Source of the DNA: Rhodothermales bacterium
GTDB taxonomy: Bacteria; Bacteroidota; Rhodothermia; Rhodothermales; Bin80
DNA: 64,000 nt
Assembly (NCBI GenBank): GCA_958296045.1
Contig: CATQHT010000003.1
Span: forward strand, 135,246-199,245
Reading direction: 5' to 3'
Shown: positions 1-64,000 of the stretch, one piece after another
How positions within the stretch are numbered: position 1 is the stretch's first letter
Layout of the letters: the number at the start of each line of letters is the position of its first letter
The notes under the pieces: model-generated
What the model was told of the DNA's origin: nothing
Seen by the model: the letters and a program-made list of their open reading frames with translations, nothing else
Databases searched by the model: none
Program-made: the position numbers and the translations under genes

Positions 1-1
1 G

Positions 2-184
2 CAGTCTGGCAAACAGGTGATCGCCGTGGATCCGCGCTATTATAGGCCTGCAGAGGTGAACCGATTGCTCGGCGATGCCTCCAAAGCCCGGGCGCAGCTG
101 GGATGGGTGCCGCGCTACACGCTGGAATCCATGATCGACGAAATGGTGTCCGCCGACCTGGAAGCCGCAAAGATAGAGGGATAG
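2..184 (+). CDS. gmd: GDP-mannose 4,6-dehydratase, C-terminal fragment (runs in from the left edge)
   Basis: The reading frame is open from base 2 to a TAG at 182-184 and encodes 60 residues, including [17 protein letters not shown] and [17 protein letters not shown]. These match the C-terminal end of GDP-mannose 4,6-dehydratases, short-chain dehydrogenase-fold enzymes that convert GDP-mannose to GDP-4-keto-6-deoxymannose on the route to GDP-fucose or GDP-rhamnose. The N-terminal NAD-binding and catalytic parts lie outside the window. The stop is 4 bp before the next start, so it is co-oriented and probably co-transcribed with the nucleotidyltransferase genes that follow. Its identity rests on the C-terminal motif only. 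Confidence 0.85.
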
Positions 185-188
185 GCCC

Positions 189-941
189 ATGGCAAATCAA
201 CTCAAAGGGGTTGTGTTAGCTGGCGGCACAGGAAGCCGCCTGTTCCCGCTGACAAAGGTGACCAACAAGCATCTGCTCCCGGTCGGGCGTTACCCCATGA
301 TTTTTCACCCGCTGCTCAGGCTCAAAGAAGCCAGCGTGACGCGCATCGCCCTGGTTACTAGCCCGGAGCATATGGGAGATGTAGTCAACTTGCTAGGGAG
401 CGGCCGCGACCTAGGTGTTGATCTAACGTATCGTGTCCAGGACAAGCCAGGTGGGATCGCCCAGGCATTGGGGCTGTGTGAGAATTTCGCCGGCGACGAC
501 CCGCTGGTCACCGTACTGGGCGACAACATTTTAGAAGACAGTCTCCTCGAACACGCTGATTTGTACCGCGAACAGGGAAGAGGCGCCCGCGTGCTGCTCA
601 AGCGGGTCCGAGACCCAGAGAGCTACGGCGTACCCCGGTTTGAGGGTGACACGATCGTTGAAATCGTTGAAAAACCGAAGTACCCGCCGAGCAGCTTTGC
701 GGTGACCGGCATCTATTTCTACGATCGGGAGGTGTTCGACTTTATCCGCCAGCTTTCGCCCAGCCGCCGCGGTGAATATGAGGTGAGCGACGTCAACACC
801 TCCTACGTTCGGCACAGTCGCCTAACATACGGTGTGCTCAACGGATGGTGGGGCGACGCCGGAACCCTTGAAGGGTGGCACGAAGCGAACCGGCTGGCAC
901 GCTACTTGGTGTACGACGGCTATCCCCACCAGAGCGACTGA
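189..941 (+). CDS. Glucose-1-phosphate thymidylyltransferase-like sugar nucleotidyltransferase
   Basis: The 250-residue protein opens with VVLAGGTGSRLFPLT and NKHLLPVGRYPMI, the nucleotide- and sugar-phosphate-binding signature of RfbA/RmlA-type nucleotidyltransferases. VLGDNI (about residue 108) supplies the metal-binding Asp, and VEKPKYPPSSFAVTGIYFYD is the sugar-binding segment. These enzymes make NDP-sugars from sugar-1-phosphate and NTP in the cytoplasm. At 250 residues it is shorter than RmlA (about 290) and lacks the C-terminal allosteric extension. It lies 4 bp after the gmd fragment and its stop overlaps the start of the next gene, so translational coupling is likely. The exact sugar and nucleotide cannot be read from the sequence. 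Confidence 0.85.
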   Translation: MANQLKGVVLAGGTGSRLFPLTKVTNKHLLPVGRYPMIFHPLLRLKEASVTRIALVTSPEHMGDVVNLLGSGRDLGVDLTYRVQDKPGGIAQALGLCENFAGDDPLVTVLGDNILEDSLLEHADLYREQGRGARVLLKRVRDPESYGVPRFEGDTIVEIVEKPKYPPSSFAVTGIYFYDREVFDFIRQLSPSRRGEYEVSDVNTSYVRHSRLTYGVLNGWWGDAGTLEGWHEANRLARYLVYDGYPHQSD

Positions 942-1414
942 TGCGCTGGCGCGATGGCGTGATTCACGACTGCGTGGTGACGCGACTGGAACTCTATTCC
1001 GACTCGCGAGGGTGGCTTGCGGAGTTTTTTCGCCAGGACGAGCTCACCGATGCGCTGCATCCGGTCATGGGATACCTGTCCATGACACTCCCGGGCGTGG
1101 CGCGCGGACCCCACGAGCATGTGACGCAGACAGACCTGTTCGTCTTCTTCAGCGGCCAATTCAGGTTGTACCTCTGGGATACGCGCCCGGAATCGCCAAG
1201 TCTTGGGATCCGCCAGGTACTCACGCTGGGCAAGGATACACCCGCGACCGTGCTGGTCCCACCCGGGGTTGTGCACGCCTACAGGAATACATGCCCGCAC
1301 AAATCCCTCATCATCAACTGCCCTAATGCCCTGTATGCGGGGCCGGGCAAGCGTGACCCGGTGGACGAAATCCGGCACGAAGACACAGCGGACCACAACT
1401 ATATGATGGATTAG
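941..1414 (+). CDS. dTDP-4-dehydrorhamnose 3,5-epimerase-like cupin
   Basis: The 157-residue protein has RmlC-type features: DSRGWLAEFFR near the N-terminus, a histidine-bearing GPHEHVTQTDLFVFFSGQ strand pair, and VLVPPGVVHAYRNT. RmlC-family cupins epimerise 4-keto-6-deoxy NDP-sugars. I chose the ATG at 941 because it overlaps the preceding TGA (TGATG), which is the typical coupled arrangement; an in-frame start at 875 would run back through the upstream gene. It sits between two sugar nucleotidyltransferases, which fits a nucleotide-sugar biosynthesis cassette. It is somewhat shorter than canonical RmlC (about 180), so it could be another sugar 3,5-epimerase or a FdtA-like ketoisomerase. Confidence 0.75.
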   Translation: MRWRDGVIHDCVVTRLELYSDSRGWLAEFFRQDELTDALHPVMGYLSMTLPGVARGPHEHVTQTDLFVFFSGQFRLYLWDTRPESPSLGIRQVLTLGKDTPATVLVPPGVVHAYRNTCPHKSLIINCPNALYAGPGKRDPVDEIRHEDTADHNYMMD

Positions 1415-2419
1415 ATGAAGCTTGTTATCCCCATGGCTGGCCGTGGCAAGCGGCTGCGTCCGCAGTCTTCGGTGACGCCGAAGCCACTGCTCAGTGTGTG
1501 CGGCCGCTCTATGGTCGAGCGCATCATTGAAGGGTTTCAAGGTACGCTGCCGCGTCCTGTGGACGAATGTGTGTTCATTCTAGGACCGAGCACCGAACGC
1601 GAAGCACGTCCAATACTGAAGACTATCTGTGCACGCCAGAAGGTGCAGCCGCACTTTGTTGTTCAGCATGAGCCTCTGGGCACGGCACACGCCGTGGCTG
1701 TGGCGGATAAGCACCTTTCTGGGGAAGGGATTGTCGTATACGCCGACACCGTGTTCGACATGGGAGACCCGGTCACATTGGAGGGCTGCGACGTGATGGT
1801 GTGGGTCAAGCATGTGGAGGACCCCAGCCGCTTCGGCGTCGCGGTACGCCAAGGCGAACGTGTCATAGCCTTTGTGGAAAAGCCGCAAAAGCTGATTTCT
1901 ACGGAGGCCCTGATAGGCATCTATTATGTGCGCGACCTAGCGGACCTGGCGCGCAGCATCCAGACCCTGTTTGATCAGGATATCCAAGGTAAAGGTGGAG
2001 AGTATTATCTCACCGATGCATTCGATGACATGCTCAAGGCCGGGGGCATTTTCAAGACCACTTCGGTAAGACATTGGCTGGACTGCGGCACGCTCGAAGC
2101 GTTTATGGCAACCGCTCGCCACCTGATGCGCGAAGGGAGTCAAGACGTCGACGAAGGTACCTTTACGGCCCAACAGTCTGTCTTCATCCCGCCGGTATAT
2201 GTAGGTCCCGGGGCAGTGATTACCGACTCGGTGATCGGGCCCTACGCTTGCATTGAACAGAATGCTAAGGTGCAACGCTCCGTGCTGCGCGATACCATCG
2301 TTTTTGAGGGCGCCTCCGTTGCTGGTACCGTGCTTCGTGACAGCTTCGTTGGCGCACACGCCCGCATAACTCCCCGCATGACCACCGTCAACATCGGTGA
2401 CTATTCCGAACTCAGGTGA
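1415..2419 (+). CDS. NDP-sugar pyrophosphorylase with C-terminal left-handed beta-helix
   Basis: The 334-residue protein begins MKLVIPMAGRGKRLRP, a variant of the GGxGxRL nucleotide-binding loop, followed by TPKPLLSVCGRSMVERI. VVYADTVFDM supplies the metal-binding Asp and VEKPQ the sugar-binding segment. The C-terminal third (from about residue 250) has hexapeptide-type strands such as PPVYVGPGAVITDSVIGPYA and SVLRDTIVFEGASVAGTVL, typical of left-handed beta-helices in glucose-1-phosphate thymidylyltransferase-like proteins. Unlike the 250-residue enzyme encoded at 189-941 it therefore carries an oligomerisation or acyl/acetyltransferase-like tail. It starts directly after the preceding stop and overlaps uxaA by 4 bp. 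Substrate is not determinable here. Confidence 0.8.
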   Translation: MKLVIPMAGRGKRLRPQSSVTPKPLLSVCGRSMVERIIEGFQGTLPRPVDECVFILGPSTEREARPILKTICARQKVQPHFVVQHEPLGTAHAVAVADKHLSGEGIVVYADTVFDMGDPVTLEGCDVMVWVKHVEDPSRFGVAVRQGERVIAFVEKPQKLISTEALIGIYYVRDLADLARSIQTLFDQDIQGKGGEYYLTDAFDDMLKAGGIFKTTSVRHWLDCGTLEAFMATARHLMREGSQDVDEGTFTAQQSVFIPPVYVGPGAVITDSVIGPYACIEQNAKVQRSVLRDTIVFEGASVAGTVLRDSFVGAHARITPRMTTVNIGDYSELR

Positions 2420-4062
2420 GGGCATCCTTGGCTGTCCTCAGGATTCATCCGCAGGACAATGTCCTGGTCGCGCTTGATACCCTGAGTCCGGGCGCAATGC
2501 TGCAGGGCTCCCTGGCGACCCGCTCGCGTATCCCCGCAAAGCACAAGGTCGCAGCGGCAGACCTGGTACCGGGAGATGCGGTGGTGATGTACGGCCTGCG
2601 CGTTGGCCGCGCCACCAAAGCGGTTAAGGCGGGTTCGCTCTTAACAACGCGCAATGTGACGCATGACGCTGCACCCTATGTGGTGCGAAAAGGGCAGTTG
2701 CGCTGGCAGGCACCAGACGTGACGCCCTGGAAAGGCCGACACTTCGACGGATACCATCGCAGCGACGGGCAGGTAGGTACCGCGAACCGCTGGATTGTCC
2801 TACCACTCGTCTTTTGCGAAAACCGCAACATCGGCGTCCTGAAGGAAGCCTTGGAGCAGGAGCTTGGCTATAGCGCCGCGGCGCCCTACCGGCACCTAGT
2901 GGCAGCCCTGGTGGCTCGCTACCGGGCTGGCGCCTCACCCGATGATCTGAGGGCCACCCAGTGGTCGGCCTTGCAGGAGCCGGAAACGCAGCGTGTATTT
3001 GTCCATATCGACGGCATCCACTTTCTGACGCACACGCTGGGCTGCGGTGGAACGCACTATGATGCACGGGCGCTCTGCGGCCTCTTTGCTGGCTACCTCC
3101 ACCATCCCAACGTGGCCGGTGGCACCGTGCTCAGCCTGGGATGCGAGAATGCTCAGGTTGGCATCCTGCAAGAAGAGCTCAGGCGCCGCAATCCGCGCTT
3201 TAACAAACCATTGCTCGTCTTCACACAGCAGCGGCATCCGTCCGCCAACGCTATGCTGCGCCGAGCACTGCAGGAAACCCTGGCAGCGCTTGCCGAGGCG
3301 AACACACTACGGCGACGCCCAGCACCGCTGTCCAAGCTCTGCGTCGGGCTGGAGTGCGGAGGGTCTGACGGCTTCTCTGGGCTGAGTGCTAACCCGGCTA
3401 TCGGGCATGCGTCCGACCTCTTGGTAGCCCTCGGAGCGCGCACCATCCTGGCGGAATTTCCAGAGCTGTGCGGCGTGGAGCAAGACCTGATAGACCGGTG
3501 CGAACGAGTGAGCGACGCGCAGCGGTTTGCCGACCTTATGGAGCAGTATGCGCAAAGGGCCGCATCGGTAGGCGCGGGCTTTGATATGAATCCATCTGCG
3601 GGCAACATTCGGGACGGACTGCTTACCGATGCCATGAAGAGCGCCGGTGCCGCAAAGAAGGGCGGCACGGCTCCTGTCACGTCTGTGCTGGACTATCCAG
3701 AATATGCTAGCCAGCCCGGACTCCACCTGTTGTGCACGCCCGGTGGCGATGTAGAATCCACTACGGCAATCGCCGGTGCCGGAGCGCAGATCATCCTGTT
3801 TTCTACTGGGATGGGAACACCGACCGGCAATGCCGCAGCTTCGGTGGTGAAGATCTCCTCCAACACGGATCTGTCCAGACGGCTGCCAGACCTGATCGAC
3901 CTGGACGCTGGCACAATCCTTGGCGGGCACGAAACGATAGAGGATGCAGGCGCCAGAATCCTGGATTTCGTCATCGCCGTAGCAAGCGGCAAAATCAGGA
4001 CCTGTGCCGAGGTGCTGGGGCAATTCGACTTTATTCCTTGGAAACGCGGCGTTTCGCTTTAG
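2416..4062 (+). CDS. uxaA: Altronate dehydratase (UxaA family)
   Basis: The 548-residue protein has an N-terminal SAF-like domain (residues 1 to about 95, ending near AVKAGSLLTTRNV) and then the large UxaA catalytic region, with GYHRSDGQVGTANRWIVLP, HTLGCGGT, CVGLECGGSDGFSGLSANPA and GLHLLCTPGGDVESTTAIAG. Altronate dehydratase converts D-altronate to 2-keto-3-deoxygluconate, the third step of galacturonate breakdown. The start is a GTG at 2416 whose GTGA overlaps the previous stop. Together with the KduI/IolB-like isomerase, TRAP transporter and UxaB-like reductase downstream it defines a hexuronate utilisation operon. Length and motif order match single-chain UxaA proteins. Confidence 0.93.
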   Translation: MRASLAVLRIHPQDNVLVALDTLSPGAMLQGSLATRSRIPAKHKVAAADLVPGDAVVMYGLRVGRATKAVKAGSLLTTRNVTHDAAPYVVRKGQLRWQAPDVTPWKGRHFDGYHRSDGQVGTANRWIVLPLVFCENRNIGVLKEALEQELGYSAAAPYRHLVAALVARYRAGASPDDLRATQWSALQEPETQRVFVHIDGIHFLTHTLGCGGTHYDARALCGLFAGYLHHPNVAGGTVLSLGCENAQVGILQEELRRRNPRFNKPLLVFTQQRHPSANAMLRRALQETLAALAEANTLRRRPAPLSKLCVGLECGGSDGFSGLSANPAIGHASDLLVALGARTILAEFPELCGVEQDLIDRCERVSDAQRFADLMEQYAQRAASVGAGFDMNPSAGNIRDGLLTDAMKSAGAAKKGGTAPVTSVLDYPEYASQPGLHLLCTPGGDVESTTAIAGAGAQIILFSTGMGTPTGNAAASVVKISSNTDLSRRLPDLIDLDAGTILGGHETIEDAGARILDFVIAVASGKIRTCAEVLGQFDFIPWKRGVSL

Positions 4063-4363
4063 CGATACGCGCACGCCCGTACCCAGGTGCTCTCCGCTGG
4101 CAACGCATCGTGCCTGAAAACAAGGCATGACGCGCGCGTCGCACCGGCACTTACGGAAGGTTGCCGTATACTTTGCCTTGGTTTGAATCCCGTTCGGGAA
4201 TTCTCCAACCCATTAACAGATCAGCCGCTGCGCTATGGTACCTCCGCGCCCTGTGGGACGCTTCCTTACCGGTCCGCCCAAGCCTTCGCCAGCCCGCGCC
4301 TTCGCGGGTCGGGCCGTAGTGCCAGGGCAGCCGGCGCTTCGTAATGTAGAGTTGTTCGACGCC
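4063..4363. other. Noncoding gap between uxaA and the isomerase gene, with a short hairpin
   Basis: About 300 bp without a convincing gene. It contains a perfect short hairpin at 4293-4308 (6-bp stem CCCGCG/CGCGGG around CCTT) not followed by a T run. This is the only sizeable gap inside the uronate operon, so it is the most likely place for an internal promoter or attenuation element. I see no clear -33/-7 promoter or operator repeat. Confidence 0.4.
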
Positions 4364-5176
4364 ATGCCGGAGATGAACCAGCGAGCGTGTATCGTGACAG
4401 GCAACAACTCAAGTCTTCGCTACCTGCGATTCGCCCGTATCGCACTTAGTCCTCAGCAGGCCGACTATGCTCCCATCCAGGTCACGATGCGTAGCACCGA
4501 CGAAGGGCTGTTCTATGTCAATCGTGGCCGCGCTTTGATTGAAGCAGATGGTAAAGTACACCACCTCAGCGCATATGATGTCCTGTATGTGGGGCTGGGC
4601 GCGTCGCTCACCATCCATGCGGCGCACGAGCCTTGCGATATAAGCGAGTTTCGGGCCATCGATTGCCACACCCGATACCCCAACGTGCTGGTGCGGCACG
4701 AAGATATCGAAGGCACACCGCTGGTCGCCAACGTTGGAACACGGCGCCCTATGTCGCAGCGGACCGTGTACAAGCGCATCGATCAAAATGTGCAGGCTTG
4801 CCGCCTGCTGTTTGGCGACACCTATATGGCCCATATCGGAGGAGTGGGCAGTTATCCTCCGCACTTTCACGGCCCTGATGGTCCCTACGGGCTGCGCAAG
4901 GATGCTAAAGAGGAGATCTACCATTTCCGCTGCACCAGCGCGATCGAAGGCGATACCCCTTATGTGCTGCAGAATTGCGCGCGTCCCGGCGAGCCGGTGA
5001 ACACCTATGTGCACCTGTTCGATGAGCAGGCGATAAACGTTACGCCCAACTACCACGACACGATGGCCCCGCCTACCGTCGACTTCATGTTCACCTGGTG
5101 CCTGGGGGCGTTCACGGAAAACGTGCGCGAATGGGCCAGAATCGTTACGCGCCCCGGCTATGAAGATGAGTGGTAG
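4364..5176 (+). CDS. KduI/IolB-type uronate isomerase
   Basis: From ATG 4364 the protein is about 270 residues, the normal size for 4-deoxy-L-threo-5-hexosulose-uronate isomerase (KduI) and 5-deoxyglucuronate isomerase (IolB), zinc cupins. The metal-site pattern is visible as SYPPHFHG followed by EEIYHFR. C-terminal segments AINVTPNYHDTM and FTWCLGAFTENVREW fit the same fold. The frame is open up to 4235, but that upstream part crosses a hairpin and has low-complexity Pro/Ala/Arg sequence, so the later start is preferred. It sits between uxaA and a TRAP transporter. No UxaC isomerase is in the window, so this enzyme may supply the galacturonate-to-tagaturonate step or act on unsaturated uronates; this is inference from context. 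Confidence 0.8.
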   Translation: MPEMNQRACIVTGNNSSLRYLRFARIALSPQQADYAPIQVTMRSTDEGLFYVNRGRALIEADGKVHHLSAYDVLYVGLGASLTIHAAHEPCDISEFRAIDCHTRYPNVLVRHEDIEGTPLVANVGTRRPMSQRTVYKRIDQNVQACRLLFGDTYMAHIGGVGSYPPHFHGPDGPYGLRKDAKEEIYHFRCTSAIEGDTPYVLQNCARPGEPVNTYVHLFDEQAINVTPNYHDTMAPPTVDFMFTWCLGAFTENVREWARIVTRPGYEDEW

Positions 5177-6164
5177 ATGTAGTCGAGCACTCACGTTCGG
5201 AGCGACGCTCCTGATCTTGGCTGGGTGTCAGGCGAACCAAGAAGTGCGTGTCATCAAGCTTGGGCACGGACTCGATACCAATCACCCGGTGCACCAGGCT
5301 ATGGTGCACATGCAGCAGCGGGTGCACGAATCAAGCGGGGGAACCCTGCGGATAGATATCTATCCCAGCCAGCAGCTAGGGACAGAGAGGCAACTGCTAG
5401 AGCTACTTCAGCTGGGCAGCCTCGGCATGACCAAGGTGGCGGCGGCCGTCTTGGAGGGCTTCGCCCCTTCGTACAAGGTGCTAAGTCTGCCCTATCTCTT
5501 TCGTGACGAGGCGCACCGCTTCGCCGTATTCGAAGGCCCCATAGGAAAAGAGCTGCTCCTTTCAAGCGAAGGCTACTGGCTACGAGGACTCACCTACTAT
5601 GATGCTGGCAGCCGCAGCTTTTACACCAAGGATGTACCGGTGCGCACGCCTGACGACCTGAGGGGACTCAAGATCCGCACGCTGGAAAGCATCACCCAAG
5701 TTCAGATGGTCAACGCGCTCGGCGGCTCGGCTACCCCTATCTCTTGGGGGGAGTTATATACCGCGCTGCAGCAGGGCGTCGTGGACGGCGCAGAAAACAA
5801 CCCGCCCTCTTTCTATACCTCCCGGCATTATGAGGTCTGCCGGTACTACACCCTGGACGAGCATACCGGGATACCTGATGTGCTACTGATCAGCACCATC
5901 GTGTGGAACAAGCTCACGCCTGAGCAGCAAGCGTGGGTCACAGAAGCCGCCAACACGTCGGCCCAGTACCAGAAACAGCTCTGGAAGCAAGCCACCGACG
6001 AGGCACTGGCCGCGGTACAGGCTGCTGGCGTAGAGGTGATTATTCCAGATAAGGCTCCGTTTGCGGCCAGAAGCAGTGCCGTGTATGACTCCTATGTAGA
6101 TCAGCCCGAGGTGGCAGACCTTATTCGGCGTATACGGGCCACCACTACTGATTCTGGCTCGTGA
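5160..6164 (+). CDS. dctP: TRAP transporter solute-binding lipoprotein (DctP family)
   Basis: The 334-residue protein starts with a lipoprotein signal ending LILAGC, so it should be anchored in a membrane with the binding domain in the periplasm. The body has the DctP pattern: IKLGHGLDTNHPVH, LRIDIYPSQQLGTERQ, then RTPDDLRGLKIRTLES and GVVDGAENNPPSFYTSRHYEV, which holds the Arg and carboxylate-binding segment. It delivers organic acids to the DctQM permease. Its start overlaps the isomerase gene by 17 bp (a second ATG is at 5166). In this operon the likely ligand is a hexuronate, an inference from the neighbours. Confidence 0.93.
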   Translation: MKMSGRCSRALTFGATLLILAGCQANQEVRVIKLGHGLDTNHPVHQAMVHMQQRVHESSGGTLRIDIYPSQQLGTERQLLELLQLGSLGMTKVAAAVLEGFAPSYKVLSLPYLFRDEAHRFAVFEGPIGKELLLSSEGYWLRGLTYYDAGSRSFYTKDVPVRTPDDLRGLKIRTLESITQVQMVNALGGSATPISWGELYTALQQGVVDGAENNPPSFYTSRHYEVCRYYTLDEHTGIPDVLLISTIVWNKLTPEQQAWVTEAANTSAQYQKQLWKQATDEALAAVQAAGVEVIIPDKAPFAARSSAVYDSYVDQPEVADLIRRIRATTTDSGS

Positions 6165-6640
6165 CTGCCCTAGATCAGGTGCGTAGCCGGGTGGATCGAG
6201 CGCTCAGCGTGGTTCTTATCACCATAATGTCTGCGCTGGTGCTGGATGTGCTGTGGCAGGTCTTTACACGCTTTGTGCTTAGCAATCCCAGCTCATACAC
6301 CGAGGAGCTTGCCCGATACCTTATGATATGGGTCGGCCTCCTTGGCGCCGGGTTCGCCGCAGGCAAAAAGATGCACCTTGCGGTGGACCTTCTGCCCCGG
6401 AAATTGTCAGGCCAGCGGGCCAAAATTCTCGCTGCCGTCATTCACAGCTGCGCCCTGCTGTTTGCCATTAGCGTGCTCATCGGAGGTGGTGCCCGACTGG
6501 TATGGACCATGCTGCACTTGGGCCAGACCTCCGCAGGGCTGCAGCTGCCGCTTGGATACGTGTACTTAGCGGTGCCTATCAGCGGTGTCCTGATCGCATT
6601 CTATGCCCTGTGCGACCTGATTACCACGCTTCGTACCTGA
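6161..6640 (+). CDS. dctQ: TRAP transporter small permease subunit (DctQ)
   Basis: The 159-residue protein has four hydrophobic segments and the DctQ pattern FTRFVLSNPSSYTEELARYLMIWVG followed by FAAGKKMHLAVD, read here as shorter pieces of one motif. DctQ pairs with DctM in the inner membrane to form the sodium-driven TRAP permease. The start is a GTG at 6161 whose GTGA overlaps the stop of dctP; its own stop overlaps the ATG of dctM. The gene order P-Q-M is the standard one. Confidence 0.92.
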   Translation: MTALDQVRSRVDRALSVVLITIMSALVLDVLWQVFTRFVLSNPSSYTEELARYLMIWVGLLGAGFAAGKKMHLAVDLLPRKLSGQRAKILAAVIHSCALLFAISVLIGGGARLVWTMLHLGQTSAGLQLPLGYVYLAVPISGVLIAFYALCDLITTLRT

Positions 6641-7932
6641 TGGAAATCACTGACGCGCTGGTGCTGGCAGGCTGCTTCGGGGTACTATTGGCCATCGGCA
6701 TCCCTGTTGCCTACAGCATTGGGCTGGCCACTGTCGTCACCATGCTGCTCAGCATGGATCTGGTACCTGCCGTGACCACCACGGCACAGCGCATCGCTAC
6801 CGGGCTAGATAGCTTCGCGCTGCTGGCCATCCCCTTCTTTATTCTTGCTGGTCAGATAATGAACCGGGGAGGCATCGCACGGCGGCTAATTGACTTCGCC
6901 AAATCGCTCTTGGGCCTGCTGCCCGCACGGCTGGCCCATGTGCACATCATGGCGTCCATGTTGTTTGGTGCTCTTTCGGGATCGGCGGTGGCCGCGGCCT
7001 CAGCGGTGGGCGGTGTCATGGCGCCCCAGATGGAAAAGGAAGGGTACGGCAAGGACTACGCTGCGGCAGTCAACATCACCTCTGCTACCACAGGGCTTCT
7101 GATACCGCCCAGCAACATCCTTATTGTGTATTCGCTGGCCAGTGGCGGCGTGTCCATTGCGGCGCTGTTCTTGGCCGGTTACCTGCCAGGGATATTGGTG
7201 GGCCTTGGCCTGATGGCTGTGGCGGGCATTATGGCGGTAAGGCGCGGCTACGGAGCCAGAAAGCCGCAGGACCTCATTAAGGTGTTGCGGACCTTTCTCG
7301 AGGCGGTCCCCAGTCTCACGCTGCTGGTAGTCGTGATGGGCGGCATCATCCTGGGCATCTTTACCGCCACCGAGGCCGCCGCTATCGCCGTGTTGTATGC
7401 GCTGGTGCTGTCTTTCTTGTATCGCGAGATTGCTGCGCGCGACCTGCCGGGGATCCTGATTGACGCCTGCCTAACGACCGCCGTCGTGTTGTTGTTGGTT
7501 GCGACCTCTGTTGGTATGAGCTGGATCATGGCATATGTCAACATCCCGCAGAATGTGGCTACGGCGCTGGTCACGGTTTCGGACAACCCGGTGGTAGTTC
7601 TCCTGATCATCAACGTGCTGCTGCTTAGCGTAGGCACCTTTATGGACATCACTCCAGCGGTGCTCATCTTCGCGCCCATATTCCTTCCGGTGGCCTTGGA
7701 TCTGGGTATTGATCCGGTCCACTTTGGCATTATCATGGTCTTCAACCTCTGCATCGGACTCTGTACGCCCCCAGTCGGTACGGTGCTGTTTGTGGGTGTG
7801 GGGGTCGCTAAGACCTCCATCTCCAGCGTTCTGCGTCCCTTGGTACCGCTGTTTGTGACTATGGTGCTTGTGCTTCTGGTTGTCATGTATGTGCCCGGCC
7901 TCAGCCTGTGGCTGCCGGACTTGTTCCTGTAG
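6640..7932 (+). CDS. dctM: TRAP transporter large permease subunit (DctM)
   Basis: From ATG 6640 the protein is 430 residues, the usual DctM length, with about a dozen hydrophobic segments. Diagnostic stretches include IPFFILAGQIMNRGGI, LFGALSGSAVAAASAVGG, LIPPSNILIVYSLASGGVS and a second, related half with FNLCIGLCTPPVGTVLFVG. It forms the substrate channel of the transporter with DctQ. An in-frame start 46 codons upstream would read through dctQ in another frame and was rejected. The ATG overlaps the dctQ TGA. Confidence 0.95.
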   Translation: MEITDALVLAGCFGVLLAIGIPVAYSIGLATVVTMLLSMDLVPAVTTTAQRIATGLDSFALLAIPFFILAGQIMNRGGIARRLIDFAKSLLGLLPARLAHVHIMASMLFGALSGSAVAAASAVGGVMAPQMEKEGYGKDYAAAVNITSATTGLLIPPSNILIVYSLASGGVSIAALFLAGYLPGILVGLGLMAVAGIMAVRRGYGARKPQDLIKVLRTFLEAVPSLTLLVVVMGGIILGIFTATEAAAIAVLYALVLSFLYREIAARDLPGILIDACLTTAVVLLLVATSVGMSWIMAYVNIPQNVATALVTVSDNPVVVLLIINVLLLSVGTFMDITPAVLIFAPIFLPVALDLGIDPVHFGIIMVFNLCIGLCTPPVGTVLFVGVGVAKTSISSVLRPLVPLFVTMVLVLLVVMYVPGLSLWLPDLFL

Positions 7933-7940
7933 CCGTAGTG

Positions 7941-9401
7941 ATGGATCCACTCCCGCACCTTAGGCGCAGCACGCCCGCTTCGCCGGAACGCATCATCCAG
8001 TTTGGTACCGGGCGCTTCCTGCGTGGCTTTGTAGGGTTTTTCGTCGATCGCGCCAACAAGTCTGGCTGCTACGACGGTCGTATCGTTGCCGTCCAAACCA
8101 CAGGCATGAAGCGAGCCCAAGTCCTGGCACGGCAGGGTGGATGTTTCACATTGTGGACGCGCGACCAGGGACGTGATGACCTTGAAGTCGTCGAAAGCAT
8201 CAGTCGGGCGCTAGCGGTCCGTACTCAGTGGGACCAAGTGCTGGAGCTGGCTCGAAGTGAGCACCTGGAATGCGTGGTGTCCAACACCACCGAGATAGGA
8301 CTTGCGCTTGCCCTGGACGATAACATCACCGACCACCCGCCAACGTCTTATCCGTGCAAATTGGCTGCCCTCCTGTATGAGCGCGCACGCCATTTCGACT
8401 TCGATCCCGGGCGCGGCCTCGTCATCCTGCCGTGTGAGCTGATTACTGGCAACGGCGCCCTACTGCGTTCGCTGGTCGGGCAGACGGCGCAGATGCATGG
8501 CCTGGATGCACGATTTTTGCCGTGGCTGGCGGTGTCAACACATTTTTGCGATACGCTGGTGGACCGTATCGTGCCAGGCACTCCCCCGAAGGCAGCATAT
8601 GTAGCTGCGGAGCGCCGCCTGGGACGCCAGGACAGCCTGCTCATCACCGCCGAATCATACCGCCTGTGGGCCATAGAGGGCGATGCAACGCTCCGTGCGC
8701 GAATCGGGTTTGCCGACGCTGACGCTGGCATCGTCATTGCAAATGACATTGCGCCTTACCACCTTCGCAAGGTGCGCATTCTCAACGGCGGACACACGCT
8801 TTCGGTACCACTCGGACTTCTTGCTGGCAACCGCACCGTGCTGGACAACATGACAAACCCCGTGACTGCACCCTACATCGAGGCGCTGCTGACACGAGAG
8901 ATAGGCCCCGTGGTGCCGGTGGATCAGGCCACCGTGGGTCCGTACATTAATGAAGTGCTTCTCCGGTGGCGCAATCCGCATCTGGTGCACCGACTGCTGG
9001 ACATCACGCTGCAATCAACGTCAAAGATGAAGCACCGAGTGATGCCCTCGATCCAGGGTTACTATCGGCAGTACGGTTGCGTGCCCGCGCGCATCGCGCT
9101 GGGCTTCGCGGCTTTTTTGCTCATGATGCGCCCACGCGATAAGTGGCACGAAGCCAAAGGGGCATCCACGTATCGTACGTTCGACATTCGTGATGATGAG
9201 GCGCCGCGATTCAGGGCATGGTGGGGCGAGTACCCAGAGCCAGAGGCATTGGTGCGCGCGGCATGCCAACACGAGCAGCTCTGGGGGATGGACCTCGCCA
9301 GTTTGGCTGGGTGGATCGAAATGGTGACCGTGCTTCTGCGAATCCTCCAGAAAGACGGACCCGCAGCTGCTATCGGGCACATTGAGGAGCAGGGCTCGTA
9401 A
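7941..9401 (+). CDS. uxaB: Tagaturonate reductase (mannitol dehydrogenase family)
   Basis: The 486-residue protein belongs to the polyol-specific long-chain dehydrogenase family. It has a nucleotide-binding start IIQFGTGRFLRGFVGFFVD, then VSNTTEIGLAL, ILPCELITGNGALL and the catalytic-region segment KVRILNGGHTLSVPLGLL with the conserved Lys-Asn-His pattern. UxaB reduces D-tagaturonate to D-altronate with NADH, which UxaA then dehydrates. ATG 7941 lies 8 bp after the dctM stop. A mannonate oxidoreductase or mannitol dehydrogenase is possible, but the presence of uxaA favours tagaturonate. It completes the uronate operon. Confidence 0.85.
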   Translation: MDPLPHLRRSTPASPERIIQFGTGRFLRGFVGFFVDRANKSGCYDGRIVAVQTTGMKRAQVLARQGGCFTLWTRDQGRDDLEVVESISRALAVRTQWDQVLELARSEHLECVVSNTTEIGLALALDDNITDHPPTSYPCKLAALLYERARHFDFDPGRGLVILPCELITGNGALLRSLVGQTAQMHGLDARFLPWLAVSTHFCDTLVDRIVPGTPPKAAYVAAERRLGRQDSLLITAESYRLWAIEGDATLRARIGFADADAGIVIANDIAPYHLRKVRILNGGHTLSVPLGLLAGNRTVLDNMTNPVTAPYIEALLTREIGPVVPVDQATVGPYINEVLLRWRNPHLVHRLLDITLQSTSKMKHRVMPSIQGYYRQYGCVPARIALGFAAFLLMMRPRDKWHEAKGASTYRTFDIRDDEAPRFRAWWGEYPEPEALVRAACQHEQLWGMDLASLAGWIEMVTVLLRILQKDGPAAAIGHIEEQGS

Positions 9402-9413
9402 GACCGGCCGCCC

Positions 9414-10934
9414 ATGTCCCGTCAGCCGACCTTCAAACTTCATAACACCCTGACGGGTGCGCTCGAGCCGGTGCGCACTCTAGAGCCCGAACATCTGCGC
9501 ATGTACGGATGCGGACCCACCGTCTATTCGTACGCGCACATCGGCAACTTCCGCTCATTTCTTACTGCGGATCTGGTACTTCGCACCGCTTTGGCCCTCG
9601 GCTGGAAGACTACGTATGTAACCAACATCACCGATGTGGGTCACCTTACCGCGGACGACACCATCGATCCGTCTGGCGAGGATCGTATGGCACGCGCCCT
9701 TAAGTCAAAAGAAGGCGAACGCTTTGTCAATGTCTGGGATCTGGCCCGCTACTATACGCAATCGTTTCTAAAAGACTGGAAGCGGCTGAACCTGCTCGAA
9801 CCTTATGCGCGCCCCCGCGCCACCGAACATGTGCCAGAGCAGATACGGGCTGTGGAAAAACTCCTGGCGCTTGGGGTGGCCTATGAGACCTCTCTGGGCA
9901 TATACTTTTCTGTGCCGTCGTTTTCGCAGTATGGGCGCCTATCAGGCAATGCGGCAGCGTCGGACCTGCGCAGCGCGGTGCGCGACGTGATAGTGGACGA
10001 TCAGAAGAGGGATCCTCGCGACTTTGCACTCTGGAAAAAAGACCCGGGCCACCTCATGCAGTGGCACAGCCCCTGGGGCTGGGGCTTCCCAGGCTGGCAT
10101 ATCGAATGCTCTGTAATGGCGCAAGCCTACCTGGGGCCTGAGATCGACCTGCATTCCGGAGGTGAGGACCTGATCTTTCCGCACCACGAATGTGAAATCG
10201 CACAGGCCGAGTCGCTTACTGGAAAGCCCTTTGCGCGGCATTGGGTGCATACGCGCTTCCTGCAGGTCGAAGGACAAAAGATGTCCAAACGGTTGGGCAA
10301 CTTCCTGCGCGTCCGTGACGTCATCGGTTCAGATCCTTCGCTGGCAAAGGGGCTCGCCCTCAGGCTGGCGCTCATCGCTGGTCAATACCGGAAGCCTTTC
10401 AACTACACGCGAGCCACCTTCAGTGACGCATTGCACCATGTACGGCGCTTCAGGGATGCTTACGAGATGGCCGCGCAAGCCCGCCGCCGCGGTCCAGGTG
10501 GCCCGGATGCCATCGGCGACAGGCTAGAGCCGATCTACCAACGCGCTCTGGGTGCCATGAGGCACGACCTTAACACACCCGCCGCCATCGCCGCCGCGCT
10601 CAGCGGCACCAAGGTCATTATGCAGGCCGGAAGGCAGATGACTCAGGCCGCAGCTCGCGCAGCAATGACATTCCTGAATCAGATAGAAGCGCTGCTGGGC
10701 GTGGTAGGGCCTAAGCCGATCTCAGGTGCGCCTGGACATGGGTTGGCGCCAGAGGCCGACGCAATGTCAACACTCGCATCCATCATCGAGCCGCTGATTG
10801 CCGCGCGCCAAAAGGCACGCATGAGCAGAGACTTCGCCAAAGCGGACGCCCTGCGGGATGACATTCTTTCCCACAACGTGGAGCTGCAGGACACGCCACA
10901 AGGCACCACCTGGAAACCAAAAGTCAGCCCATAA
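9414..10934 (+). CDS. cysS: Cysteinyl-tRNA synthetase
   Basis: The 506-residue class I synthetase shows the HIGN signature in [10 protein letters not shown] and the KMSKRLGN loop. Zinc ligands fit [19 protein letters not shown] and [12 protein letters not shown]. It charges tRNA-Cys in the cytoplasm. It is 12 bp after the uxaB-like gene and 3 bp before the next gene, so a housekeeping gene appears to ride on, or lie beside, the uronate operon. Length and C-terminal region are normal. Confidence 0.97.
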
Positions 10935-10937
10935 CCT

Positions 10938-11474
10938 ATGGCCCAAGTAAAGCCGTTAGACTACAGCGCCATCGGCGGAGGACTTTCGCGAATGCTGGAC
11001 CGCTACCACCTGAAAGGGACCCTCACCGGAGATCTCGAATCGGACGCGTTTCTGGCTTCCCATGCGGCGGCGCCGGTCCTGGGTCTGCTCTTTGACCAAC
11101 GCGTGCGGGCAGAAGTCGCTTTCACTGGGCCCCAACGCCTCTACCAGCGCATCGGACACCTCGATATGGCACGTCTGGCGACCTTTGATCCAGAAGAGCT
11201 GCGGCACACTTTTGCGCCTCCCCCCTTGGCCGTGCATCGCTTTTCAAACAAGATGGCTGACTATACACGCCGCGTGGCTCAGATCATCGTCAGCGACTAT
11301 AGAAGCGATCCGACCAACCTATGGAGCGACGGGGCACACAGCGTAACAATTCGCAAACGGTTGCAGGCGATGCCCGGGTTTGGGCCCGGCAAGTCCGTGA
11401 AGATGAAGTTTGTGCTCCACTACCTCGGCTACAGAGACTTCTCGGACGAAGAGGTAAGTGACGGGAAAAAGTAG
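10938..11474 (+). CDS. HhH-GPD-like protein (TIGR03252-type)
   Basis: The 178-residue protein looks like the uncharacterised HhH-GPD family of about 177 residues: HAAAPVLGLLFDQRVRAEVAF at the start (quoted in part), RIGHLDMARLATFDPEELR, and a helix-hairpin-helix-like LQAMPGFGPGKSVKMKFVLHY near the C-terminus. The fold is shared with base-excision DNA glycosylases, but the catalytic Lys/Asp pair is not obvious to me, so glycosylase activity is unproven. It follows cysS by 3 bp. Its last 46 bp overlap the 3' end of the convergent RND gene. Confidence 0.65.
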   Translation: MAQVKPLDYSAIGGGLSRMLDRYHLKGTLTGDLESDAFLASHAAAPVLGLLFDQRVRAEVAFTGPQRLYQRIGHLDMARLATFDPEELRHTFAPPPLAVHRFSNKMADYTRRVAQIIVSDYRSDPTNLWSDGAHSVTIRKRLQAMPGFGPGKSVKMKFVLHYLGYRDFSDEEVSDGKK

Positions 11475-14400
11475 GTGTAGAGCGCCGGCACCACGACCAT
11501 ATTCAGGAGCGTGGACGTGAGCAGGCCTCCGAGAATCACAATCGCCATAGGCGCCTGAATCTCCTTGCCCGGCTCTCCTCCTCCAAGGGCCAGCGGTAAC
11601 AGCGCCAAAGCAGCGGTGATCGCCGTCATCATGATTGGCAGTAGCCGCTCGGCAGAACCTTGTCGAACGGCACCGGCCAAGTCCATACCCTGCCTCCGCA
11701 GATTCTGATACTGGCTGACGAGCAGCAGTCCGTTGCGCACCGCGATGCCGAATAGCGTCAGGAATCCGACCATGGACGCAAGGTTGAGCTGTGACCCCGT
11801 GATGATCAGTGCCAGCACGCCCCCTACCAACGCCAATGGCAGATTCACCATCACTAGGCCCGCCAGCCTTGCGCCCCCAAGGGAGCGCTGAAGGATCAGA
11901 AAGATGATCGCGATTGCCAATAGCGACAGCAGTCCCATCCGCAAGGCTGCGGCATCACCCCGTGTGCTTCGGCCTTCGACAGAATAGCTAAACCCGTTCG
12001 GCCAGTCCATCGCAGCTAACGCACGATCTAATGCCTGTAGCGTTCCCGCCGTGTTGCCTCCGGTCATGTTGGCGGAAACGCGAAGCGTGCGCTGGGCATT
12101 CTCGCGACCAATATTGCTAAGGCCACGCTCCCACCGCAGATCGACCAGCTCACCCAAGCTGATACGCTGCCCAGAAGACGTAGAGATCGGTGATCGCAGA
12201 ATAGCCTCTTCACTCGCGCGCTTGTCTCTGGGAAATCGTACCACCACGTTAAAAACGCCGCTGGCATCACGGACCTCAGTGACCGTTTTGCCCCCAAAGG
12301 CAGCTTCCACATATTCCGCTAACTGGCTGGGGCGCACGCCATAAGCGGACATACGATCGCGATTCGCATACAGGCGAAGCTGCGGTACCAGAGCCTTCTG
12401 CTCTGTCGCCACATCCGTCAACCCTTCCAAGCTCTCCATGCGCGGCTGCAGCTCCGCCGCCTTTGCACGGAGCAGCGCTATATCACTACCATAGAGCTTC
12501 ACCACCAGGGATGTGCGGGATCCAGACATGACGTGGTCAATCCGGTGACTGACGGGCTGCCCGAATTCCGTCGACGCACCCGGAAACCGCGAAGCCAACG
12601 TCCGCAGGTCTTCCAGCGTCCTGTCAGGGTTGTCGTCCGAAGGGTCAAGCTCCACATCAATCTCCGAGGCACTCACCGGCAACAGATGGTCATCTACATC
12701 ACCGCGACCGGTCCGGCGCGAAGTAAATTCCACCGCGGGATGGTCTAGAATCATCCGCTCCAACCTGCCGCCGATCGCGTCGGACTCCTCCAGAGATGTT
12801 CCGGGAATGTTGCCGATATGTACCACCAGCGAGCCCTCTCGGAATGGCGGCAAGAAGCCACGCTCCACGGTAAACATGAGTCCCACCATCGCCACTGCTA
12901 ACGCCAATGAGGTACCGATCACCAAACGCTGATGTCGCAGGCTCCACTCCAGCAATGGCTGGTACCAGCGTACCAGCAAACGGGACAGCGTGCCTTCAGA
13001 CAGCTTCGAGCCAGGCAAGAGCGCCAAGCACAGCACCGGCGTGATGGTGATCGCCACCAAGAGGGACGCCAGGATGGCTGTCACATAGGAAAACCCGAGC
13101 GGCCTTAGCAGCTGCCCCTCGAAGCCGGCGAAGAACAGAAATGGTAGAAAGACCACACAGATTATCAGCGTGGCATTGATGATGGGGCCGCGGACCTCTT
13201 TGGAAGCTTCGAACACTACGCCAAGCGCTGGTCTGTCGGGCCATTGACGCAGTCGCCGATGCACATTCTCCACATCTATCACGGCATCGTCCACTAACGC
13301 GCCGATCGCGATCGCCAGCCCACCCAGCGTCATAGTGTTGACCGTTACTCCCGTCCACTTCATGGCCACCAGCGCCGCTCCCAAAGACAGAGGGATCGCC
13401 AGAAGGGAAATCACCGTAGTGCGGACGCTCCACAAGAACAGAAACAGGATCACCACCACCAGTACGACGCCGTCGCGCAGCGCCGCCACCACATTGTCTA
13501 CCGCGCGCTCGATAAAAGTGGCCTGCCGGAACATGGTGGTGATAATCTCAACTGACTCCGGCACCGACTGCTTAAGGTCCTCGAGGGCGGCATCGATGCG
13601 AGCGGTCAGCTCAAGCGTGTTGACGTCGGGCTGCTTCACAACGCTCATGATCACCGCGGGCTGCGCCCCGGCTGAAGCTGATCCATAGCGCGGCTGTGGA
13701 CCGAATCGGACCTCTGCCACGTCACGCACGCGCACCGGTGCACCACTGCGCACCGTGATGACCGTCCGCTCGATATCCTCCAGATCTCGGATCCGGCCCA
13801 ACCCGCGGATCAGCACCTGCTGACCACCCGCCCGATAAAAGCCGCCCGAACCATCTCTGTTGGATTCGCTTACGGCCTCTAGCACCTCGCGCAGTGTCAC
13901 ATCAAGCAGACGCATGCGCTCGGGGTCCGCAACGACTTGAAACTCTTTCACGTCCCCCCCGATAGGGACGATCTGCGCCACGCCCGGCACGGCAAGAAGG
14001 CGCCGCCGCACCTGAAATTCCGCCACGGTGCGCAACTCAATCGATGGCAGCGAATCGCTGCGTAGACCCAGCAGCATGACTTCGCCCATGATCGACTCTG
14101 CAGCCGTCATGTAAGGCACTCCTACCTCAGACGGCAGGTCCCGGCTGACTGCTAAGATCCGTTCACCGACTACCTGGCGAGCGATAAGGCGGTTGGTACC
14201 CCACTCAAAATCGGCATGCACTAGGCTGATGCCATGTGCGGAATTGCTGCGAACCCGCCGGACGCCAGCAGCTCCTAGCAGCGCAGACTCCACCGGATAC
14301 GTGACCAGACGCTCGATCTCTTCGGCCGCTAGGCCGTGAGCATCCGTCATCACCGTGATGGATGGTGCGGTGAATTCGGGGAAGATGTCGACAGGAAGCG

Positions 14401-14497
14401 TCAGCGCTGACCATACGCCAGCACCGAACAGAATTGCGGCGCCAAGCAGCACCGCTCCACGATTCAAGAGCGACCACCTGATCAGGTTGTCAAGCAT
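11429..14497 (-). CDS. HME-type RND efflux transporter (CusA/CzcA family)
   Basis: The 1022-residue protein has the RND plan of a hydrophobic N-terminal helix, two large periplasmic loops and two six-helix blocks, with FPEFTAPSITVMTDAHG near the start and AIAIGALVDDAVIDVEN at about residues 396-411. The charged TM4 motif differs from the CzcA form DFGxxxDGAxxxxEN, so it belongs to the broader heavy-metal-efflux branch with unassigned substrate. Such pumps extrude cations across both membranes with an adaptor and a TolC-like protein. The adaptor gene lies 16 bp upstream; no outer-membrane factor is in the window. It ends inside the convergent HhH-GPD gene. Confidence 0.9.
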   Translation of the reverse strand: MLDNLIRWSLLNRGAVLLGAAILFGAGVWSALTLPVDIFPEFTAPSITVMTDAHGLAAEEIERLVTYPVESALLGAAGVRRVRSNSAHGISLVHADFEWGTNRLIARQVVGERILAVSRDLPSEVGVPYMTAAESIMGEVMLLGLRSDSLPSIELRTVAEFQVRRRLLAVPGVAQIVPIGGDVKEFQVVADPERMRLLDVTLREVLEAVSESNRDGSGGFYRAGGQQVLIRGLGRIRDLEDIERTVITVRSGAPVRVRDVAEVRFGPQPRYGSASAGAQPAVIMSVVKQPDVNTLELTARIDAALEDLKQSVPESVEIITTMFRQATFIERAVDNVVAALRDGVVLVVVILFLFLWSVRTTVISLLAIPLSLGAALVAMKWTGVTVNTMTLGGLAIAIGALVDDAVIDVENVHRRLRQWPDRPALGVVFEASKEVRGPIINATLIICVVFLPFLFFAGFEGQLLRPLGFSYVTAILASLLVAITITPVLCLALLPGSKLSEGTLSRLLVRWYQPLLEWSLRHQRLVIGTSLALAVAMVGLMFTVERGFLPPFREGSLVVHIGNIPGTSLEESDAIGGRLERMILDHPAVEFTSRRTGRGDVDDHLLPVSASEIDVELDPSDDNPDRTLEDLRTLASRFPGASTEFGQPVSHRIDHVMSGSRTSLVVKLYGSDIALLRAKAAELQPRMESLEGLTDVATEQKALVPQLRLYANRDRMSAYGVRPSQLAEYVEAAFGGKTVTEVRDASGVFNVVVRFPRDKRASEEAILRSPISTSSGQRISLGELVDLRWERGLSNIGRENAQRTLRVSANMTGGNTAGTLQALDRALAAMDWPNGFSYSVEGRSTRGDAAALRMGLLSLLAIAIIFLILQRSLGGARLAGLVMVNLPLALVGGVLALIITGSQLNLASMVGFLTLFGIAVRNGLLLVSQYQNLRRQGMDLAGAVRQGSAERLLPIMMTAITAALALLPLALGGGEPGKEIQAPMAIVILGGLLTSTLLNMVVVPALYTYFFPSLTSSSEKSL

Positions 14498-14513
14498 CCA
14501 ACCCCTACTGGCT

Positions 14514-16055
14514 TTAGTGGTCGTGCGCGTGTCCTCCGCTAACTGACACCGAAGCTAAGTATACGTTGTAGCCCCCCTCTGTCACCACATACTCTCCTGC
14601 CTCCACACCAGATTCTATTACCAAGTTGTTCCCTTCTCGCCCCTTCAGCACCACCGGCCTCCGCTCAAACAATTCGCCTTCGGTCTGGACATACACCACC
14701 TCCATCCCATCTTCCAGAAGGACCGCACCGGACGGCAAGACGACGCCCTCACCACTGTGTCCTACCGAAAGCTCCGCATTGGCAAAAAGCCCAATAGCCA
14801 GGGAGCGGTCGGAATTTGGTACAGAGAATACTACCGGAAGAGTCCGATTCTCTGTCGCTACCTCGGTTCCCACCGCTACGAGGCTGGATGTGGAATACCG
14901 ACGCGTGGAGCCTTCTACGCTAAATGAGACCTCTTCAATGCTTCGGGCATGCGCCGCATCGCGGACATGCAACAAGAGGCGTAACCAGACGACGCTTGGA
15001 TCCATAATCTTGAACAGGGGGTCACCTACGGCCACCGTCGCGCCAGCCATCACCGCCCGTTCCTCCACGAACCCTGACAGGGGCGCCCGAATCTCGTACG
15101 CTTCACTTTCTCCAGACCCACTGCCGTTGAGCACCGCCAGTGCGGCACTAGCTACGCGGTATTCGATTTGGGCATCCACTAGCCTGTTACGCGCCACAGC
15201 ACCTGCTTCGAAGAGCTGCTGCATGCGCGCTAGCTCCACGCTGGCTCTTTCCGCCCGGGCACTTACCGCCGCGTAAGAGTATTCCGACGCCAAAGGCGCG
15301 ATTGTTGCTAGGACGGCGTGCCGCTGAATGAAGCTGCCGACTACCGGCGTATTAAGGTTGGCGCCCGCTACCAGGATGCCGCTCACAGGAGTTGCCACCA
15401 TCGCGACCCGCGAGGTCGCCGCCTCGATCACCCCTTGCGCTCGGATCACACGGCGCACCTCCCCCTGCTCTGCCTGGCGGACACTAAACGGAACCGTCCA
15501 CTGGACCTCCTTCGTCAGAGCAATCCCGGAAGGTTCTACGCCAGGTTCTGGAATGTCATCCGCTGACGCATGGACGACCACGGTACCAAGCTCAATCCGC
15601 TCCCGGTGGTCAGTAGTCTCGACTACAATAGACGCCGGAAAGCTGCCTGCTTCCGGCACCCAGATGGCAGGCGAGTAGATGCCCGGCGACCTAGCTTGAA
15701 CCGGCTCCGACATCGCGGACCCGACTGTCAGCGTCAGACGCGCCTCGGTGACGGCCTGAAAATCGCTGCGCCGCGTAAGGTGAATAAGCCACCGGTAGCG
15801 ATGGGTGCCCGCCACATGATGCGGGTACTCAACAAACGCCTCCGTTTCGGCGGTCCATACCGTCACGACGACAGAACCAGCCTCGTCGTCTGTAATGTGG
15901 TCGTGCTGGCCAGAGCTGCACCGTGCATCAGCAGCCAGACAAAGCACGAACGCCAGTGCCAAGGCGTTACTACCTGATCGACCCCGATGCCGTTGGCGTG
16001 CTGCGGGCAGCCCACTCAACGATGCCCGCGACAAGACGACTCGCCCTGAAATCAC
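14514..16055 (-). CDS. RND efflux periplasmic adaptor (membrane fusion protein, CusB/CzcB-like)
   Basis: The frame encodes 513 residues. The central part has the adaptor pattern: barrel-sandwich halves VSGILVAGANLNTPVVG and IRAPLSGFVEERAVMAGATV flanking a helical hairpin rich in Ala, Glu and Arg, and the end carries VVTEGGYNVYLASVSVSGG. It joins the pump to an outer-membrane channel. The N-terminus has a hydrophobic stretch ending near DARCSSGQHDH and an extra domain of about 170 residues before the adaptor core. The C-terminus HAHDH and the N-terminal QHDH could bind metal. The first start is uncertain because the expected signal peptide lies about 30 residues in. Confidence 0.85.
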   Translation of the reverse strand: MISGRVVLSRASLSGLPAARQRHRGRSGSNALALAFVLCLAADARCSSGQHDHITDDEAGSVVVTVWTAETEAFVEYPHHVAGTHRYRWLIHLTRRSDFQAVTEARLTLTVGSAMSEPVQARSPGIYSPAIWVPEAGSFPASIVVETTDHRERIELGTVVVHASADDIPEPGVEPSGIALTKEVQWTVPFSVRQAEQGEVRRVIRAQGVIEAATSRVAMVATPVSGILVAGANLNTPVVGSFIQRHAVLATIAPLASEYSYAAVSARAERASVELARMQQLFEAGAVARNRLVDAQIEYRVASAALAVLNGSGSGESEAYEIRAPLSGFVEERAVMAGATVAVGDPLFKIMDPSVVWLRLLLHVRDAAHARSIEEVSFSVEGSTRRYSTSSLVAVGTEVATENRTLPVVFSVPNSDRSLAIGLFANAELSVGHSGEGVVLPSGAVLLEDGMEVVYVQTEGELFERRPVVLKGREGNNLVIESGVEAGEYVVTEGGYNVYLASVSVSGGHAHDH

Positions 16056-16451
16056 AACCTGGCCAAACTTCCGTTAGAGCAGGGCCGCCTTCGCCGACGT
16101 TACGCTACCCGACGCTCCAACTAGCCCAAGACCTCTGGATGCAACAACACGCATCCGTGCCTGACGCACGCAATAAGACCTCTGATCAACCGCACCCGCA
16201 TACTGCGCGTCCCGATACCGAAGCCGTCCCTCCCCTTGGCCTCGTATCGACCTTAGCCCCAGCCGAGCGGAATTCGTTGTAAGCGTGTTTCGGCCTACCT
16301 GATCTTAGCAACAACACCTGAGCCCTCGCACGGCAGTGCCGCAATCTCACGCCCAGGCGTGGTGCTGCGAACGATAGGCAGTGGCAGACCGCCTAGCCGC
16401 CGCGCCAACATCATGCAAAGTCAGCCAGCAGCCCACCAGGTCGTGCGGCAA
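16056..16451. other. Noncoding region upstream of the efflux genes
   Basis: About 396 bp between the adaptor start and the stop of the acidic lipoprotein gene. I see no ORF with family features and no clear inverted-repeat operator. Because both flanking genes are on the minus strand, it should hold the promoter for the adaptor-pump pair and any terminator of the lipoprotein gene. Confidence 0.35.
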
Positions 16452-16811
16452 CTAGAGGCCGCCTCCCCCTTCACCTTCGGCCTCTTCGCCTTCGCCTTCA
16501 CCTGCCGCGGCCTCTTCGCCTTCTTCCATCTCGCCCTCTGCGCCTTCCTCCATCTCGCCCTCTGCGCCGTCACCGTGATCCATCATCTCGCCTTCGCCGT
16601 GTTCCATCATCTCGCCTTCACCTTCTCCCTCCATGCCTTCTTCGCCAGTCGCATCAGCATCTCCCTCTTCCATCGCACCCTCGTCCATCATCTCGGTGGC
16701 GTCGCCATCATGTTCTGCGTCACCATTTGCATGGTCGCCTTCACCGGTACCACACGCCCCGACAAAGACGAGGGCCAGCAGCAGAACGAGTATTCCAGTA
16801 AATCCTTTCAT
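16452..16811 (-). CDS. Small acidic Met/His-rich lipoprotein
   Basis: From the ATG at 16811 (MKGFTGILVLLLALVFVGAC) the product is 119 residues; a start 3 codons earlier is also possible. The lipobox VGAC makes it a lipoprotein. The mature part is almost entirely Glu, Asp, Gly, Ala, Met and His, with pieces such as EGEMMEHGEGEMMDHGDG and EGAEGEMEEGEE. I recognise no family. Met-Met-x-His clusters in an acidic chain, next to a metal-type RND system, suggest extracytoplasmic cation binding, by analogy with Met/His-rich periplasmic copper and silver proteins; this is inference. The encoding DNA is strongly purine-skewed on the coding strand, so chance low-complexity drift is the alternative. Confidence 0.65.
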   Translation of the reverse strand: MKGFTGILVLLLALVFVGACGTGEGDHANGDAEHDGDATEMMDEGAMEEGDADATGEEGMEGEGEGEMMEHGEGEMMDHGDGAEGEMEEGAEGEMEEGEEAAAGEGEGEEAEGEGGGGL

Positions 16812-16934
16812 GAGTCTCAACCGGGTAAGTGGTCAGTATGGACAGGTTGCACAGGCTCTCTACCTGCATGGGTACAGTATACGACACGGAATGTTGGAAT
16901 GCAAACGCTGACACCGGTCGATGCAAACATTTTT

Positions 16935-19900
16935 TCAACCTGAAAGGGGCAGTAAAATAAAGAACTCCGTCCCTCTGGCATCGCGCGCTCTGAACCCGAT
17001 GGTGCCACCATAGTCTGCGATACACTGTTTTGCGATCGCAAGGCCGAGACCCGTTCCGCTTGTCTTTGTGGAAAAGCTGGGCTCAAAGATCCGATCCTTC
17101 ACCTCTGGCGCAATGCCGCGCCCCGTGTCGCTGACCCGGCTGACCGCCTGTCCGTCTTTTCTGGAAGCCGTGACGGTGATGGTGCCCGCCGCATCGTCAA
17201 TGAGCGCCTCAAGCGCGTTCTTGATCAGATTGATATAGATGCGCTTTAGTTCCTCACGGTCTGCCTGGACCACCAGCGGCTCCTGAGGGAGATGAAGCGC
17301 AAGGGATATCGTTGACGGCGCTTCCTCACGCATGAGTACCACGGCTTCTCTAATCACCTCATTGAGATCCTGATGCTCGAGCATACGCGCGGGCATGCGC
17401 GCAAACGAGGCGAATTCGTCCGCGATGTGTGCTAAGGCGCCGATCTCCTGCACCAACGTGGTGGTGATCCGCCGAAAGAGCGCATCAAAGCGACCCGCTA
17501 TACCTGGTGCCCGCGCCTCGAACGCTCGCTGTAGGTGCTGCACTGACAGCTTCATTGGTGTGAGAGGATTCTTTATTTCGTGAGCCACCTGACGGGCCAT
17601 CTCGCGCCACGCCAGTTGTCGCTCCTGGAGGGTGAGCTGGCGTCGGCTTTCGGCAAGTTGGCCCTGCATATCGTTAAAGGTCTGAGCTAGCGTCCCGACT
17701 TCATCGCGCGTCTGGACAGGAAGGCGTCGCTCAAATCGCCCCTGACCAACGGCCTGCAGGCCCTGCTGCAGACGCGCAATAGGTCTGGCCAGCGCGCTTG
17801 ACAATAGCGAAGCCGTCAGCATCACGAGCGTCATGAGTGCCAGAAGCGCTCCGAACAGGTACGCAAGCGTGCGGGCGCGCTCCTCTTCTATCCGTTCCTG
17901 CTCTGGAAGCGTTGGGACAGAAAGCACATACCGTGGCACCCCCTGTGCATCCACCAGTGCATGATATCCTGCGGTATACCGGAATGAGCCCAGCTCTTGA
18001 GCAACAAAGGCGGTCTTGTAGCGATCGAGGAACAAGGCTTCGTAGGCCTGCACCGGCAGCCGCATCTCTGTGAGCCGCTCTGTAGCCAAGCGGCTGCGGC
18101 TCGATGCCACTAGGCTTTGAGAATCATACAGGGTAAGGTCCACCCCCATACGTGCAGCCAGCGTTTCGAGGCTCAGTCGCTCAAGCACCTCAAAGGGCGA
18201 TTCATTGCCCCGCGCTTCCGCCGCCAACGCTGTCTCCACCAGCTGCAAATGGTTGCGAAGCCAGCTTTGAATGGCCTTGGTGTTCTCCTCAGTCACGACG
18301 CGTTCTCCCACGATACCTACCGGGATCACCGCGATGATCGCAAGAATGAGAAAAGCGTTCAGCACCTTGTCCTGGAATGGCACCCGCCGTGCTGGCAATA
18401 CCCCGGCTGCCCGCCTAAGAGCCAGCCCTGTCAGATAGAACGGTACAGCCACCGAGAGGCCAGCCAGTATCACGCGGAGCAAGTAGTACAGATGATCAAA
18501 CACGCTTACCACGGATGCCCGCACGCCCACTACATTGCCTTGGCCACGGTCCAGGTAGTAGGCTTCGTAGCGCCTGTCGCCATAGGTGTCAATGTTCCAA
18601 AGCGCGGGTATGTCCTGTAGCCCCTGAGCTACGCCCGGATCCAGAGTAAAGTGGCGGAAGCTGCGCCCAATGCTGCGCAACAGCAGCCCGTCATGAAAAG
18701 AACCGAGAGACAGGTTTTCAAACAAGTCTCGAAAACCCGACGACAGCAGTGTCCTAAGCAGCGGTGTGTTGGCTTCCTCTGGAAGCACTTCGGGCGCCAC
18801 TCGGGCCAGGATCCAGCCAGCCAAGATTCCTCGCGCACGGATCGGAGCAATTCCTATGTATGCCCGACCATCGCCTACATCGCCTTCTGGAAACACCTCC
18901 GTTTCCATCTCGTCGCTCGCTGGTCCCTGGGCCTGCATATGCTCCGCCCACACCGTCAGAGTAGGCGACGCTCCCCGAATTACCTGAAAGTTTGTATCCA
19001 TCAGCTGGACATTCAGATCAAACGCACCGCGGGAAGCCAGGAGCGTCCCGTGATGCAGTCTGAGCACAGCGTCATGCAGGCCGACGCTGTCTTGCTTCGC
19101 CACCGCTGCCGCCATCAGCGTGTCCGTGCGCGCCCGCTCCAGAAGGTCACGCAGCGCAAATGCCACGCTAGGATCAAAGCCCCGGTCGAAGTAGGCGGCG
19201 GCATGCTCCATCCGGCTGTGCCGGCGCTCACTTAGGCCAGAGAACAGCAGCGGATACAACAGTGCAGAAACTACCAGCGTGACCAATAGCAGGTTGCGCA
19301 CGGTGAACCACTGCAGACCATGCCCAGCGCGCAGAAATACCGCTGCGATACCCACACCCAAAAAAGCCAGACCGACAAGCCAGGGCAAAGCAAAAGAGCG
19401 ATCGGCCACGACTAGGAGTGCTATCACGGCCACCAGTGCAATGACCATACCGGCGCCTTGCCAGGCCTCTGGGGTGCGCAAGCGTGCGCCGAGTACCACC
19501 CTGAACACCGCCGCAATTATCAGCACAACTGCAAGCGTCATGACTGCCAGCGAGCACAGGACCACCCACACGAGGGTTTCTGGGATTAGCGCCTCGCGCG
19601 AATGGTAGCTCAGCGTGCTGTCGAGCACCGCATGCCGCGCAGCGGAGCCGAGCAGCACCGTCATGCCCAGACAGCAGGCGACGGCAAACAGCATTAATCC
19701 AGCATGACCGGCGTGCTGGCTCAACATTTGCCAGCTTTCGTTCGGTCCCGGCACTTCGCGAAACCAGTGATAGGCAAAACGCAACACCATCAGCGCCGTG
19801 GCCAGCAAGAACAGCGCGCTGATTAGGAGGTCCCCCGTAGAATTCAACAGCCCTCCGCCCACGGACGAGGCCATGTGGGTCGCATCAAAGAGGGGGTTAA

Positions 19901-20834
19901 GTGGCGCCTTGCCCGCTTGCCAGCGTCCGGGCACGTCGATGTAAAGCAGCGCATATCGGCTGCTCCATAGCGCCAAGAGAAAGGCCACCAGCCAGGATGC
20001 ACTCCGCCGCTGGCGGTACCGCGTCCATATTAAGGCCAACGCAAGCCCGAGCAGGCATGTGATCCACAGCGCAATTAGATCGCGATATGTCTGGCGCACT
20101 TTCCCGCGATATGATGCCGGACTAGGTGCTTCCAGCACAAACGACCCGACGACCGTACCATCCTGTGTCGCCAGTGTACGGCCCTCTTCAATTAGAGGGG
20201 GTGCGTCAAACGAGGTACGGACTGGCAAACCGACCAGACGACTCCACTCCTCGCCGATCCGAAAATCCCGCAGATATTCATTTTGCACCGGTGTATGTCG
20301 GTACAAGAGCTGCAACAGGCGCACATGTCCCAGCGCACCGGCTACCGGGTACCATAGCTCCAGCGCCTGGCGCCAGGTGCCATCTTGTGCCAGGCTCCAT
20401 CGCACCTGGTCGGTGTCTGGCGACGCCAGCGCTATGGGAGCAACGCTAGCGCCTTGCCATGCCAACAGCGTAGCGGATGTGTCATACACGGCCACCGACC
20501 ACCGGTCCAGCAACCGCATGTGCGCCATGTGCCGAACCAGCTCTGGGCGCCTGGTAGGGTCATGCAGTGCCGCAACAACTAGGGAATCACCAGCTAGGGC
20601 TGCTGCATGCTGCAGCATGGCGGTCTGCATGGCGTCGAAACGCACGTTGATGCGCTCCTCAGCCTTGTCGACGATCTGCTCCATCCGTCCAGGGCCCCAG
20701 CGCTGCAGCGCGCGCAGGTGGACCCGTTCCGCGATCCATGTCAGTACAAGGACCGCAAAAACAATCCCGGACCATATCAGGATGGATCGCTGGCGCTGCT
20801 TTGCGCTAGCGCCCAGTCGCCGGGAATCAGTCAT
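16935..20834 (-). CDS. Large membrane sensor histidine kinase (NtrY-like, 1299 residues)
   Basis: The N-terminal 950 residues contain an initial membrane helix, a periplasmic sensor segment, a block of many hydrophobic helices, a second extracytoplasmic sensor segment and another membrane pair. A HAMP domain follows (ALARPIARLQQGLQAVGQG). The kinase core has the H-box AHEIKNPLTPMKLS with the phosphoacceptor near His1085, and ATP-binding boxes NLIKNALEAL, DTGRGIAPEVKDRIFEP and TSGTGLGLAIAKQ. The HEIKNPLTP form is characteristic of NtrY-type kinases. Two separate sensor regions with a polytopic block between them make it more than twice the usual size. No response regulator lies nearby. Its start overlaps the end of the DUF4783 gene by 4 bp. 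Confidence 0.9.
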   Translation of the reverse strand: MTDSRRLGASAKQRQRSILIWSGIVFAVLVLTWIAERVHLRALQRWGPGRMEQIVDKAEERINVRFDAMQTAMLQHAAALAGDSLVVAALHDPTRRPELVRHMAHMRLLDRWSVAVYDTSATLLAWQGASVAPIALASPDTDQVRWSLAQDGTWRQALELWYPVAGALGHVRLLQLLYRHTPVQNEYLRDFRIGEEWSRLVGLPVRTSFDAPPLIEEGRTLATQDGTVVGSFVLEAPSPASYRGKVRQTYRDLIALWITCLLGLALALIWTRYRQRRSASWLVAFLLALWSSRYALLYIDVPGRWQAGKAPLNPLFDATHMASSVGGGLLNSTGDLLISALFLLATALMVLRFAYHWFREVPGPNESWQMLSQHAGHAGLMLFAVACCLGMTVLLGSAARHAVLDSTLSYHSREALIPETLVWVVLCSLAVMTLAVVLIIAAVFRVVLGARLRTPEAWQGAGMVIALVAVIALLVVADRSFALPWLVGLAFLGVGIAAVFLRAGHGLQWFTVRNLLLVTLVVSALLYPLLFSGLSERRHSRMEHAAAYFDRGFDPSVAFALRDLLERARTDTLMAAAVAKQDSVGLHDAVLRLHHGTLLASRGAFDLNVQLMDTNFQVIRGASPTLTVWAEHMQAQGPASDEMETEVFPEGDVGDGRAYIGIAPIRARGILAGWILARVAPEVLPEEANTPLLRTLLSSGFRDLFENLSLGSFHDGLLLRSIGRSFRHFTLDPGVAQGLQDIPALWNIDTYGDRRYEAYYLDRGQGNVVGVRASVVSVFDHLYYLLRVILAGLSVAVPFYLTGLALRRAAGVLPARRVPFQDKVLNAFLILAIIAVIPVGIVGERVVTEENTKAIQSWLRNHLQLVETALAAEARGNESPFEVLERLSLETLAARMGVDLTLYDSQSLVASSRSRLATERLTEMRLPVQAYEALFLDRYKTAFVAQELGSFRYTAGYHALVDAQGVPRYVLSVPTLPEQERIEEERARTLAYLFGALLALMTLVMLTASLLSSALARPIARLQQGLQAVGQGRFERRLPVQTRDEVGTLAQTFNDMQGQLAESRRQLTLQERQLAWREMARQVAHEIKNPLTPMKLSVQHLQRAFEARAPGIAGRFDALFRRITTTLVQEIGALAHIADEFASFARMPARMLEHQDLNEVIREAVVLMREEAPSTISLALHLPQEPLVVQADREELKRIYINLIKNALEALIDDAAGTITVTASRKDGQAVSRVSDTGRGIAPEVKDRIFEPSFSTKTSGTGLGLAIAKQCIADYGGTIGFRARDARGTEFFILLPLSG

Positions 20835-21244
20835 CGGAATGCGTGGACAGTCACCAGCTCCCAGACTTCATTGCGGCGCTCCCAGTGGGCATAGATACGC
20901 AGGATCTCCCCGGTTGCTCGCACGCGGTAACGACCTGTGGCAAACCAGTCCGCATCTCGCGCCTCTTCATGAACCCATTGGAAGGACCGCGGAGGAAAGT
21001 GCTTGAAAAACTGCCGTAGCCTAGGCAGCGCATGATGGGGGCTGTACTGCCTACTCTGTCCTACCAAGGCCAGCTCCACGGACGCAGCTGCATGGCGGAG
21101 CACCAGGCGTGCCTTGCCCTGTGTCAGGCCGGAGTCCACCTGGGCCACATGCGCTGGCACCTGGGCAGTGCCGGTTGGCACCCACAGCGCAGCTGCAATA
21201 ACGAGCAGCCAGGTAGCTCGCGGCAAGTGGGTCGAATGAATCAC
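20831..21244 (-). CDS. DUF4783-type small exported protein
   Basis: From the GTG at 21244 the product is 137 residues: a hydrophobic signal (TWLLVIAAALWVPTGTAQ), then RLVLRHAAASVELALVGQSR, QFFKHFPPRSFQWVHEE and GRYRVRATGEILRIYAHWE. This matches the small NTF2-like DUF4783 family seen mainly in Bacteroidota and relatives; function unknown. The GTG start overlaps the TGA of the GMC gene (GTGA), and its own stop overlaps the ATG of the histidine kinase, so the three genes form one translationally coupled unit. Confidence 0.75.
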   Translation of the reverse strand: MIHSTHLPRATWLLVIAAALWVPTGTAQVPAHVAQVDSGLTQGKARLVLRHAAASVELALVGQSRQYSPHHALPRLRQFFKHFPPRSFQWVHEEARDADWFATGRYRVRATGEILRIYAHWERRNEVWELVTVHAFR

Positions 21245-22938
21245 AGAACACCGTCCTGCAGAGCCCGCGCGGCAAAGTCGCATGCACGCGCGGTCAGCGC
21301 CATATACGTGAGCGACGGATTCTGACACGCTGAAGACGTCATGCACGCTCCGTCGGTGACGAAGAGGTTGGGCACCGCGTGGCACTGGTTGTGCCCGTTC
21401 AGCACGCTGGTAGCAGGGTCGCGCCCCATGCGGGCCGCGCCCATCTCGTGGTTGCCCAAGCCCGGCGCATCGTCCGCATCGTCGTAAGGAGTGACGGACA
21501 CAGCACCGGCAGCCTCGAGCATTTCAGCGGCGGTGGCCATCATGTCCCGGCGCATGGCCAGATCGTTGGCATCGCGCGTCACATGAAACCTCAAGGTCGC
21601 AAGGCCAAACATGTCTGAAACACTGTCGTCAAGCTCGCAATAGTTGTTATGGCGCGGAAGCGTTTCGCCGAAGCCTCCCAGGCCGATGTGCCAGCGGCCT
21701 GGCGTCCTCAGGCTGTGCTTGAAGGCGGCACCGAAGCCGGACTGGTTCAGTCCGCGCTGCCAGCCTCTGCGACTCGCGCTGCCCTGGAACCCGTACCCCC
21801 GGACAAAGTCGGGCTGGTGCGTAGCTGGCCCCAGGTTGCGAAAGCGCGGGATATAGATGCCGTTAGGGCGATTGCCCTGGTAGTAGCGGTCCTCATGCCC
21901 GTCAAACTCCGCACGTGCACCCACGTGGTAGTGATGATCCATGAGATAGCGCCCCAGCGCACCGCTGTCGTTGCCCAACCCGTTGGGAAACCTACGGCAC
22001 TTCGAAAGCAGCAGGATGCGCGCGGTATTCATCGATGATGCGCAGAGGAATATCAGGCGGGCCTCAAAGGTCAGCTTTGCTCCCGTCTCTGTGTCAATGA
22101 CCGCTACTCCGGTGGCCCGCCCCTTGAACGGATCGTACAGCACGCGATGCACCAGGCTGTGGGGTCTAAGCGTGAGGTTACCCGTAGCGCGCGCCGCTGG
22201 TAGCGCCACGCTTTGTGTACTGTAATACGACCCGGTAGAGCAGCCGCGCTCGCATGGCCCGCAGTAATGGCAGGCGGCCCGATTGCCTATGGCCTGGGTA
22301 AGCGTCGCCGTCCGGCCGATGGTAACCGTGCGCTCTGGAAACGTTGCCTCCACGCGCGCCTTGATTCTTTTCTCCAGCGCGTTCATCTCCATCGGCAGTT
22401 GAAAGATGCCATCGGGAAGTTGGGGCAGCCCTTCTGCCTGGCCGCTGACTCCGATGGTGTGCTCCACATAGTCATACCAGGGTGCGATGTCGGCGTATCG
22501 GATCGGCCAGTCCACGCCATGGCCGTCCTCGAAGTTGGCTGCAAAGTCCATCGGGCTGAACCGATAGCTCTGCCGCGCCCACATCAGCGACCGACCGCCT
22601 ACCACGTTGGCCTGAATCCACGTATATGGCTTCAGCTGCACATACGGGTATTCCCGGTCTTTCATGAAAAAGTGACGCGTAGCTTCGGAGAAGGCGTAGG
22701 TGTTGCGCTGGATGCTGTAGTCGCGTTCCGCCTCTGCTGGAGGCACTTTCCCCCGGTATCGCAGCTCCCATGGGCGTTTGTGCTCTGTGACGTAGTCTGC
22801 ACCATGCTCCACCATGCGGCCTCGCTCCAGCACCAGGGTCTTCAGCCCTTTTTCGCAGAGCTCTTTCATAGCCCATCCGCCAGACATGCCCGAGCCCACT
22901 ACGATGGCATCGTACGGCTCCTTAAGATGCAGATTCAT
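21241..22938 (-). CDS. GMC-family oxidoreductase (choline/gluconate dehydrogenase-like)
   Basis: The 565-residue flavoprotein begins with the FAD Rossmann motif AIVVGSGMSGGWAM, has the GMC-type VVGGRSLMWARQSYR, a cysteine cluster CHYCGPCERGCSTGS, and the C-terminal NHEMGAARMG ... NLFVTDGACMTSSACQNPSLT region with the active-site His/Asn. Such enzymes oxidise alcohols or sugars; this length and the cysteine cluster are typical of Bacteroidota members normally paired with a gluconate 2-dehydrogenase subunit 3-like partner. No intact partner gene is found upstream; only short open frames lie at about 22939-23130. It is the first gene of the GMC-DUF4783-kinase unit. Confidence 0.9.
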   Translation of the reverse strand: MNLHLKEPYDAIVVGSGMSGGWAMKELCEKGLKTLVLERGRMVEHGADYVTEHKRPWELRYRGKVPPAEAERDYSIQRNTYAFSEATRHFFMKDREYPYVQLKPYTWIQANVVGGRSLMWARQSYRFSPMDFAANFEDGHGVDWPIRYADIAPWYDYVEHTIGVSGQAEGLPQLPDGIFQLPMEMNALEKRIKARVEATFPERTVTIGRTATLTQAIGNRAACHYCGPCERGCSTGSYYSTQSVALPAARATGNLTLRPHSLVHRVLYDPFKGRATGVAVIDTETGAKLTFEARLIFLCASSMNTARILLLSKCRRFPNGLGNDSGALGRYLMDHHYHVGARAEFDGHEDRYYQGNRPNGIYIPRFRNLGPATHQPDFVRGYGFQGSASRRGWQRGLNQSGFGAAFKHSLRTPGRWHIGLGGFGETLPRHNNYCELDDSVSDMFGLATLRFHVTRDANDLAMRRDMMATAAEMLEAAGAVSVTPYDDADDAPGLGNHEMGAARMGRDPATSVLNGHNQCHAVPNLFVTDGACMTSSACQNPSLTYMALTARACDFAARALQDGVL

Positions 22939-23390
22939 GAACTGCTACCGGTCTGTGAGGATGACGGCCGAACCGCCCACCTTGGCAGCTCCCGCTCCTT
23001 TTGTGCCCACTGAATGCGTGCTCCCATCATTGGCATACGAACTTGAAGATAATCAACGCCGCGGCCGTCAGGGCGTCGACTAGTCCGGGATCATGCAGGC
23101 CACCATCTCTGCGCCTGTACGGTAGATTCCGCGGCGTCGATCAGACTTAAGGAGTTTCTGTGCTGGCATTGTTGCTTAGCAGGCCGTCCCAGGTTGCGCT
23201 GCAGGCTATTGAGAGCTCGGGAGTCACTTCGAGCAACTGCTGGTCAGTTTGCGCACTGCACGATACAAACCGAGGGAAGCAGGTGTTGCAATACCACGGT
23301 AATGTGCCGAATCGAATCAGAGCTCCCATTCGGTCAGGTTCCCGCCCTGCCTGGGTGGCAGGGTCGAGCCGGTGCTCGGCCGATCCTGTT
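22939..23390. other. Noncoding or decayed region upstream of the GMC gene
   Basis: No gene of convincing length is present. On the minus strand a short open frame (beginning MPMMGARIQWAQKEREL) runs to a TGA that overlaps the GMC start codon, as a coupled upstream gene would, but a stop only about 19 codons further upstream cuts it off. It could be the remains of a partner subunit or chance. I cannot assign it. Confidence 0.3.
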
Positions 23391-23725
23391 GCAAATTACG
23401 AGGCCTTAACGGCCACTGTCGATGGCAACACTTTCTTCGCATCGGCTTAGTCAGTTGCTATCACGGTTGCAGACTCGAATGATTCCGATGTGATGGATTT
23501 GGCGCCAGTACCAGGATTCGCCATTACTGTTGGTGCGACCTCCAGGACCGGATCGTTGACACTCACGCCGACGGATGATACCGTTGAGAAATCCGGTTAA
23601 GCGATCACCATAGCCAATTCATATGCAGCAGCCAACGCGCTGGCAGCGAGGTGGGATCGTTTGAGGATGTGCTGGGTGACGATCACGTCGATGAATGAGA
23701 TGAGGTGATTCGGGTCAGCAGCTCA
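23391..23725 (+). pseudogene. Decayed Calx-beta-like adhesin repeat fragment
   Basis: One reading frame (the frame of base 23160) spells EALTATVDGNTFFASA, a TAG at 23448-23450, then SVAITVADSNDSDVMDLAPV, then GFAITVGATSRTGSLTLTPT and DDTVEKSG, a TAA near 23600, then AITIANS. This is the strand order of Calx-beta-type repeats in large bacterial adhesins, in which phrases like GATSGTGTLTLTPTDDTV recur. Two in-frame stops and the absence of a start mark it as a relic. The preceding bases from 23160 are open in the same frame but not clearly homologous. Confidence 0.6.
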
Positions 23726-23834
23726 CACCCAGTCGTGGTGGATACCCAGCCCCAGTCCAGCTATTTCCGACAAAAAGAGCGGATCTGCCGACTATGGATG
23801 CCCAGCAACACAGAGGCGTACGCTCAAAGGTCGT

Positions 23835-24464
23835 TTGCTGCCTGCGCTGTCGCGCATCCTGGCCACATCCACGTTGTTGCTCCTAGCTGTGCCCCCGGCA
23901 GATGCCCGGGAACGTCTTGTCCTTGAGTGTGACTCGGTATTCACACCGAATGTGAGTGCCGCGCAGCTTGCCGAACACTTCGGCGCGGAGAATGTGAAGA
24001 CCGGACGGATCTTTACCGGTGAGGGCTATAGCGATCGCGGCACGCTAATTTTTTCCAGAACCGTAAATGAAGCGCAAGTCGAATGGTACGATGAAGAGAA
24101 GTTGGAACGGGTGCGCATCGTCAGGATCCGCAAAGACAGTAGCAACTGGGTAGCACGTAACGGCCTGAAGATGCATCTCGACCTCAAATCTATCGAACGT
24201 CTCAATGGAGGTCCATTCGGGCTGGAGGGGTTCAACTTCGACTATGCAAGCACTGTTGTGACATGGCTGGACGGAGCATTGGAGCTGCCTGAGGGCAATA
24301 CATGCGGGGTTAGGGTCGCGCTTGGAGTGGTGGACCAGCCAAGGACGCCTGAACGCTTAGAGATGATGCACCGCCTCAGTGGCGAAAGGAGGTTTTCGTC
24401 GCGTAACCAGGATATGCAGGACCTTAACCCGACCGTCTATCAGCTGCTCCTGTTTTTCCGTTAA
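23835..24464 (+). CDS. Exported protein of unknown function (209 residues)
   Basis: A signal peptide (ILATSTLLLLAVPPADA) precedes a mature domain of about 185 residues with two cysteines (LECDSVF and GNTCGVRVAL) that could form a disulfide. I do not recognise a family. Stretches such as AAQLAEHFGAENVKTGRIF, GTLIFSRTVNEAQVEWYDE and LNGGPFGLEGFNFDYAST look like a folded globular domain, and codon use resembles genuine genes. The start is a TTG at 23835; no ATG is in frame just upstream. It stands alone between the adhesin relic and a convergent lipoprotein gene, and is followed at once by a small hairpin. Confidence 0.65.
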   Translation: MLPALSRILATSTLLLLAVPPADARERLVLECDSVFTPNVSAAQLAEHFGAENVKTGRIFTGEGYSDRGTLIFSRTVNEAQVEWYDEEKLERVRIVRIRKDSSNWVARNGLKMHLDLKSIERLNGGPFGLEGFNFDYASTVVTWLDGALELPEGNTCGVRVALGVVDQPRTPERLEMMHRLSGERRFSSRNQDMQDLNPTVYQLLLFFR

Positions 24465-24481
24465 GCCCGTGCGCTCGGGCT
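24464..24481 (+). terminator. Hairpin directly after the exported orphan
   Basis: A 6-bp perfect stem AGCCCG/CGGGCT around TGCGCT begins in the stop codon of the 209-residue gene. There is no T run behind it, so it may be a weak terminator or an mRNA 3' stabiliser rather than a classical intrinsic terminator. Confidence 0.35.
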
Positions 24482-24653
24482 AGCATTCACTCCCGACTCC
24501 GATGCAGCGCCACTTGTTTGACCGACCCGCTCGAATCTCACAGTGCCACCCAGCCAGGTCCGAATAGGCAGCCCCGATTGGAAGTGTTTCGAAAGCGGGC
24601 CCGAACCTACCGCGGATCGACACTATCGAGCCGCCTCTATTCATGGACGATAC

Positions 24654-25841
24654 TCAGGTGCCGCTTGTGATGGTTCCCTGCAATGGATAGGCAAAGTCTT
24701 CCCACAGCGCATCGAGAAGGTCTGGATCGGGATCTCCATCATACACCACAAACCGATAACGCATCTCGTATTTCTCACCCGGTCTGATAGCAAACGCGCC
24801 CGCCTGTGCTGGCGCGAAGTTGAAAAACGGCTCGTCTGGATGAATACGCATCGGTTGGGGTGACTCGTAGTTTTCTGGATGCCCAAGGACCGCAATCCCT
24901 ACCATCTCGCCAGCCACCATGCCGCCAACGTGACACCAGCGCGCACGAGTAGCATGACCATCTAGGCGGGTCCGACCCTCCGATGTCAGAAAACGCGTGT
25001 TGACTGGCCCGGTCCACCCCCGGGCACCGCGGAGCCCCAAGCCACCATAATGGTGCTCCAAAAGATGCACTATGCTGTCTCCCGCGAGCTCCTGCGTCAC
25101 TGTTACGTCAAACAGGTGCAAGGCATCCGTGTTGTAGACGCGCACCTGCCAGGTTTCATTAAGCACCGTCGTGGGCGTCGCACCCGTCAGGTCCACCTGC
25201 TGCAGGCGTGCACGCAATCCACCGTGCACTGGGCCCTCCCAAAGGGTATCTAACCCCATATGCTCCACGAGTCCTGTCCGGTTGCCCATATTCCAGAAGT
25301 CTGGATTGCGCCCCTGAAAAGCCGTGCGCGTCCACGCGGACCAGATGCCATGGTGATGCAGGTGATCTGGCGGATAGTCGTCGGTAACCATTAATCCGGT
25401 GGGCGTATAGACCGGGTGGAGGTAGCCACTGCGGTGAAATATTGGATCAATATCTTCCCGCGGCAGTGGCTGCTTTGACTCATGGTACGCCGTCACAGGG
25501 CCTTCATCGGTGCTGAGGCTGACGAGGCCAGCATGTTTCGTCACAACAACCCCCTGTCGCGGCTCAGCCCGCACCAGAGTCAGCCTGCGCACTTCGCCCG
25601 CACCCAGCCGATCCAAGATCATACTGCTTTGGCCGCCGGGATCGGTCTGCACCGGGTAGGTCGTGCCGTCGTCAGCACGCGCTTCCCAAGTTGCCGCACG
25701 CGCTCGGAGAGGCAGCTCTATGGATACCACGGCTACCGGACGCAATGATTCGGTGCCCTTGACCTCAAGCACATAACCCGAGGGCGAACGACAAGCACCG
25801 ATAAGTAACAGCAGCGGAAGAAAAGGAAAAGTGCGTTGCAC
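24654..25841 (-). CDS. DUF6807/PmoA-family lipoprotein
   Basis: From the GTG at 25841 the product starts MQRTFPFLPLLLLIGAC, a clear lipoprotein signal, and totals about 395 residues. The body matches the DUF6807 (methane oxygenase PmoA family) pattern: HPVYTPTGLMVTDDYPPDH then HLHHHGIWSAWTRTAFQGR, later LLEHHYGGLGLRG, GHPENYESPQPMRIHPDEP and FNFAPAQAGAF. These proteins are usually exported and linked to carbohydrate metabolism in Bacteroidota; activity is not established. The longer open frame (to 25997) would bury the signal peptide. It is convergent with the 209-residue gene and divergent from the M16 gene. Confidence 0.8.
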   Translation of the reverse strand: MQRTFPFLPLLLLIGACRSPSGYVLEVKGTESLRPVAVVSIELPLRARAATWEARADDGTTYPVQTDPGGQSSMILDRLGAGEVRRLTLVRAEPRQGVVVTKHAGLVSLSTDEGPVTAYHESKQPLPREDIDPIFHRSGYLHPVYTPTGLMVTDDYPPDHLHHHGIWSAWTRTAFQGRNPDFWNMGNRTGLVEHMGLDTLWEGPVHGGLRARLQQVDLTGATPTTVLNETWQVRVYNTDALHLFDVTVTQELAGDSIVHLLEHHYGGLGLRGARGWTGPVNTRFLTSEGRTRLDGHATRARWCHVGGMVAGEMVGIAVLGHPENYESPQPMRIHPDEPFFNFAPAQAGAFAIRPGEKYEMRYRFVVYDGDPDPDLLDALWEDFAYPLQGTITSGT

Positions 25842-26131
25842 TGGCAATGTGTGATAGCCACCGCTAACGGTAACCCATGGCACAGGTGGTGCTGCAATAT
25901 ACGGGCCGTGCCAGTCGGTCTTGCAATGTGCAATGGACACATCTTGGCCATAAGGATCGACGTAGCCCAAAGTCCGGTCAGCGGCCTGCGCTACCAATCG
26001 GCTCTGCCCTTCCGAGATGCCCCGCTGCCTGATGTGGTGCGCCTAGAGTGCGTACCTTTGCAGGCCATACCGGAAGTGCTTGGCTAACCACAGGCAGGTT
26101 CGCCAGCCTTGCCCCATAGGTCCTGGCAGCG
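25842..26131. promoter_or_regulatory. Divergent intergenic region between the DUF6807 and M16 genes
   Basis: The 290 bp between two divergent starts must hold promoters for both directions. No strong family-type ORF is present. I could not pick a specific promoter motif with confidence. Confidence 0.35.
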
Positions 26132-28954
26132 ATGCGATTTGCGCCTTTGTCCTTTATAAAGATCGTGACCTTATCTATGGTGGCAGGCAGTTGGACGCCA
26201 GGCAGCACCTTGGGTCAAGATTCTCTTGACGCGGCGATTCCCCTGGACCCTCTCGTCAGGTCTGGCACGCTGAGCAATGGCCTCACATTCTACGTCAGAG
26301 AAAACTCCAAGCCAGCCAATCGACTGGAGATGCGCTTGGTCGTTAACGCAGGCAGCCTGCAGGAAGACGACGATCAGCTCGGATTGGCACACTTCGTGGA
26401 GCACATGCTCTTCAATGGTACACGGCGCTTTCCACGGCAGAGCCTGGTCGAGTTCTTTGAGCAGATCGGGATGCGCTTCGGCCCCGACATCAACGCGTAC
26501 ACCTCGTTTGATGCCACGGTTTTCCAGCTTCAGGTCCCCACAGACAGCCTCCCGGTCGTGCATGCCGCCTTTGAGGTCCTGCAGGATTGGGCCCGGGATG
26601 CTACGTTGGATCCGCACGAAATAGAGAAGGAACGTGGTGTGCTGGTGGAAGAATGGCGCCATGGCCGAGGTGCTGCTGGACGCGTTCGTGATCAGCTATT
26701 GGCCATGTTGTTTGCAGGCTCTCGATACGCGGACCGTCTTCCCATCGGTGACACGCTTTCGCTAGAGCGCAGTCCCGCAGCCGCCATTGAACGGTACTAT
26801 CGGACCTGGTACCGACCCGAATTGATGACCATCGTACTCGTAGGCGATCTTTCAGCGGACCAGATGGAGGGTTGGGTCCGCGAATATTTTGGCTACCTCA
26901 CCAATCCCCCCGATGCACGGCCCAGAATTGAGTACCGACTCTCGCCGGGCTCGACTGTGCAACACCAAGTCATTGTAGATCCAGAGGCCACCACCACGGC
27001 ATTCACAGTCTACTATCGCCAGCCTTATGCGACAAATAGCACGTTGCGCGCCTATCGCGGACTGGTACTAAGTCGCCTGGCCACGGGCATGCTCAACAGG
27101 CGGCTGGCCGTAATAGCGCGTAATGGTCTGCAGTCGCCATTTCTTTGGGCACGCCTGACCAGAAGTACACTCGTACGCCTCCATACCGCATATACACTGT
27201 CTGGGCAGGTGGACGAAGACAGCCTGCTTCAAGGATTGGAGGCAGCACTGCGAGAGCTCCACCGCGCCATCGAGCTTGGATTCACCACAAGTGAATTGGA
27301 GCGCCAGAAGCAGGTCTTGCTGCGCAGCCGGGAACGGGCGCATCAGGAACGTGATCATACCCTCTCGTCCCGTCTTGCACAGCAGCTCGTGCACCATCAA
27401 CTCGGCGGCTCACCAGTGCCCGGCAGCGAACGTGAACTGGCCATGATGCAAAAGATGCTCGCGGGCATTTCTGCAGCCGAGGTACATCAGTACCTGCGGT
27501 CCAAGACTGCTACAGAGAACCAATTGATTGTGGTCTCCATGCCGGACAAAGCAGGCCTCACCCCGCCCGACAGCCGGATGCTGCAGGAGGCTGCCAGGCG
27601 TGCAAGGGAAGCAACCCTGACGCCCTATGAAGACATCGCCGATGACGAACCACTGCTGAGCGCACTACCATCATCAGCCGATGTCCTGCAGACACGTGAG
27701 GACTCTGCGGCAGGTATCACTGAATTCACGATGAGCAACGGGGTCCACATAGTGGTAAAGCCCACCCAATTCAAGTCAGACGAAGTACTCTTTACAGCAT
27801 TCGGCATAGGAGGCACCTCTCTCTACAGTGACGAAGAATACTTCGATGCCACACTCGCCAGCCTTGTCGTACAACGCAGTGGTGCAGGCGACTTTCCCCA
27901 GAGCGTACTTCGACAAAAGCTCGCGGGCAAGAATGTCCAAGTGGCGCCCTTTGTCACCGAGCACACGCAAGGATTCAACGGCCGTGCGTCAGCAACCGAC
28001 CTGGAAACCTTATTTCAGCTGATCCATCTGTATGCCACCACGCCGCGGGCTGACACAACTGCCCTTCAGTCACTCAAGAATCACCAGCGCAGCCAGCTGA
28101 TCAACCGGCAGGCCGACCCGGCCACGGCATTCTCAGATGCCCTGTTCCGGGCCTTTTACGGAGACCACAAGAGGCGAAGGCTGCTCACAACTGGTGACAT
28201 TGATCGTCTGAGCGCGCAGCGCTCCCTGAAAATCTACAGAGACCGCTTTGCGGATTTCGCAGACTTCACGTTCATCTTTGTCGGCAACATTGACACCGGA
28301 ACGCTACTTACATTGGCGCAAACCTATCTGGGCACATTGCCAAGTCTCAGCCGCGCAGAGTCCTGGCGCGATGTGGAGCCGGAGCTGCCCCAAGGTATCG
28401 TAAAGAAGGAAGTCTACAAGGGATCGGAGCCCAAGAGTCGCGTGGGCATCGTGTTTCATGGCCCAATTGATTACTCATTTGCCTCTGCCCATCGGCTGCA
28501 GTCTTTGGGAATGGTACTTGATATCCGCATTCGGGAGGAACTGCGGGAGGCCCTTGGAGGGATATATAGCGCATCGGTCCAGGCCGGTGCGGTGCGCATA
28601 CCCCGCCCCAGTTACACTATATCCCTCTACTTCGGATGTGCACCTGACCGGGTTAGAGAGATGACAAGCGCCGTGTTCAGTATCGTTGACAGCCTTAGGG
28701 AAGCGGCGCCGTCACCCGCGCTCGTCACCCGCGTGCAGGCACAGCAGCGCCAAGCGCATCGCGAACAGCTGGAAACGAACGAGTTCTGGCTCAGCGCCCT
28801 GCAAAATGCATGGTTCCACGGTGAGTCCCTAGATTCTGTCTTGCAGTACGAACCCCTGGTAGATGCCCTGTCACCTGCAGATGTGCAGGCTGCTGCGCGT
28901 TCCTGGCTGGGGGATCGTTACATCCAGGTCACACTCTGGCCCGCTAAGGAATAA
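26132..28954 (+). CDS. M16-family zinc metalloprotease (two-domain, exported)
   Basis: The 940-residue protein has an N-terminal hydrophobic signal, then a peptidase_M16 domain with the inverted zinc motif HFVEH (His87, Glu90, His91) and the third ligand Glu167 in EIEKERGVLVEEW. A second half (from about residue 520) repeats the fold without the HxxEH motif, as usual for this family. Members degrade peptides in the periplasm or process exported proteins; the target is unknown. It stands alone on the plus strand and has the full length of two-domain enzymes. Confidence 0.93.
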   Translation: MRFAPLSFIKIVTLSMVAGSWTPGSTLGQDSLDAAIPLDPLVRSGTLSNGLTFYVRENSKPANRLEMRLVVNAGSLQEDDDQLGLAHFVEHMLFNGTRRFPRQSLVEFFEQIGMRFGPDINAYTSFDATVFQLQVPTDSLPVVHAAFEVLQDWARDATLDPHEIEKERGVLVEEWRHGRGAAGRVRDQLLAMLFAGSRYADRLPIGDTLSLERSPAAAIERYYRTWYRPELMTIVLVGDLSADQMEGWVREYFGYLTNPPDARPRIEYRLSPGSTVQHQVIVDPEATTTAFTVYYRQPYATNSTLRAYRGLVLSRLATGMLNRRLAVIARNGLQSPFLWARLTRSTLVRLHTAYTLSGQVDEDSLLQGLEAALRELHRAIELGFTTSELERQKQVLLRSRERAHQERDHTLSSRLAQQLVHHQLGGSPVPGSERELAMMQKMLAGISAAEVHQYLRSKTATENQLIVVSMPDKAGLTPPDSRMLQEAARRAREATLTPYEDIADDEPLLSALPSSADVLQTREDSAAGITEFTMSNGVHIVVKPTQFKSDEVLFTAFGIGGTSLYSDEEYFDATLASLVVQRSGAGDFPQSVLRQKLAGKNVQVAPFVTEHTQGFNGRASATDLETLFQLIHLYATTPRADTTALQSLKNHQRSQLINRQADPATAFSDALFRAFYGDHKRRRLLTTGDIDRLSAQRSLKIYRDRFADFADFTFIFVGNIDTGTLLTLAQTYLGTLPSLSRAESWRDVEPELPQGIVKKEVYKGSEPKSRVGIVFHGPIDYSFASAHRLQSLGMVLDIRIREELREALGGIYSASVQAGAVRIPRPSYTISLYFGCAPDRVREMTSAVFSIVDSLREAAPSPALVTRVQAQQRQAHREQLETNEFWLSALQNAWFHGESLDSVLQYEPLVDALSPADVQAAARSWLGDRYIQVTLWPAKE

Positions 28955-29189
28955 AGGTCCGTCGGACATCATTCAGTGAACAGAGCGCCGCGGTCAAGTC
29001 AACTGGATTTCTCATATACCAGCATCCGGCAAGATGGGAATCTTCGCAATGAGGCAGCTGCGCGCGCTGCAGGGCAACTGCTCGGTGCCAGATGTTGCGC
29101 GTCCCTGACTACCGAGGCTCCCGGGTCGCACGTCACGCAACTATTTCCGCACATGGGTGCCGCGCACGTTTCCGGTTCCGCACAGCGAC
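28955..29189. other. Gap without recognised features
   Basis: About 235 bp between the M16 stop and the convergent barrel-protein stop. No tRNA, ORF or terminator-type hairpin with a T run was identified. Confidence 0.3.
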
Positions 29190-29879
29190 TTAGTAGTCGA
29201 CACTGAAGCCGAAGAAGGACATAATCGTGTCGGTGCGCGACCTTGACGGCTTGAATGCGCTGCTGCCGCCGACACGAGTGATCGTGAGCGGCTTAATGTA
29301 GGTCGCTGCTCCACCCAACATGTATCGCGCGCCGAATTGCACGCGAGCATTCACCCCTGCTACCCGAGTGCCAATACCCAGGCCAATCCCTGTGCCGTAA
29401 CTGATGGCGGTGTCTCGAATGTTGGACCACCGGTCTATAGACCTGTCGCTATCCCCGAGGAGCTCTGTCTTGGTCCGCAACTCTTTCAGTCCCACCAGCC
29501 CTTCGGCATACGGCGTGATCCTGCCGAAATCCTGCTCCACCTTCAGAACCACATGCCCTGATCTCATGTCATTCACTGTCCTGTACCGACTCCCTTCTGT
29601 GTTTCCCAGACCATATGCCCAACTATCGAAGGTCTCGCGCCCGTACTCATAAGCGCTGCCCTCTATGCCTATCACGACAGGCGTGCTCTTAAATCTGTAA
29701 CCTAAGAATGCCGACCAGCCGAATCCTACATCCTCCAATCCTCTGGCGAATTCTCCCACTGGTACCATCACGCCGCCAACTACTGCAACGCGCCACCCCA
29801 TTTGGGCATGTGTCTGCGCACGGACGGTACTGGGTACTACGAAAAGCGAGGCAATAAGGAGACGAGACAGCGTAGTCAT
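29190..29879 (-). CDS. Outer-membrane beta-barrel protein, unknown function
   Basis: The 229-residue protein has a signal peptide (LLIASLFVVPSTVRAQ) and alternating strands with Gly and aromatic residues: WRVAVVGGVMVPVGEFARG, FGWSAFLGYRFKSTPVVIG, GHVVLKVEQDFGRITPYAEG, SYGTGIGLGIGTRV and a C-terminal aromatic FFGFSVDY. This is the usual look of small eight-stranded OMP_b-brl proteins of the outer membrane. No specific family was recognised. It lies 57 bp upstream-side of the AcuI-like gene's stop and may be transcribed separately. Confidence 0.75.
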   Translation of the reverse strand: MTTLSRLLIASLFVVPSTVRAQTHAQMGWRVAVVGGVMVPVGEFARGLEDVGFGWSAFLGYRFKSTPVVIGIEGSAYEYGRETFDSWAYGLGNTEGSRYRTVNDMRSGHVVLKVEQDFGRITPYAEGLVGLKELRTKTELLGDSDRSIDRWSNIRDTAISYGTGIGLGIGTRVAGVNARVQFGARYMLGGAATYIKPLTITRVGGSSAFKPSRSRTDTIMSFFGFSVDY

Positions 29880-29936
29880 ATGCTGAGCAGGATTGTTCTT
29901 CTGTTACCCGTCGAGCCGCTGGCGCCTGCATGAAAG

Positions 29937-30923
29937 TCACGCGTGGGGATCCACCACATGTCGGCCGAAGGTTTTTCCTGCCACCATATCCGCGCATACC
30001 TCAGGAATCTCTCCTAGCGCCACCGTACGCGTATGAATCGCTTGCACCATCGACGCGGTCAGGAGCTCCGCCAGGCGATCCCATGCTAGGCGGCGACGGC
30101 GCCTAGAAGAAGTGTTGGAGTCAATCCCCAACAGGTTTACTCCCCTTAGGATAAACGGATATACGGTGGTATGGAGGGTCGCTCCAGCAGCATTGCCGGA
30201 GGCTGCAACGCTGCCGTGCCGTGCAAGCGTGGCAAGTACCGCCGCCAGAGAGGCACCGCCGGCGGCATCTACGGCGCCCACATACCGGGCATGCTCCAGC
30301 GGGCGCCCAGGCTGCAGGCGATCCACTGTCTCGCTCGCACCCAGCGTTCGTAGGTGCGTCCACCGGTACCGCTTGCCAGACGCCGCTGTGACGATATATC
30401 CAAGCGCAGACAACAGCGCCACTGCAAAGCTGCCCACGCCTCCAGAAGCCCCCGTCACTACCACCCTGCCGCGATCAGGCGTTACGCCGTGCACCTCCAA
30501 TGCCATTATCGATAGCATGGCGGTCAATCCGGCCGTACCAACCACCATGCTCCAGAACGGCGAGATGCCGTCAGGTAATTTTAGCAGGTAGGTGTCTGGC
30601 ACAGCCTGCTGCTGGGCGAAGGCGCCCCAGTACCGCTCACCCTGCCCTCCTCCGGTAAGAACAACGAGGTCCCCTTCCGCATAAGAACTCGTGTTCCTCC
30701 GCACGCGCCCAACCAGATCAATGCCGGGCACGAACGGATAATCGCCCTGGATAATTTTTCCCTGGCCCGTGACCGCAAGGGCATCCTTGTAGTTTATGCT
30801 CGAGTACAGGACATCGACCGGAATGTTATCGCTGCTCAGCGCACCTGACTGCCCTGCATTCAAATGCGTGACAGTGGGTTGGCCGTACGCCGTCAGCACC
30901 AAGGCCTGGAATGTGGTAATCAC
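29937..30923 (-). CDS. acuI: YhdH/AcuI-type NADPH-dependent quinone oxidoreductase (acrylyl-CoA reductase-like)
   Basis: The 328-residue zinc-free medium-chain dehydrogenase shows DVLYSSINYKDALAVTGQG and YPFVPGIDLVGRV, the signature of the YhdH/AcuI group. The nucleotide-binding loop is VVVTGASGGVGSFAVALLS. Family members reduce acryloyl-CoA to propionyl-CoA. The start ATG at 30923 is only 15 bp from the divergent TonB-like start, so promoters of the two genes must overlap each other's 5' ends. The symbol rests on family resemblance only. Confidence 0.8.
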   Translation of the reverse strand: MITTFQALVLTAYGQPTVTHLNAGQSGALSSDNIPVDVLYSSINYKDALAVTGQGKIIQGDYPFVPGIDLVGRVRRNTSSYAEGDLVVLTGGGQGERYWGAFAQQQAVPDTYLLKLPDGISPFWSMVVGTAGLTAMLSIMALEVHGVTPDRGRVVVTGASGGVGSFAVALLSALGYIVTAASGKRYRWTHLRTLGASETVDRLQPGRPLEHARYVGAVDAAGGASLAAVLATLARHGSVAASGNAAGATLHTTVYPFILRGVNLLGIDSNTSSRRRRRLAWDRLAELLTASMVQAIHTRTVALGEIPEVCADMVAGKTFGRHVVDPHA

Positions 30924-30938
30924 TTATTGTACGAATCC

Positions 30939-31610
30939 ATGAGAGCAGATTACCAGGAGACGTACGCCGTGCGGATAATGGTCTCGCTGGCCGCTAGCTT
31001 AGTGGTGGTTGGACTGGCGTTTAACGTTCCATTTGACGCCAAGACTCCGCGGCCTCCGTCGTGGCGAGCGCTGGGACGCCACAGTGTGCCAGCCAGTGAG
31101 TTGCAGCTTTCTGGAAGCGATGCCGCCTTCGGCATTCCCATCATGGAAAGAAAGATTCTGGGGCCACCTGCCGATGTCGTGCCCCTGCCTGTGGAAAAAG
31201 AGCCAAAGCCAGAGCGTGAGGCTGAAGCTGACAGTGCTCGCGAGGTTGCCACGCCTTCCATCGCTAAGGTGACAGCGATGCCGGTCCTAGACTTCGTCGA
31301 TAACATGCCCACGATTCAGGGCGGACTGGCAGCCTACTACATTCACATCGAGTACCCGGAAGAAGCAAGGATGCGTGGCATTGAGGGCCGCCTCACGCTG
31401 AGTTTCATCGTGGAACGTAACGGCACGACAAGCGATGTGAAGGTCGAACGTGGGCTGCATCCACTCTGCGACTCCGCTGCCGTCCGGGCGCTGCGCCACA
31501 CGGTATTCATTCCCGGTCAGCACCGGGGCAGCGCCAAGCGTGTCCGCATGCGCCTGCCCGTTCGCTTTGTCCTGGTCCATGCCGACTCGGTCGACCAGGA
31601 CATCGGCTGA
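30939..31610 (+). CDS. TonB-like energy-transducer protein
   Basis: From ATG 30939 the product is 223 residues. One N-terminal membrane helix (IMVSLAASLVVVGLAFNVPF) is followed by a Pro/Glu-rich linker (PLPVEKEPKPEREAEA) and a C-terminal TonB domain: HIEYPEEARMRGIEGRLTLS, VERNGTTSDVKVERGLHP and CDSAAVRALRHTVFIPGQ. TonB proteins couple the inner-membrane proton gradient to outer-membrane receptors; no ExbBD or receptor gene is nearby. The frame is open back to 30864, but that would run into the divergent gene. Confidence 0.82.
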   Translation: MRADYQETYAVRIMVSLAASLVVVGLAFNVPFDAKTPRPPSWRALGRHSVPASELQLSGSDAAFGIPIMERKILGPPADVVPLPVEKEPKPEREAEADSAREVATPSIAKVTAMPVLDFVDNMPTIQGGLAAYYIHIEYPEEARMRGIEGRLTLSFIVERNGTTSDVKVERGLHPLCDSAAVRALRHTVFIPGQHRGSAKRVRMRLPVRFVLVHADSVDQDIG

Positions 31611-31647
31611 CCGATGTGTCATCCGCGCCCAGTGCTGCCACAATGCG

Positions 31648-33249
31648 CTACATCGGGGGATAGGAATACGAAGCGCCAAAGCCGAGTGGGATTCCCAGCG
31701 TCCAGTATAACACGAGGAATGCCGACCAGATGGCCAGAAACAGCAAGCTGTAGGGAATCATGAACGATGTCAGCGTTCCAATACCCGTCTTCTTTACGTA
31801 CTTCTGACAGTACACCACGACAAGCGGGAAATACGGCATCAGTGGCGTGATGATGTTAGAAGACGAGTCCCCGACACGGTAGGCGGCCTGCGTAAGCTCT
31901 GGGGAAATGCCTACTTGCATCAGCATCGGTACGAAGATGGGAGCCAGGAGCGCCCATTTGGCAGAAGCCGACCCTACAAAAAGATTTACAAACGCTGTTA
32001 GGAGGATGATGCCGACAATAGTCACCGGACCAGGCAGCATGAGCGCCTTGAGCAGGCCCGCACCCTTGAGCGCCAAGAGCGCGCCAATGTTGGAAGCCCC
32101 GAACGCATGTACAAACAGCGCGCAGAAGAACGCCATAACGATGTAGTACGACATCCCTTTCATCGCTTCAGTCATGGCATCGATCATATCCTTTGACCTC
32201 TTGAATGCGCCTGACACATAGCCGAATACCACGCCTGGAATCAGAAACAGCAGAAAGATCAGCGGAACGATGGACTGCATGATCGGCGCCGCGAATGAGT
32301 TAAGGCTGCCGGCGGCGTCCCTGAACGGAGAGCTTGCAGGCAATAGCGCAAGAATCAGCAGGATCATGCCAAGAACCATCACTCCGGTAGCCCACCAGAA
32401 GGCGCGTAGCTCTCTGCGACCGATGGTGGACATCTCCGGCGCTCCTTCCGCGTCGTCGTCCACCGCGGTGTTTCGGGTCAGACGCGGCTCCACGATGCGA
32501 TCCGTCACGTACCAAGCCAGCGCGATGATGAGAATGCTGGATATGGCTGTGAAGAAGTAGTTGCACAGCGGGTTGACCAGGATGGCCGGGTCAATGATTT
32601 GCGCGGCCGGCTGCGTAAATCCCTGCAGCAGCGGATCGAGGGCCGCAGGCGCCGGGTTGGCGCTGAAACCGCCGGACACGCCTGCAAAGGCGGCCGCGAT
32701 GCCAGCCAATGGGTGCCGTCCAGCCGCATAGAAAATCACACCTCCCAGCGGAATCACCAGCACATAGCCCGCGTCCACCGCGCTGTGGCTGATCAGGCCT
32801 ACCAGCACTACCATCGGAGTTAGCAGCTTAGCTGTGGTTCGGCTCAGCAGCAGCTTGATGGCAGTATTGAAGTAGCCCGCTTCATCAGCCACCCCAACGC
32901 CAAGCATGGCTACCAACACCACCCCTAAGGGGGCAAAGCTGGTAAAGATCTCGACCATCTGCGCGAGGAAGGCGGTAAGAGCGGACCCCGAAAGCAGGTT
33001 GGTCACCTGGAGCGGCAAGCCGTTGCGAGGATCTTCGACCGTGAAGGCTATAGGAGCCAAAAGCGCAGATAATGCCCAGACAATAATCAGCGCGAACAGA
33101 AACAGCATCGCCGGGTCAGGCAGCTTGTTGCCGATCACCTCGATGGTGCTCAGGGCCCGATCCACAAAGGTCTTGCGGGGTTGGAACTCTCCGCTAGCGG
33201 GGGGTATGCCGGGGGTATTGCCAGTCACAGGTGGAGTGTCAGATGGCAT
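31648..33249 (-). CDS. AbgT-family transporter
   Basis: The 533-residue polytopic protein carries AbgT features: RALSTIEVIGNKLPDPAMLF at the start, MLGVGVADEAGYFNTAIK, GLISHSAVDAGYVLVIPLGG, FAGVSGGFSANPAPAALDPL, and VNLFVGSASAKWALLAPIFVP. AbgT proteins import p-aminobenzoyl-glutamate or, in some homologues, export antimetabolites. The C-terminal GDSSSNIITPLMPYFPLV motif is complete. It is convergent with the TonB-like gene and 18 bp from the stop of the DUF5916 gene, with the same orientation. Confidence 0.9.
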   Translation of the reverse strand: MPSDTPPVTGNTPGIPPASGEFQPRKTFVDRALSTIEVIGNKLPDPAMLFLFALIIVWALSALLAPIAFTVEDPRNGLPLQVTNLLSGSALTAFLAQMVEIFTSFAPLGVVLVAMLGVGVADEAGYFNTAIKLLLSRTTAKLLTPMVVLVGLISHSAVDAGYVLVIPLGGVIFYAAGRHPLAGIAAAFAGVSGGFSANPAPAALDPLLQGFTQPAAQIIDPAILVNPLCNYFFTAISSILIIALAWYVTDRIVEPRLTRNTAVDDDAEGAPEMSTIGRRELRAFWWATGVMVLGMILLILALLPASSPFRDAAGSLNSFAAPIMQSIVPLIFLLFLIPGVVFGYVSGAFKRSKDMIDAMTEAMKGMSYYIVMAFFCALFVHAFGASNIGALLALKGAGLLKALMLPGPVTIVGIILLTAFVNLFVGSASAKWALLAPIFVPMLMQVGISPELTQAAYRVGDSSSNIITPLMPYFPLVVVYCQKYVKKTGIGTLTSFMIPYSLLFLAIWSAFLVLYWTLGIPLGFGASYSYPPM

Positions 33250-33267
33250 GCTGATGGTGCATTCTAA

Positions 33268-35481
33268 TTATAGGAGTACGAGGTACGTCAGCTTCGCGAT
33301 ACCAGCGGTGCTCAGCATCGTCACATCGCGCCGCGGATCAAACAGGTTGTCGTGCGTGCCGGTAAAGTGATATGCCGTATTGAACACCAAGAACAAGTCA
33401 CTACCTGGCTTGTGAATCCAATTCACCCGAATATTGGCTTGCAGGTCGCGCGTGAAGTTGTCATACTGGATGAGCGCCGTGGCAAACAACTTGCGGCTTA
33501 GCGCTCCCAGGATGGAAGCTGACAGCGTGGTGGCATCGAACTTTCCGCCGGATACCGGAAGGTCTATCATTGAATACGAAACCTCTGCCTCAACATTCAG
33601 GTGCCGAGACGGTCTGAAACCCATGCCACCGGTCAGGTCCGTGCGTGATCCAGAAAAGAAGCCGCCCGTCGACACTGCTACATTGCCATAAATGGGGCGA
33701 CTGGAATCTGTGTCGCCTCTTACAGACACCTGCGTGTAGGTGTAGTCCCCGGCTACAATCTCCACATCGGGCCGGATCCGAAATTCGGATTCGAGCCGCT
33801 CAAACTGGCGTGCCACCACTATTTCAATGCCGTCCCGTCGGTGCATTTCTGCGCCTGCGGAAATCTGCATGCTTGCAGACTGCAGCCTGCCATCCTGTCC
33901 TTCTATAGGGGTATAGCGCGCGACAGTGATGAAACGCCGGACAAACGGCAGGCCTGCCAGCTCGACGACCGGGGAATATTGCAGTTCCGCCGAATAGCGG
34001 CGCTGGTCACGCCTGCGAACGAATCCCAAAGCCGGATGGTAGTTAGCGCCTACGCCGGTATATGAGACGGCAGCGCCATAGGTATCATTGAGTAGCCGCA
34101 AACTTGCATGGCCAGCCGTCCCCCTGTGATCTGGATCGAAGTCGTTTACATGGGCATACCAGGCACTGAATTCGCTGGAGCTCCAGAATCGGTATTGCGC
34201 ATCTACGCCCAGCGCGATGTTGGAGCCGTCGGCTGAGTGCAGGTTGGTCAAGATCGCTCCCGCGGTGGTACGCGGAAACAGCGTGGCCCGAATGCGCGCA
34301 ACGGTGTTGTTATAGCTCTGACCTCCAAACAGGCGGCCCATGCGCTTGCCGGTCTCAATATTCATGAAGCCCACAGACAGCGGACCCAGCTGGCCGGTCA
34401 GACGAACACCGGCCAGTATCCTTTCTGTGACACCGATGCGTCGGGAAAAGAAGGTCTGCGTCGTGCGCGGGTTGCCATGCTCAAACAGTCCGCTGCGCTC
34501 GAGAAAGAACTCGCGTTTCTCTGGAAAAAAGAGACTGAATCGAGTGAGGTTGAGCTGCACGTTGTCGGCCTCCACCTGTGCGAAGTCCGTATTGACGCTC
34601 AGGTCTGCTGTCAGATTACTCGTGATGCCATACTTGATGTCAATACCCAGGTCGCGCTGAAACTCCATAGTCGTAAACTCGCTGCGCAGGCTTTGCCGAC
34701 TCTGCTGGACACCAGTGATCACATAGGGCTTGATTTCAATGTTCTTGCCCCGTCGCACGTTTTTGAGGCCTGCTAGTGTTCCGTATTGGGATACGGCCGC
34801 GAGGACTCCAAAGCGCCCCCCATATTCGAGGCCGATTTCCGGCCATATGACTCGTTCATTCTTCCGATTGATCATCCGCGAAAGCATCAGACCAAACTCC
34901 AGGTCTTCGCCTTTGGGAAAGCGCAGCTGCCTGAACGGGATTGCCACCTCCATCGTCCACCCTTCATCGGTGATGACCGTTTCGCTGCGAAACACCGCAT
35001 CCCATGAAAAGCTGTCCAGGGTCAGCCCTTCATCGGTGATCGTTGCATCATCCTGTGTTCCTAACGCATTCATCTCGAACAGGTACGAGTTGCGCCCATC
35101 CATATAGGTGTCCAGCGCGATGTAGGCATGGTCGTCCCGGTCATTGCGCCCACCCCGCTCCAGGTTCTTCGCCCGTATCAGGTGCGGTTCGCTGTCATAG
35201 AATGTAAAAGCAAAAAATAGGTAGTCTGCATTGTAGGCGATGCGCACCTCGGAGGGTTCCGTAGGTGGCTGTCCTTCATCGGGCCACACCTGCACAAAGG
35301 CCGTGATGGGAGTGATCTCCTGCCAAATGGCTTCATCAAGCATGCCATCGATGCGTGGGCTTTCCGGCGAGTACACCGCCACGGCCCGATCCTTTGTCAA
35401 AGGTTCTGATTGTCCGCGGACAATAGGCGGCAAGCACAGAAACATCCCTACGGCAGCTATGAGCGTGCAGGCCCGGCTCAT
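33268..35481 (-). CDS. DUF5916 protein with N-terminal CBM9-like domain
   Basis: From ATG 35481 the product is 737 residues with a signal peptide (LIAAVGMFLCLPPIVRGQ). An N-terminal CBM9-like domain follows (ESPRIDGMLDEAIWQEITPI, EVRIAYNADYLFFAFTFYDS, YLFEMNALGTQDDATI) and then a long DUF5916 beta-barrel-like region with FSLFFPEKREFFLERSGLF and HGNPRTTQTFFSRRIG. Such proteins are common in the Bacteroidota/Rhodothermota/Gemmatimonadota envelope; function is unknown. The ATG overlaps the stop of the TIGR02206 gene (ATGA). The open frame reaches 35571, but the signal peptide fixes the start. Confidence 0.85.
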   Translation of the reverse strand: MSRACTLIAAVGMFLCLPPIVRGQSEPLTKDRAVAVYSPESPRIDGMLDEAIWQEITPITAFVQVWPDEGQPPTEPSEVRIAYNADYLFFAFTFYDSEPHLIRAKNLERGGRNDRDDHAYIALDTYMDGRNSYLFEMNALGTQDDATITDEGLTLDSFSWDAVFRSETVITDEGWTMEVAIPFRQLRFPKGEDLEFGLMLSRMINRKNERVIWPEIGLEYGGRFGVLAAVSQYGTLAGLKNVRRGKNIEIKPYVITGVQQSRQSLRSEFTTMEFQRDLGIDIKYGITSNLTADLSVNTDFAQVEADNVQLNLTRFSLFFPEKREFFLERSGLFEHGNPRTTQTFFSRRIGVTERILAGVRLTGQLGPLSVGFMNIETGKRMGRLFGGQSYNNTVARIRATLFPRTTAGAILTNLHSADGSNIALGVDAQYRFWSSSEFSAWYAHVNDFDPDHRGTAGHASLRLLNDTYGAAVSYTGVGANYHPALGFVRRRDQRRYSAELQYSPVVELAGLPFVRRFITVARYTPIEGQDGRLQSASMQISAGAEMHRRDGIEIVVARQFERLESEFRIRPDVEIVAGDYTYTQVSVRGDTDSSRPIYGNVAVSTGGFFSGSRTDLTGGMGFRPSRHLNVEAEVSYSMIDLPVSGGKFDATTLSASILGALSRKLFATALIQYDNFTRDLQANIRVNWIHKPGSDLFLVFNTAYHFTGTHDNLFDPRRDVTMLSTAGIAKLTYLVLL

Positions 35482-36221
35482 CGTTTGCGCTTCAGGTATG
35501 CAAAAGGTAGATAGCTGAGTCCAAACAGCACGATCGCCAGCCCTTCGGTCACGAAAAGATACCAGGGCCACGGTCCGAAAAAGTCGAGTAGCGACGCCGT
35601 TGGCGGCTTTGCCATTAAGTAGAAGTAGTTGGTATCAAACAGAAGGTTAAAGGCGAGTACGAAGACCGCGAAGGCATTGACCCAGAGGAACGCCCGCAGG
35701 ATTCCTTTGAATGTGGGGTACAGCCGATACACCACGGTGGCATAAATGATGTAGACCAGGAGTCCGCTATGCGCCACCCAGTAGTAGATGAAGTCGTAGT
35801 GGGGAAAGCTCTCGCTAAGCCGCGGCGTGAAGTTGGCCTGCAGGGTTCCAGACAGAATCCAGTAGTACAGTAATTCATGAACACGCTGGGAAGGCCGCCA
35901 TGCCACGAAGGGTAGGATCATGGACATTAGGTAGCACAGATGGAACGGAATATCTTGTTTCCAATCGTAGTGTCCCAGCCAGGCCGCGATGCCATTCCAG
36001 GCTACCAGTACGGTAAAGATTCCAACCGCCAGCCCGCGACCCAGCTTCAACTGCTGCGTCTTATTCAGCTGCCGCCGTGCGAAGAACGGCAAGCCCGCGG
36101 TCAGCGCGAATACCGTCAGGAGCACGATGATATGCTCCTGGCTGAACATCGCGAACTCTCCATTATGCTCAAGAAATGCGCCCATGACCCGCTGTCTTTC
36201 GTTGGATGGTGCCGCCGACAC
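35478..36221 (-). CDS. TIGR02206/YwaF-type integral membrane protein
   Basis: The 247-residue protein has about seven hydrophobic helices and the YwaF/TMEM164-like features HEYWxxF-like FSQEHIIVLLTVFAL, the central DIPFHLCYLMSMILPF and the late FDTNYFYLMAKPPTASLLD then FFGPWPWYLFVTEGLAI. The conserved Asn-Tyr-x-Tyr-Leu and His are present. Its activity is not established in bacteria. An internal ATG at 36185 is an alternative start. It overlaps the DUF5916 gene by 4 bp. Confidence 0.82.
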   Translation of the reverse strand: MSAAPSNERQRVMGAFLEHNGEFAMFSQEHIIVLLTVFALTAGLPFFARRQLNKTQQLKLGRGLAVGIFTVLVAWNGIAAWLGHYDWKQDIPFHLCYLMSMILPFVAWRPSQRVHELLYYWILSGTLQANFTPRLSESFPHYDFIYYWVAHSGLLVYIIYATVVYRLYPTFKGILRAFLWVNAFAVFVLAFNLLFDTNYFYLMAKPPTASLLDFFGPWPWYLFVTEGLAIVLFGLSYLPFAYLKRKR

Positions 36222-36510
36222 GAGCAGGCGTCACGGTTTAAGGTACGGGAATTGTGTCGTTTGGAGTCGGATCCGAGTCGTATGCCGGCACTAAGGGCTC
36301 GTCCATAAATAACTTTCCCATCCTGAATGAAGTCAACCTCTCCAGGAGTCCAATTTGGCAGACTAGGGGAGGTAAATCGCGATCTGGCAGATGATGTTTG
36401 GGTAGTCAGGCATCTGTTGGCATCCGAGCAGAGGCCAGCGTTTCGCTGGGGTAGATGTCGTAGTTCCACTGAGGTAGCGTCTCGCTACGGTTAATGTTCA
36501 CCTTTACCAT
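36222..36510. other. Gap between the TIGR02206 gene and the IS110 fragment
   Basis: About 290 bp. On the minus strand a frame reads LPNWTPGEVDFIQDGKVIYG, which may be remains of a transposase-like gene, but I cannot assign it. The promoter of the TIGR02206 unit should lie here. Confidence 0.25.
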
Positions 36511-37173
36511 CTGGTGTAGTACGGACACTTGCAACCGAACGGACGATATGTGAGTGGAGTTCACATGACTGTCACGGAACCGCTCACGGGAAAGGGGACC
36601 TGGCTGAGTCGACGACTGATCAAACTGGTGTTCGCGTGCTTAGGTCGGCAGAGCCAACCGTAACGCCTGATATCGATTTCGACGGGAGCTACCATAATCT
36701 GATTTCGCGGGCTCGCCACAAGGGCTACCGCACAGTGGATACATGGATTCTCCATCCGTGCTCAGGATCCCCCTTCCCGGGAGGGGCTCAGGTTGAAGCG
36801 GTGATACGTGGTTCCTGAGACGGTGCCGCCACTGGCGGCACCGTCTGCATAGCTTCCCAGAGAAAGCCGGTAAGTTCGCGTGCAACGGCCACGATAGCTT
36901 TCGACGGTGCCTTGCGATATACCAGCCGCTAGTACCGTTTGTGGAGTCGTTGCTGGGCCCGCCAACTAATGGCAATCACGGCCGGCGTGCAGTGCTCCTG
37001 GCGACGGCTCAAGGCCACGCTGCGCCGCGGAGGATGCGTGTATTTCCACGCCGCAGAGACCAGCGCCCTACGAGCAAAAGCGTTCCCTATCTTCGTAATA
37101 GGACCAGGTCGAGTGCGGCTTCCAGAAGAGTGTTCCGAAGGTACGAGCCCAACGTACGCCATCAGGGACTTAG
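36511..37173 (-). pseudogene. IS110-family element copy 1, 3' half (noncoding end plus transposase C-terminus)
   Basis: Bases 36511-37173 are nearly identical to 43778-44437 of the second IS110 copy, differing at scattered positions. They include the 3' noncoding end (36511 to about 36785) and the transposase C-terminal codons, for example MAYVGLVPSEHSSGSRT and KIGNAFARRALVSAAWKYT. A base change at about 36933 creates a TAG in the transposase frame (RY* instead of RYQRLVHRK). The copy breaks off at 37173, where an IS1634-type element is inserted, and resumes at 39523. Confidence 0.8.
36819..36845. repeat. Perfect 12-bp inverted repeat in IS110 copy 1
   Basis: GACGGTGCCGCC, a 3-base loop ACT, then GGCGGCACCGTC. 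The same hairpin is at 44086-44112 in copy 2. It falls at the very end of the transposase frame and beside the conserved noncoding end, so it could be part of a structured RNA or an end of the coding region. Confidence 0.75.
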
Positions 37174-37432
37174 CTCGACTTTGTCACTTGTAGTGAAGTG
37201 AGAGGTCGGACCTCCCCTGTCCCCGTTTTTGGGGGCGTTTTTCCGGGTGCTATGGAGCCTTTCTGATTACCGGAGCGGTCGGTGGTGGCTTAGGGGGTGT
37301 TCGCCCCTGTCTTGCGTGTCCTTCGTCGTATTGGGGCCCCTTGATCGGGTCTCATCTGTCCGAATCGGACACAGCTCACGCTACTCCTTCTGGAGTGGGT
37401 ACTGGCGTGAGGCATGGGGGGCGTCACAGCAT

Positions 37433-39223
37433 TCATGAATCAGGAGGTTTTTTCAGATCGTTCGGCTCACTGGAGTATTCCTCCTTGCTTCTTGTCGCCG
37501 CGGGATCGTAGCTCATGCCCAGACAATGGACGATCCGCTGCAAGCATGGCGTCAACTTCTGATCCACTTTGAGGACGATATAGCGGTGCTTACTCTTTGG
37601 TAGCACCGTGGTAATCCGATGGATCCGGTTGAGTTTGAAGCGGAGCGCATTCCAGCTTTCATGGACATGGTTGGCCTTGAGCTTGGTGCGGATCAAATGG
37701 GACACGTGGTAGGCCAGCACGGTAATGAACAGATGTCCTTCAATCCGCTCATCTTTGCTGTGATAGATAGGCCGTAATCCCAGGTCGGACTTCATGACTC
37801 GGAACGTGGCCTCAATTTCCGTGAGCCGCCAGTAGGTGCGCGCAATCTTTTTGGCAGACCAGGTGGTATGGCTGGTGCTGAGCACATACCCTCCGGCGGC
37901 CTGGGTTTTTTTCTGATGGGAGGTACGCTTGCTAAACGTGACCGATGCGGCACGCTGTGTCCCCTCCTTCTGCTTCACCTCAACCTCATACAGGTGGGCC
38001 ACCGACTTGTACTTCTCCTGCAGGCGACCAACCTTGCGTTCGACTTTCTTGATATTTTTCAGGCGTCTGGGCACGGGCAGTCCCTCATGGAGGTATTGCA
38101 GTGCCGCTTCAAACTGGTCGCATTTGGTCTGCAAGATCTGCTCGTCGGTGGCCTGCCGGGCTTCACTGTGTACATAGACGCGCACTACTCCCTCCTCCTC
38201 GGGGAGCTTCCAAGCCCGGACTTTCACCTCATTAGCGGTTACAAACTCTTGATCGGGTGCCTGGGTGGGCACAGGAGGCACCCTTTTTCGCTCCACACAG
38301 ATCCAGTTGAGGTTGTTGTCCTTCAAGTACGCCAGATTTGCTTTGGTGGCAATACCGGCATCCATGATGATGGTGGGCGTCGCTCCGTTCAGGTTCTCTA
38401 TGGCCTTTTGGAGCGTAGCCGGCTCGCTCGCGTTGCCAGGTAGAATCTCCACACCGCGCGGGAATCCCGAGGCATCGAGCGTCAGCGCCAGCGTGACCAG
38501 AGGACAATCGCTCCGCTTCTCTTTGCTGCGCCCACGACGAAGGAGTTCTCCTTTCTCCCGACCGTGATAAAAGGCATTTGTTAGATCATAAAACACGATC
38601 GTCTCGTCAAAATCCAACACCCTCTTTGTGTTTCCAAAGAGGCGGTTCATGATCTCATGCCGGTGCTTGTGCAACCGGTCTGAGCATCGGTACAGCATGC
38701 TCAGACTTGGCTCCTGGAGGTTCAGCAGCTCCAGGATACTGGAGGTCTCCGTCATCCACTTATGGGTGCGCCGTTCACTGCCGGGACAGAGCATGCGTCC
38801 GACGATCAACGCACAGGCGAGTTTGATATGATTTTCGGGAAACTCGAGTTCACGCAAGAGTTCTTCCATGCCCAGCAGTTCGAGCGCTTGCAGCGCTAGG
38901 CGCTCGCCTCCGACGGTTTTGGCGTCGGGGTTGTAGACCTTATCTGTGAGAATGGTGTCGCGACCATCCGGGTGTTTTGCATTGATGTCGAAGCCTTGGT
39001 CCAGGAGTCGTTTGACGATGTCATCGACCGCGTTCTTCAGGTGCTCGTCCTCTTCCTGTACGGAGAGGCGAGCTTGTCCTTTCAGTCGGGCGGTGACCTG
39101 CTTGGCGAGTTCGGGCCAGTCTTGCTTAGGGATACTGAAATCCCGTCCGAGGTTGAGTAGGGTACGGTGGGTGGATTGTCCTTCGACGCGTACGGATTGA
39201 AGGAGCGCGAATGAGGTTCGCAC
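37433..39223 (-). CDS. IS1634-family transposase
   Basis: The frame encodes 596 residues from a GTG at 39223. Family features are the N-terminal EGQSTHRTLLNLGRDF, the first catalytic Asp in ETIVFYDLTNAFYHGREKGE (quoted at limit), TIIMDAGIATKANLAYLKDN, and the C-terminal TYWRLTEIEATFRVMKSDLG then LRPIYHSKDERIEGHLFI, holding the catalytic Glu. It is probably an intact DDE transposase. The typical N-terminus FVRASNYRRKNGQV is encoded in frame upstream (to about 39265) with no ATG, so the true start may be an alternative codon there or the start may have been lost. Confidence 0.9.
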   Translation of the reverse strand: MRTSFALLQSVRVEGQSTHRTLLNLGRDFSIPKQDWPELAKQVTARLKGQARLSVQEEDEHLKNAVDDIVKRLLDQGFDINAKHPDGRDTILTDKVYNPDAKTVGGERLALQALELLGMEELLRELEFPENHIKLACALIVGRMLCPGSERRTHKWMTETSSILELLNLQEPSLSMLYRCSDRLHKHRHEIMNRLFGNTKRVLDFDETIVFYDLTNAFYHGREKGELLRRGRSKEKRSDCPLVTLALTLDASGFPRGVEILPGNASEPATLQKAIENLNGATPTIIMDAGIATKANLAYLKDNNLNWICVERKRVPPVPTQAPDQEFVTANEVKVRAWKLPEEEGVVRVYVHSEARQATDEQILQTKCDQFEAALQYLHEGLPVPRRLKNIKKVERKVGRLQEKYKSVAHLYEVEVKQKEGTQRAASVTFSKRTSHQKKTQAAGGYVLSTSHTTWSAKKIARTYWRLTEIEATFRVMKSDLGLRPIYHSKDERIEGHLFITVLAYHVSHLIRTKLKANHVHESWNALRFKLNRIHRITTVLPKSKHRYIVLKVDQKLTPCLQRIVHCLGMSYDPAATRSKEEYSSEPNDLKKPPDS

Positions 39224-39380
39224 CTGGCCGTTTTTGCGGCGGTAATTAGAGGCTCGTACGAAGATGGCGCTGCGCGTCTGGTCCGGGGTGGTGTTACGGC
39301 GCCGATCGCGGCGCGTTCCCGGAGGCCCTATCTATTTCACTACAACGCGATCGGCGACAATATCGACGAAAAACGGCGCT

Positions 39381-39522
39381 GAAATCGGCCTGCTAGGAGG
39401 AAAACGAAGAAAAACGAGGCCCCGCCGTCAGCCTGAGTGACAAAGATGGCCGAAATCGGCCCTCCAGGCGGATAATTGAGGGCGAACGAGGCCCCGCCGT
39501 CAGCCCGAGTGCCAAAGATGGG
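39381..39522. repeat. 71-bp tandem duplication at the right end of the IS1634 element
   Basis: Two units beginning GAAATCGGCC (39381 and 39452) and ending CAAAGATGG are about 80% alike, sharing CGAGGCCCCGCCGTCAGCC. The unit contains the terminal inverted repeat, so the element carries two candidate right ends, at about 39449 and 39522. Confidence 0.75.
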
Positions 39523-39682
39523 TTAGGATGTGCGAAACGGCGGATGTCTCCCAGTTCACAGGCCAACTGCATGGCTGTAAAGAGAGCGATGCCGCGGAAG
39601 CCTTGCAGTTCCTGTACCGTTCGCTGGTATCGGGAGGTTTTTGAAATCTCTGCGATTCGGTCTTCTACCTGGCGGATCTGGG
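39523..39682 (-). pseudogene. IS110 copy 1, remaining internal segment
   Basis: Bases 39523-39682 continue the IS110 transposase sequence interrupted at 37173 and match copy 2 at 44434-44596, encoding QIRQVEDRIAEISKTSRYQR and TVQELQGFRGIALFTAMQLA. The match stops abruptly after GGATCTGGG, so the transposase N-terminal half and the left end are deleted. Confidence 0.8.
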
Positions 39683-39768
39683 GGAGGTGAGCCATTATTA
39701 GTGGAAACGCGGCTTCACGGGAGAGGGAGGGATGTCTGAATTCCCTTACCACATCGCCCTCTTTATCG

Positions 39769-40752
39769 ATGCCACTAGCTGAACAGAATCCTGTAACACC
39801 CACGGTATTCGGCGACGCTTTGGCGGGTGTCGGCGACTGGAGGTTGTATCTATTGAAGCAATGCAACCTGATAATTGAGCTTCTGGGTCGCGAGTGGCCC
39901 GATCCTCCATTGCAATCTCTGGTGGCGGCTGACGATGCGGGTTCAGAGACCCAGGGAAACACAGATGGTAAGTCGGTTGCACCATTATGCTCGACATGTG
40001 GTAACGATTCCGAGCATCAAGAGAAAGCTGAAGATCCGCTCTTATCGGATTATCGGCTGGAAGCAGACCATGCGGATCGTGTTTATGAGGAGTTTTGCAC
40101 ACGCTCGTTTACTGACGAGAACTTCGTGGCTCTCTGGATGAGGGCCCCATACGTCCAGGCGGTGCAATACACCTTCGTTGTGGGCGTCACGGAAGCCGGG
40201 TATAAGCGGATATTGAGCCTGGCAGCCTGCTCGTTGCAGCATACGGAGGCATTAGAGGGAATGCTGGAGCAGCTTGCGCGCCGCGGGTTGCGCATGAGCG
40301 AGAGCCAGTTGTACGTAATACCGGGCGCCGTGGGGCTCAGGCGGGCGTTGTTGGCCCACTCTGGTGACCGCATCGTTGTGCAGCGCTGCCTTGCTGAGAA
40401 GCGTGCGCGGGTACTGAGCTTTCTGCCGCAGGAGTATCGTCTGAAGGTGGGCCGTGCGCTGCATCATGCATGGGGCGCGGTGGAATATGGTGACGCTCTT
40501 GGGGCCCTGAAGCGGCTGCAACAACGGGTGCACCGCATCAATGAGTCGGCTGGCCGCGCATTGGCCAAAGGGCTGGAAGAGACGCTCACCTTGCACTGTG
40601 CCGGGGCCTATGTGGCATTGGGGCGCAGCTTAGCGACGACGCGCGTGATTACCCGTTTGGCGCAGCGACTCTGTGGGCGCCTGTGTCAACGCTCAGACTG
40701 GATGCCATCGGATCAGCGCCGTACCTTTATGGCCCTTGACCTGATTGCATAG
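39769..40752 (+). CDS. IS256-like transposase homologue lacking the expected catalytic residues
   Basis: The intact 327-residue frame aligns by eye with the middle and end of IS256/Mutator-type transposases: RVYEEFCTRSFTDENFVALW, VVGVTEAGYKRILSL, LARRGLRMSESQLYVIPGAV, VVQRCLAEKRARVLSFLP, RINESAGRALAKGLEETLTL and LGRSLATT. Where the family has LDG (first Asp) this has MRA (about residues 124-126); VIDGAKGL is VIPGAVGL (Pro185); and the NxIES/NCIEN Glu is Thr295 in RVITRL. All three DDE positions thus appear substituted while the frame stays open. The first 95 residues are not family-like and hold CSTC. It is either domesticated or a slowly decaying relic. It lies between IS110 debris and the WD40 gene. 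Confidence 0.7.
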   Translation: MPLAEQNPVTPTVFGDALAGVGDWRLYLLKQCNLIIELLGREWPDPPLQSLVAADDAGSETQGNTDGKSVAPLCSTCGNDSEHQEKAEDPLLSDYRLEADHADRVYEEFCTRSFTDENFVALWMRAPYVQAVQYTFVVGVTEAGYKRILSLAACSLQHTEALEGMLEQLARRGLRMSESQLYVIPGAVGLRRALLAHSGDRIVVQRCLAEKRARVLSFLPQEYRLKVGRALHHAWGAVEYGDALGALKRLQQRVHRINESAGRALAKGLEETLTLHCAGAYVALGRSLATTRVITRLAQRLCGRLCQRSDWMPSDQRRTFMALDLIA

Positions 40753-40929
40753 GTCGCGCTTCAAAGTTAAATTGGGGGAGTATCCCCGTAACGTCTGTCA
40801 AGCATCTAAATTTAAAATCGCTGTCGACCTGGAGAGATTCTGGAGTTGAAATCGAAGCCTCTGGAGGTCACTTCAGCGAACGAGCCTGACACGATGTGAC
40901 AAGATGTCCATTCAACTGGCGAGACCGAG

Positions 40930-42831
40930 ATGAGAACACTGGAACGCACTACTGCCTTAGCTATCGCATGCGCGCTGCTGGTCGGCTGTGCCGCGCCCGA
41001 TGCAAATGATGGGCCGCGTACGGCGGTGGTGGTCGCGGCCCCAGCAATTGGCCAACCGATTTGGACTACGCCCTTGCAGGGTGTAGGGGGGGTATTCTGC
41101 GTGGCATTTTCGTCCAACGGTACGCGCCTAGCCTCTGGATCGGCCGACATGACCGTCCGCTTGTGGGATGTGGCCACGGGCGAAGAGATGCGTCGGTTTG
41201 AGGGCCATACGAATATTCTACCGTCCGTGGCGTTTTCGCCCGACGGGACGCGCCTGGCCTCTGGATCGGCCGACATGACCGTCCGCTTGTGGGATGTGGC
41301 CACGGGCGAGGAGGTCCGCCGGTTCGAGGGCCACACGAATGGGGTACTTACGGTGGCGTTTTCGCCCAACGGTACGCGCTTAGCCTCTGGGTCGCGCGAT
41401 GGTACCGCCCGACTGTGGGATGCGGCCACGGGCGAAGAAGTGCGCCAGTTCAAGCGCTACGCGGACTTTGTGTACTCCGTGGCATTCTCGCCCGACGGCA
41501 CACGCCTAGCCTCTGGATCGTCCGATGGTATGGTCCGCTTGTGGGATGTGGCCACGGGCGATGAGGTCCACCGGTTCAAGGGACACGCGGACTTTGTGTA
41601 CTCCGTGGCATTCTCGCCCGACGGCACACGCCTAGCCTCTGGATCGCGCGACAGAACCGTACGTCTGTGGGATATGCACACAGGCGAAGAAGTGCACCGG
41701 TTCGACGGCCACACGGATTGGGTTTCTTCCGTTGCGTTTTCGTCCGACGGTGACCGCCTGGTTTCTGGATCGCGCGACAGAACCGTCCGTCTGTGGGATA
41801 TGCACACAGGCGAAGAAGTGCACCGGTTCGACGGCCACACGGATCATGTATGGTCCGTCGCATTTTCGCCCGACGGTAAGCGCTTGGCCTCTGGATCATC
41901 CGACAGTTCCACCCGACTGTGGAATGTGGCCACGGGCGATGAGATCCACCAGGTCGAGCACAGCCTTTATGAGTGGATAGCTTCCGTGGCATTTTCGCCC
42001 GACGGTAAGCGTTTGGCCTCTGGATCGTATCATGGTACCGTGAGGCTGTGGGATGTGGCCACGGGCGATGAGGTCCACCAGGTCGGGGACAACCCGGGTT
42101 ATGTAAAGTCCGTGACGTTTTCGCCCAACGGTAAGCGCCTGGCCTCTGCATCGACCGACAGTACCGTACGGCTGTGGGATGTGACCACGGGCGATGAGAT
42201 CCGCCGGTTCAAGAGCCACACAGATCAGGTATCGTCCGTGGCGTTTTCGCCCGACGGGACACGCCTGGTCTCTGCATCGCTCGACAGGACTGTCCGCATG
42301 TGGGATGTAGCCACAGGTGAAGAGGTCCGCCGGTTCGAGGGCCACACAGGTCAGGTATCGTCCGTGGCGTTTTCGCCCGACGGGACACGCCTAGCCTCGG
42401 CATCGACCGATGAAACCGCCCGAATATGGGATGTGGCCACGGGCGATGAGGTCCGCCGAGTCGAGGGCCATACGGACTGGGTACTTAGCGTGGCGTTTTC
42501 GCCCGACGGGACACGCCTGGTCTCTGCATCGCGCGACAGGACCGTCCGCATGTGGGATGTAGCCACGGGTGAAGAGGTCCGCCGGTTCGAGGGCCACATG
42601 GACTGGGTACTTAGCGTGGCGTTTTCGCCTGACGGGACGCGCATGGCCTCTGCATCGCGCGACAGGACCGTCCGCTTGTGGGATGTGGCCACGGGCAAGG
42701 AGGTTCGCTGGTTCAAAGGCCACATGAACTGGGTGCTTACCGTCGCATTCTCACCCGATGGGACGCGCATGGCTTCTGGATCGGCCGATGGTACCGCCCG
42801 ATTATGGGATATGGCCACGGGCATCAAGTAG
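40930..42831 (+). CDS. WD40-repeat lipoprotein with 14 near-identical repeats
   Basis: The 633-residue protein starts with a lipoprotein signal (LAIACALLVGC). After a short linker come 14 consecutive 42-residue WD40 repeats (repeat 7 has 43), each close to VAFSPDGTRLASGS then DRTVRLWDVATGEEVRRFEG and H. Fourteen blades fit two seven-bladed propellers. Such proteins are binding scaffolds; here it would face the periplasm or cell surface. The repeats are also highly alike as DNA, which points to recent expansion or gene conversion. No enzymatic domain is present. It sits alone in a mobile-element-rich stretch, 177 bp after the IS256-like gene. Confidence 0.92.
   Translation: MRTLERTTALAIACALLVGCAAPDANDGPRTAVVVAAPAIGQPIWTTPLQGVGGVFCVAFSSNGTRLASGSADMTVRLWDVATGEEMRRFEGHTNILPSVAFSPDGTRLASGSADMTVRLWDVATGEEVRRFEGHTNGVLTVAFSPNGTRLASGSRDGTARLWDAATGEEVRQFKRYADFVYSVAFSPDGTRLASGSSDGMVRLWDVATGDEVHRFKGHADFVYSVAFSPDGTRLASGSRDRTVRLWDMHTGEEVHRFDGHTDWVSSVAFSSDGDRLVSGSRDRTVRLWDMHTGEEVHRFDGHTDHVWSVAFSPDGKRLASGSSDSSTRLWNVATGDEIHQVEHSLYEWIASVAFSPDGKRLASGSYHGTVRLWDVATGDEVHQVGDNPGYVKSVTFSPNGKRLASASTDSTVRLWDVTTGDEIRRFKSHTDQVSSVAFSPDGTRLVSASLDRTVRMWDVATGEEVRRFEGHTGQVSSVAFSPDGTRLASASTDETARIWDVATGDEVRRVEGHTDWVLSVAFSPDGTRLVSASRDRTVRMWDVATGEEVRRFEGHMDWVLSVAFSPDGTRMASASRDRTVRLWDVATGKEVRWFKGHMNWVLTVAFSPDGTRMASGSADGTARLWDMATGIK
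41095..42828 (+). repeat. 126-bp tandem repeat array encoding the WD40 blades
   Basis: Fourteen units of 126 bp (one of 129 bp) follow each other without spacers. Blocks such as GTGGCGTTTTCGCCCGACGG and CTGTGGGATGTGGCCACGGG recur in nearly every unit. This size and the coding content exclude a CRISPR array. The array is a natural substrate for copy-number change. Confidence 0.9.
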
Positions 42832-43056
42832 CCCCGGGGTATTCTCGCACATAAGCGTGAACATGCTGGCATCGTACTTTTAGCACATGCTGCTGGGGCC
42901 TGCTTTGGGACGTACTTACGAATAACGTCAAGGGATCTTGCGGTCAGACCTAATCAGGTGTAGACAGGCGGACCAGATCCGGTGGTGCGGTGCGCTTTAC
43001 AGCGAAGAAACCGCAGGTGTTCTTTTACTTGAAGACTGAGCCTCTTGGATAATGCA

Positions 43057-43127
43057 TAATCCGATCCAAGCTGGACACCCATTCCGATCCAAATTGGACG
43101 GGTAATCCGAGGTAAGCTGGACACTTG
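43057..43127. repeat. IS21-type end, set A
   Basis: Three spaced copies of a motif related to TCCGATCCAAGCTGGAC lie in 71 bp, the multiple-repeat terminus expected of IS21-family elements. A direct copy of the whole block lies at 43344-43413. Confidence 0.6.
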
Positions 43128-43273
43128 TGGAGGGCTGCTGGCGCCTGTCTCGGGGCTGAGTAGAGGCCTTTACGGGTGTGTGGTCTTGCCTAGTAGCAGC
43201 GGAGCAGTGGCGGTGTCGGAGGTGAACCGTCAGCCGGTTAATATCAGGGACTCAATTACCAACCGAGTCTCTG

Positions 43274-43343
43274 ATGTTTTACAAGCGAGTGGTAATGCGA
43301 GCGATTAGGGACGTGCTCCGGCCGCATTTCCGGGAGAGGTGCG
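43274..43343 (+). pseudogene. istA: IS21 IstA N-terminal relic
   Basis: ATG 43274 begins MFYKRVVMRAIRDVLRPHF, resembling the first helix of IS21-family IstA transposases. After about 23 codons the frame runs into the second terminal-repeat block, so all catalytic parts are missing. It lies inside set A in the position expected for istA next to its left end. Confidence 0.5.
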
Positions 43344-43413
43344 TAATCCGACGAATTCGTGCACCCAATCCGATCCAAGCTGAACGGGTAATCCGAGGTA
43401 AGCTGGACACCCG
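43344..43413. repeat. IS21-type end, set B
   Basis: Seventy bases about 75-80% like set A, in the same orientation. Relative to the IstB relic on the minus strand just downstream it is placed as that element's own end. Sets A and B may therefore be ends of two different or rearranged IS21 copies. Confidence 0.55.
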
Positions 43414-43492
43414 CACTGGAGGTTGTCCAGCCGCGTTATGATAGTGACGTAAGCTGCCATGCCCTGTGGTTGCTGGGAGTTTGTGTTTAGAA

Positions 43493-43630
43493 TCAAGATG
43501 AGTTTTCGGGGTTTTCTGGCACGTTCACGTTAGCCATTTGCTTACGCATCGAGTCGCCGGTCAGCTGGATGCGGGGCGCGTTGTGGACGAGGCGATCCAG
43601 GATAGCATCGGCGAGCGTAGGATTTTCCAT
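43493..43630 (-). pseudogene. istB: IS21 IstB C-terminal relic
   Basis: The minus strand encodes [19 protein letters not shown] then [13 protein letters not shown] and a stop, the C-terminal signature of IstB ATPase helper proteins of IS21 elements. A TAA lies two codons before this ATG, so the Walker motifs are gone. Confidence 0.75.
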
Positions 43631-43778
43631 GGCCTGTTAATGCGCCAGCGATTCTAAATTTGGGTGCATCTAGGATTTACGGGAATGCCTGTTCAGCAGA
43701 CGATATGTGTATGATGGGTGTATGGACTGGCAATACCGGTCCAGCGATGCCCTGCTATAGAGTGCTATTGTCTTTCAC

Positions 43779-44054
43779 TGGTGTAGTACGGACACTTGCA
43801 ACCGAACGGACGATATGTGCGTGGAGTTCACATGACTTTCACGGAACCGCTCTCGGGAAAGGGGACCTGGCTGAGTCGACGACTGATCAAACTGGTGTTC
43901 GCGTGCTTAGGTCAGCAGAGCCAACCGTAACGCCTGATATCGATTTCGACGGGAGCTACCATAATCTGATTTCGCGGGCTCGCCGCAAGGGCTACCGCAC
44001 AGTGGATACATGGATTCTCCATCCGTGCTCAGGATCCCCCTTCCCGGGAGGGGC
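43779..44054 (-). ncRNA. Candidate bridge RNA region of the IS110-family element
   Basis: About 275 bp of noncoding DNA between the transposase stop and the element end is preserved in both copies with only about ten differences. It holds short inverted repeats, for example ATGGA/TCCAT around TTC and CCCCTTCCCGGGAGGGG. IS110-family elements carry a bridge RNA in a noncoding end; in the IS1111 group it lies 3' of the transposase, as here. This is an inference from position and conservation; no RNA fold was computed. Confidence 0.4.
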
Positions 44055-45218
44055 TCAGGTTGAAGGGGTGATACATGGTTCCTGAGACGGTGCCGCCACT
44101 GGCGGCACCGTCTGCATCGCTTCCCAGAGAAAGCCGGTAAGTTCGCGTGCAACGGCCACGATAGCTTTCGACGGTGCCTTGCGATGTACCAGCCGCTGGT
44201 ACCGTTTGTGGAGTCGTTGCTGGGCCCGCCAACTAATGGCAATCACGGCCGGCGTGCAGTGCTCCTGGCGACGGCTCAAGGCCACGCTGCGCCGCGGAGG
44301 ATGCGTGTATTTCCACGCCGCAGAGACCAGCGCCCTACGAGCAAAAGCGTTCCCAGTCTTCGTAATAGGACCAGGTCGAGTGCGGCTTCCAGAAGAGTGC
44401 TCCGAAGGTACTAGCCCAACGTACGCCATCAGGGACTTAGGATGTGCGAAACGGCGGATGTCTCCCAGTTCACAGGCCAACTGCATGGCTGTAAAGAGAG
44501 CGATGCCGCGGAAGCCTTGCAGTTCCTGTACCGTTCGCTGGTATCGGGAGGTTTTTGAAATCTCTGCGATTCGGTCTTCTACCTGGCGGATCTGGGCGTT
44601 GAGCGTATCAATCTGAGCCATCAAGGTGCCCAGCGTAAAGGCATCGTTATCGTTAAGAGATAGGCCGTTCAACCAGCGCCAGAATTATTGCGTCCAGTTC
44701 TTGCCTGCCCGGTATACATGACCGCGGCTTTGCAATAAGAGCACTAGACGCTGCTTGACCTTGGTCAGATCTTGAGTGAGTGAAACCCGTCGGCGCACGA
44801 CGGATCGCTCGCTGATCAGGGCGTCGTCTGGTACGTGAATCACCGTCAATAGACCGGCCGCATAGAACTGGGCCAGCTTCGCTGCATCACGGCGATCCGT
44901 CTTTACCCGGTCACCGGGTCGCCGTGGCACCGAGGACGGTGCAATCACCTCGCAGGCGAACCCAAGGTCGTGCAACGTTCTATAGAGCGTATAACCGCAG
45001 GATGACGCCTCATAGCAGCATTGCGGCTCACCGAATTTGTCGCGGATGTTCTCCATCACAGTGCGGAGCCGTTTCGGGTCATGGCTGGAAATCTCCAGAG
45101 CATAGCAGTTCGCGTGCTTTTGTGGATCGTACGCGCAGACAGCAATCGTGTCCCTGTGGACATCAAGACCCACGAAGATCTTTCTCTGCTCTGCGTTTGC
45201 GTTACGAGGTTTCTTCAT
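44055..45218 (-). pseudogene. IS110-family transposase with one in-frame nonsense codon
   Basis: The two halves, 45218-44685 (177 residues) and the rest to 44055, are in the same frame and joined by a single TAA at 44685-44687 (NWTQ*FWRWLNGLSL). The N-terminal RuvC-like half has FVGLDVHRDTIAVCAY, CCYEASSCGY and VKTDRRDAAKLAQFYAAG, giving the DEDD residues. The C-terminal half has the transposase_20 region LQGFRGIALFTAMQLACE and YVGLVPSEHSSGSRT. Repairing one base would restore a 387-codon gene of normal size, so the inactivation is recent, or the stop is read through. Confidence 0.85.
44086..44112. repeat. Perfect 12-bp inverted repeat in IS110 copy 2
   Basis: Identical hairpin to that at 36819-36845 (GACGGTGCCGCC/GGCGGCACCGTC around ACT). 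On the transposase strand it encodes TVPPVAAPS just before the C-terminus. Confidence 0.75.
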
Positions 45219-45306
45219 ATGAGCGTTGCGTTGGTGGTTAGAGGTTAGGCGGCAAGATACCTCATCGTCCCGGCCGCGTCCGTACTATAATATCTGAGGT
45301 ACACCC

Positions 45307-45933
45307 ATAAAACCAAGCAAGCTGCTGCGCGATGTGCTGAAACGCATCCGATCGGCCGCCGGTACATTTGAGGATAACCGTCAGGGGCCCAATCTGCGCT
45401 ACACGCTGGCCGATGCTGTGTTGAGCGCATTTGCCTGCTTCTTTCTGCAATCGCCTTCCTCTCTTGCTTTTCAGCCGAAGATGCAGGACGACGTGGGCCG
45501 TTCCAACGGCCAGACGCTGTTTGGCATGCAAGGCATTCCCTCTGACGGGCAGATCCGCAACCTGCTGGACCGCCTGGTGCCAGATTCATTTCAGCTCCTG
45601 TTTCTGCACCTGCTGGAAACGCTTCGTTCCAAGGGAGACTTTTCGCCGTTTGTACGTCTGAGGGATCGCATCCTCGTGGCGCTTGATGGCATTGAGTTTC
45701 ATTCCTCTCGGACAATCCATTGTCAGCAATGCTCCTCGCGTCGCACGGGCAAAGACAAGCGTCCCTCGTTCTTCCATACCATGGTGGCGGCGGTTGTGGT
45801 GGCTCCAGGGCACAACCGGGTGGTACCGTTGATGCCAGAATTTGTCTGCACACAGGATGATCCTGGCGACCAGCACTCGGTGCGGCGTCGCAAGCGGATT
45901 GGGGGGGGGGGGGTGAGTACAGGGCAGGGCTAA
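45307..45933 (+). pseudogene. Truncated DDE transposase (ISNCY-like)
   Basis: The frame encodes LRYTLADAVLSAFACFFLQS, PKMQDDVGRSNGQTLFGM, IPSDGQIRNLLDRLVPDSF, LVALDGIEFHSSRTIHCQQC and VVVAPGHNRVVPLMPEF, the N-terminal half of a transposase family with the IPSDNQIRNLLD and LDGT motifs. A GTG start is at 45334; family-like residues begin slightly earlier. It runs into 13 consecutive G at 45901-45913, after which no homology remains, so the C-terminal catalytic part is missing. It begins just outside the left end of IS110 copy 2. Confidence 0.75.
45901..45913. repeat. Homopolymer of 13 G
   Basis: A run of 13 G marks the exact point where the truncated transposase loses homology. It is either a recombination or slippage junction or a sequencing/assembly artefact. 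Confidence 0.7.
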
Positions 45934-46025
45934 CTTAATACTTCGCCAGCCCTTAGCACTATTCCTGGGCCTGCGAATAGTCCAAGTGCACGCGCAAAAG
46001 CGTCAGACTAGTTCACTATCCCACG

Positions 46026-46451
46026 TTATTCACCAGCGGGAGAACGTGGGTATATGGGAAAGGGGCAGAGCTTGCCCTTGAGTGTGCCCCAGTTGCTGTG
46101 GATATTGCTGGTTCTCAACCGGCTGCATACCAGATGCGCTGCATGAAAAACGAGAATAGACCAGAAGAGATCGGCTTCTATCCGAAGGTCGGGACTGTGG
46201 TAGATCGGACGTAATCCAAGATCCGATGTCATGGCGCGGAACGTGCGTTCGTTCTCTCCCAGATGCCAATGGGGCTCTGTGATCGTTTCGGCCGACCACT
46301 CCCCGGGCTGGTGCGCAGTACATACCCACCAAGGGCCTCCGTTCATGCGTAGTTGGCATACCTTAACGTGAGGCGGATCGATTCGACGAGTGTTCAGCAA
46401 TAGAATCGCCTGAGTATGCCGCAAACCCCCGACAACGCCTTCTCGCACCAC
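46026..46451 (-). pseudogene. IS1634-type transposase, C-terminal relic
   Basis: The minus-strand frame reads WSAETITEPHWHLGENERTF then RAMTSDLGLRPIYHSPDLRI and LVFHAAHLVCSRLRTSNIH, clearly related to the C-terminal part of the intact IS1634-type transposase at 37433-39223 (TYWRLTEIEATFRVMKSDLG), but divergent, so it derives from a different element. The upstream part of this frame is not family-like and the gene is truncated at both ends. Confidence 0.75.
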
Positions 46452-47047
46452 GACTAGGCCCCTATCAATGGGTCATGCACCTGCCCCCGGCCAGCCGCCC
46501 CCATCGTCGGCTCACAACCTCCCGCCTACGAATAAGGTGGGCTACTGTGGGACAGAGCCATCGGCGAAGCGCATTCACACAACCGCTGGTTTCATCGTAT
46601 CTTCCAAGAAGTAGCGTGCACCCTTCTGAAACCCGTGCTGCACGTGCGACAGATTCATACCTGATACCAGCGCAACCGTGCGCAGCTACGTGGCAAGTTC
46701 GACAATCTGCACAGCGGCAGATAAGCAAAGACTTCGCCATCCCACGCCAACACCCCCCGTCACGGGCAGTTTGGCCGATCACTCAATACCGCACTGGCAC
46801 GCCACAGCCATGCCCAGCACAGCTTCGTATGGTACCCCGGAATCGGAAGACAACGAACTGCCGGATGGTCGAACGCTGGAACGTCGCAAGGTAATACGGC
46901 AGCAATGACCGATTGCCGCCCGTAGAGTGGTAGGGCCTGAGCGAATAGTACAACGCCCGTCTTGCCGCGAGTTGATAAAAGGCAACGTACCCGCCACCAG
47001 TACGATAGCCAGACGTTGCTCACCTTATACCCAATCGCCCCAGCAAC
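46452..47047. other. Region without recognisable genes
   Basis: About 600 bp. Several open frames exist on both strands, but none has a family signature or plausible composition (they are Arg/Ser/Cys-rich). It separates the mobile-element debris from the cysteine-desulfurase-like gene, whose promoter should be at its right edge. Confidence 0.4.
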
Positions 47048-48268
47048 TTGAAGCACACTTCCACAGTCAGCGATATTCGCGCCCGATTCCCTGCGCTTGC
47101 AAGACGGCACAAGGGATACCCGGTAGCCTACTTTGACGGACCGGGCGGGACGCAGGTGCCTCGGGTGGTCGGCGAAGCCATGACCACCTACCTGTACCAC
47201 CACAACGCCAACACCCACTGGGCCTATCCTTCAAGCCAAGAAACCGATAAAGCCCTAAGCACCGCGCGCCGGGCGATGGCAGATTTTCTGAATGCGCCCC
47301 CCGAAGCGGTCGCCTTCGGAGCTAACATGACGTCGCTGACTTTTCATCTGGCGCGGAGCTTGGGGCGGCAATGGGCGCCAGGTGACGAGATGGTGGTCAC
47401 TGACCTGGACCACCACGCTAACATCGATCCATGGTATGACCTGGCGGCCGAACGGCAGCTTGAAGTAAAATCTGTGCCGTTCTTCAGGGATTCGGGACAG
47501 CTGGACTATGAGGCGCTGGAACGCGCACTCACGTACCGAACACGCCTAGTCGCTTTCGGCGCTGCCTCAAACGCGCTGGGAACCGTCAATGATGTGCCCC
47601 GCATCACGGCCATGGCCCGAAATGCCGGCGCGCTGTCCTTTGTGGATGCCGTGCATTATGCGCCGCATGTGTTGCCTGATGTGGAAGCTCTTGGCTGTGA
47701 TTTCCTTGCGTGCTCGCCCTACAAGTTCTACGGCCCCCATGCGGGGGTCCTGTTTGGCCATCCATCCCTCTTGGGTGCTCTTAAGGTACCACGCCTGGAG
47801 CCGGCGCCAGACACAGGCTCGGACCGCCTCGAAACGGGAACACTCAGCCATGAAGCCATCATCGGGTCCGCCACAGCCGTAGACTTTCTCGCTTCCCTCG
47901 GGCACGGCACCACGCGGCGCGAACGACTGCAGAGCGCCTATGAAACGCTGCACCAGCGAGCGTCCGCACAATGCCGTGCGCTCTGGAACGGTCTCAATGC
48001 GCATCCGAACATCACACTCTTCGGGCCTAACCCACATCGGGTGCACGGGCGCACACCCACGGTGGGATTCACCGTCAAAGGGTACAGCTCGGAGTCGGTG
48101 AGCGCACGCCTAGCGGACCGCGGGCTATTTCTGTCGCACGGTGACTTCTACGCACCCACCGTTATCCAGCGGCTGGGAGTCGAAGGGCTGGTGCGCGCGG
48201 GTTGCACCTGCTATACCACCGACGAGGAGATTCAGCGGCTGATAGATGGAGTTAGGGCCCTTCCGTGA
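47048..48268 (+). CDS. Cysteine desulfurase-like PLP enzyme (TIGR01976/VC1184 type)
   Basis: The 406-residue class V aminotransferase-fold protein has the TIGR01976 start FPALARRHKGYPVAYFDGPG then GTQVPRVVGEAM, the HHNANTHW segment, TDLDHHANIDPW, VDAVHYAPH with the PLP-binding Asp, and the PLP lysine Lys226 in ACSPYKFYGPHAGVLFG. Classical IscS/SufS proteins have a flexible-loop catalytic Cys; here only a late VRAGCTCYT is seen, so desulfurase activity is uncertain. The start is a TTG at 47048, since no ATG is in frame near the conserved N-terminus. It stands alone and converges with the CPBP gene. Confidence 0.85.
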   Translation: MKHTSTVSDIRARFPALARRHKGYPVAYFDGPGGTQVPRVVGEAMTTYLYHHNANTHWAYPSSQETDKALSTARRAMADFLNAPPEAVAFGANMTSLTFHLARSLGRQWAPGDEMVVTDLDHHANIDPWYDLAAERQLEVKSVPFFRDSGQLDYEALERALTYRTRLVAFGAASNALGTVNDVPRITAMARNAGALSFVDAVHYAPHVLPDVEALGCDFLACSPYKFYGPHAGVLFGHPSLLGALKVPRLEPAPDTGSDRLETGTLSHEAIIGSATAVDFLASLGHGTTRRERLQSAYETLHQRASAQCRALWNGLNAHPNITLFGPNPHRVHGRTPTVGFTVKGYSSESVSARLADRGLFLSHGDFYAPTVIQRLGVEGLVRAGCTCYTTDEEIQRLIDGVRALP

Positions 48269-49105
48269 TCAGCCGCCGAGGAAGTCGAAAACGCCAGTGA
48301 CCACATAGACGTCGTACAATGCGTGGGTCCAGGCAGTGACTCCGAAACCGCGCACGAGGTACAGGGCATTCAAGACCAGCCCACCAAACGCGCGATAAGT
48401 GAACGACACCATTGTGAACTCATCGCCGAAGGACCCGATATAGTGAATCCAGCTGAACAGGAGCGCGCCGACGACGGCAGCCAGCAAATATGCCAGCCAT
48501 CTAGGTGCTAGCCGCTTGAGCACCAGAAATAAGCCGCCCACCAACAGCACCCGAAATAGCAGCTCCTCGTAAATCCCGGCTCCAAGCGACAAGACCAGCT
48601 CGTGGAATAGGCTTAGCTCCTGAGTCGCTTGAATGATCAGTTCCGGCCGAACAACGCTGTGTGTCAAAATGGACGCCAAAAAGGCGACCATGACCGCGTA
48701 AACCGCGCTTTCTGCAAGGATCCCTGCCCCGTACCGCACCTTGAGGGGGACCTTGCGTTTGCGATCCCACAAGAATATGCCCAAGCCTACAAGGACGATA
48801 ACAATGAACATTCCAATCTCCGCCGTGATGCCCCATGAGAGCAGCTCGCCCTGCAGCCACTGCCCCACCGCTGTATCCATTGGCATCCTAAGCCAAACCT
48901 CAGAGGAGATTCGCACGCCGCCACCGTTCTCAAAGCCGCGGTTGGCCCACCGGATCAGTACTTCGTAAAGGATGATTAGCGGCACCGCCAGGACGAACCC
49001 GTACGTCGCCGTGCGCGTCGCCCGGAAGTAGCCCATTGCTAACGGGGAAGCCGCGGACTCCGAGGCCCCTTCCCCTAGGAATTCAAAACCCGTTTCGCTA
49101 TTCAT
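48269..49105 (-). CDS. CPBP-family intramembrane metalloprotease
   Basis: The 278-residue membrane protein has about eight hydrophobic segments and the CPBP/Abi motifs: GAGIYEELLFRVLLVGG (EExxxR) and FSWIHYIGSFGDEF with the conserved His. The family includes CAAX-type proteases and bacteriocin-immunity proteins; the substrate is unknown. Its ATG overlaps the end of the TPR gene (ATGAATAG), so the two are translationally coupled. Its stop abuts that of the PLP enzyme. Confidence 0.88.
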   Translation of the reverse strand: MNSETGFEFLGEGASESAASPLAMGYFRATRTATYGFVLAVPLIILYEVLIRWANRGFENGGGVRISSEVWLRMPMDTAVGQWLQGELLSWGITAEIGMFIVIVLVGLGIFLWDRKRKVPLKVRYGAGILAESAVYAVMVAFLASILTHSVVRPELIIQATQELSLFHELVLSLGAGIYEELLFRVLLVGGLFLVLKRLAPRWLAYLLAAVVGALLFSWIHYIGSFGDEFTMVSFTYRAFGGLVLNALYLVRGFGVTAWTHALYDVYVVTGVFDFLGG

Positions 49106-49418
49106 CGCGTAGCAGATCTAGCGCCTGCCTCAACTCAGACAGATCCTTGTGCGCACCTCCCCGAATACAAACCGCGATGCCACTGCGAAAGGTCTGCTCC
49201 GCGTCTTCTATCCGGCCAAGCTGCTGGTATAGTTTACCCAAATGATAGTACGTACCTGTGTAACTAGGTTGCATCTGAACCAGCGCTTCGTAGTGCACAC
49301 GCGCCTTGTCCACTTCATTAGTGGCCAAGTATTCCCGTGCAAGTGCAAAGCATGTGAACGCGTCTTCTGGGTCTTCAGCGTGAAACTGCAGAAGCAAGTC
49401 GAGTCGGCTGGCGGTCAT
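49098..49418 (-). CDS. Small tetratricopeptide-repeat protein
   Basis: From ATG 49418 the product is 106 residues with about two TPR units: DPEDAFTCFALAREYLATNE then VDKARVHYEALVQMQPSYTG and TYYHLGKLYQQLGRIEDAEQ. It has no signal peptide, so it is probably cytosolic or membrane-associated via partners. It overlaps the CPBP gene by 8 bp. An earlier ATG at 49430 is possible. Confidence 0.8.
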   Translation of the reverse strand: MTASRLDLLLQFHAEDPEDAFTCFALAREYLATNEVDKARVHYEALVQMQPSYTGTYYHLGKLYQQLGRIEDAEQTFRSGIAVCIRGGAHKDLSELRQALDLLRDE

Positions 49419-49653
49419 GACCCCGAACATCCTAGAGCGCTGATCATCTTGTTCTGTGGCGGAATGCCTCCGTAAGGCGCGGCATAGAAAGTTCAGGCTC
49501 CTTCTCTGCCGGTTGGGGATGGCTACCCAGCGTGCTGGTGCGCATCTGCCGCTGAAGGCCCCTACTGGCCCCTCATACCCATGATACTCAGGGCTCTTGG
49601 CCCTGCCGCAAACGCCGACTTATGCTCCACTGGCTGGCCGCGCGCTAAGGCGT

Positions 49654-50460
49654 TTACCAGCCGCCGCCAGCGCCGCCACCACCGAAGCCGCCACCGCCAA
49701 ACCCACCACCGCCGAAGCCGCCACCGCCAAACCCACCACCGCCGAAGCCGCCACCGCCACCTCGGCCTGCCGCCTGGCCCAATAGGAACAGCAACGGGAT
49801 GACGCTGTCATTGCGTCCGTGTCGGTGACGGTCGTTCTTGTCCCCGCCGCCCTTGCGGTTGCGCGCCACGTTTCGCAAGAACGCTACGACCAGAAAGAGC
49901 AGAAAGATCAGACCGACAAAGTCTACGCGTCGCTCCCGGCGCGTAGATGATATGCTGGCTACCATCTCGGCCTCAAACTCGCCTGCGGCAGCCATCATCA
50001 TCTGATCAATGGCCAACGATAAACCCTGAAAAAACTGACCCTCGCGAAATTGCGGCGTAAGGGTGTTGCGCACTATCCGGGCGGCCAATGCATCAGGCAC
50101 GGCCCCCTCCAAGCCGTATCCCACTGCGATATACACTTTCCGTTCGTCCCGCGCCACCAGAATAACGATGCCGTTATCGTCGTCGCTCTGCCCGACACCC
50201 CACATCTGCCCGATCTCGGTCGCGACAGTAGCGATGTCCTGGCCTCCCAGATCTGCTTTGGTGACTACTGCGATCTGGTTGGAGGTCGTGTCGGCGTATC
50301 CGTACACTTTGCGCGCAAGGATACGCTCCTCCACATCGCTAAGCAACTCCCCGTCATCCACGACCCAAGCACCGGAATATGGCCGTTCCTGCGCCTGTGT
50401 ACCAACGGCCACCGAAGCGATGGCAAGCACAAGCGCGACGCACCGCACAAGAGCTCTCAC
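49654..50460 (-). CDS. TPM-domain membrane protein with Gly-rich tail
   Basis: From the GTG at 50460, 5 bp after the LemA stop, the product is 268 residues. A signal peptide (ALVLAIASVAVGTQAQ) is followed by a TPM domain (VVDDGELLSDVEERILARKV, SDDDNGIVILVARDERKVYI, AVGYGLEGAVPDALA), one membrane helix (FVGLIFLLFLVVAFLRN) and a tail of GGGGF repeats. TPM/TLP18.3 proteins act in envelope or photosystem repair; bacterial ones are often paired with LemA, as here. The open frame reaches 50688 but overlaps lemA. Confidence 0.85.
   Translation of the reverse strand: MRALVRCVALVLAIASVAVGTQAQERPYSGAWVVDDGELLSDVEERILARKVYGYADTTSNQIAVVTKADLGGQDIATVATEIGQMWGVGQSDDDNGIVILVARDERKVYIAVGYGLEGAVPDALAARIVRNTLTPQFREGQFFQGLSLAIDQMMMAAAGEFEAEMVASISSTRRERRVDFVGLIFLLFLVVAFLRNVARNRKGGGDKNDRHRHGRNDSVIPLLFLLGQAAGRGGGGGFGGGGFGGGGFGGGGFGGGGFGGGGAGGGW
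49683..49760. repeat. 30-bp tandem repeat encoding the GGGGF tail
   Basis: About two and a half copies of a 30-bp unit (CCGCCACCGCCAAACCCACC and ten more bases) encode alternating GGGGF pentads at the C-terminus of the TPM protein. Gly-rich tails of this kind are common in the family. Confidence 0.8.
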
Positions 50461-50464
50461 CGAG

Positions 50465-51070
50465 TCAGGACGAGAAGTCGACGCGCGGAGCAGTTTCCGC
50501 ACCCTGCTCCGCCTCAAACGCAGCCCGCGGCGCGTGACCGAACATTCCTGCAAAAAGGGCCGCGGGCATGCTTCGTATCGCCGTGTTATAGCGCCGAACA
50601 GCCTCATTGTAGCGCGTGCGCGCCGTATTGATTCGATTCTCAGTGCCCTCAAGCTGCGCCTGCAGATCTCGGAAGGCTTCCGTGGCACGAAGCTGAGGGT
50701 AGTTTTCGCTGACTACCAGAAGGCGTCCAAGGGCTCCGCCCAGCTGCGACTGCGCCGCCTGAAAGGCCGAAAGACGCTCGGGATCCGACAGGTCATCGGC
50801 GCTCAGGGTCACTCCGGTGGCCCGTGCCCTGGCCTCGGTCACCATTGCTAAGGTCTCCTGCTCAAAGTCTCCCGCTGCCTGTACCGTGCTTACGAGATTG
50901 GGAATAAGATCGGCACGGCGCTGGTACGCCGTTTCCACATTGCCCCAGGCTTCGTTGACCCCCTCCTGCTGTCCAATGAGGCTGTTGTAGGTGCTGCAAC
51001 CCATGCAGCCACCGAACAGGCAGAGCACCAAGACGATCAATAGTGCGATAAGTCCTCTGTTGCGCATCAA
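50465..51070 (-). CDS. lemA: LemA family protein
   Basis: The 201-residue protein has an N-terminal hydrophobic segment with cysteines (LIVLVLCLFGGCMGCSTYN, possibly a lipoprotein) and the LemA core: YNSLIGQQEGVNEAWGNVET, YQRRADLIPNLVSTVQAAGD, LLVVSENYPQLRATEAFRDL and LEGTENRINTARTRYNEAVR. LemA proteins are helical envelope proteins of unclear function. It lies directly upstream of the TPM gene, in the usual pair. Confidence 0.93.
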   Translation of the reverse strand: MMRNRGLIALLIVLVLCLFGGCMGCSTYNSLIGQQEGVNEAWGNVETAYQRRADLIPNLVSTVQAAGDFEQETLAMVTEARARATGVTLSADDLSDPERLSAFQAAQSQLGGALGRLLVVSENYPQLRATEAFRDLQAQLEGTENRINTARTRYNEAVRRYNTAIRSMPAALFAGMFGHAPRAAFEAEQGAETAPRVDFSS

Positions 51071-51155
51071 TCTTGCTGTTTGTACAGTCTTAGCATACGG
51101 AACCCTTCGACGGGTGTTTCCTGGCTGCTGTCAGTTGGCGGGTAAATATTGTCCG

Positions 51156-51713
51156 TCAGGACCCCAGCGGCATGATTGGTCGGTGCCCATACAGACGAGC
51201 AAGAAGTCGCGCATGGACCGCTCTTAGCGCCAGGTTGTGCCTGTGCACGGCGTCGTTATAAAGAGCCTCGACCTGGTCAGACCGATGAAAGAAGGAACCC
51301 AGACGCATCTCCAGCGCCTCATACTCCGTCTGGATCGCTATCTTCGTCCTTTCATCAAGCTCCTGTGTCAGGCGCCAGAGTGCCGCCCCTAACTGCCGGT
51401 GCGCGTTCTGGAACGCCCTGACACGAGTCGCATCGGCCAAGTCATCAAACCCGATCCTGTTTTCTTCAACGTTCTTGAGGCTGCGCGATACCTGCTGATA
51501 GGTTCCGGCATGCTCATACCCGGCAGTTTGCAGCGCCTCCAGAAAGGCTGGTATAGCCTCCGATCGAGAATCGTAAACATGCTCCATCAGCGTCCATGCC
51601 TCGCGAACTTCTTCGGCCACACTGGCAACAGATCGGTTGGACAGCCAGGATAGTATGGCCAGGAGCACGAATATGCCCGCTCCCGAGATCAGCGCCCACC
51701 GTCGTTTATGCAT
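51156..51713 (-). CDS. LemA-like paralogue
   Basis: From ATG 51713 the product is 185 residues: a membrane helix (WALISGAGIFVLLAILSWLS), then a LemA-like coiled region (EVREAWTLMEHVYDSRSEAI, RVRAFQNAHRQLGAALWRLT, LYNDAVHRHNLALRAVHAR). The asparagine-rich LemA signature NLV is replaced by PAFLEALQTAG, so it is a divergent paralogue of the LemA protein encoded at 50465-51070. Earlier ATGs at 51725 and 51740 are possible. It lies 86 bp upstream of lemA in the same direction. Confidence 0.75.
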   Translation of the reverse strand: MHKRRWALISGAGIFVLLAILSWLSNRSVASVAEEVREAWTLMEHVYDSRSEAIPAFLEALQTAGYEHAGTYQQVSRSLKNVEENRIGFDDLADATRVRAFQNAHRQLGAALWRLTQELDERTKIAIQTEYEALEMRLGSFFHRSDQVEALYNDAVHRHNLALRAVHARLLARLYGHRPIMPLGS

Positions 51714-51743
51714 TGTAAAGGCCATGAGGTCAAAGGTCAAAGG

Positions 51744-52196
51744 TCAAAACGTCGTAGATGGCATGCCCTCCAGGAGGTCATCCAGGTATTCCTGCAGGAT
51801 TATTCCGGCGGCCATCACATCGATTTGCCCTCGCGTTATTGGCTGTTGGCGCAGCGCTAAACGAGACTTGGCTTCCTCTGTTGTGTATCGCTCGTCCCAC
51901 TTCTGCATGGGCACACCAGGCAGCAGCCGCCGCAAGCGATTGATGTACTGCTGCACACGCGCTGTGGCGATTCCTTCGCCGCCCTCCTCCAACAGCGGCC
52001 ATCCCACGACTACCATCCTAAGGCCCTCGATCGCATGCAGCGCTACCAGCTTCTTTGCAGCACTTTCCTGGGTAAACACGCCAAGCGGCTGAGCAAAACG
52101 CCACAGCGGGTCTGCGATGGCTATCCCGACGCGCCGCGTCCCGTAATCTATGGCCACGATGCGCGGAGGACTATCTAGGAGTTTACCCGATCGCAT
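51744..52196 (-). CDS. ruvX: Putative pre-16S rRNA nuclease / Holliday junction resolvase-like YqgF
   Basis: The 150-residue protein has the RNase H-fold motifs of YqgF/RuvX: VAIDYGTRRVGIAIADPLW, MVVVGWPLLEEG, WDERYTTEEAKSRL and a late Asp in GQIDVMAAGIILQEYLDD. YqgF processes the 5' end of 16S rRNA and was earlier called a Holliday junction resolvase. Length is standard. It leads the LemA-like/LemA/TPM group on the same strand. Confidence 0.93.
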   Translation of the reverse strand: MRSGKLLDSPPRIVAIDYGTRRVGIAIADPLWRFAQPLGVFTQESAAKKLVALHAIEGLRMVVVGWPLLEEGGEGIATARVQQYINRLRRLLPGVPMQKWDERYTTEEAKSRLALRQQPITRGQIDVMAAGIILQEYLDDLLEGMPSTTF

Positions 52197-52668
52197 GGTC
52201 GAAGGGCGCCTCTCGGCCTGCAGGTTCGAATAGGTGGTTAACGTGCCGGTTCAGTGGATCGACATATTGTGGTGAATCCCGTGCCGCCATTGCAAGGAAA
52301 AGCCACCCGCTTAGCTTCGCAGCTCCCGGCTCGCTGGGCCATCGCCCTCGCTGACGTTCGAATGGCACAACCGCATTGCACAATCCATACCTTCTGATCT
52401 GAATACATCAGCATACGCACCCAGTCGCAGGATACCGCACGATGGTCCTGACCTCTCCCATGAGAATCCTCCTTACCGCTGGTAATGCTGCGATTCCTGA
52501 CATTCTCTCCGTCAGACCGGTCAGCACGAGAATGACAGCAGCGCGCATCATCTGAACCTCCCAACCTCCCACCATTGTTCGCCCCAGCACCTTTGGCGTC
52601 GAGCCAAGATACGCACCGGCGTCCAGCCACGACGCGGTGACACCCATTCATCCAAAGCCCGAGGAGTC
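52197..52668. other. Region between ruvX and the RelA/SpoT gene without recognised gene
   Basis: About 470 bp. Several minus-strand frames (for example one reading LSGWLFLAMAARDSPQYVDP) look mildly protein-like, but they switch frame and match nothing I know, so this may be decayed coding DNA. No intrinsic terminator with a T run was found after the RelA/SpoT stop. Confidence 0.35.
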
Positions 52669-54987
52669 CTACTGCTCAAACCGGTATACGCCATGAATAC
52701 TTTCGACCCTCTTCAGGCGCGTAATCAGGCGCCTCAGGTGCTGCAAATCCGCGACGTCAAGCACCAGCGTGCCCTCAAAGATGCCGTCCTTCGTCTCTAC
52801 CGTGATAGATCGGATATTCGTCTTGAGGTTTCGCGAAATCACCGTCGTAAGGTCGTGCACTATTCCGACACGATCCTCTCCAACAACGCGGAGACCGACA
52901 ATAAACCGGACATCCTTCTGCCGGCTCCAGTCACAAGGCTGAATCCGCTCACCAAAATTCACCAGAAGGTTCGGCGCATTCCTGCACACAGTGCGGTGAA
53001 TCTTCAAGATGCCGGTCTTGCTGATATACCCGAATACGGGATCCCCCGGAATCGGATTGCAGCATGAGGCATAGCTCACCGCAACGCCCGCGATCCGCTG
53101 ACCGTTGATGACTAGCGTGTCCTGGCCTGAAGTCTGCGCCTGCTTCCGAAATGTGTCATACTGCTCGCTTAGACCTCCAGCACTCGGATATTCGGGCTCC
53201 GACTCGTGAACCCTGCCAGTGCGCAACAAGGCTACAAGCTCGTTGATATCGAACAGACCCGAAGCGATCTCGAAGAACATCTGGTCCGTACTCGCATACT
53301 TGAACTTCGCCGCATAGCGCGACAGCATCGCATCACTCACGTTCAGCTTGGCGCGCGCCGCCTTCTTTTTCCAGAGTTCTCGCCCGTAACGCGTTGCGTC
53401 GCGTCGCTTCTCATTGATCCAATACCGTATCCGGCTACGTGCCTTCTGCGTCACCACAAACTTCATCCAGTCCGGGTTCGGCGTCTTTTTTTTGGACGTG
53501 ATAATCTCCACCTGGTCGCCGCTAGTGAGCCGGAATGATAGCGGCACCATCTTACCGTTCACCTTCGCGCCTATGCACTGGTATCCTATATCCGTATGGA
53601 TTCGGAATGCAAAATCTACGGGCGTCGCACCACTGGGCAGCGTCTTCAGGTCGCCGCGAGGCGTAAAGACGTAGATCTCGTCGGTATAGAGGTTTAGGCG
53701 AAAATCTTTGACGAACTCTGTCGCATGCTCCTTGCGGGGATTCTCCATAAGGTCATGGACCCAGGTCAGGAACTGGTCCATAGTTTCGTCCGACTTCTGG
53801 ACCCCCTCCTTGTACTTCCAGTGCGCCGCCACGCCACGTTCCGCGATTTCGTGCATCTCCTGGGTACGAATCTGCACCTCAATGCGCCGGCCATCAGAAC
53901 CCAGTACCGTAGTGTGCAAGCTCTGATAGCCGTTGGATTTGGGAACCGAAATGAAGTCGCGAAAGCGTTCTGGAAGCGGCTTGTATAAGTCCGTGATGAT
54001 CGAATAGACCCTCCAGCAGTCCTCCTTGCCCTGCCTGCCGCCGCTCTTTAAGACGATGCGAATAGCGAAAATGTCATAAATCTCTTCCAGCGGCTTGTTT
54101 TGCGCCTTCATCTTCAGGAAGATGGAGTGCACATTTTTTGACCGCCCGTAGATGTCAAAGTCGAAGCCCATCTTCTGCAGTCGCCGCTTCAGGGGTCCGA
54201 TAAATGTGCTGATATAAGCGTCACGCTCCTGACGACTTGCCTTCAGTCCGCGTACGATAGCGTCATATGCATCCGCCTCCAGCACCCGGAGCGAAAGATC
54301 CTCGAGCTCATTCTTGATGGCCTGGAGCCCGAACCGGTGTGCCAGCGGAGCAAACAGCGTCTGCGTCTCCTGCGCGACGCGGAGCTGCTTGGCACGCGGA
54401 AGAAATCTGATTGTCCGCATGTTGTGCAGCCGGTCTGCAAACTTAACGAGCATGACGCGAATGTCGTGCGACATGGAAAGGATAAGTTTGCAGACATTCT
54501 CGGCCTGACTCAGTTCGCGATTGGAGTATACCCCCCGAATCTTGGTCAGCCCGTCAATCAGCATAGCCATCCTGATCTGCGGCTGGGCTCTCGCGCACGT
54601 CTCCACGTATACCCCCCGAATCTTGGTCAGCCCGTCAATCAGCATAGCCATCTCCTCGCCAAACTCCTGCTCCACCAGCCGCAATGACAACTCGGTGTCC
54701 TCTACGACATCGTGCAGGAGGGCCGCTGCCACGCTCGTGTCGTCAATGCGAATCATCGTGGCCACGATGTGCGCCACCGCCAGCGGGTGCGTGAAATACC
54801 ATTCGCCGCTGGCACGCAAATCGTTGCGGTGCGCCCAGTGACCGAGCGCGAATGCCCGCCGTATCAGGTCTTCATCGGTGGTCGGAAGATGTTCCCGGCA
54901 TGCGCGCAAGAGCGACTGCAGCTGTCGCTCGTTCTCTGGGCTTTCCTGCCCGCGAGACTGCTTAAGGATGGCCGAGGTTTCAAGCAT
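52669..54987 (-). CDS. RelA/SpoT-family (p)ppGpp synthetase/hydrolase
   Basis: The 772-residue protein has the Rel domain order: HD hydrolase (HPLAVAHIVATMI, LLHDVVEDTE, KFADRLHNMRT), synthetase (RFRDFISVPKSNGYQSLHTT, RRIEVQIRTQEMHEIAERG), TGS (IYVFTPRGDLKTLPSGATPV then DFAFRIHTDIG) and a C-terminal ACT domain (RIVHDLT region and NIRSITVET). Both HD and synthetase motifs are intact, so it could both make and degrade (p)ppGpp. An unusual 27-residue insertion duplicates MAMLIDGLTKIRGVY (residues 113-127 and 140-154) inside the HD domain. It lies 152 bp downstream of rplQ on the same strand. Confidence 0.93.
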   Translation of the reverse strand: MLETSAILKQSRGQESPENERQLQSLLRACREHLPTTDEDLIRRAFALGHWAHRNDLRASGEWYFTHPLAVAHIVATMIRIDDTSVAAALLHDVVEDTELSLRLVEQEFGEEMAMLIDGLTKIRGVYVETCARAQPQIRMAMLIDGLTKIRGVYSNRELSQAENVCKLILSMSHDIRVMLVKFADRLHNMRTIRFLPRAKQLRVAQETQTLFAPLAHRFGLQAIKNELEDLSLRVLEADAYDAIVRGLKASRQERDAYISTFIGPLKRRLQKMGFDFDIYGRSKNVHSIFLKMKAQNKPLEEIYDIFAIRIVLKSGGRQGKEDCWRVYSIITDLYKPLPERFRDFISVPKSNGYQSLHTTVLGSDGRRIEVQIRTQEMHEIAERGVAAHWKYKEGVQKSDETMDQFLTWVHDLMENPRKEHATEFVKDFRLNLYTDEIYVFTPRGDLKTLPSGATPVDFAFRIHTDIGYQCIGAKVNGKMVPLSFRLTSGDQVEIITSKKKTPNPDWMKFVVTQKARSRIRYWINEKRRDATRYGRELWKKKAARAKLNVSDAMLSRYAAKFKYASTDQMFFEIASGLFDINELVALLRTGRVHESEPEYPSAGGLSEQYDTFRKQAQTSGQDTLVINGQRIAGVAVSYASCCNPIPGDPVFGYISKTGILKIHRTVCRNAPNLLVNFGERIQPCDWSRQKDVRFIVGLRVVGEDRVGIVHDLTTVISRNLKTNIRSITVETKDGIFEGTLVLDVADLQHLRRLITRLKRVESIHGVYRFEQ
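54526..54652. repeat. 46-bp direct repeat inside the RelA/SpoT HD domain
   Basis: The same 46 bases (starting GTATACCCCCCGAATCTTGG) occur at 54526-54571 and 54607-54652, 81 bp apart. The 35-bp spacer is unrelated to flanking sequence. The net insertion is 81 bp, so the reading frame is kept. Confidence 0.9.
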
Positions 54988-55139
54988 GGTATACGATACC
55001 CCAACTGAAGCCTTCCGGTTTCTTCGAATAGCGAAGCCGGACGGAAATGTTACCCACCCGGCCTCTTGTTACGTGTCAGTGTCCACGGACCGGGCGGGCT
55101 TACCCCACAACAAGTCCTTTCTTCCTCGCCTTTCCTTGC

Positions 55140-55583
55140 TTACTCAGTGTCTGGCACCGATCGGCGGCGACGGCCGCGACGTGTCCGGCGACGGCGACGC
55201 GTGGTGGGCGTTTCTACCGTGCTTTGGTTGTAGTCCACCAGCTCGATCATGGCCATCTGAGCACCGTCACCGGAGCGCTGCCCCATCTTTACGATGCGCG
55301 TGTAGCCCCCGCTTCGGGTCCCCACCATCTCCGCAACCTCCCCAAACAACTCCGTGACGGCTCGCTTGTCGCGCAGATAGCGAAAGACATGCCGCCTGTT
55401 GTGGGTGGATTCGCTTAGCGCCCGCGTGATAAGCGGTTCAACAAAGGGGCGCAGCGCTTTCGCCTTCGCGAGTGTGGTGCGGATCCGCTTGTGTCTGATG
55501 AGTGCGCAGGACAATGCTGCTAGCGTCGCCTTCCTATGGGCGCGCGTGCGGCCGAGCTTATGTCCTTTCTTGGCGTGACGCAT
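55140..55583 (-). CDS. rplQ: 50S ribosomal protein L17
   Basis: The 147-residue protein begins [19 protein letters not shown] and has the L17 core [20 protein letters not shown] and [20 protein letters not shown]. Beyond the usual end it carries an Arg-rich tail ([18 protein letters not shown]). It is the last gene of the ribosomal operon, 15 bp after rpoA. Confidence 0.97.
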
Positions 55584-55598
55584 CGTCGTTATCCGATG

Positions 55599-56582
55599 TT
55601 ATTCAACGCTTTCTGTGCCAACCGTGACAAACTCCATCCCGAAGCGCAATCCGCGGTCCTCGAGCACTTTTTCAAGCTCCTGCAAGGACTTGCGTCCAAA
55701 GTTGCGGAACTTGAGCATCTCCGCATGCTCCTTCCTTATCAGGTCGCCTACCGTCCGGATGTCAGCGGCCCTTAGACAGTTCTTAGCCCTGACCGACAGC
55801 TCCAGATCTTCCACGGACTCTTCAAGCAACTCCTGCGTTCGGGCCGTATGCACTCTGTAAGACCTCTTGACGGCCTGCGCAACAGGCTTGATCTCCATGT
55901 CATCGAACAGATTGATATGATCTCGGAGGATGACCGCCGCTTGCGCCATGGCGTCCTCAGGCGTGATGCTGCCATCGGTCTCCACCTCAATCTCCAGGCG
56001 CTCATAGTCCACACGCTGCTGTACGCGTGTGGGCTTTACCGCGTAACGGACCCGCTTGATCGGCGAATAGATCGCGTCAATAGCAATCACGCCAATAGGA
56101 TCTTCTGCGCGTTTGTTCTCATGTGCTGGCACATAGCCGCGACCACGCTCGACGCGCATCTCCACCCCAAAGTCCGCAGTATCTCCTAACGTGGCGATGT
56201 AATGGTCTCTGTTAAGTACCGTGTAGTCGGTGGTGGATCCAGCAATATCCCCAGCCTTCCAAATGCCTGGCCCCTTAACTCGGTGATAGATCGCTTCTCC
56301 AGCATATTCCGAAGCACCAAACCGCACGCCCTTAAGATTCAATATGATGTCGGACACATCCTCAGTGACGCCCGGTACCGTCGAGAATTCGTGCTGCACG
56401 CCCTCTATGCGGATGGCGGTGATCACCACACCTTCTAGTGACGACAAGAGCACGCGGCGCAGCGCATTGCCGATAGTTACACCAAAACGCGGCTCTAACG
56501 GCTGAAGTACAAAGCAGGCGCCGAATTGCGACTGCCTTTCAACTTCAACGCCTCCTGGCAGATGGATGCCGTGGTTGCCCAT
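55599..56582 (-). CDS. rpoA: RNA polymerase alpha subunit
   Basis: From ATG 56582 the product is 327 residues. The N-terminal dimerisation domain has FGVTIGNALRRVLLSSLEG and FSTVPGVTEDVSDIILNLKG; the C-terminal domain has LELSVRAKNCLRAADIRTVG and FGRKSLQELEKVLEDRGL. It assembles core RNA polymerase and contacts UP elements and regulators. It lies between rpsD and rplQ, the classical alpha-operon place. The open frame extends to 56627, but the later ATG fits the family start. Confidence 0.98.
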   Translation of the reverse strand: MGNHGIHLPGGVEVERQSQFGACFVLQPLEPRFGVTIGNALRRVLLSSLEGVVITAIRIEGVQHEFSTVPGVTEDVSDIILNLKGVRFGASEYAGEAIYHRVKGPGIWKAGDIAGSTTDYTVLNRDHYIATLGDTADFGVEMRVERGRGYVPAHENKRAEDPIGVIAIDAIYSPIKRVRYAVKPTRVQQRVDYERLEIEVETDGSITPEDAMAQAAVILRDHINLFDDMEIKPVAQAVKRSYRVHTARTQELLEESVEDLELSVRAKNCLRAADIRTVGDLIRKEHAEMLKFRNFGRKSLQELEKVLEDRGLRFGMEFVTVGTESVE

Positions 56583-56604
56583 ATTCCTAGGTTGCAGGTT
56601 ATTA

Positions 56605-57207
56605 CTACTTGGAGTACAGCTCCACAATCAGCTGCTCTTTGATTGTCTCGGGGATATCCTTTCGACTCGGGTAATCCACGAACTTGCCTGTCAGCGTCTT
56701 GCGGTCCATCTCAAGCCAAGAGTAGGAATGCCGGTTGCGCCGGACATTCTCCTGGAAGAGCGGCGACCGCCGGCTTTTTGGACGCACCGCCACGACATCC
56801 CCCGGACGCAGCTGATACGAAGGGATACTGACGATCTGGTCATTCACGACGATATGCCCATGGTTGACCATCTGCCGCGCCTGACGGCGCGTGGCACCGA
56901 TGCCCAGACGGAACACCGAGTTATCAAGACGTGCCTCAAGAAAGCGCAGCAGGTTCTCGCCTGTTACCCCCTTCTTGCGCGCCGCCTTCTTAAACAGGTT
57001 ACGGAATTGACGCTCTAGCATTCCGTAGGTATGCTTCGCCTTCTGCTTCTCTTTCAGCTGGACAGCATACTCACTCTCCCGCCTACGCCGACTCTGCCCG
57101 TGCTGCCCCGGTGGGTGAGGCTTGCGCTCAAGCACTTTGCTGGGGCCAAAGAGCGGCTCCTTGAACCGCCGCGCAATCTTCTGCTTCGGGCCTCGATAGC
57201 GAGCCAT
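56605..57207 (-). CDS. rpsD: 30S ribosomal protein S4
   Basis: The 200-residue protein starts MARYRGPKQKIARRF and has the S4 RNA-binding domain RLDNSVFRLGIGATRRQARQ and MVNHGHIVVNDQIVSIPSYQ. It binds 16S rRNA early in 30S assembly and can act as an autoregulator. The N-terminal zinc cysteines of some S4 proteins are absent. It is 22 bp after rpsK. Confidence 0.98.
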   Translation of the reverse strand: MARYRGPKQKIARRFKEPLFGPSKVLERKPHPPGQHGQSRRRRESEYAVQLKEKQKAKHTYGMLERQFRNLFKKAARKKGVTGENLLRFLEARLDNSVFRLGIGATRRQARQMVNHGHIVVNDQIVSIPSYQLRPGDVVAVRPKSRRSPLFQENVRRNRHSYSWLEMDRKTLTGKFVDYPSRKDIPETIKEQLIVELYSK

Positions 57208-57228
57208 GGATGGCTAAGTGGTCTGGTT

Positions 57229-57639
57229 CTAGATGCGCCGCCGCTTCGGTGGGCGACAGCCGTTATGTGGAATAGGTGTTAAATCGCGAATAGAAGCGAT
57301 ATCCAAGCCTGACACCGACAGCGCGCGTATCGCGGACTCGCGCCCAGAGCCGGGACCCTTGACATAGACGTCCACCCTGCGCAAACCCAGCTCGTATGCC
57401 TCGGTGGCTGCGGTAGTGGAGGCCACCTGAGCAGCATACGGGGTGCTCTTGCGGCTGCCCTTGAAGCCCTCCTTCCCGGAGCTGGACCACGAAATGCAGT
57501 TCCCGTACTGGTCCGTCAAGGTCACAATCACATTGTTGAATGTGGCACGGATAAACGCCATCCCATTCGGATCGACAGAGATCTTCTTGCGGCGAGTCCG
57601 TGGACCGCGTCCTGCTCTGCGCGAAAGTTTTCTGGCCAT
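57229..57639 (-). CDS. rpsK: 30S ribosomal protein S11
   Basis: The 136-residue protein has [40 protein letters not shown] and the C-terminal [20 protein letters not shown], diagnostic for S11 in the 30S platform. It is 12 bp after rpsM on the minus strand. Confidence 0.98.
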
Positions 57640-57651
57640 TGCGTGTAGTGG

Positions 57652-58032
57652 TTACTTGCGCGGCGCCTTCTTCTTGCCCGCCACGGTCTTTTTGCGCCCT
57701 TTGCGCGTTCGGGCATTTGTCTTGGTGCGCTGACCGCGAACCGGCAAGTTGCGGCGGTGACGCATCCCCCGGTAGCAGCCGATATCCATCAGCCGCTTGA
57801 TATTCAACTGCACCTCTTTACGCAGATCCCCCTCTACCACATAGTGGTCTTCGATCAGCCGCCGTATTTTGCGAGTCTGGTCGTCCGTCCAGTCCTCTGG
57901 GCGCCGGTCTGGATCGAGGTTCATTCGATCCAGTATTTCGCGCGCCTTGGATCTCCCGATCCCGTAGATGGATGTCAGTGCGATCTCTCCCCGCTTCTTT
58001 GCGGGGACATCGATTCCAGCTATTCGCGGCAT
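57652..58032 (-). CDS. rpsM: 30S ribosomal protein S13
   Basis: From ATG 58032 the product is 126 residues: [55 protein letters not shown], and a basic tail. S13 contacts the P-site tRNA and L5 across subunits. The longer open frame to 58185 reads through rpmJ in another frame and is rejected. Confidence 0.97.
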
Positions 58033-58043
58033 ATCTCCTCTGC

Positions 58044-58160
58044 TTAGCCCTGACGCTGCTTGTGCCGGGGATTCTTCTTGTTGATGACGTACAAACGCCC
58101 CTTGCGGCGAACGATCTTGTCTCCCGCGCCGCGCTTCTTCACACTGGCCCTGACTTTCAT
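58044..58160 (-). CDS. rpmJ: 50S ribosomal protein L36
   Basis: A 38-residue frame on the minus strand from ATG 58160 to TAA 58044-58046 encodes [20 protein letters not shown] then [18 protein letters not shown]. This is L36 of the zinc-free type: the Cys/His ligands of the classical form are replaced (RGAGDK instead of CxxC). It lies between infA and rpsM, 11 bp before the latter, in its standard place. Confidence 0.95.
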
Positions 58161-58225
58161 GTGCGTCCCTCGAATTTGGATGCAAACACAGGGTAACGTT
58201 CTGGCGACAAGCCAGGTTCCCACGC

Positions 58226-58453
58226 TTACCGTTCTTTCTTCTCGCGGTGAACGATGCGGCCTTTGGTCAGATCAAAGGGCGAAAGCTCCACCTTAACGCG
58301 GTCTCCTGGCAGCACGTTGATGTTCCGGATCCGCATCTTGCCAGACAAGAGTCCCAAGATGCGGTGGCCGTTGTCTAGTACTACGCGAAACTGCGAGTTG
58401 GGCAGGAACTCAGCGACTTCGCCGAACTGCACTACTGGTTTCTGTTTTGCCAT
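58226..58453 (-). CDS. infA: Translation initiation factor IF-1
   Basis: The 75-residue OB-fold protein has [40 protein letters not shown] and [22 protein letters not shown]-1 binds the ribosomal A site during initiation. Its first 44 bp overlap the 3' end of map in another frame. Confidence 0.97.
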
Positions 58454-59267
58454 TCGCGGGTGAGGAAGGGAGTAGGTGGTATGGGGGTGTTACTACGTCT
58501 TCGATGTAGCGGAAGGTGGTCAAGATTTCGGGGGCGCCGCGGTCCACGGCAACCATATGTTCGTAATGGGCAGACGGGGTGCCGTCTGCTGTGCGCACCG
58601 TCCAGCCGTCGCTATCGACTGAGATGCTAGGTGTTCCCAGGTTAATCATTGGCTCGATACAAAGCGTAGCTCCGCGCCGCAGCAATGCCCCACGCCCTGG
58701 ACGTCCAAAGTTCGGTATCTGAGGCGGTTCATGCAACTTACGGCCGATGCCGTGACCTACAAGGTCACGCACCACCCCGTATCCGTTGCAGTACCGTTCG
58801 ACCGCATGCGAGATGTCTCCCACACGATTTCCAGCCACCGCCTGGCTGATGCCAGAAAGCAGCGCACGGTAGGTGACGTTACAAAGCGCCCGGCAGGTGC
58901 TTGAGATGCTGCCCAACGCGAAGGTAAATGCACTGTCACCATAATACCCATTCAGCCGGACGCCGCAGTCCACAGATACCAGGTCACCTTCTCGAAGACG
59001 ATATCCACCCGGGATGCCATGCACGATCTCATCGTTGACCGACACGCATAGCGTCGACGGAAAGGGAGCTGGTCCAGGGATGCGGTAACCCTTGAATGCA
59101 GGCTCAGCGTCATGGCTACGGACAAACCGCTCCGCCTCGCGATCGAGCTCAAACGTTGAGATGCCCGGCTCTACAAACCTGGCTACCTCCCCCAGCGTCC
59201 GTGCGACCAAGTCGGCACTGGCGCGAAGGCCATCCAGCTCCCTTTGTGTCCTCAATTGTAGCATCAA
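58410..59267 (-). CDS. map: Methionine aminopeptidase, type I
   Basis: The 285-residue protein has the pita-bread metal ligands: [20 protein letters not shown] (two Asp), [18 protein letters not shown] (His), [10 protein letters not shown] (Glu) and [10 protein letters not shown] (Glu). It removes the initiator Met from new proteins. The catalytic domain ends near [10 protein letters not shown]; the last about 25 residues are an extension encoded by DNA overlapping the start of infA. The start overlaps the secY stop (ATGATG; two possible Met). Confidence 0.96.
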
Positions 59268-60586
59268 CGATACCGTCTTCCGCGCATGCGCCCGCCCTTC
59301 ATGAAGCCGCTGTAGTGCCGCATGAGGAGGTGACTCTCCACCTGTTTTAGCGTATCGAGCGTCACTCCAACCATTATCAGCAGGCTCGTGCCTCCGAAGA
59401 ACTGCGCGAACTGCTGCGTCTCCGTGATGCCTAGCTGCACAGCAAAGGCTGGCAGGATGGCGGCAAATCCAATAAAGAGCGAGCCCGGGAGCGTGACACG
59501 CGTCAGGATGTCATCAATGAACTCGCTGGTCTGCTTGCCCGGACGGATGCCAGGGATGAACCCGCCCTGGCGCTTCATCGTGTCTGCCATCTCCTTCGGA
59601 TTAACAGCAATGGCCGTATAAAAGTACGTGAAAAAGACACACACAAAGAAAAAGATGATAGAATATCCCCAACTCGTGAAGTCGAGAAACAGCGCACCGA
59701 ACTGCCGCATCGCCGTGCTGTCTGGAAAGAACTGCACGATCGTGCCCGGCACGAACATGATGGACTGAGCGAAGATTATCGGCATGACGCCCGCAGCGTT
59801 GACCCGGATGGGCAGATACTGCGTGGTGCCGCCGTACACCTTGCGGCCTATCACTCTCTTGGCATACTGCACAGGAATGCGGCGCGTCGCCTGGGTCATC
59901 AGCACAACAAATGCCGTGACCAGCACCAGCACTCCGATCTCAAACAGGAACAGAAATAAGTTCGGCATCTGGCGGAACTCGTTCACAAACGCCTGGGGAA
60001 GAAAGGCGATGATGCCGATGGTGATTATCAGGCTGATTCCGTTGCCGATGCCGCTCTCGGTGATCCGCTCACCAAGCCACATGACGAACATCGTGCCCGA
60101 TGTCAGCACTATCACAGTGACCACCATGAACGAGGTCGGATTGATCACCACCGCGGATCGCACCGTGTTGAGCAGGAATACTGAGTATCCAATAGATTGG
60201 AGCGCGGTGATACCAGCGGTCCCGTACCGCGTCAGCTGCGTTATTTTGCGTCGCCCTTCCTCTCCTTCGCGCTGCAGTTTCTGAAAATAGGGCACGGCTG
60301 CCCCCAGAAGCTGAATGATGATGCTGGCCGTGATGTACGGCATGATCCCAAGCGCAAATACGCCCGCCTGCAGAAAGGCTCCTCCCACAAACAGGTTGAA
60401 GAAGCCGAACAGGTTGTTGACATCTCCCTGCGCGAATGCGGCTTTGAGCGCGACCGCATCAATGCCCGGCAGCGGCACGTAGGCCCCGATCCTGTAGATA
60501 ACAAGGATGCCAAGCGTATACAGAATACGCTTGCGCAGCTCGTCAATCTTCCAGATGTCGCGCAGACTTTGCGCCAGTCCAGCCAT
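59264..60586 (-). CDS. secY: Preprotein translocase subunit SecY
   Basis: The 440-residue protein has ten hydrophobic helices and SecY signatures: RILYTLGILVIYRIGAYVPL then PGIDAVAL, FALGIMPYITASIIIQLLGA, QAFVNEFRQMP, NAAGVMPIIFAQSIMFVP and RQGGFIPGIRPGKQTSEFID. It forms the protein-conducting channel with SecE/G. It lies between rplO and map. Confidence 0.98.
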   Translation of the reverse strand: MAGLAQSLRDIWKIDELRKRILYTLGILVIYRIGAYVPLPGIDAVALKAAFAQGDVNNLFGFFNLFVGGAFLQAGVFALGIMPYITASIIIQLLGAAVPYFQKLQREGEEGRRKITQLTRYGTAGITALQSIGYSVFLLNTVRSAVVINPTSFMVVTVIVLTSGTMFVMWLGERITESGIGNGISLIITIGIIAFLPQAFVNEFRQMPNLFLFLFEIGVLVLVTAFVVLMTQATRRIPVQYAKRVIGRKVYGGTTQYLPIRVNAAGVMPIIFAQSIMFVPGTIVQFFPDSTAMRQFGALFLDFTSWGYSIIFFFVCVFFTYFYTAIAVNPKEMADTMKRQGGFIPGIRPGKQTSEFIDDILTRVTLPGSLFIGFAAILPAFAVQLGITETQQFAQFFGGTSLLIMVGVTLDTLKQVESHLLMRHYSGFMKGGRMRGRRYR

Positions 60587-60593
60587 AATCTCC

Positions 60594-61061
60594 TCAGTTA
60601 TTCAGCACTTCGGCTGTGCCGTCTGCCTCTTCGATTTTGCGCAACGCCGATCGGCTGAAGGCGTGTGCCTGCACCATTACTGGCACCGTAAGTGTACCCT
60701 GTCCGAGAATCTTTATCCGATCCCGAGACCTGGCAAGCCCTGCTTCTACCAACACCGCCGGGTTGATGGTCTGTGATGCATTCAGCCGCTCCGACTGAAT
60801 CAGCTGTTCCAACTGCGACAGGTTGAATACCCGGTATTCGACGCGTGACGGGTTATTGAATCCAAACTTGGGAACGCGCCGCTGAAGAGGCATCTGCCCG
60901 CCTTCAAACCATGCCGGCATCCGGCGGTTACCCGACCGGCTTCGCTGGCCCTTGTTGCCGCGCGTCGAGCTATGGCCGCCTTTGCCAGAGCCAACCCCTC
61001 GGCCCAGCCGTTTGCGCTTGCGCGTAGAGCCAACAGCAGGGCTCAGTTTACTCAGATTCAT
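60594..61061 (-). CDS. rplO: 50S ribosomal protein L15
   Basis: The 155-residue protein starts [20 protein letters not shown] then [19 protein letters not shown] and contains [19 protein letters not shown], typical for L15, with the late glycine-containing [20 protein letters not shown]. Its start overlaps the rpmD stop by 14 bp. Confidence 0.97.
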
Positions 61062-61251
61062 GACTGCTTCCGTCTATCTTGCGCACCTCCACTAGGTGGT
61101 GCACAACCCCAATCATCCCGCGGATGTGCGGGTTGTCTTTGTGCTGCACCGTATGACGTATGCGCCGTAGGCCCAACGCGCGCATCGTCCGACGCTGCCG
61201 GCCTGAGGCGTGGATCAGGCTGCGCACCTGGGTAATTGTCAGTGTGGACAT
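61048..61251 (-). CDS. rpmD: 50S ribosomal protein L30
   Basis: The 67-residue protein has [20 protein letters not shown] and [20 protein letters not shown] then [11 protein letters not shown], the L30 pattern. It overlaps rplO and lies 8 bp after rpsE. Confidence 0.96.
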
Positions 61252-61259
61252 AGTCTCAG

Positions 61260-61805
61260 CTATCCTTCAAAGACTCGCCGCAGCGGGATACCGCGCCGCT
61301 GGGCTACCTGAGCCGGATCCTCCAGCCTGCGCAGCCCATCGAGGGTGGCGCCGATCTGATTATGCAGGTTGCTGGTCCCCAGCGACTTGGCCAGCACATT
61401 GGTGATCCCAGCGCACTCCGCAACCGCACGCACCCCGCCACCGGCGATCACACCGGTACCCGGCGAAGCAGGCTGCAAGAGTACACGCCCCGCGTCCTGC
61501 CTGCCGATGACCTTGTGGGGAATCGTCCCGTGCTTGGTCACCGGCACGGAAATCAATCGCTTCTTTGCGCTCTCGGTGGCCTTGCCAATAGCATCGGCTA
61601 CCTCGTTGGCCTTGCCCAGCCCAGCGCCAACCTGGCCCTTACCATCGCCGACAACCACGACGGCATTAAACGAAAAGCGGCGACCTCCCCTGACCACCTT
61701 CGTCACGCGATTGACCGTTACCAGCCGGTCAATCCAGTCAACGGCGTCGTCGGATTCCGCCCGCCTCCGGGAAGAACGCCCGGAATGTCTTGCATGTCTA
61801 GCCAT
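61260..61805 (-). CDS. rpsE: 30S ribosomal protein S5
   Basis: The 181-residue protein has [40 protein letters not shown] and [20 protein letters not shown], covering the two S5 domains; S5 affects decoding fidelity. A basic extension of about 20 residues precedes the core. Confidence 0.98.
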
Positions 61806-61815
61806 AGTGCTTCTG

Positions 61816-62181
61816 TTAGAATGTAAGGCCGCCCTTGCGCGCCGCTTCCGCCACCGTCTTTACACGCCCCTGATAGCGATACCCGTTGCGGTCCAATACG
61901 ACCGTCTCGATGCCAGCATCTCTGGCGCGCGAAGCCAGGCGCCGCCCGACCTGTTCACTGACTGTGGCTGGCGCGCCGATTTCCTGCACCTTTTCCAGAC
62001 TAGAAGCCGACGCGAGCGTGTGCCCGTGGACATCGTCAATCAACTGGGCGTAGATGTGCCTGTTAGACCGGAACACCGTGAGTCGGGGCCGGGCCACTGT
62101 GCCGGACACGCGCTTGCGCACGCTCCTCTTGACGCGTTGACGCCGCTGCACTCGTGCGGCTTTCGCTTTCCTGATCGCCAT
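61816..62181 (-). CDS. rplR: 50S ribosomal protein L18
   Basis: The 121-residue protein has [40 protein letters not shown] and [20 protein letters not shown], characteristic of L18, a 5S rRNA-binding protein. Confidence 0.97.
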
Positions 62182-62195
62182 GGTCAGTTGGTCAG

Positions 62196-62756
62196 TTACC
62201 TCGCGGCAGCAGTCTTGCCTGCCTTGCGACGGACATCTTCTCCCACATAGCGGATGCCCTTCCCTTTGTAGGGCTCCGGTGGGCGCAGCCCCCGGATTTT
62301 GGCCGCTACCTGGCCCACAAGCTGCTTATCTATCCCTTCAATGGTGACTCTTGGTGCCTGCCCGCGACGTCCGGGGTCCGCTGTGACATTCACCTCCGAC
62401 GGCGCCACGAAATAAACCGGATGCGAGAAACCCACTGCCAACTCGAGCACGCCCTGCTTCATTGCAGCCCTGGCACCGACGCCGATCACTTCCAGCTCCT
62501 TCTTGTAGCCACGCGTGACACCTATGACCATATTCTGGATCAGGGCCCGGTAAAGGCCGTGCTGCGAACGATGACGCTTCAGGTTACTTGGACGGTGCAC
62601 GGTCACCGTATCTGCTTCCACGCGGACCGTGATGTCCAGATTCACCTGGGTGCACAGCTCACCTTTGGGTCCTTTGACCCTCACTTCATTGCCCGATGTG
62701 ACGCTGATTTGCACGCCCTTGTCGATCGCTATTGGCAGTAGGCCTATCCTGGACAT
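62196..62756 (-). CDS. rplF: 50S ribosomal protein L6
   Basis: The 186-residue protein has SRIGLLPIAIDKGVQISVTS, VKGPKGELCTQ, and the C-terminal signature IRGLRPPEPYKGKGIRYVGE. L6 lies near the factor-binding site of the 50S subunit. Length and order are normal. Confidence 0.98.
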   Translation of the reverse strand: MSRIGLLPIAIDKGVQISVTSGNEVRVKGPKGELCTQVNLDITVRVEADTVTVHRPSNLKRHRSQHGLYRALIQNMVIGVTRGYKKELEVIGVGARAAMKQGVLELAVGFSHPVYFVAPSEVNVTADPGRRGQAPRVTIEGIDKQLVGQVAAKIRGLRPPEPYKGKGIRYVGEDVRRKAGKTAAAR

Positions 62757-62771
62757 TGGTGTTACGCTGTA

Positions 62772-63179
62772 TTAAAAGACGTGCGCCAGCACCTCGCCAC
62801 CCACATTGATCTTGCGGGCCTCCTTGTCGGTCATCACGCCACGGGAGGTGGAAAGGATGGCAATCCCAAGGCCACTCTTGACACGGGGCAGGTGTGTGGC
62901 ACGCACAAAGTGACGCAGCCCTGGCGTGGAGATACGTCTCATTTCCACAATCGCGCCCCGTCCTTTGCGATCATACTTGAGATAGATACGCAGCAGGCCC
63001 TGTTTGCCGTCGGCAATGTTGATAAATCTGCCGACGTATCCCTTATCGACAAGGATCTGCGAGATAGCCCGCTTGAGTCGGGAGGCCGGCACATCCGTGA
63101 AACGATGCCCCGCGCTTTGCGCATTGCGGATGCGCGCCAGATAGTCTGCTACCGGGTCTGTTATTCCGCTCATCACCAA
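62772..63179 (-). CDS. rpsH: 30S ribosomal protein S8
   Basis: The 135-residue protein has [20 protein letters not shown] and [20 protein letters not shown], the S8 N-terminal and C-terminal signatures. It binds the central domain of 16S rRNA and in many bacteria autoregulates this operon. Its start overlaps the rpsN stop. Confidence 0.98.
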
Positions 63180-63442
63180 CTGGCTTTTCTGATTCCGGGA
63201 ATTTTGCCAGCCCGCGCCATGTCCCGGAAGACAATCCGGGAGATGCCATAGGTCCTGATGTATCCGCGTCCGCGCCCGGTCAGCTGACAGCGGTTGCGCA
63301 AGCGCGAAGGCGATGCGTTGCGCGGGATTTTCTGCAGGGCTTCAAAGTTGCCCTCCGCTTTGTAGGCTGCCCGCTTGGCCGCATATTTGGCGACCAGCGC
63401 TTCGCGCTTCTTCTGACGTGCCACCACACTCTTCTTTGCCAT
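63173..63442 (-). CDS. rpsN: 30S ribosomal protein S14 (zinc-free, 89 residues)
   Basis: The protein starts [20 protein letters not shown] and has [20 protein letters not shown] then SRIVFRDMA. It is the longer, zinc-free S14 type: the CxxC pairs of the short form are absent. This type and length fit Bacteroidota-related bacteria. It is 12 bp after rplE and overlaps rpsH by 7 bp. Confidence 0.97.
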
Positions 63443-63454
63443 ACTGCGCTATGT

Positions 63455-64000
63455 CTATGCGCTCGCGCGCCGTTCCCGCCGTACAAACGGCATACCCAGT
63501 GCCTTAAGCAGCGCTAGGGCTTCTTCGTCGGTGTTCGCGGTCGTAACACACGTGATGCCAAGTCCGCTAATCTTTTCGATCCTGTTCACATCGACTTCTG
63601 GAAAGATGATCTGCTCCCGGATGCCCAGGGAATAGTTCCCGCGTCCGTCAAAACTGCCGTCGGGCACACCTCGGAAGTCGCGCACCCGGGGCAGGGCCAG
63701 CGTGATTAGTCGGTCCAGAAATTCCCACATCCGGTTGCCGCGCAACGTCACCATAGCGCCGATCGCCATACCTTCACGCAGCTTGAAGTTGGACACGCTC
63801 TTGCGAGCCCGCCGCACTGTCGGATGCTGGCCGGTAATCATGCGCAGCTCCTGCACCGCGCTTTCTAAGAGCTTCTGGTTCTGCGTTGCTTCCCCGACCC
63901 CTTTGTTGACGGTGATCTTCACCAGCCGTGGGACCTGCAGGTCATTCGTAAAGCCAAATCGCTTGCGCAGTTTCGCCACCACTTCTAAATGGTAGCGCTG
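63455..64000 (-). CDS. rplE: 50S ribosomal protein L5 (N-terminus beyond the window)
   Basis: The protein has [60 protein letters not shown] and the late [20 protein letters not shown], diagnostic for L5, which binds 5S rRNA. A GTG at 63982 could start a 175-residue product, but the frame stays open to the window end and the residues [17 protein letters not shown] align with the usual L5 N-terminus, so the true start is outside. The gene is therefore partial here. Confidence 0.96.

Follow-up and report, generated by a model that had tools for sequence, protein, structure and literature searches.

The window analyzed here, a stretch of 64,000 nucleotides from a Rhodothermales bacterium, carries on its minus strand an IS1111-type element. 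Its transposase gene ends at a stop codon (44055-44057) that adjoins a noncoding segment (43779-44054), with 275 bp of noncoding DNA between this stop codon and the right core dinucleotide. The element and its surroundings comprise the following features, given in window positions.

36511-37173 (-): second copy in the window, comprising the right end, the transposase C-terminus and a bridge RNA that the model matches at about 36610-36761
43700-43777 (+): target-site flank, the leader start of a multicopy DDE insertion sequence
43778-43779 (-): core dinucleotide AG at the right junction; a second AG copy lies at 45294-45295
43780-45295 (-): IS1111-type element, 1516 bp including one core AG copy at its left end (45294-45295)
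43783-43793 (-): right subterminal inverted repeat, GTCCGTACTAC
44055-45218 (-): transposase gene of 387 codons, interrupted by an in-frame TAA (44685-44687)
45278-45288 (-): left subterminal inverted repeat, ATAGTACGGAC, 11 bp, 1 mismatch relative to the right repeat
45296-45330 (+): other target-site flank, which continues into the beginning of the target insertion sequence's transposase

An IS1111-type element occupies the leader of a DDE insertion sequence

The ends of the element were set by comparison with uninterrupted target sites and with the left and right ends that bear the inverted repeats. The flanks of the window copy (L001) are found joined without the element at 25 places in its own genome (4.78 Mb, 4 contigs), and two sites are filled, L001 and L002, which lie at an identical site and in identical orientation in the leader of the same multicopy DDE insertion sequence. 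Empty sites read CCTC-AG-TGAAAG or CCTC-AG-AGTGAAAG (among 19 of the 25 that were listed), and the filled site reads CCTC-AG-[ATATTATAGTACGGAC ... GTCCGTACTACACC]-AG-TGAAAG, with AG on both sides. Comparison of empty and filled sites thus gives AG as the core, one AG gained, and an element spanning 43780-45295. A first reading of the junctions had CA as the core; it was dropped for AG once the guides (CU) and other left ends had been aligned. Right cores other than AG occur in L003, L130 and L151 (AA), L086 and L166 (AT), L156 (AC) and L147 (TG).

One copy of the target insertion sequence encodes a 453-aa transposase with a borderline match to DDE_Tnp_1 (22.7 bits, cut-off 23). Next to the window element, the similarity of this transposase stops at a G run (45901-45913), which could reflect either a genuine truncation or an assembly error.

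The subterminal inverted repeats of L001, L002 and L003 are 11 bp long with 1 mismatch, and outside them lie 7 bp on the left (AGATATT, the left core AG being counted in the element) and 3 bp on the right (ACC). IS1111 elements are described with 7-bp left and 3-bp right extensions (PMC11187229), and their subterminal repeats, of about 11-13 bp, are perfect or nearly so. The transposase carries the domains PF01548 and PF02371, both above the curated cut-off, an open copy matches NF033542 at 240 bits (cut-off 140), and the GL-P----SG motif reads GLVPSEHSSG. The frame is open in L002, L003, L004 and L005 and stopped in the window copy, which, because its own gene carries a stop, needs transposase in trans and is probably unable to move on its own. 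When the ends of the homologous elements L054, L085 and L086 are joined, they give TTGACA-18-TACTAT/TAATAT, a motif that hints, and is only suggestive here, at a circular intermediate with abutted ends.

The noncoding segment is predicted to fold into a conserved two-loop RNA

The first-pass annotation had described two copies about 7 kb apart that keep some 275 bp of noncoding DNA with about ten differences. The second copy does lie about 7.3 kb away with the whole segment kept; the differences number 5 of 276 positions, and they do not mark the loops as had been suggested, since all four guide segments are identical in the two copies. This second copy is incomplete: it breaks off at 37173, where other DNA intervenes, and the following 160 bases of the element are found at about 39523-39682. 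The interrupting DNA (37174-39522) holds a DDE_Tnp_1 transposase at 37433-39223.

The several short inverted repeats noted earlier proved a weak clue, with a single palindrome having arms of at least 8, and folding the segment by itself, as had been proposed, gave a stability no better than that of shuffled sequences. The pairings of this single-sequence fold were rejected; they differed from those of the comparative fold, which emerged from an alignment of homologues. A search with the segment alone matched relatives whose transposases are about 35-65% identical, and these homologous segments adjoin those transposases. Their alignment has extended conserved blocks together with a single hypervariable one, about 10 bases long, which corresponds to the right target guide. 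The RNA features of the window copy are as follows.

about 43855-44045 (-): predicted bridge RNA (seekRNA) including the long closing stem, from the comparative fold and the stem test
43855-43865 (-): 3' arm of the closing stem, TCCCCTTTCCC, pairing with 44035-44045
43877-44028 (-): bridge-RNA core; covariance model R1 matches it at 149.1 bits, this copy being among R1's building sequences
43892-43898 (-): left donor guide, ACACC-AG, on the 3' side of the donor loop; equals the right end of the element
43934-43941 (-): right donor guide region, GAUAUCAG, on the 5' side of the donor loop; its AUAU pairs with the left end AG-ATAT
43963-43972 (-): left target guide, AAAUC-AG-AUU, on the 3' side of the target loop; reads in the sense of the left flank
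44000-44008 (-): right target guide, UAUCCACUG, on the 5' side of the target loop; its CU pairs with the core AG
44035-44045 (-): 5' arm of the closing stem, GGGAAGGGGGA, pairing with 43855-43865

RNAalifold placed the target stem-loop (GGAG/CUCC, CCAUG/UAUGG and an inner UGCGG/CCGCG, with an internal loop) and the inner stem of the donor (GCGU/ACGC); the outer donor stem CGACG/CGUCG was added by eye and then tested along with the others. Across 20 aligned copies, the 29 pairs of this fold are formed in 92.4% of cells, 11 of them have changed on both sides, and the covariation score is 0.284, compared with 0.152 after shuffling (0/500 as high) and at most 0.089 for slid partners. The same fold in 54 copies is paired in 89.3% of cells, with 21/29 pairs changed on both sides and 0/500 shuffles as high, figures that lean towards model R1 because the sequences were aligned to it. 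The closing stem was tested by duplex energies, since the MAFFT alignment of its 5' arm was poor: in 51 of the 54 copies (three had too little flank), the summed energy was -1555.9 for own arms and -1026.8 (sd 43.6) for swapped arms, 0/5000. A conserved fold with two loops and covariation is present in this RNA family.

Guides in the target loop match the flanks of their own element

We compared the guides with the DNA flanking each insertion. Right ends were assigned by eye, from a conserved end motif, for 41 of the 54 model matches; 13 were dropped (L133, L146, L059, L153, L150, L163, L155 and L157-L162). The right-guide test covered 38 of the 41, with L129, which ends at the core, and L154 and L164, which have short guides, left out. 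Core bases were excluded and five offsets were allowed for own and swapped flanks alike. Right guides scored 195.5 against their own right flanks and 158.7 (sd 5.8) against swapped flanks, 0/20000, and the result was the same with other genomes only (n = 31, 0/20000). In individual copies, the reverse complement of the right guide agrees with the right flank after the core at 7/7 positions in L065 (TAGGACA) and L148 (AAGCTGG); L056 also reaches 7/7 with two G-U pairs, and L079 (CCCGTGG) does so at a one-base offset.

The own flank beats all 37 others in 6 of the 38 copies. In the window copy, the right guide fits its flank weakly (score 4.0, with 25/37 other flanks as good): AGTG pairs, then a mismatch follows. 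The own-flank fit is likewise not outstanding in L006, where 25/37 other flanks are as good, and L145, L147 and L130 fail to match, with 37/37, 32/37 and 31/37 other flanks as good. At L002, which sits at CCTC-AG-AGTGAAAG, the best pairing is shifted by two bases from the register expected.

Tests involving left ends used 12 of the 13 two-ended copies, L002 being left out because it shares the target of L001. The left target guides scored 35.0 against their own left flanks and 17.7 against swapped ones (n = 12, 0/20000), with guide/flank pairs such as TTAGC/GTAGC in L079, CAATT/GAATT in L085 and TTTGG/TTCGG in L072. The window copy's left guide has only TC-AG in common with its flank. L004, of which there is a left flank and a truncated RNA, was left out; its flank GGGACC has only the last C in common with the guide. 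In the order of the RNA, the top-strand guide precedes the bottom-strand guide.

Guides in the donor loop match the ends of the element

The donor windows (four bases for the right guide, five for the left) were fixed after the sequences had been viewed, and both donor scores are inflated by relatedness because guide and end lie in one element and are inherited together. Read with this in mind, the left donor guide scored 182 versus 156.5 against the right end (n = 40, 0/20000; L165, without an aligned guide, was left out of the 41), and its variants ACACC, ATACC, ACATC, ACAGC and ATGCC reappear letter for letter at the right end of their own copy. The right donor guide, the more weakly supported of the two, scored 40.5 versus 32.9 against the left end (n = 12, 5/20000); that of L144 scores 0.5 of 4.

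Altogether, both sides of both loops match target flanks or element ends across many copies, with the window copy a weak case on the target side. This bears out the earlier proposal that the 3' end carries a bridge RNA of the IS1111 group, which was to fall if no two-loop structure and no complementarity between loops and flanks or ends turned up: both a covarying two-loop fold and loop complementarity to flanks and ends are found.

Copies within one genome carry different guides

Besides fragments, the window's genome holds the copies L002 (98%), L003 (97%), L004 (96%) and L005 (92%). The right target guide UAUCCACU is common to L001, L003, L004 and L006, that of L002 is UAUUCACU, and L005 combines the right guide AACCCACU with the left guide ACTTT-AG. 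The left flank of L005 is TTGTTT-AG; its right flank, AG-TGGGTG, was taken from L011, on the far side of a later insertion. In L005, then, a different target goes with differences in both halves of the guide. L007 likewise has a changed guide. As far as the sequences tell, guide changes among these copies are natural reprogramming.

Two insertions deserve mention as such. L005 and the right-end fragment L011 (L167, G000:C2:617900-623700) are apparently parts of a single element into which about 3.9 kb of DNA has inserted. L003 lies within a gene for a DDE transposase resembling the one at 37433-39223 of the window; its junctions have AG on the left and AA on the right.

The RNA family occurs elsewhere in the order and beyond

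Covariance model R1 was built from 20 sequences. It found the RNA in 20/114 genomes of the order searched and in 11/395 genomes of a phylum sample, the window's own genome being included in both counts; one of the latter, G124, lies outside the order. Outside the phylum, two plasmid records were tested. A plasmid of the betaproteobacterium Cupriavidus necator has an R1 match of 60.8 bits directly 3' of an annotated IS110 family transposase. Its guides predict a right flank AG-TGTC and a right end AUAUC-AG, and the downstream sequence is ATATC-AG-TGTCCTG; its left guide has only CT-AG in common with the sequence before the left end. The Sinorhizobium meliloti plasmid record gave no R1 match (best 7.7 bits). 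The segment had no match in Rfam at the gathering cut-off or at E up to 5, and no relative of it was found in the viral contigs scanned.

Weaker R1 matches (37-66 bits) were seen in L163 (G124:C31) and L157-L162, mostly with no transposase found nearby; in L159, L160 and L162, the long closing stem is kept and the loops are degenerate.

G006, a related genome from the same family, has two short elements, L132 (G006:C71, 472 bp) and L140 (G006:C82, 471 bp), with both ends, the bridge RNA and a short stub of the transposase N-terminus. L146 (G006:C168) has the left end and the RNA up to the contig end, and L137 (G006:C100) and L138 (G006:C188) share the same internal deletion, with no left end found. 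Neither L132 nor L140 has a right guide that fits its own flank, and L132, L138 and L140 have each lost part of the left donor guide. It is conceivable, at a little under even odds, that bridge RNAs travel in this genome in transposase-less elements of about 470 bp, mobilized in trans by transposase from complete elements and, given these mismatched and partly deleted guides, perhaps also by the bridge RNAs of other elements. No such transposase-less elements are described in the accessible parts of the literature on IS110/IS1111 with bridge RNA, MITEs and non-autonomous elements. Apparent left ends at about 460 bp in L142 and L149 were set aside as chance; that of L149 lies inside transposase sequence, and that of L142 seems to be this same sequence.

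Discussion

We conclude that the 3' noncoding end of the window's IS1111-type element encodes a bridge RNA (seekRNA) that guides recombination, with a probability of roughly 0.94. The structure, the guide positions, the family-wide matching of guides to targets and donors, the core and the boundaries were computed here; transcription, transposase binding, circle formation and recombination are expected by analogy with the published mechanism. In the predicted RNA, the closing stem brings the target-binding and donor-binding stem-loops together, and the sides of the donor loop pair with the joined element ends, CTACACC-AG-ATATTATAG. By the published mechanism, the RNA would let the DEDD transposase join the circular element to the target and recombine the two at AG, with one extra AG left behind. 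For the window copy, transposase would be supplied in trans from the open genes elsewhere in the genome.

The view that the segment has no function and is alike in the window copies only because they are recent duplicates gains some color from the other long copies in the genome, which together with the window copies are 92-98% alike over their whole length. It is already refuted by the covariation, and we give it next to no weight: compensatory changes occur in homologous segments beside transposases about 35-65% identical, in other genomes, where guides also follow targets (n = 31). A structured RNA of the 3' untranslated region that serves some other purpose, such as a terminator or a regulator of transposase expression, would be compatible with the long G+C-rich closing stem, yet it would leave unexplained why unpaired loops match their own flanks and both ends of the element, and we regard it as very improbable.

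A more serious possibility, though still the less probable one, is that the RNA family is real and the window locus a relic, its transposase stopped by a TAA and its right guide a misfit to its own site. The in-frame stop speaks for this, as does the weak own match of the window copy, while the guide of L002, UAUUCACU, would pair with AGTGAA in an L001-type site. Against it, the structure, the ends and all guide segments of the window copy are intact, and the copy could move in trans since open transposase genes exist in L002, L003, L004 and L005.

Like ISEc11, ISKpn4 and ISPa11, the elements studied for their seekRNA (Siddiquee et al., 2024; PMC11187229), the window element has a noncoding region 3' of its transposase, and it has in common with IS1111-family seekRNA elements the subterminal repeats, the 7- and 3-bp extensions, the guide order and the GL-P----SG motif. 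In the account given there, IS1111 RNAs have the top-strand guide first, opposite to IS110 (PMC11187229). The window element differs in the length of its transposase, 387 aa versus the 330-350 aa stated for the IS1111 family, and in its target, the leader of a DDE insertion sequence (PMC11187229). Relative to what that study presents, the donor loop has here been located as well, by matching it to the element ends (PMC11187229). With the bridge RNA of IS621, of the IS110 group, it shares two internal loops, four guides and a core dinucleotide within the guides, as described by Durrant et al. (2024; PMC11208160). IS621 encodes its RNA at the left (5') end with the bottom-strand guide first, whereas the RNA here is 3' of the transposase with the order reversed, and the core is CT in IS621 and AG here (PMC11208160).

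The window element thus has the transposase domains, repeats, extensions, noncoding region and fixed site and orientation of an IS1111 element; its RNA, as a family, has two guide loops, complementarity to both strands of the target and to the joined element ends, and the IS1111 order. The arrangement of the IS621-like IS110 group, an RNA at the left end with the left guide first, is not what the window element has. IS4321 and IS5075, of the IS1111 family, insert in the inverted repeats of Tn21-family transposons. The window element resembles them in targeting the end of another transposable element and differs in inserting into the leader of a DDE_Tnp_1-like insertion sequence.

The window RNA represents a family that Rfam lacks and that joins the bridge-RNA (seekRNA) systems described in recent work; all four of its guides could be placed by means of natural variation. 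This includes the donor side, recognition of which is less worked out for IS1111 elements than for IS621. With copies in one genome that carry different guides and with 25 empty sites beside them, guide reprogramming and mismatch tolerance become directly testable.
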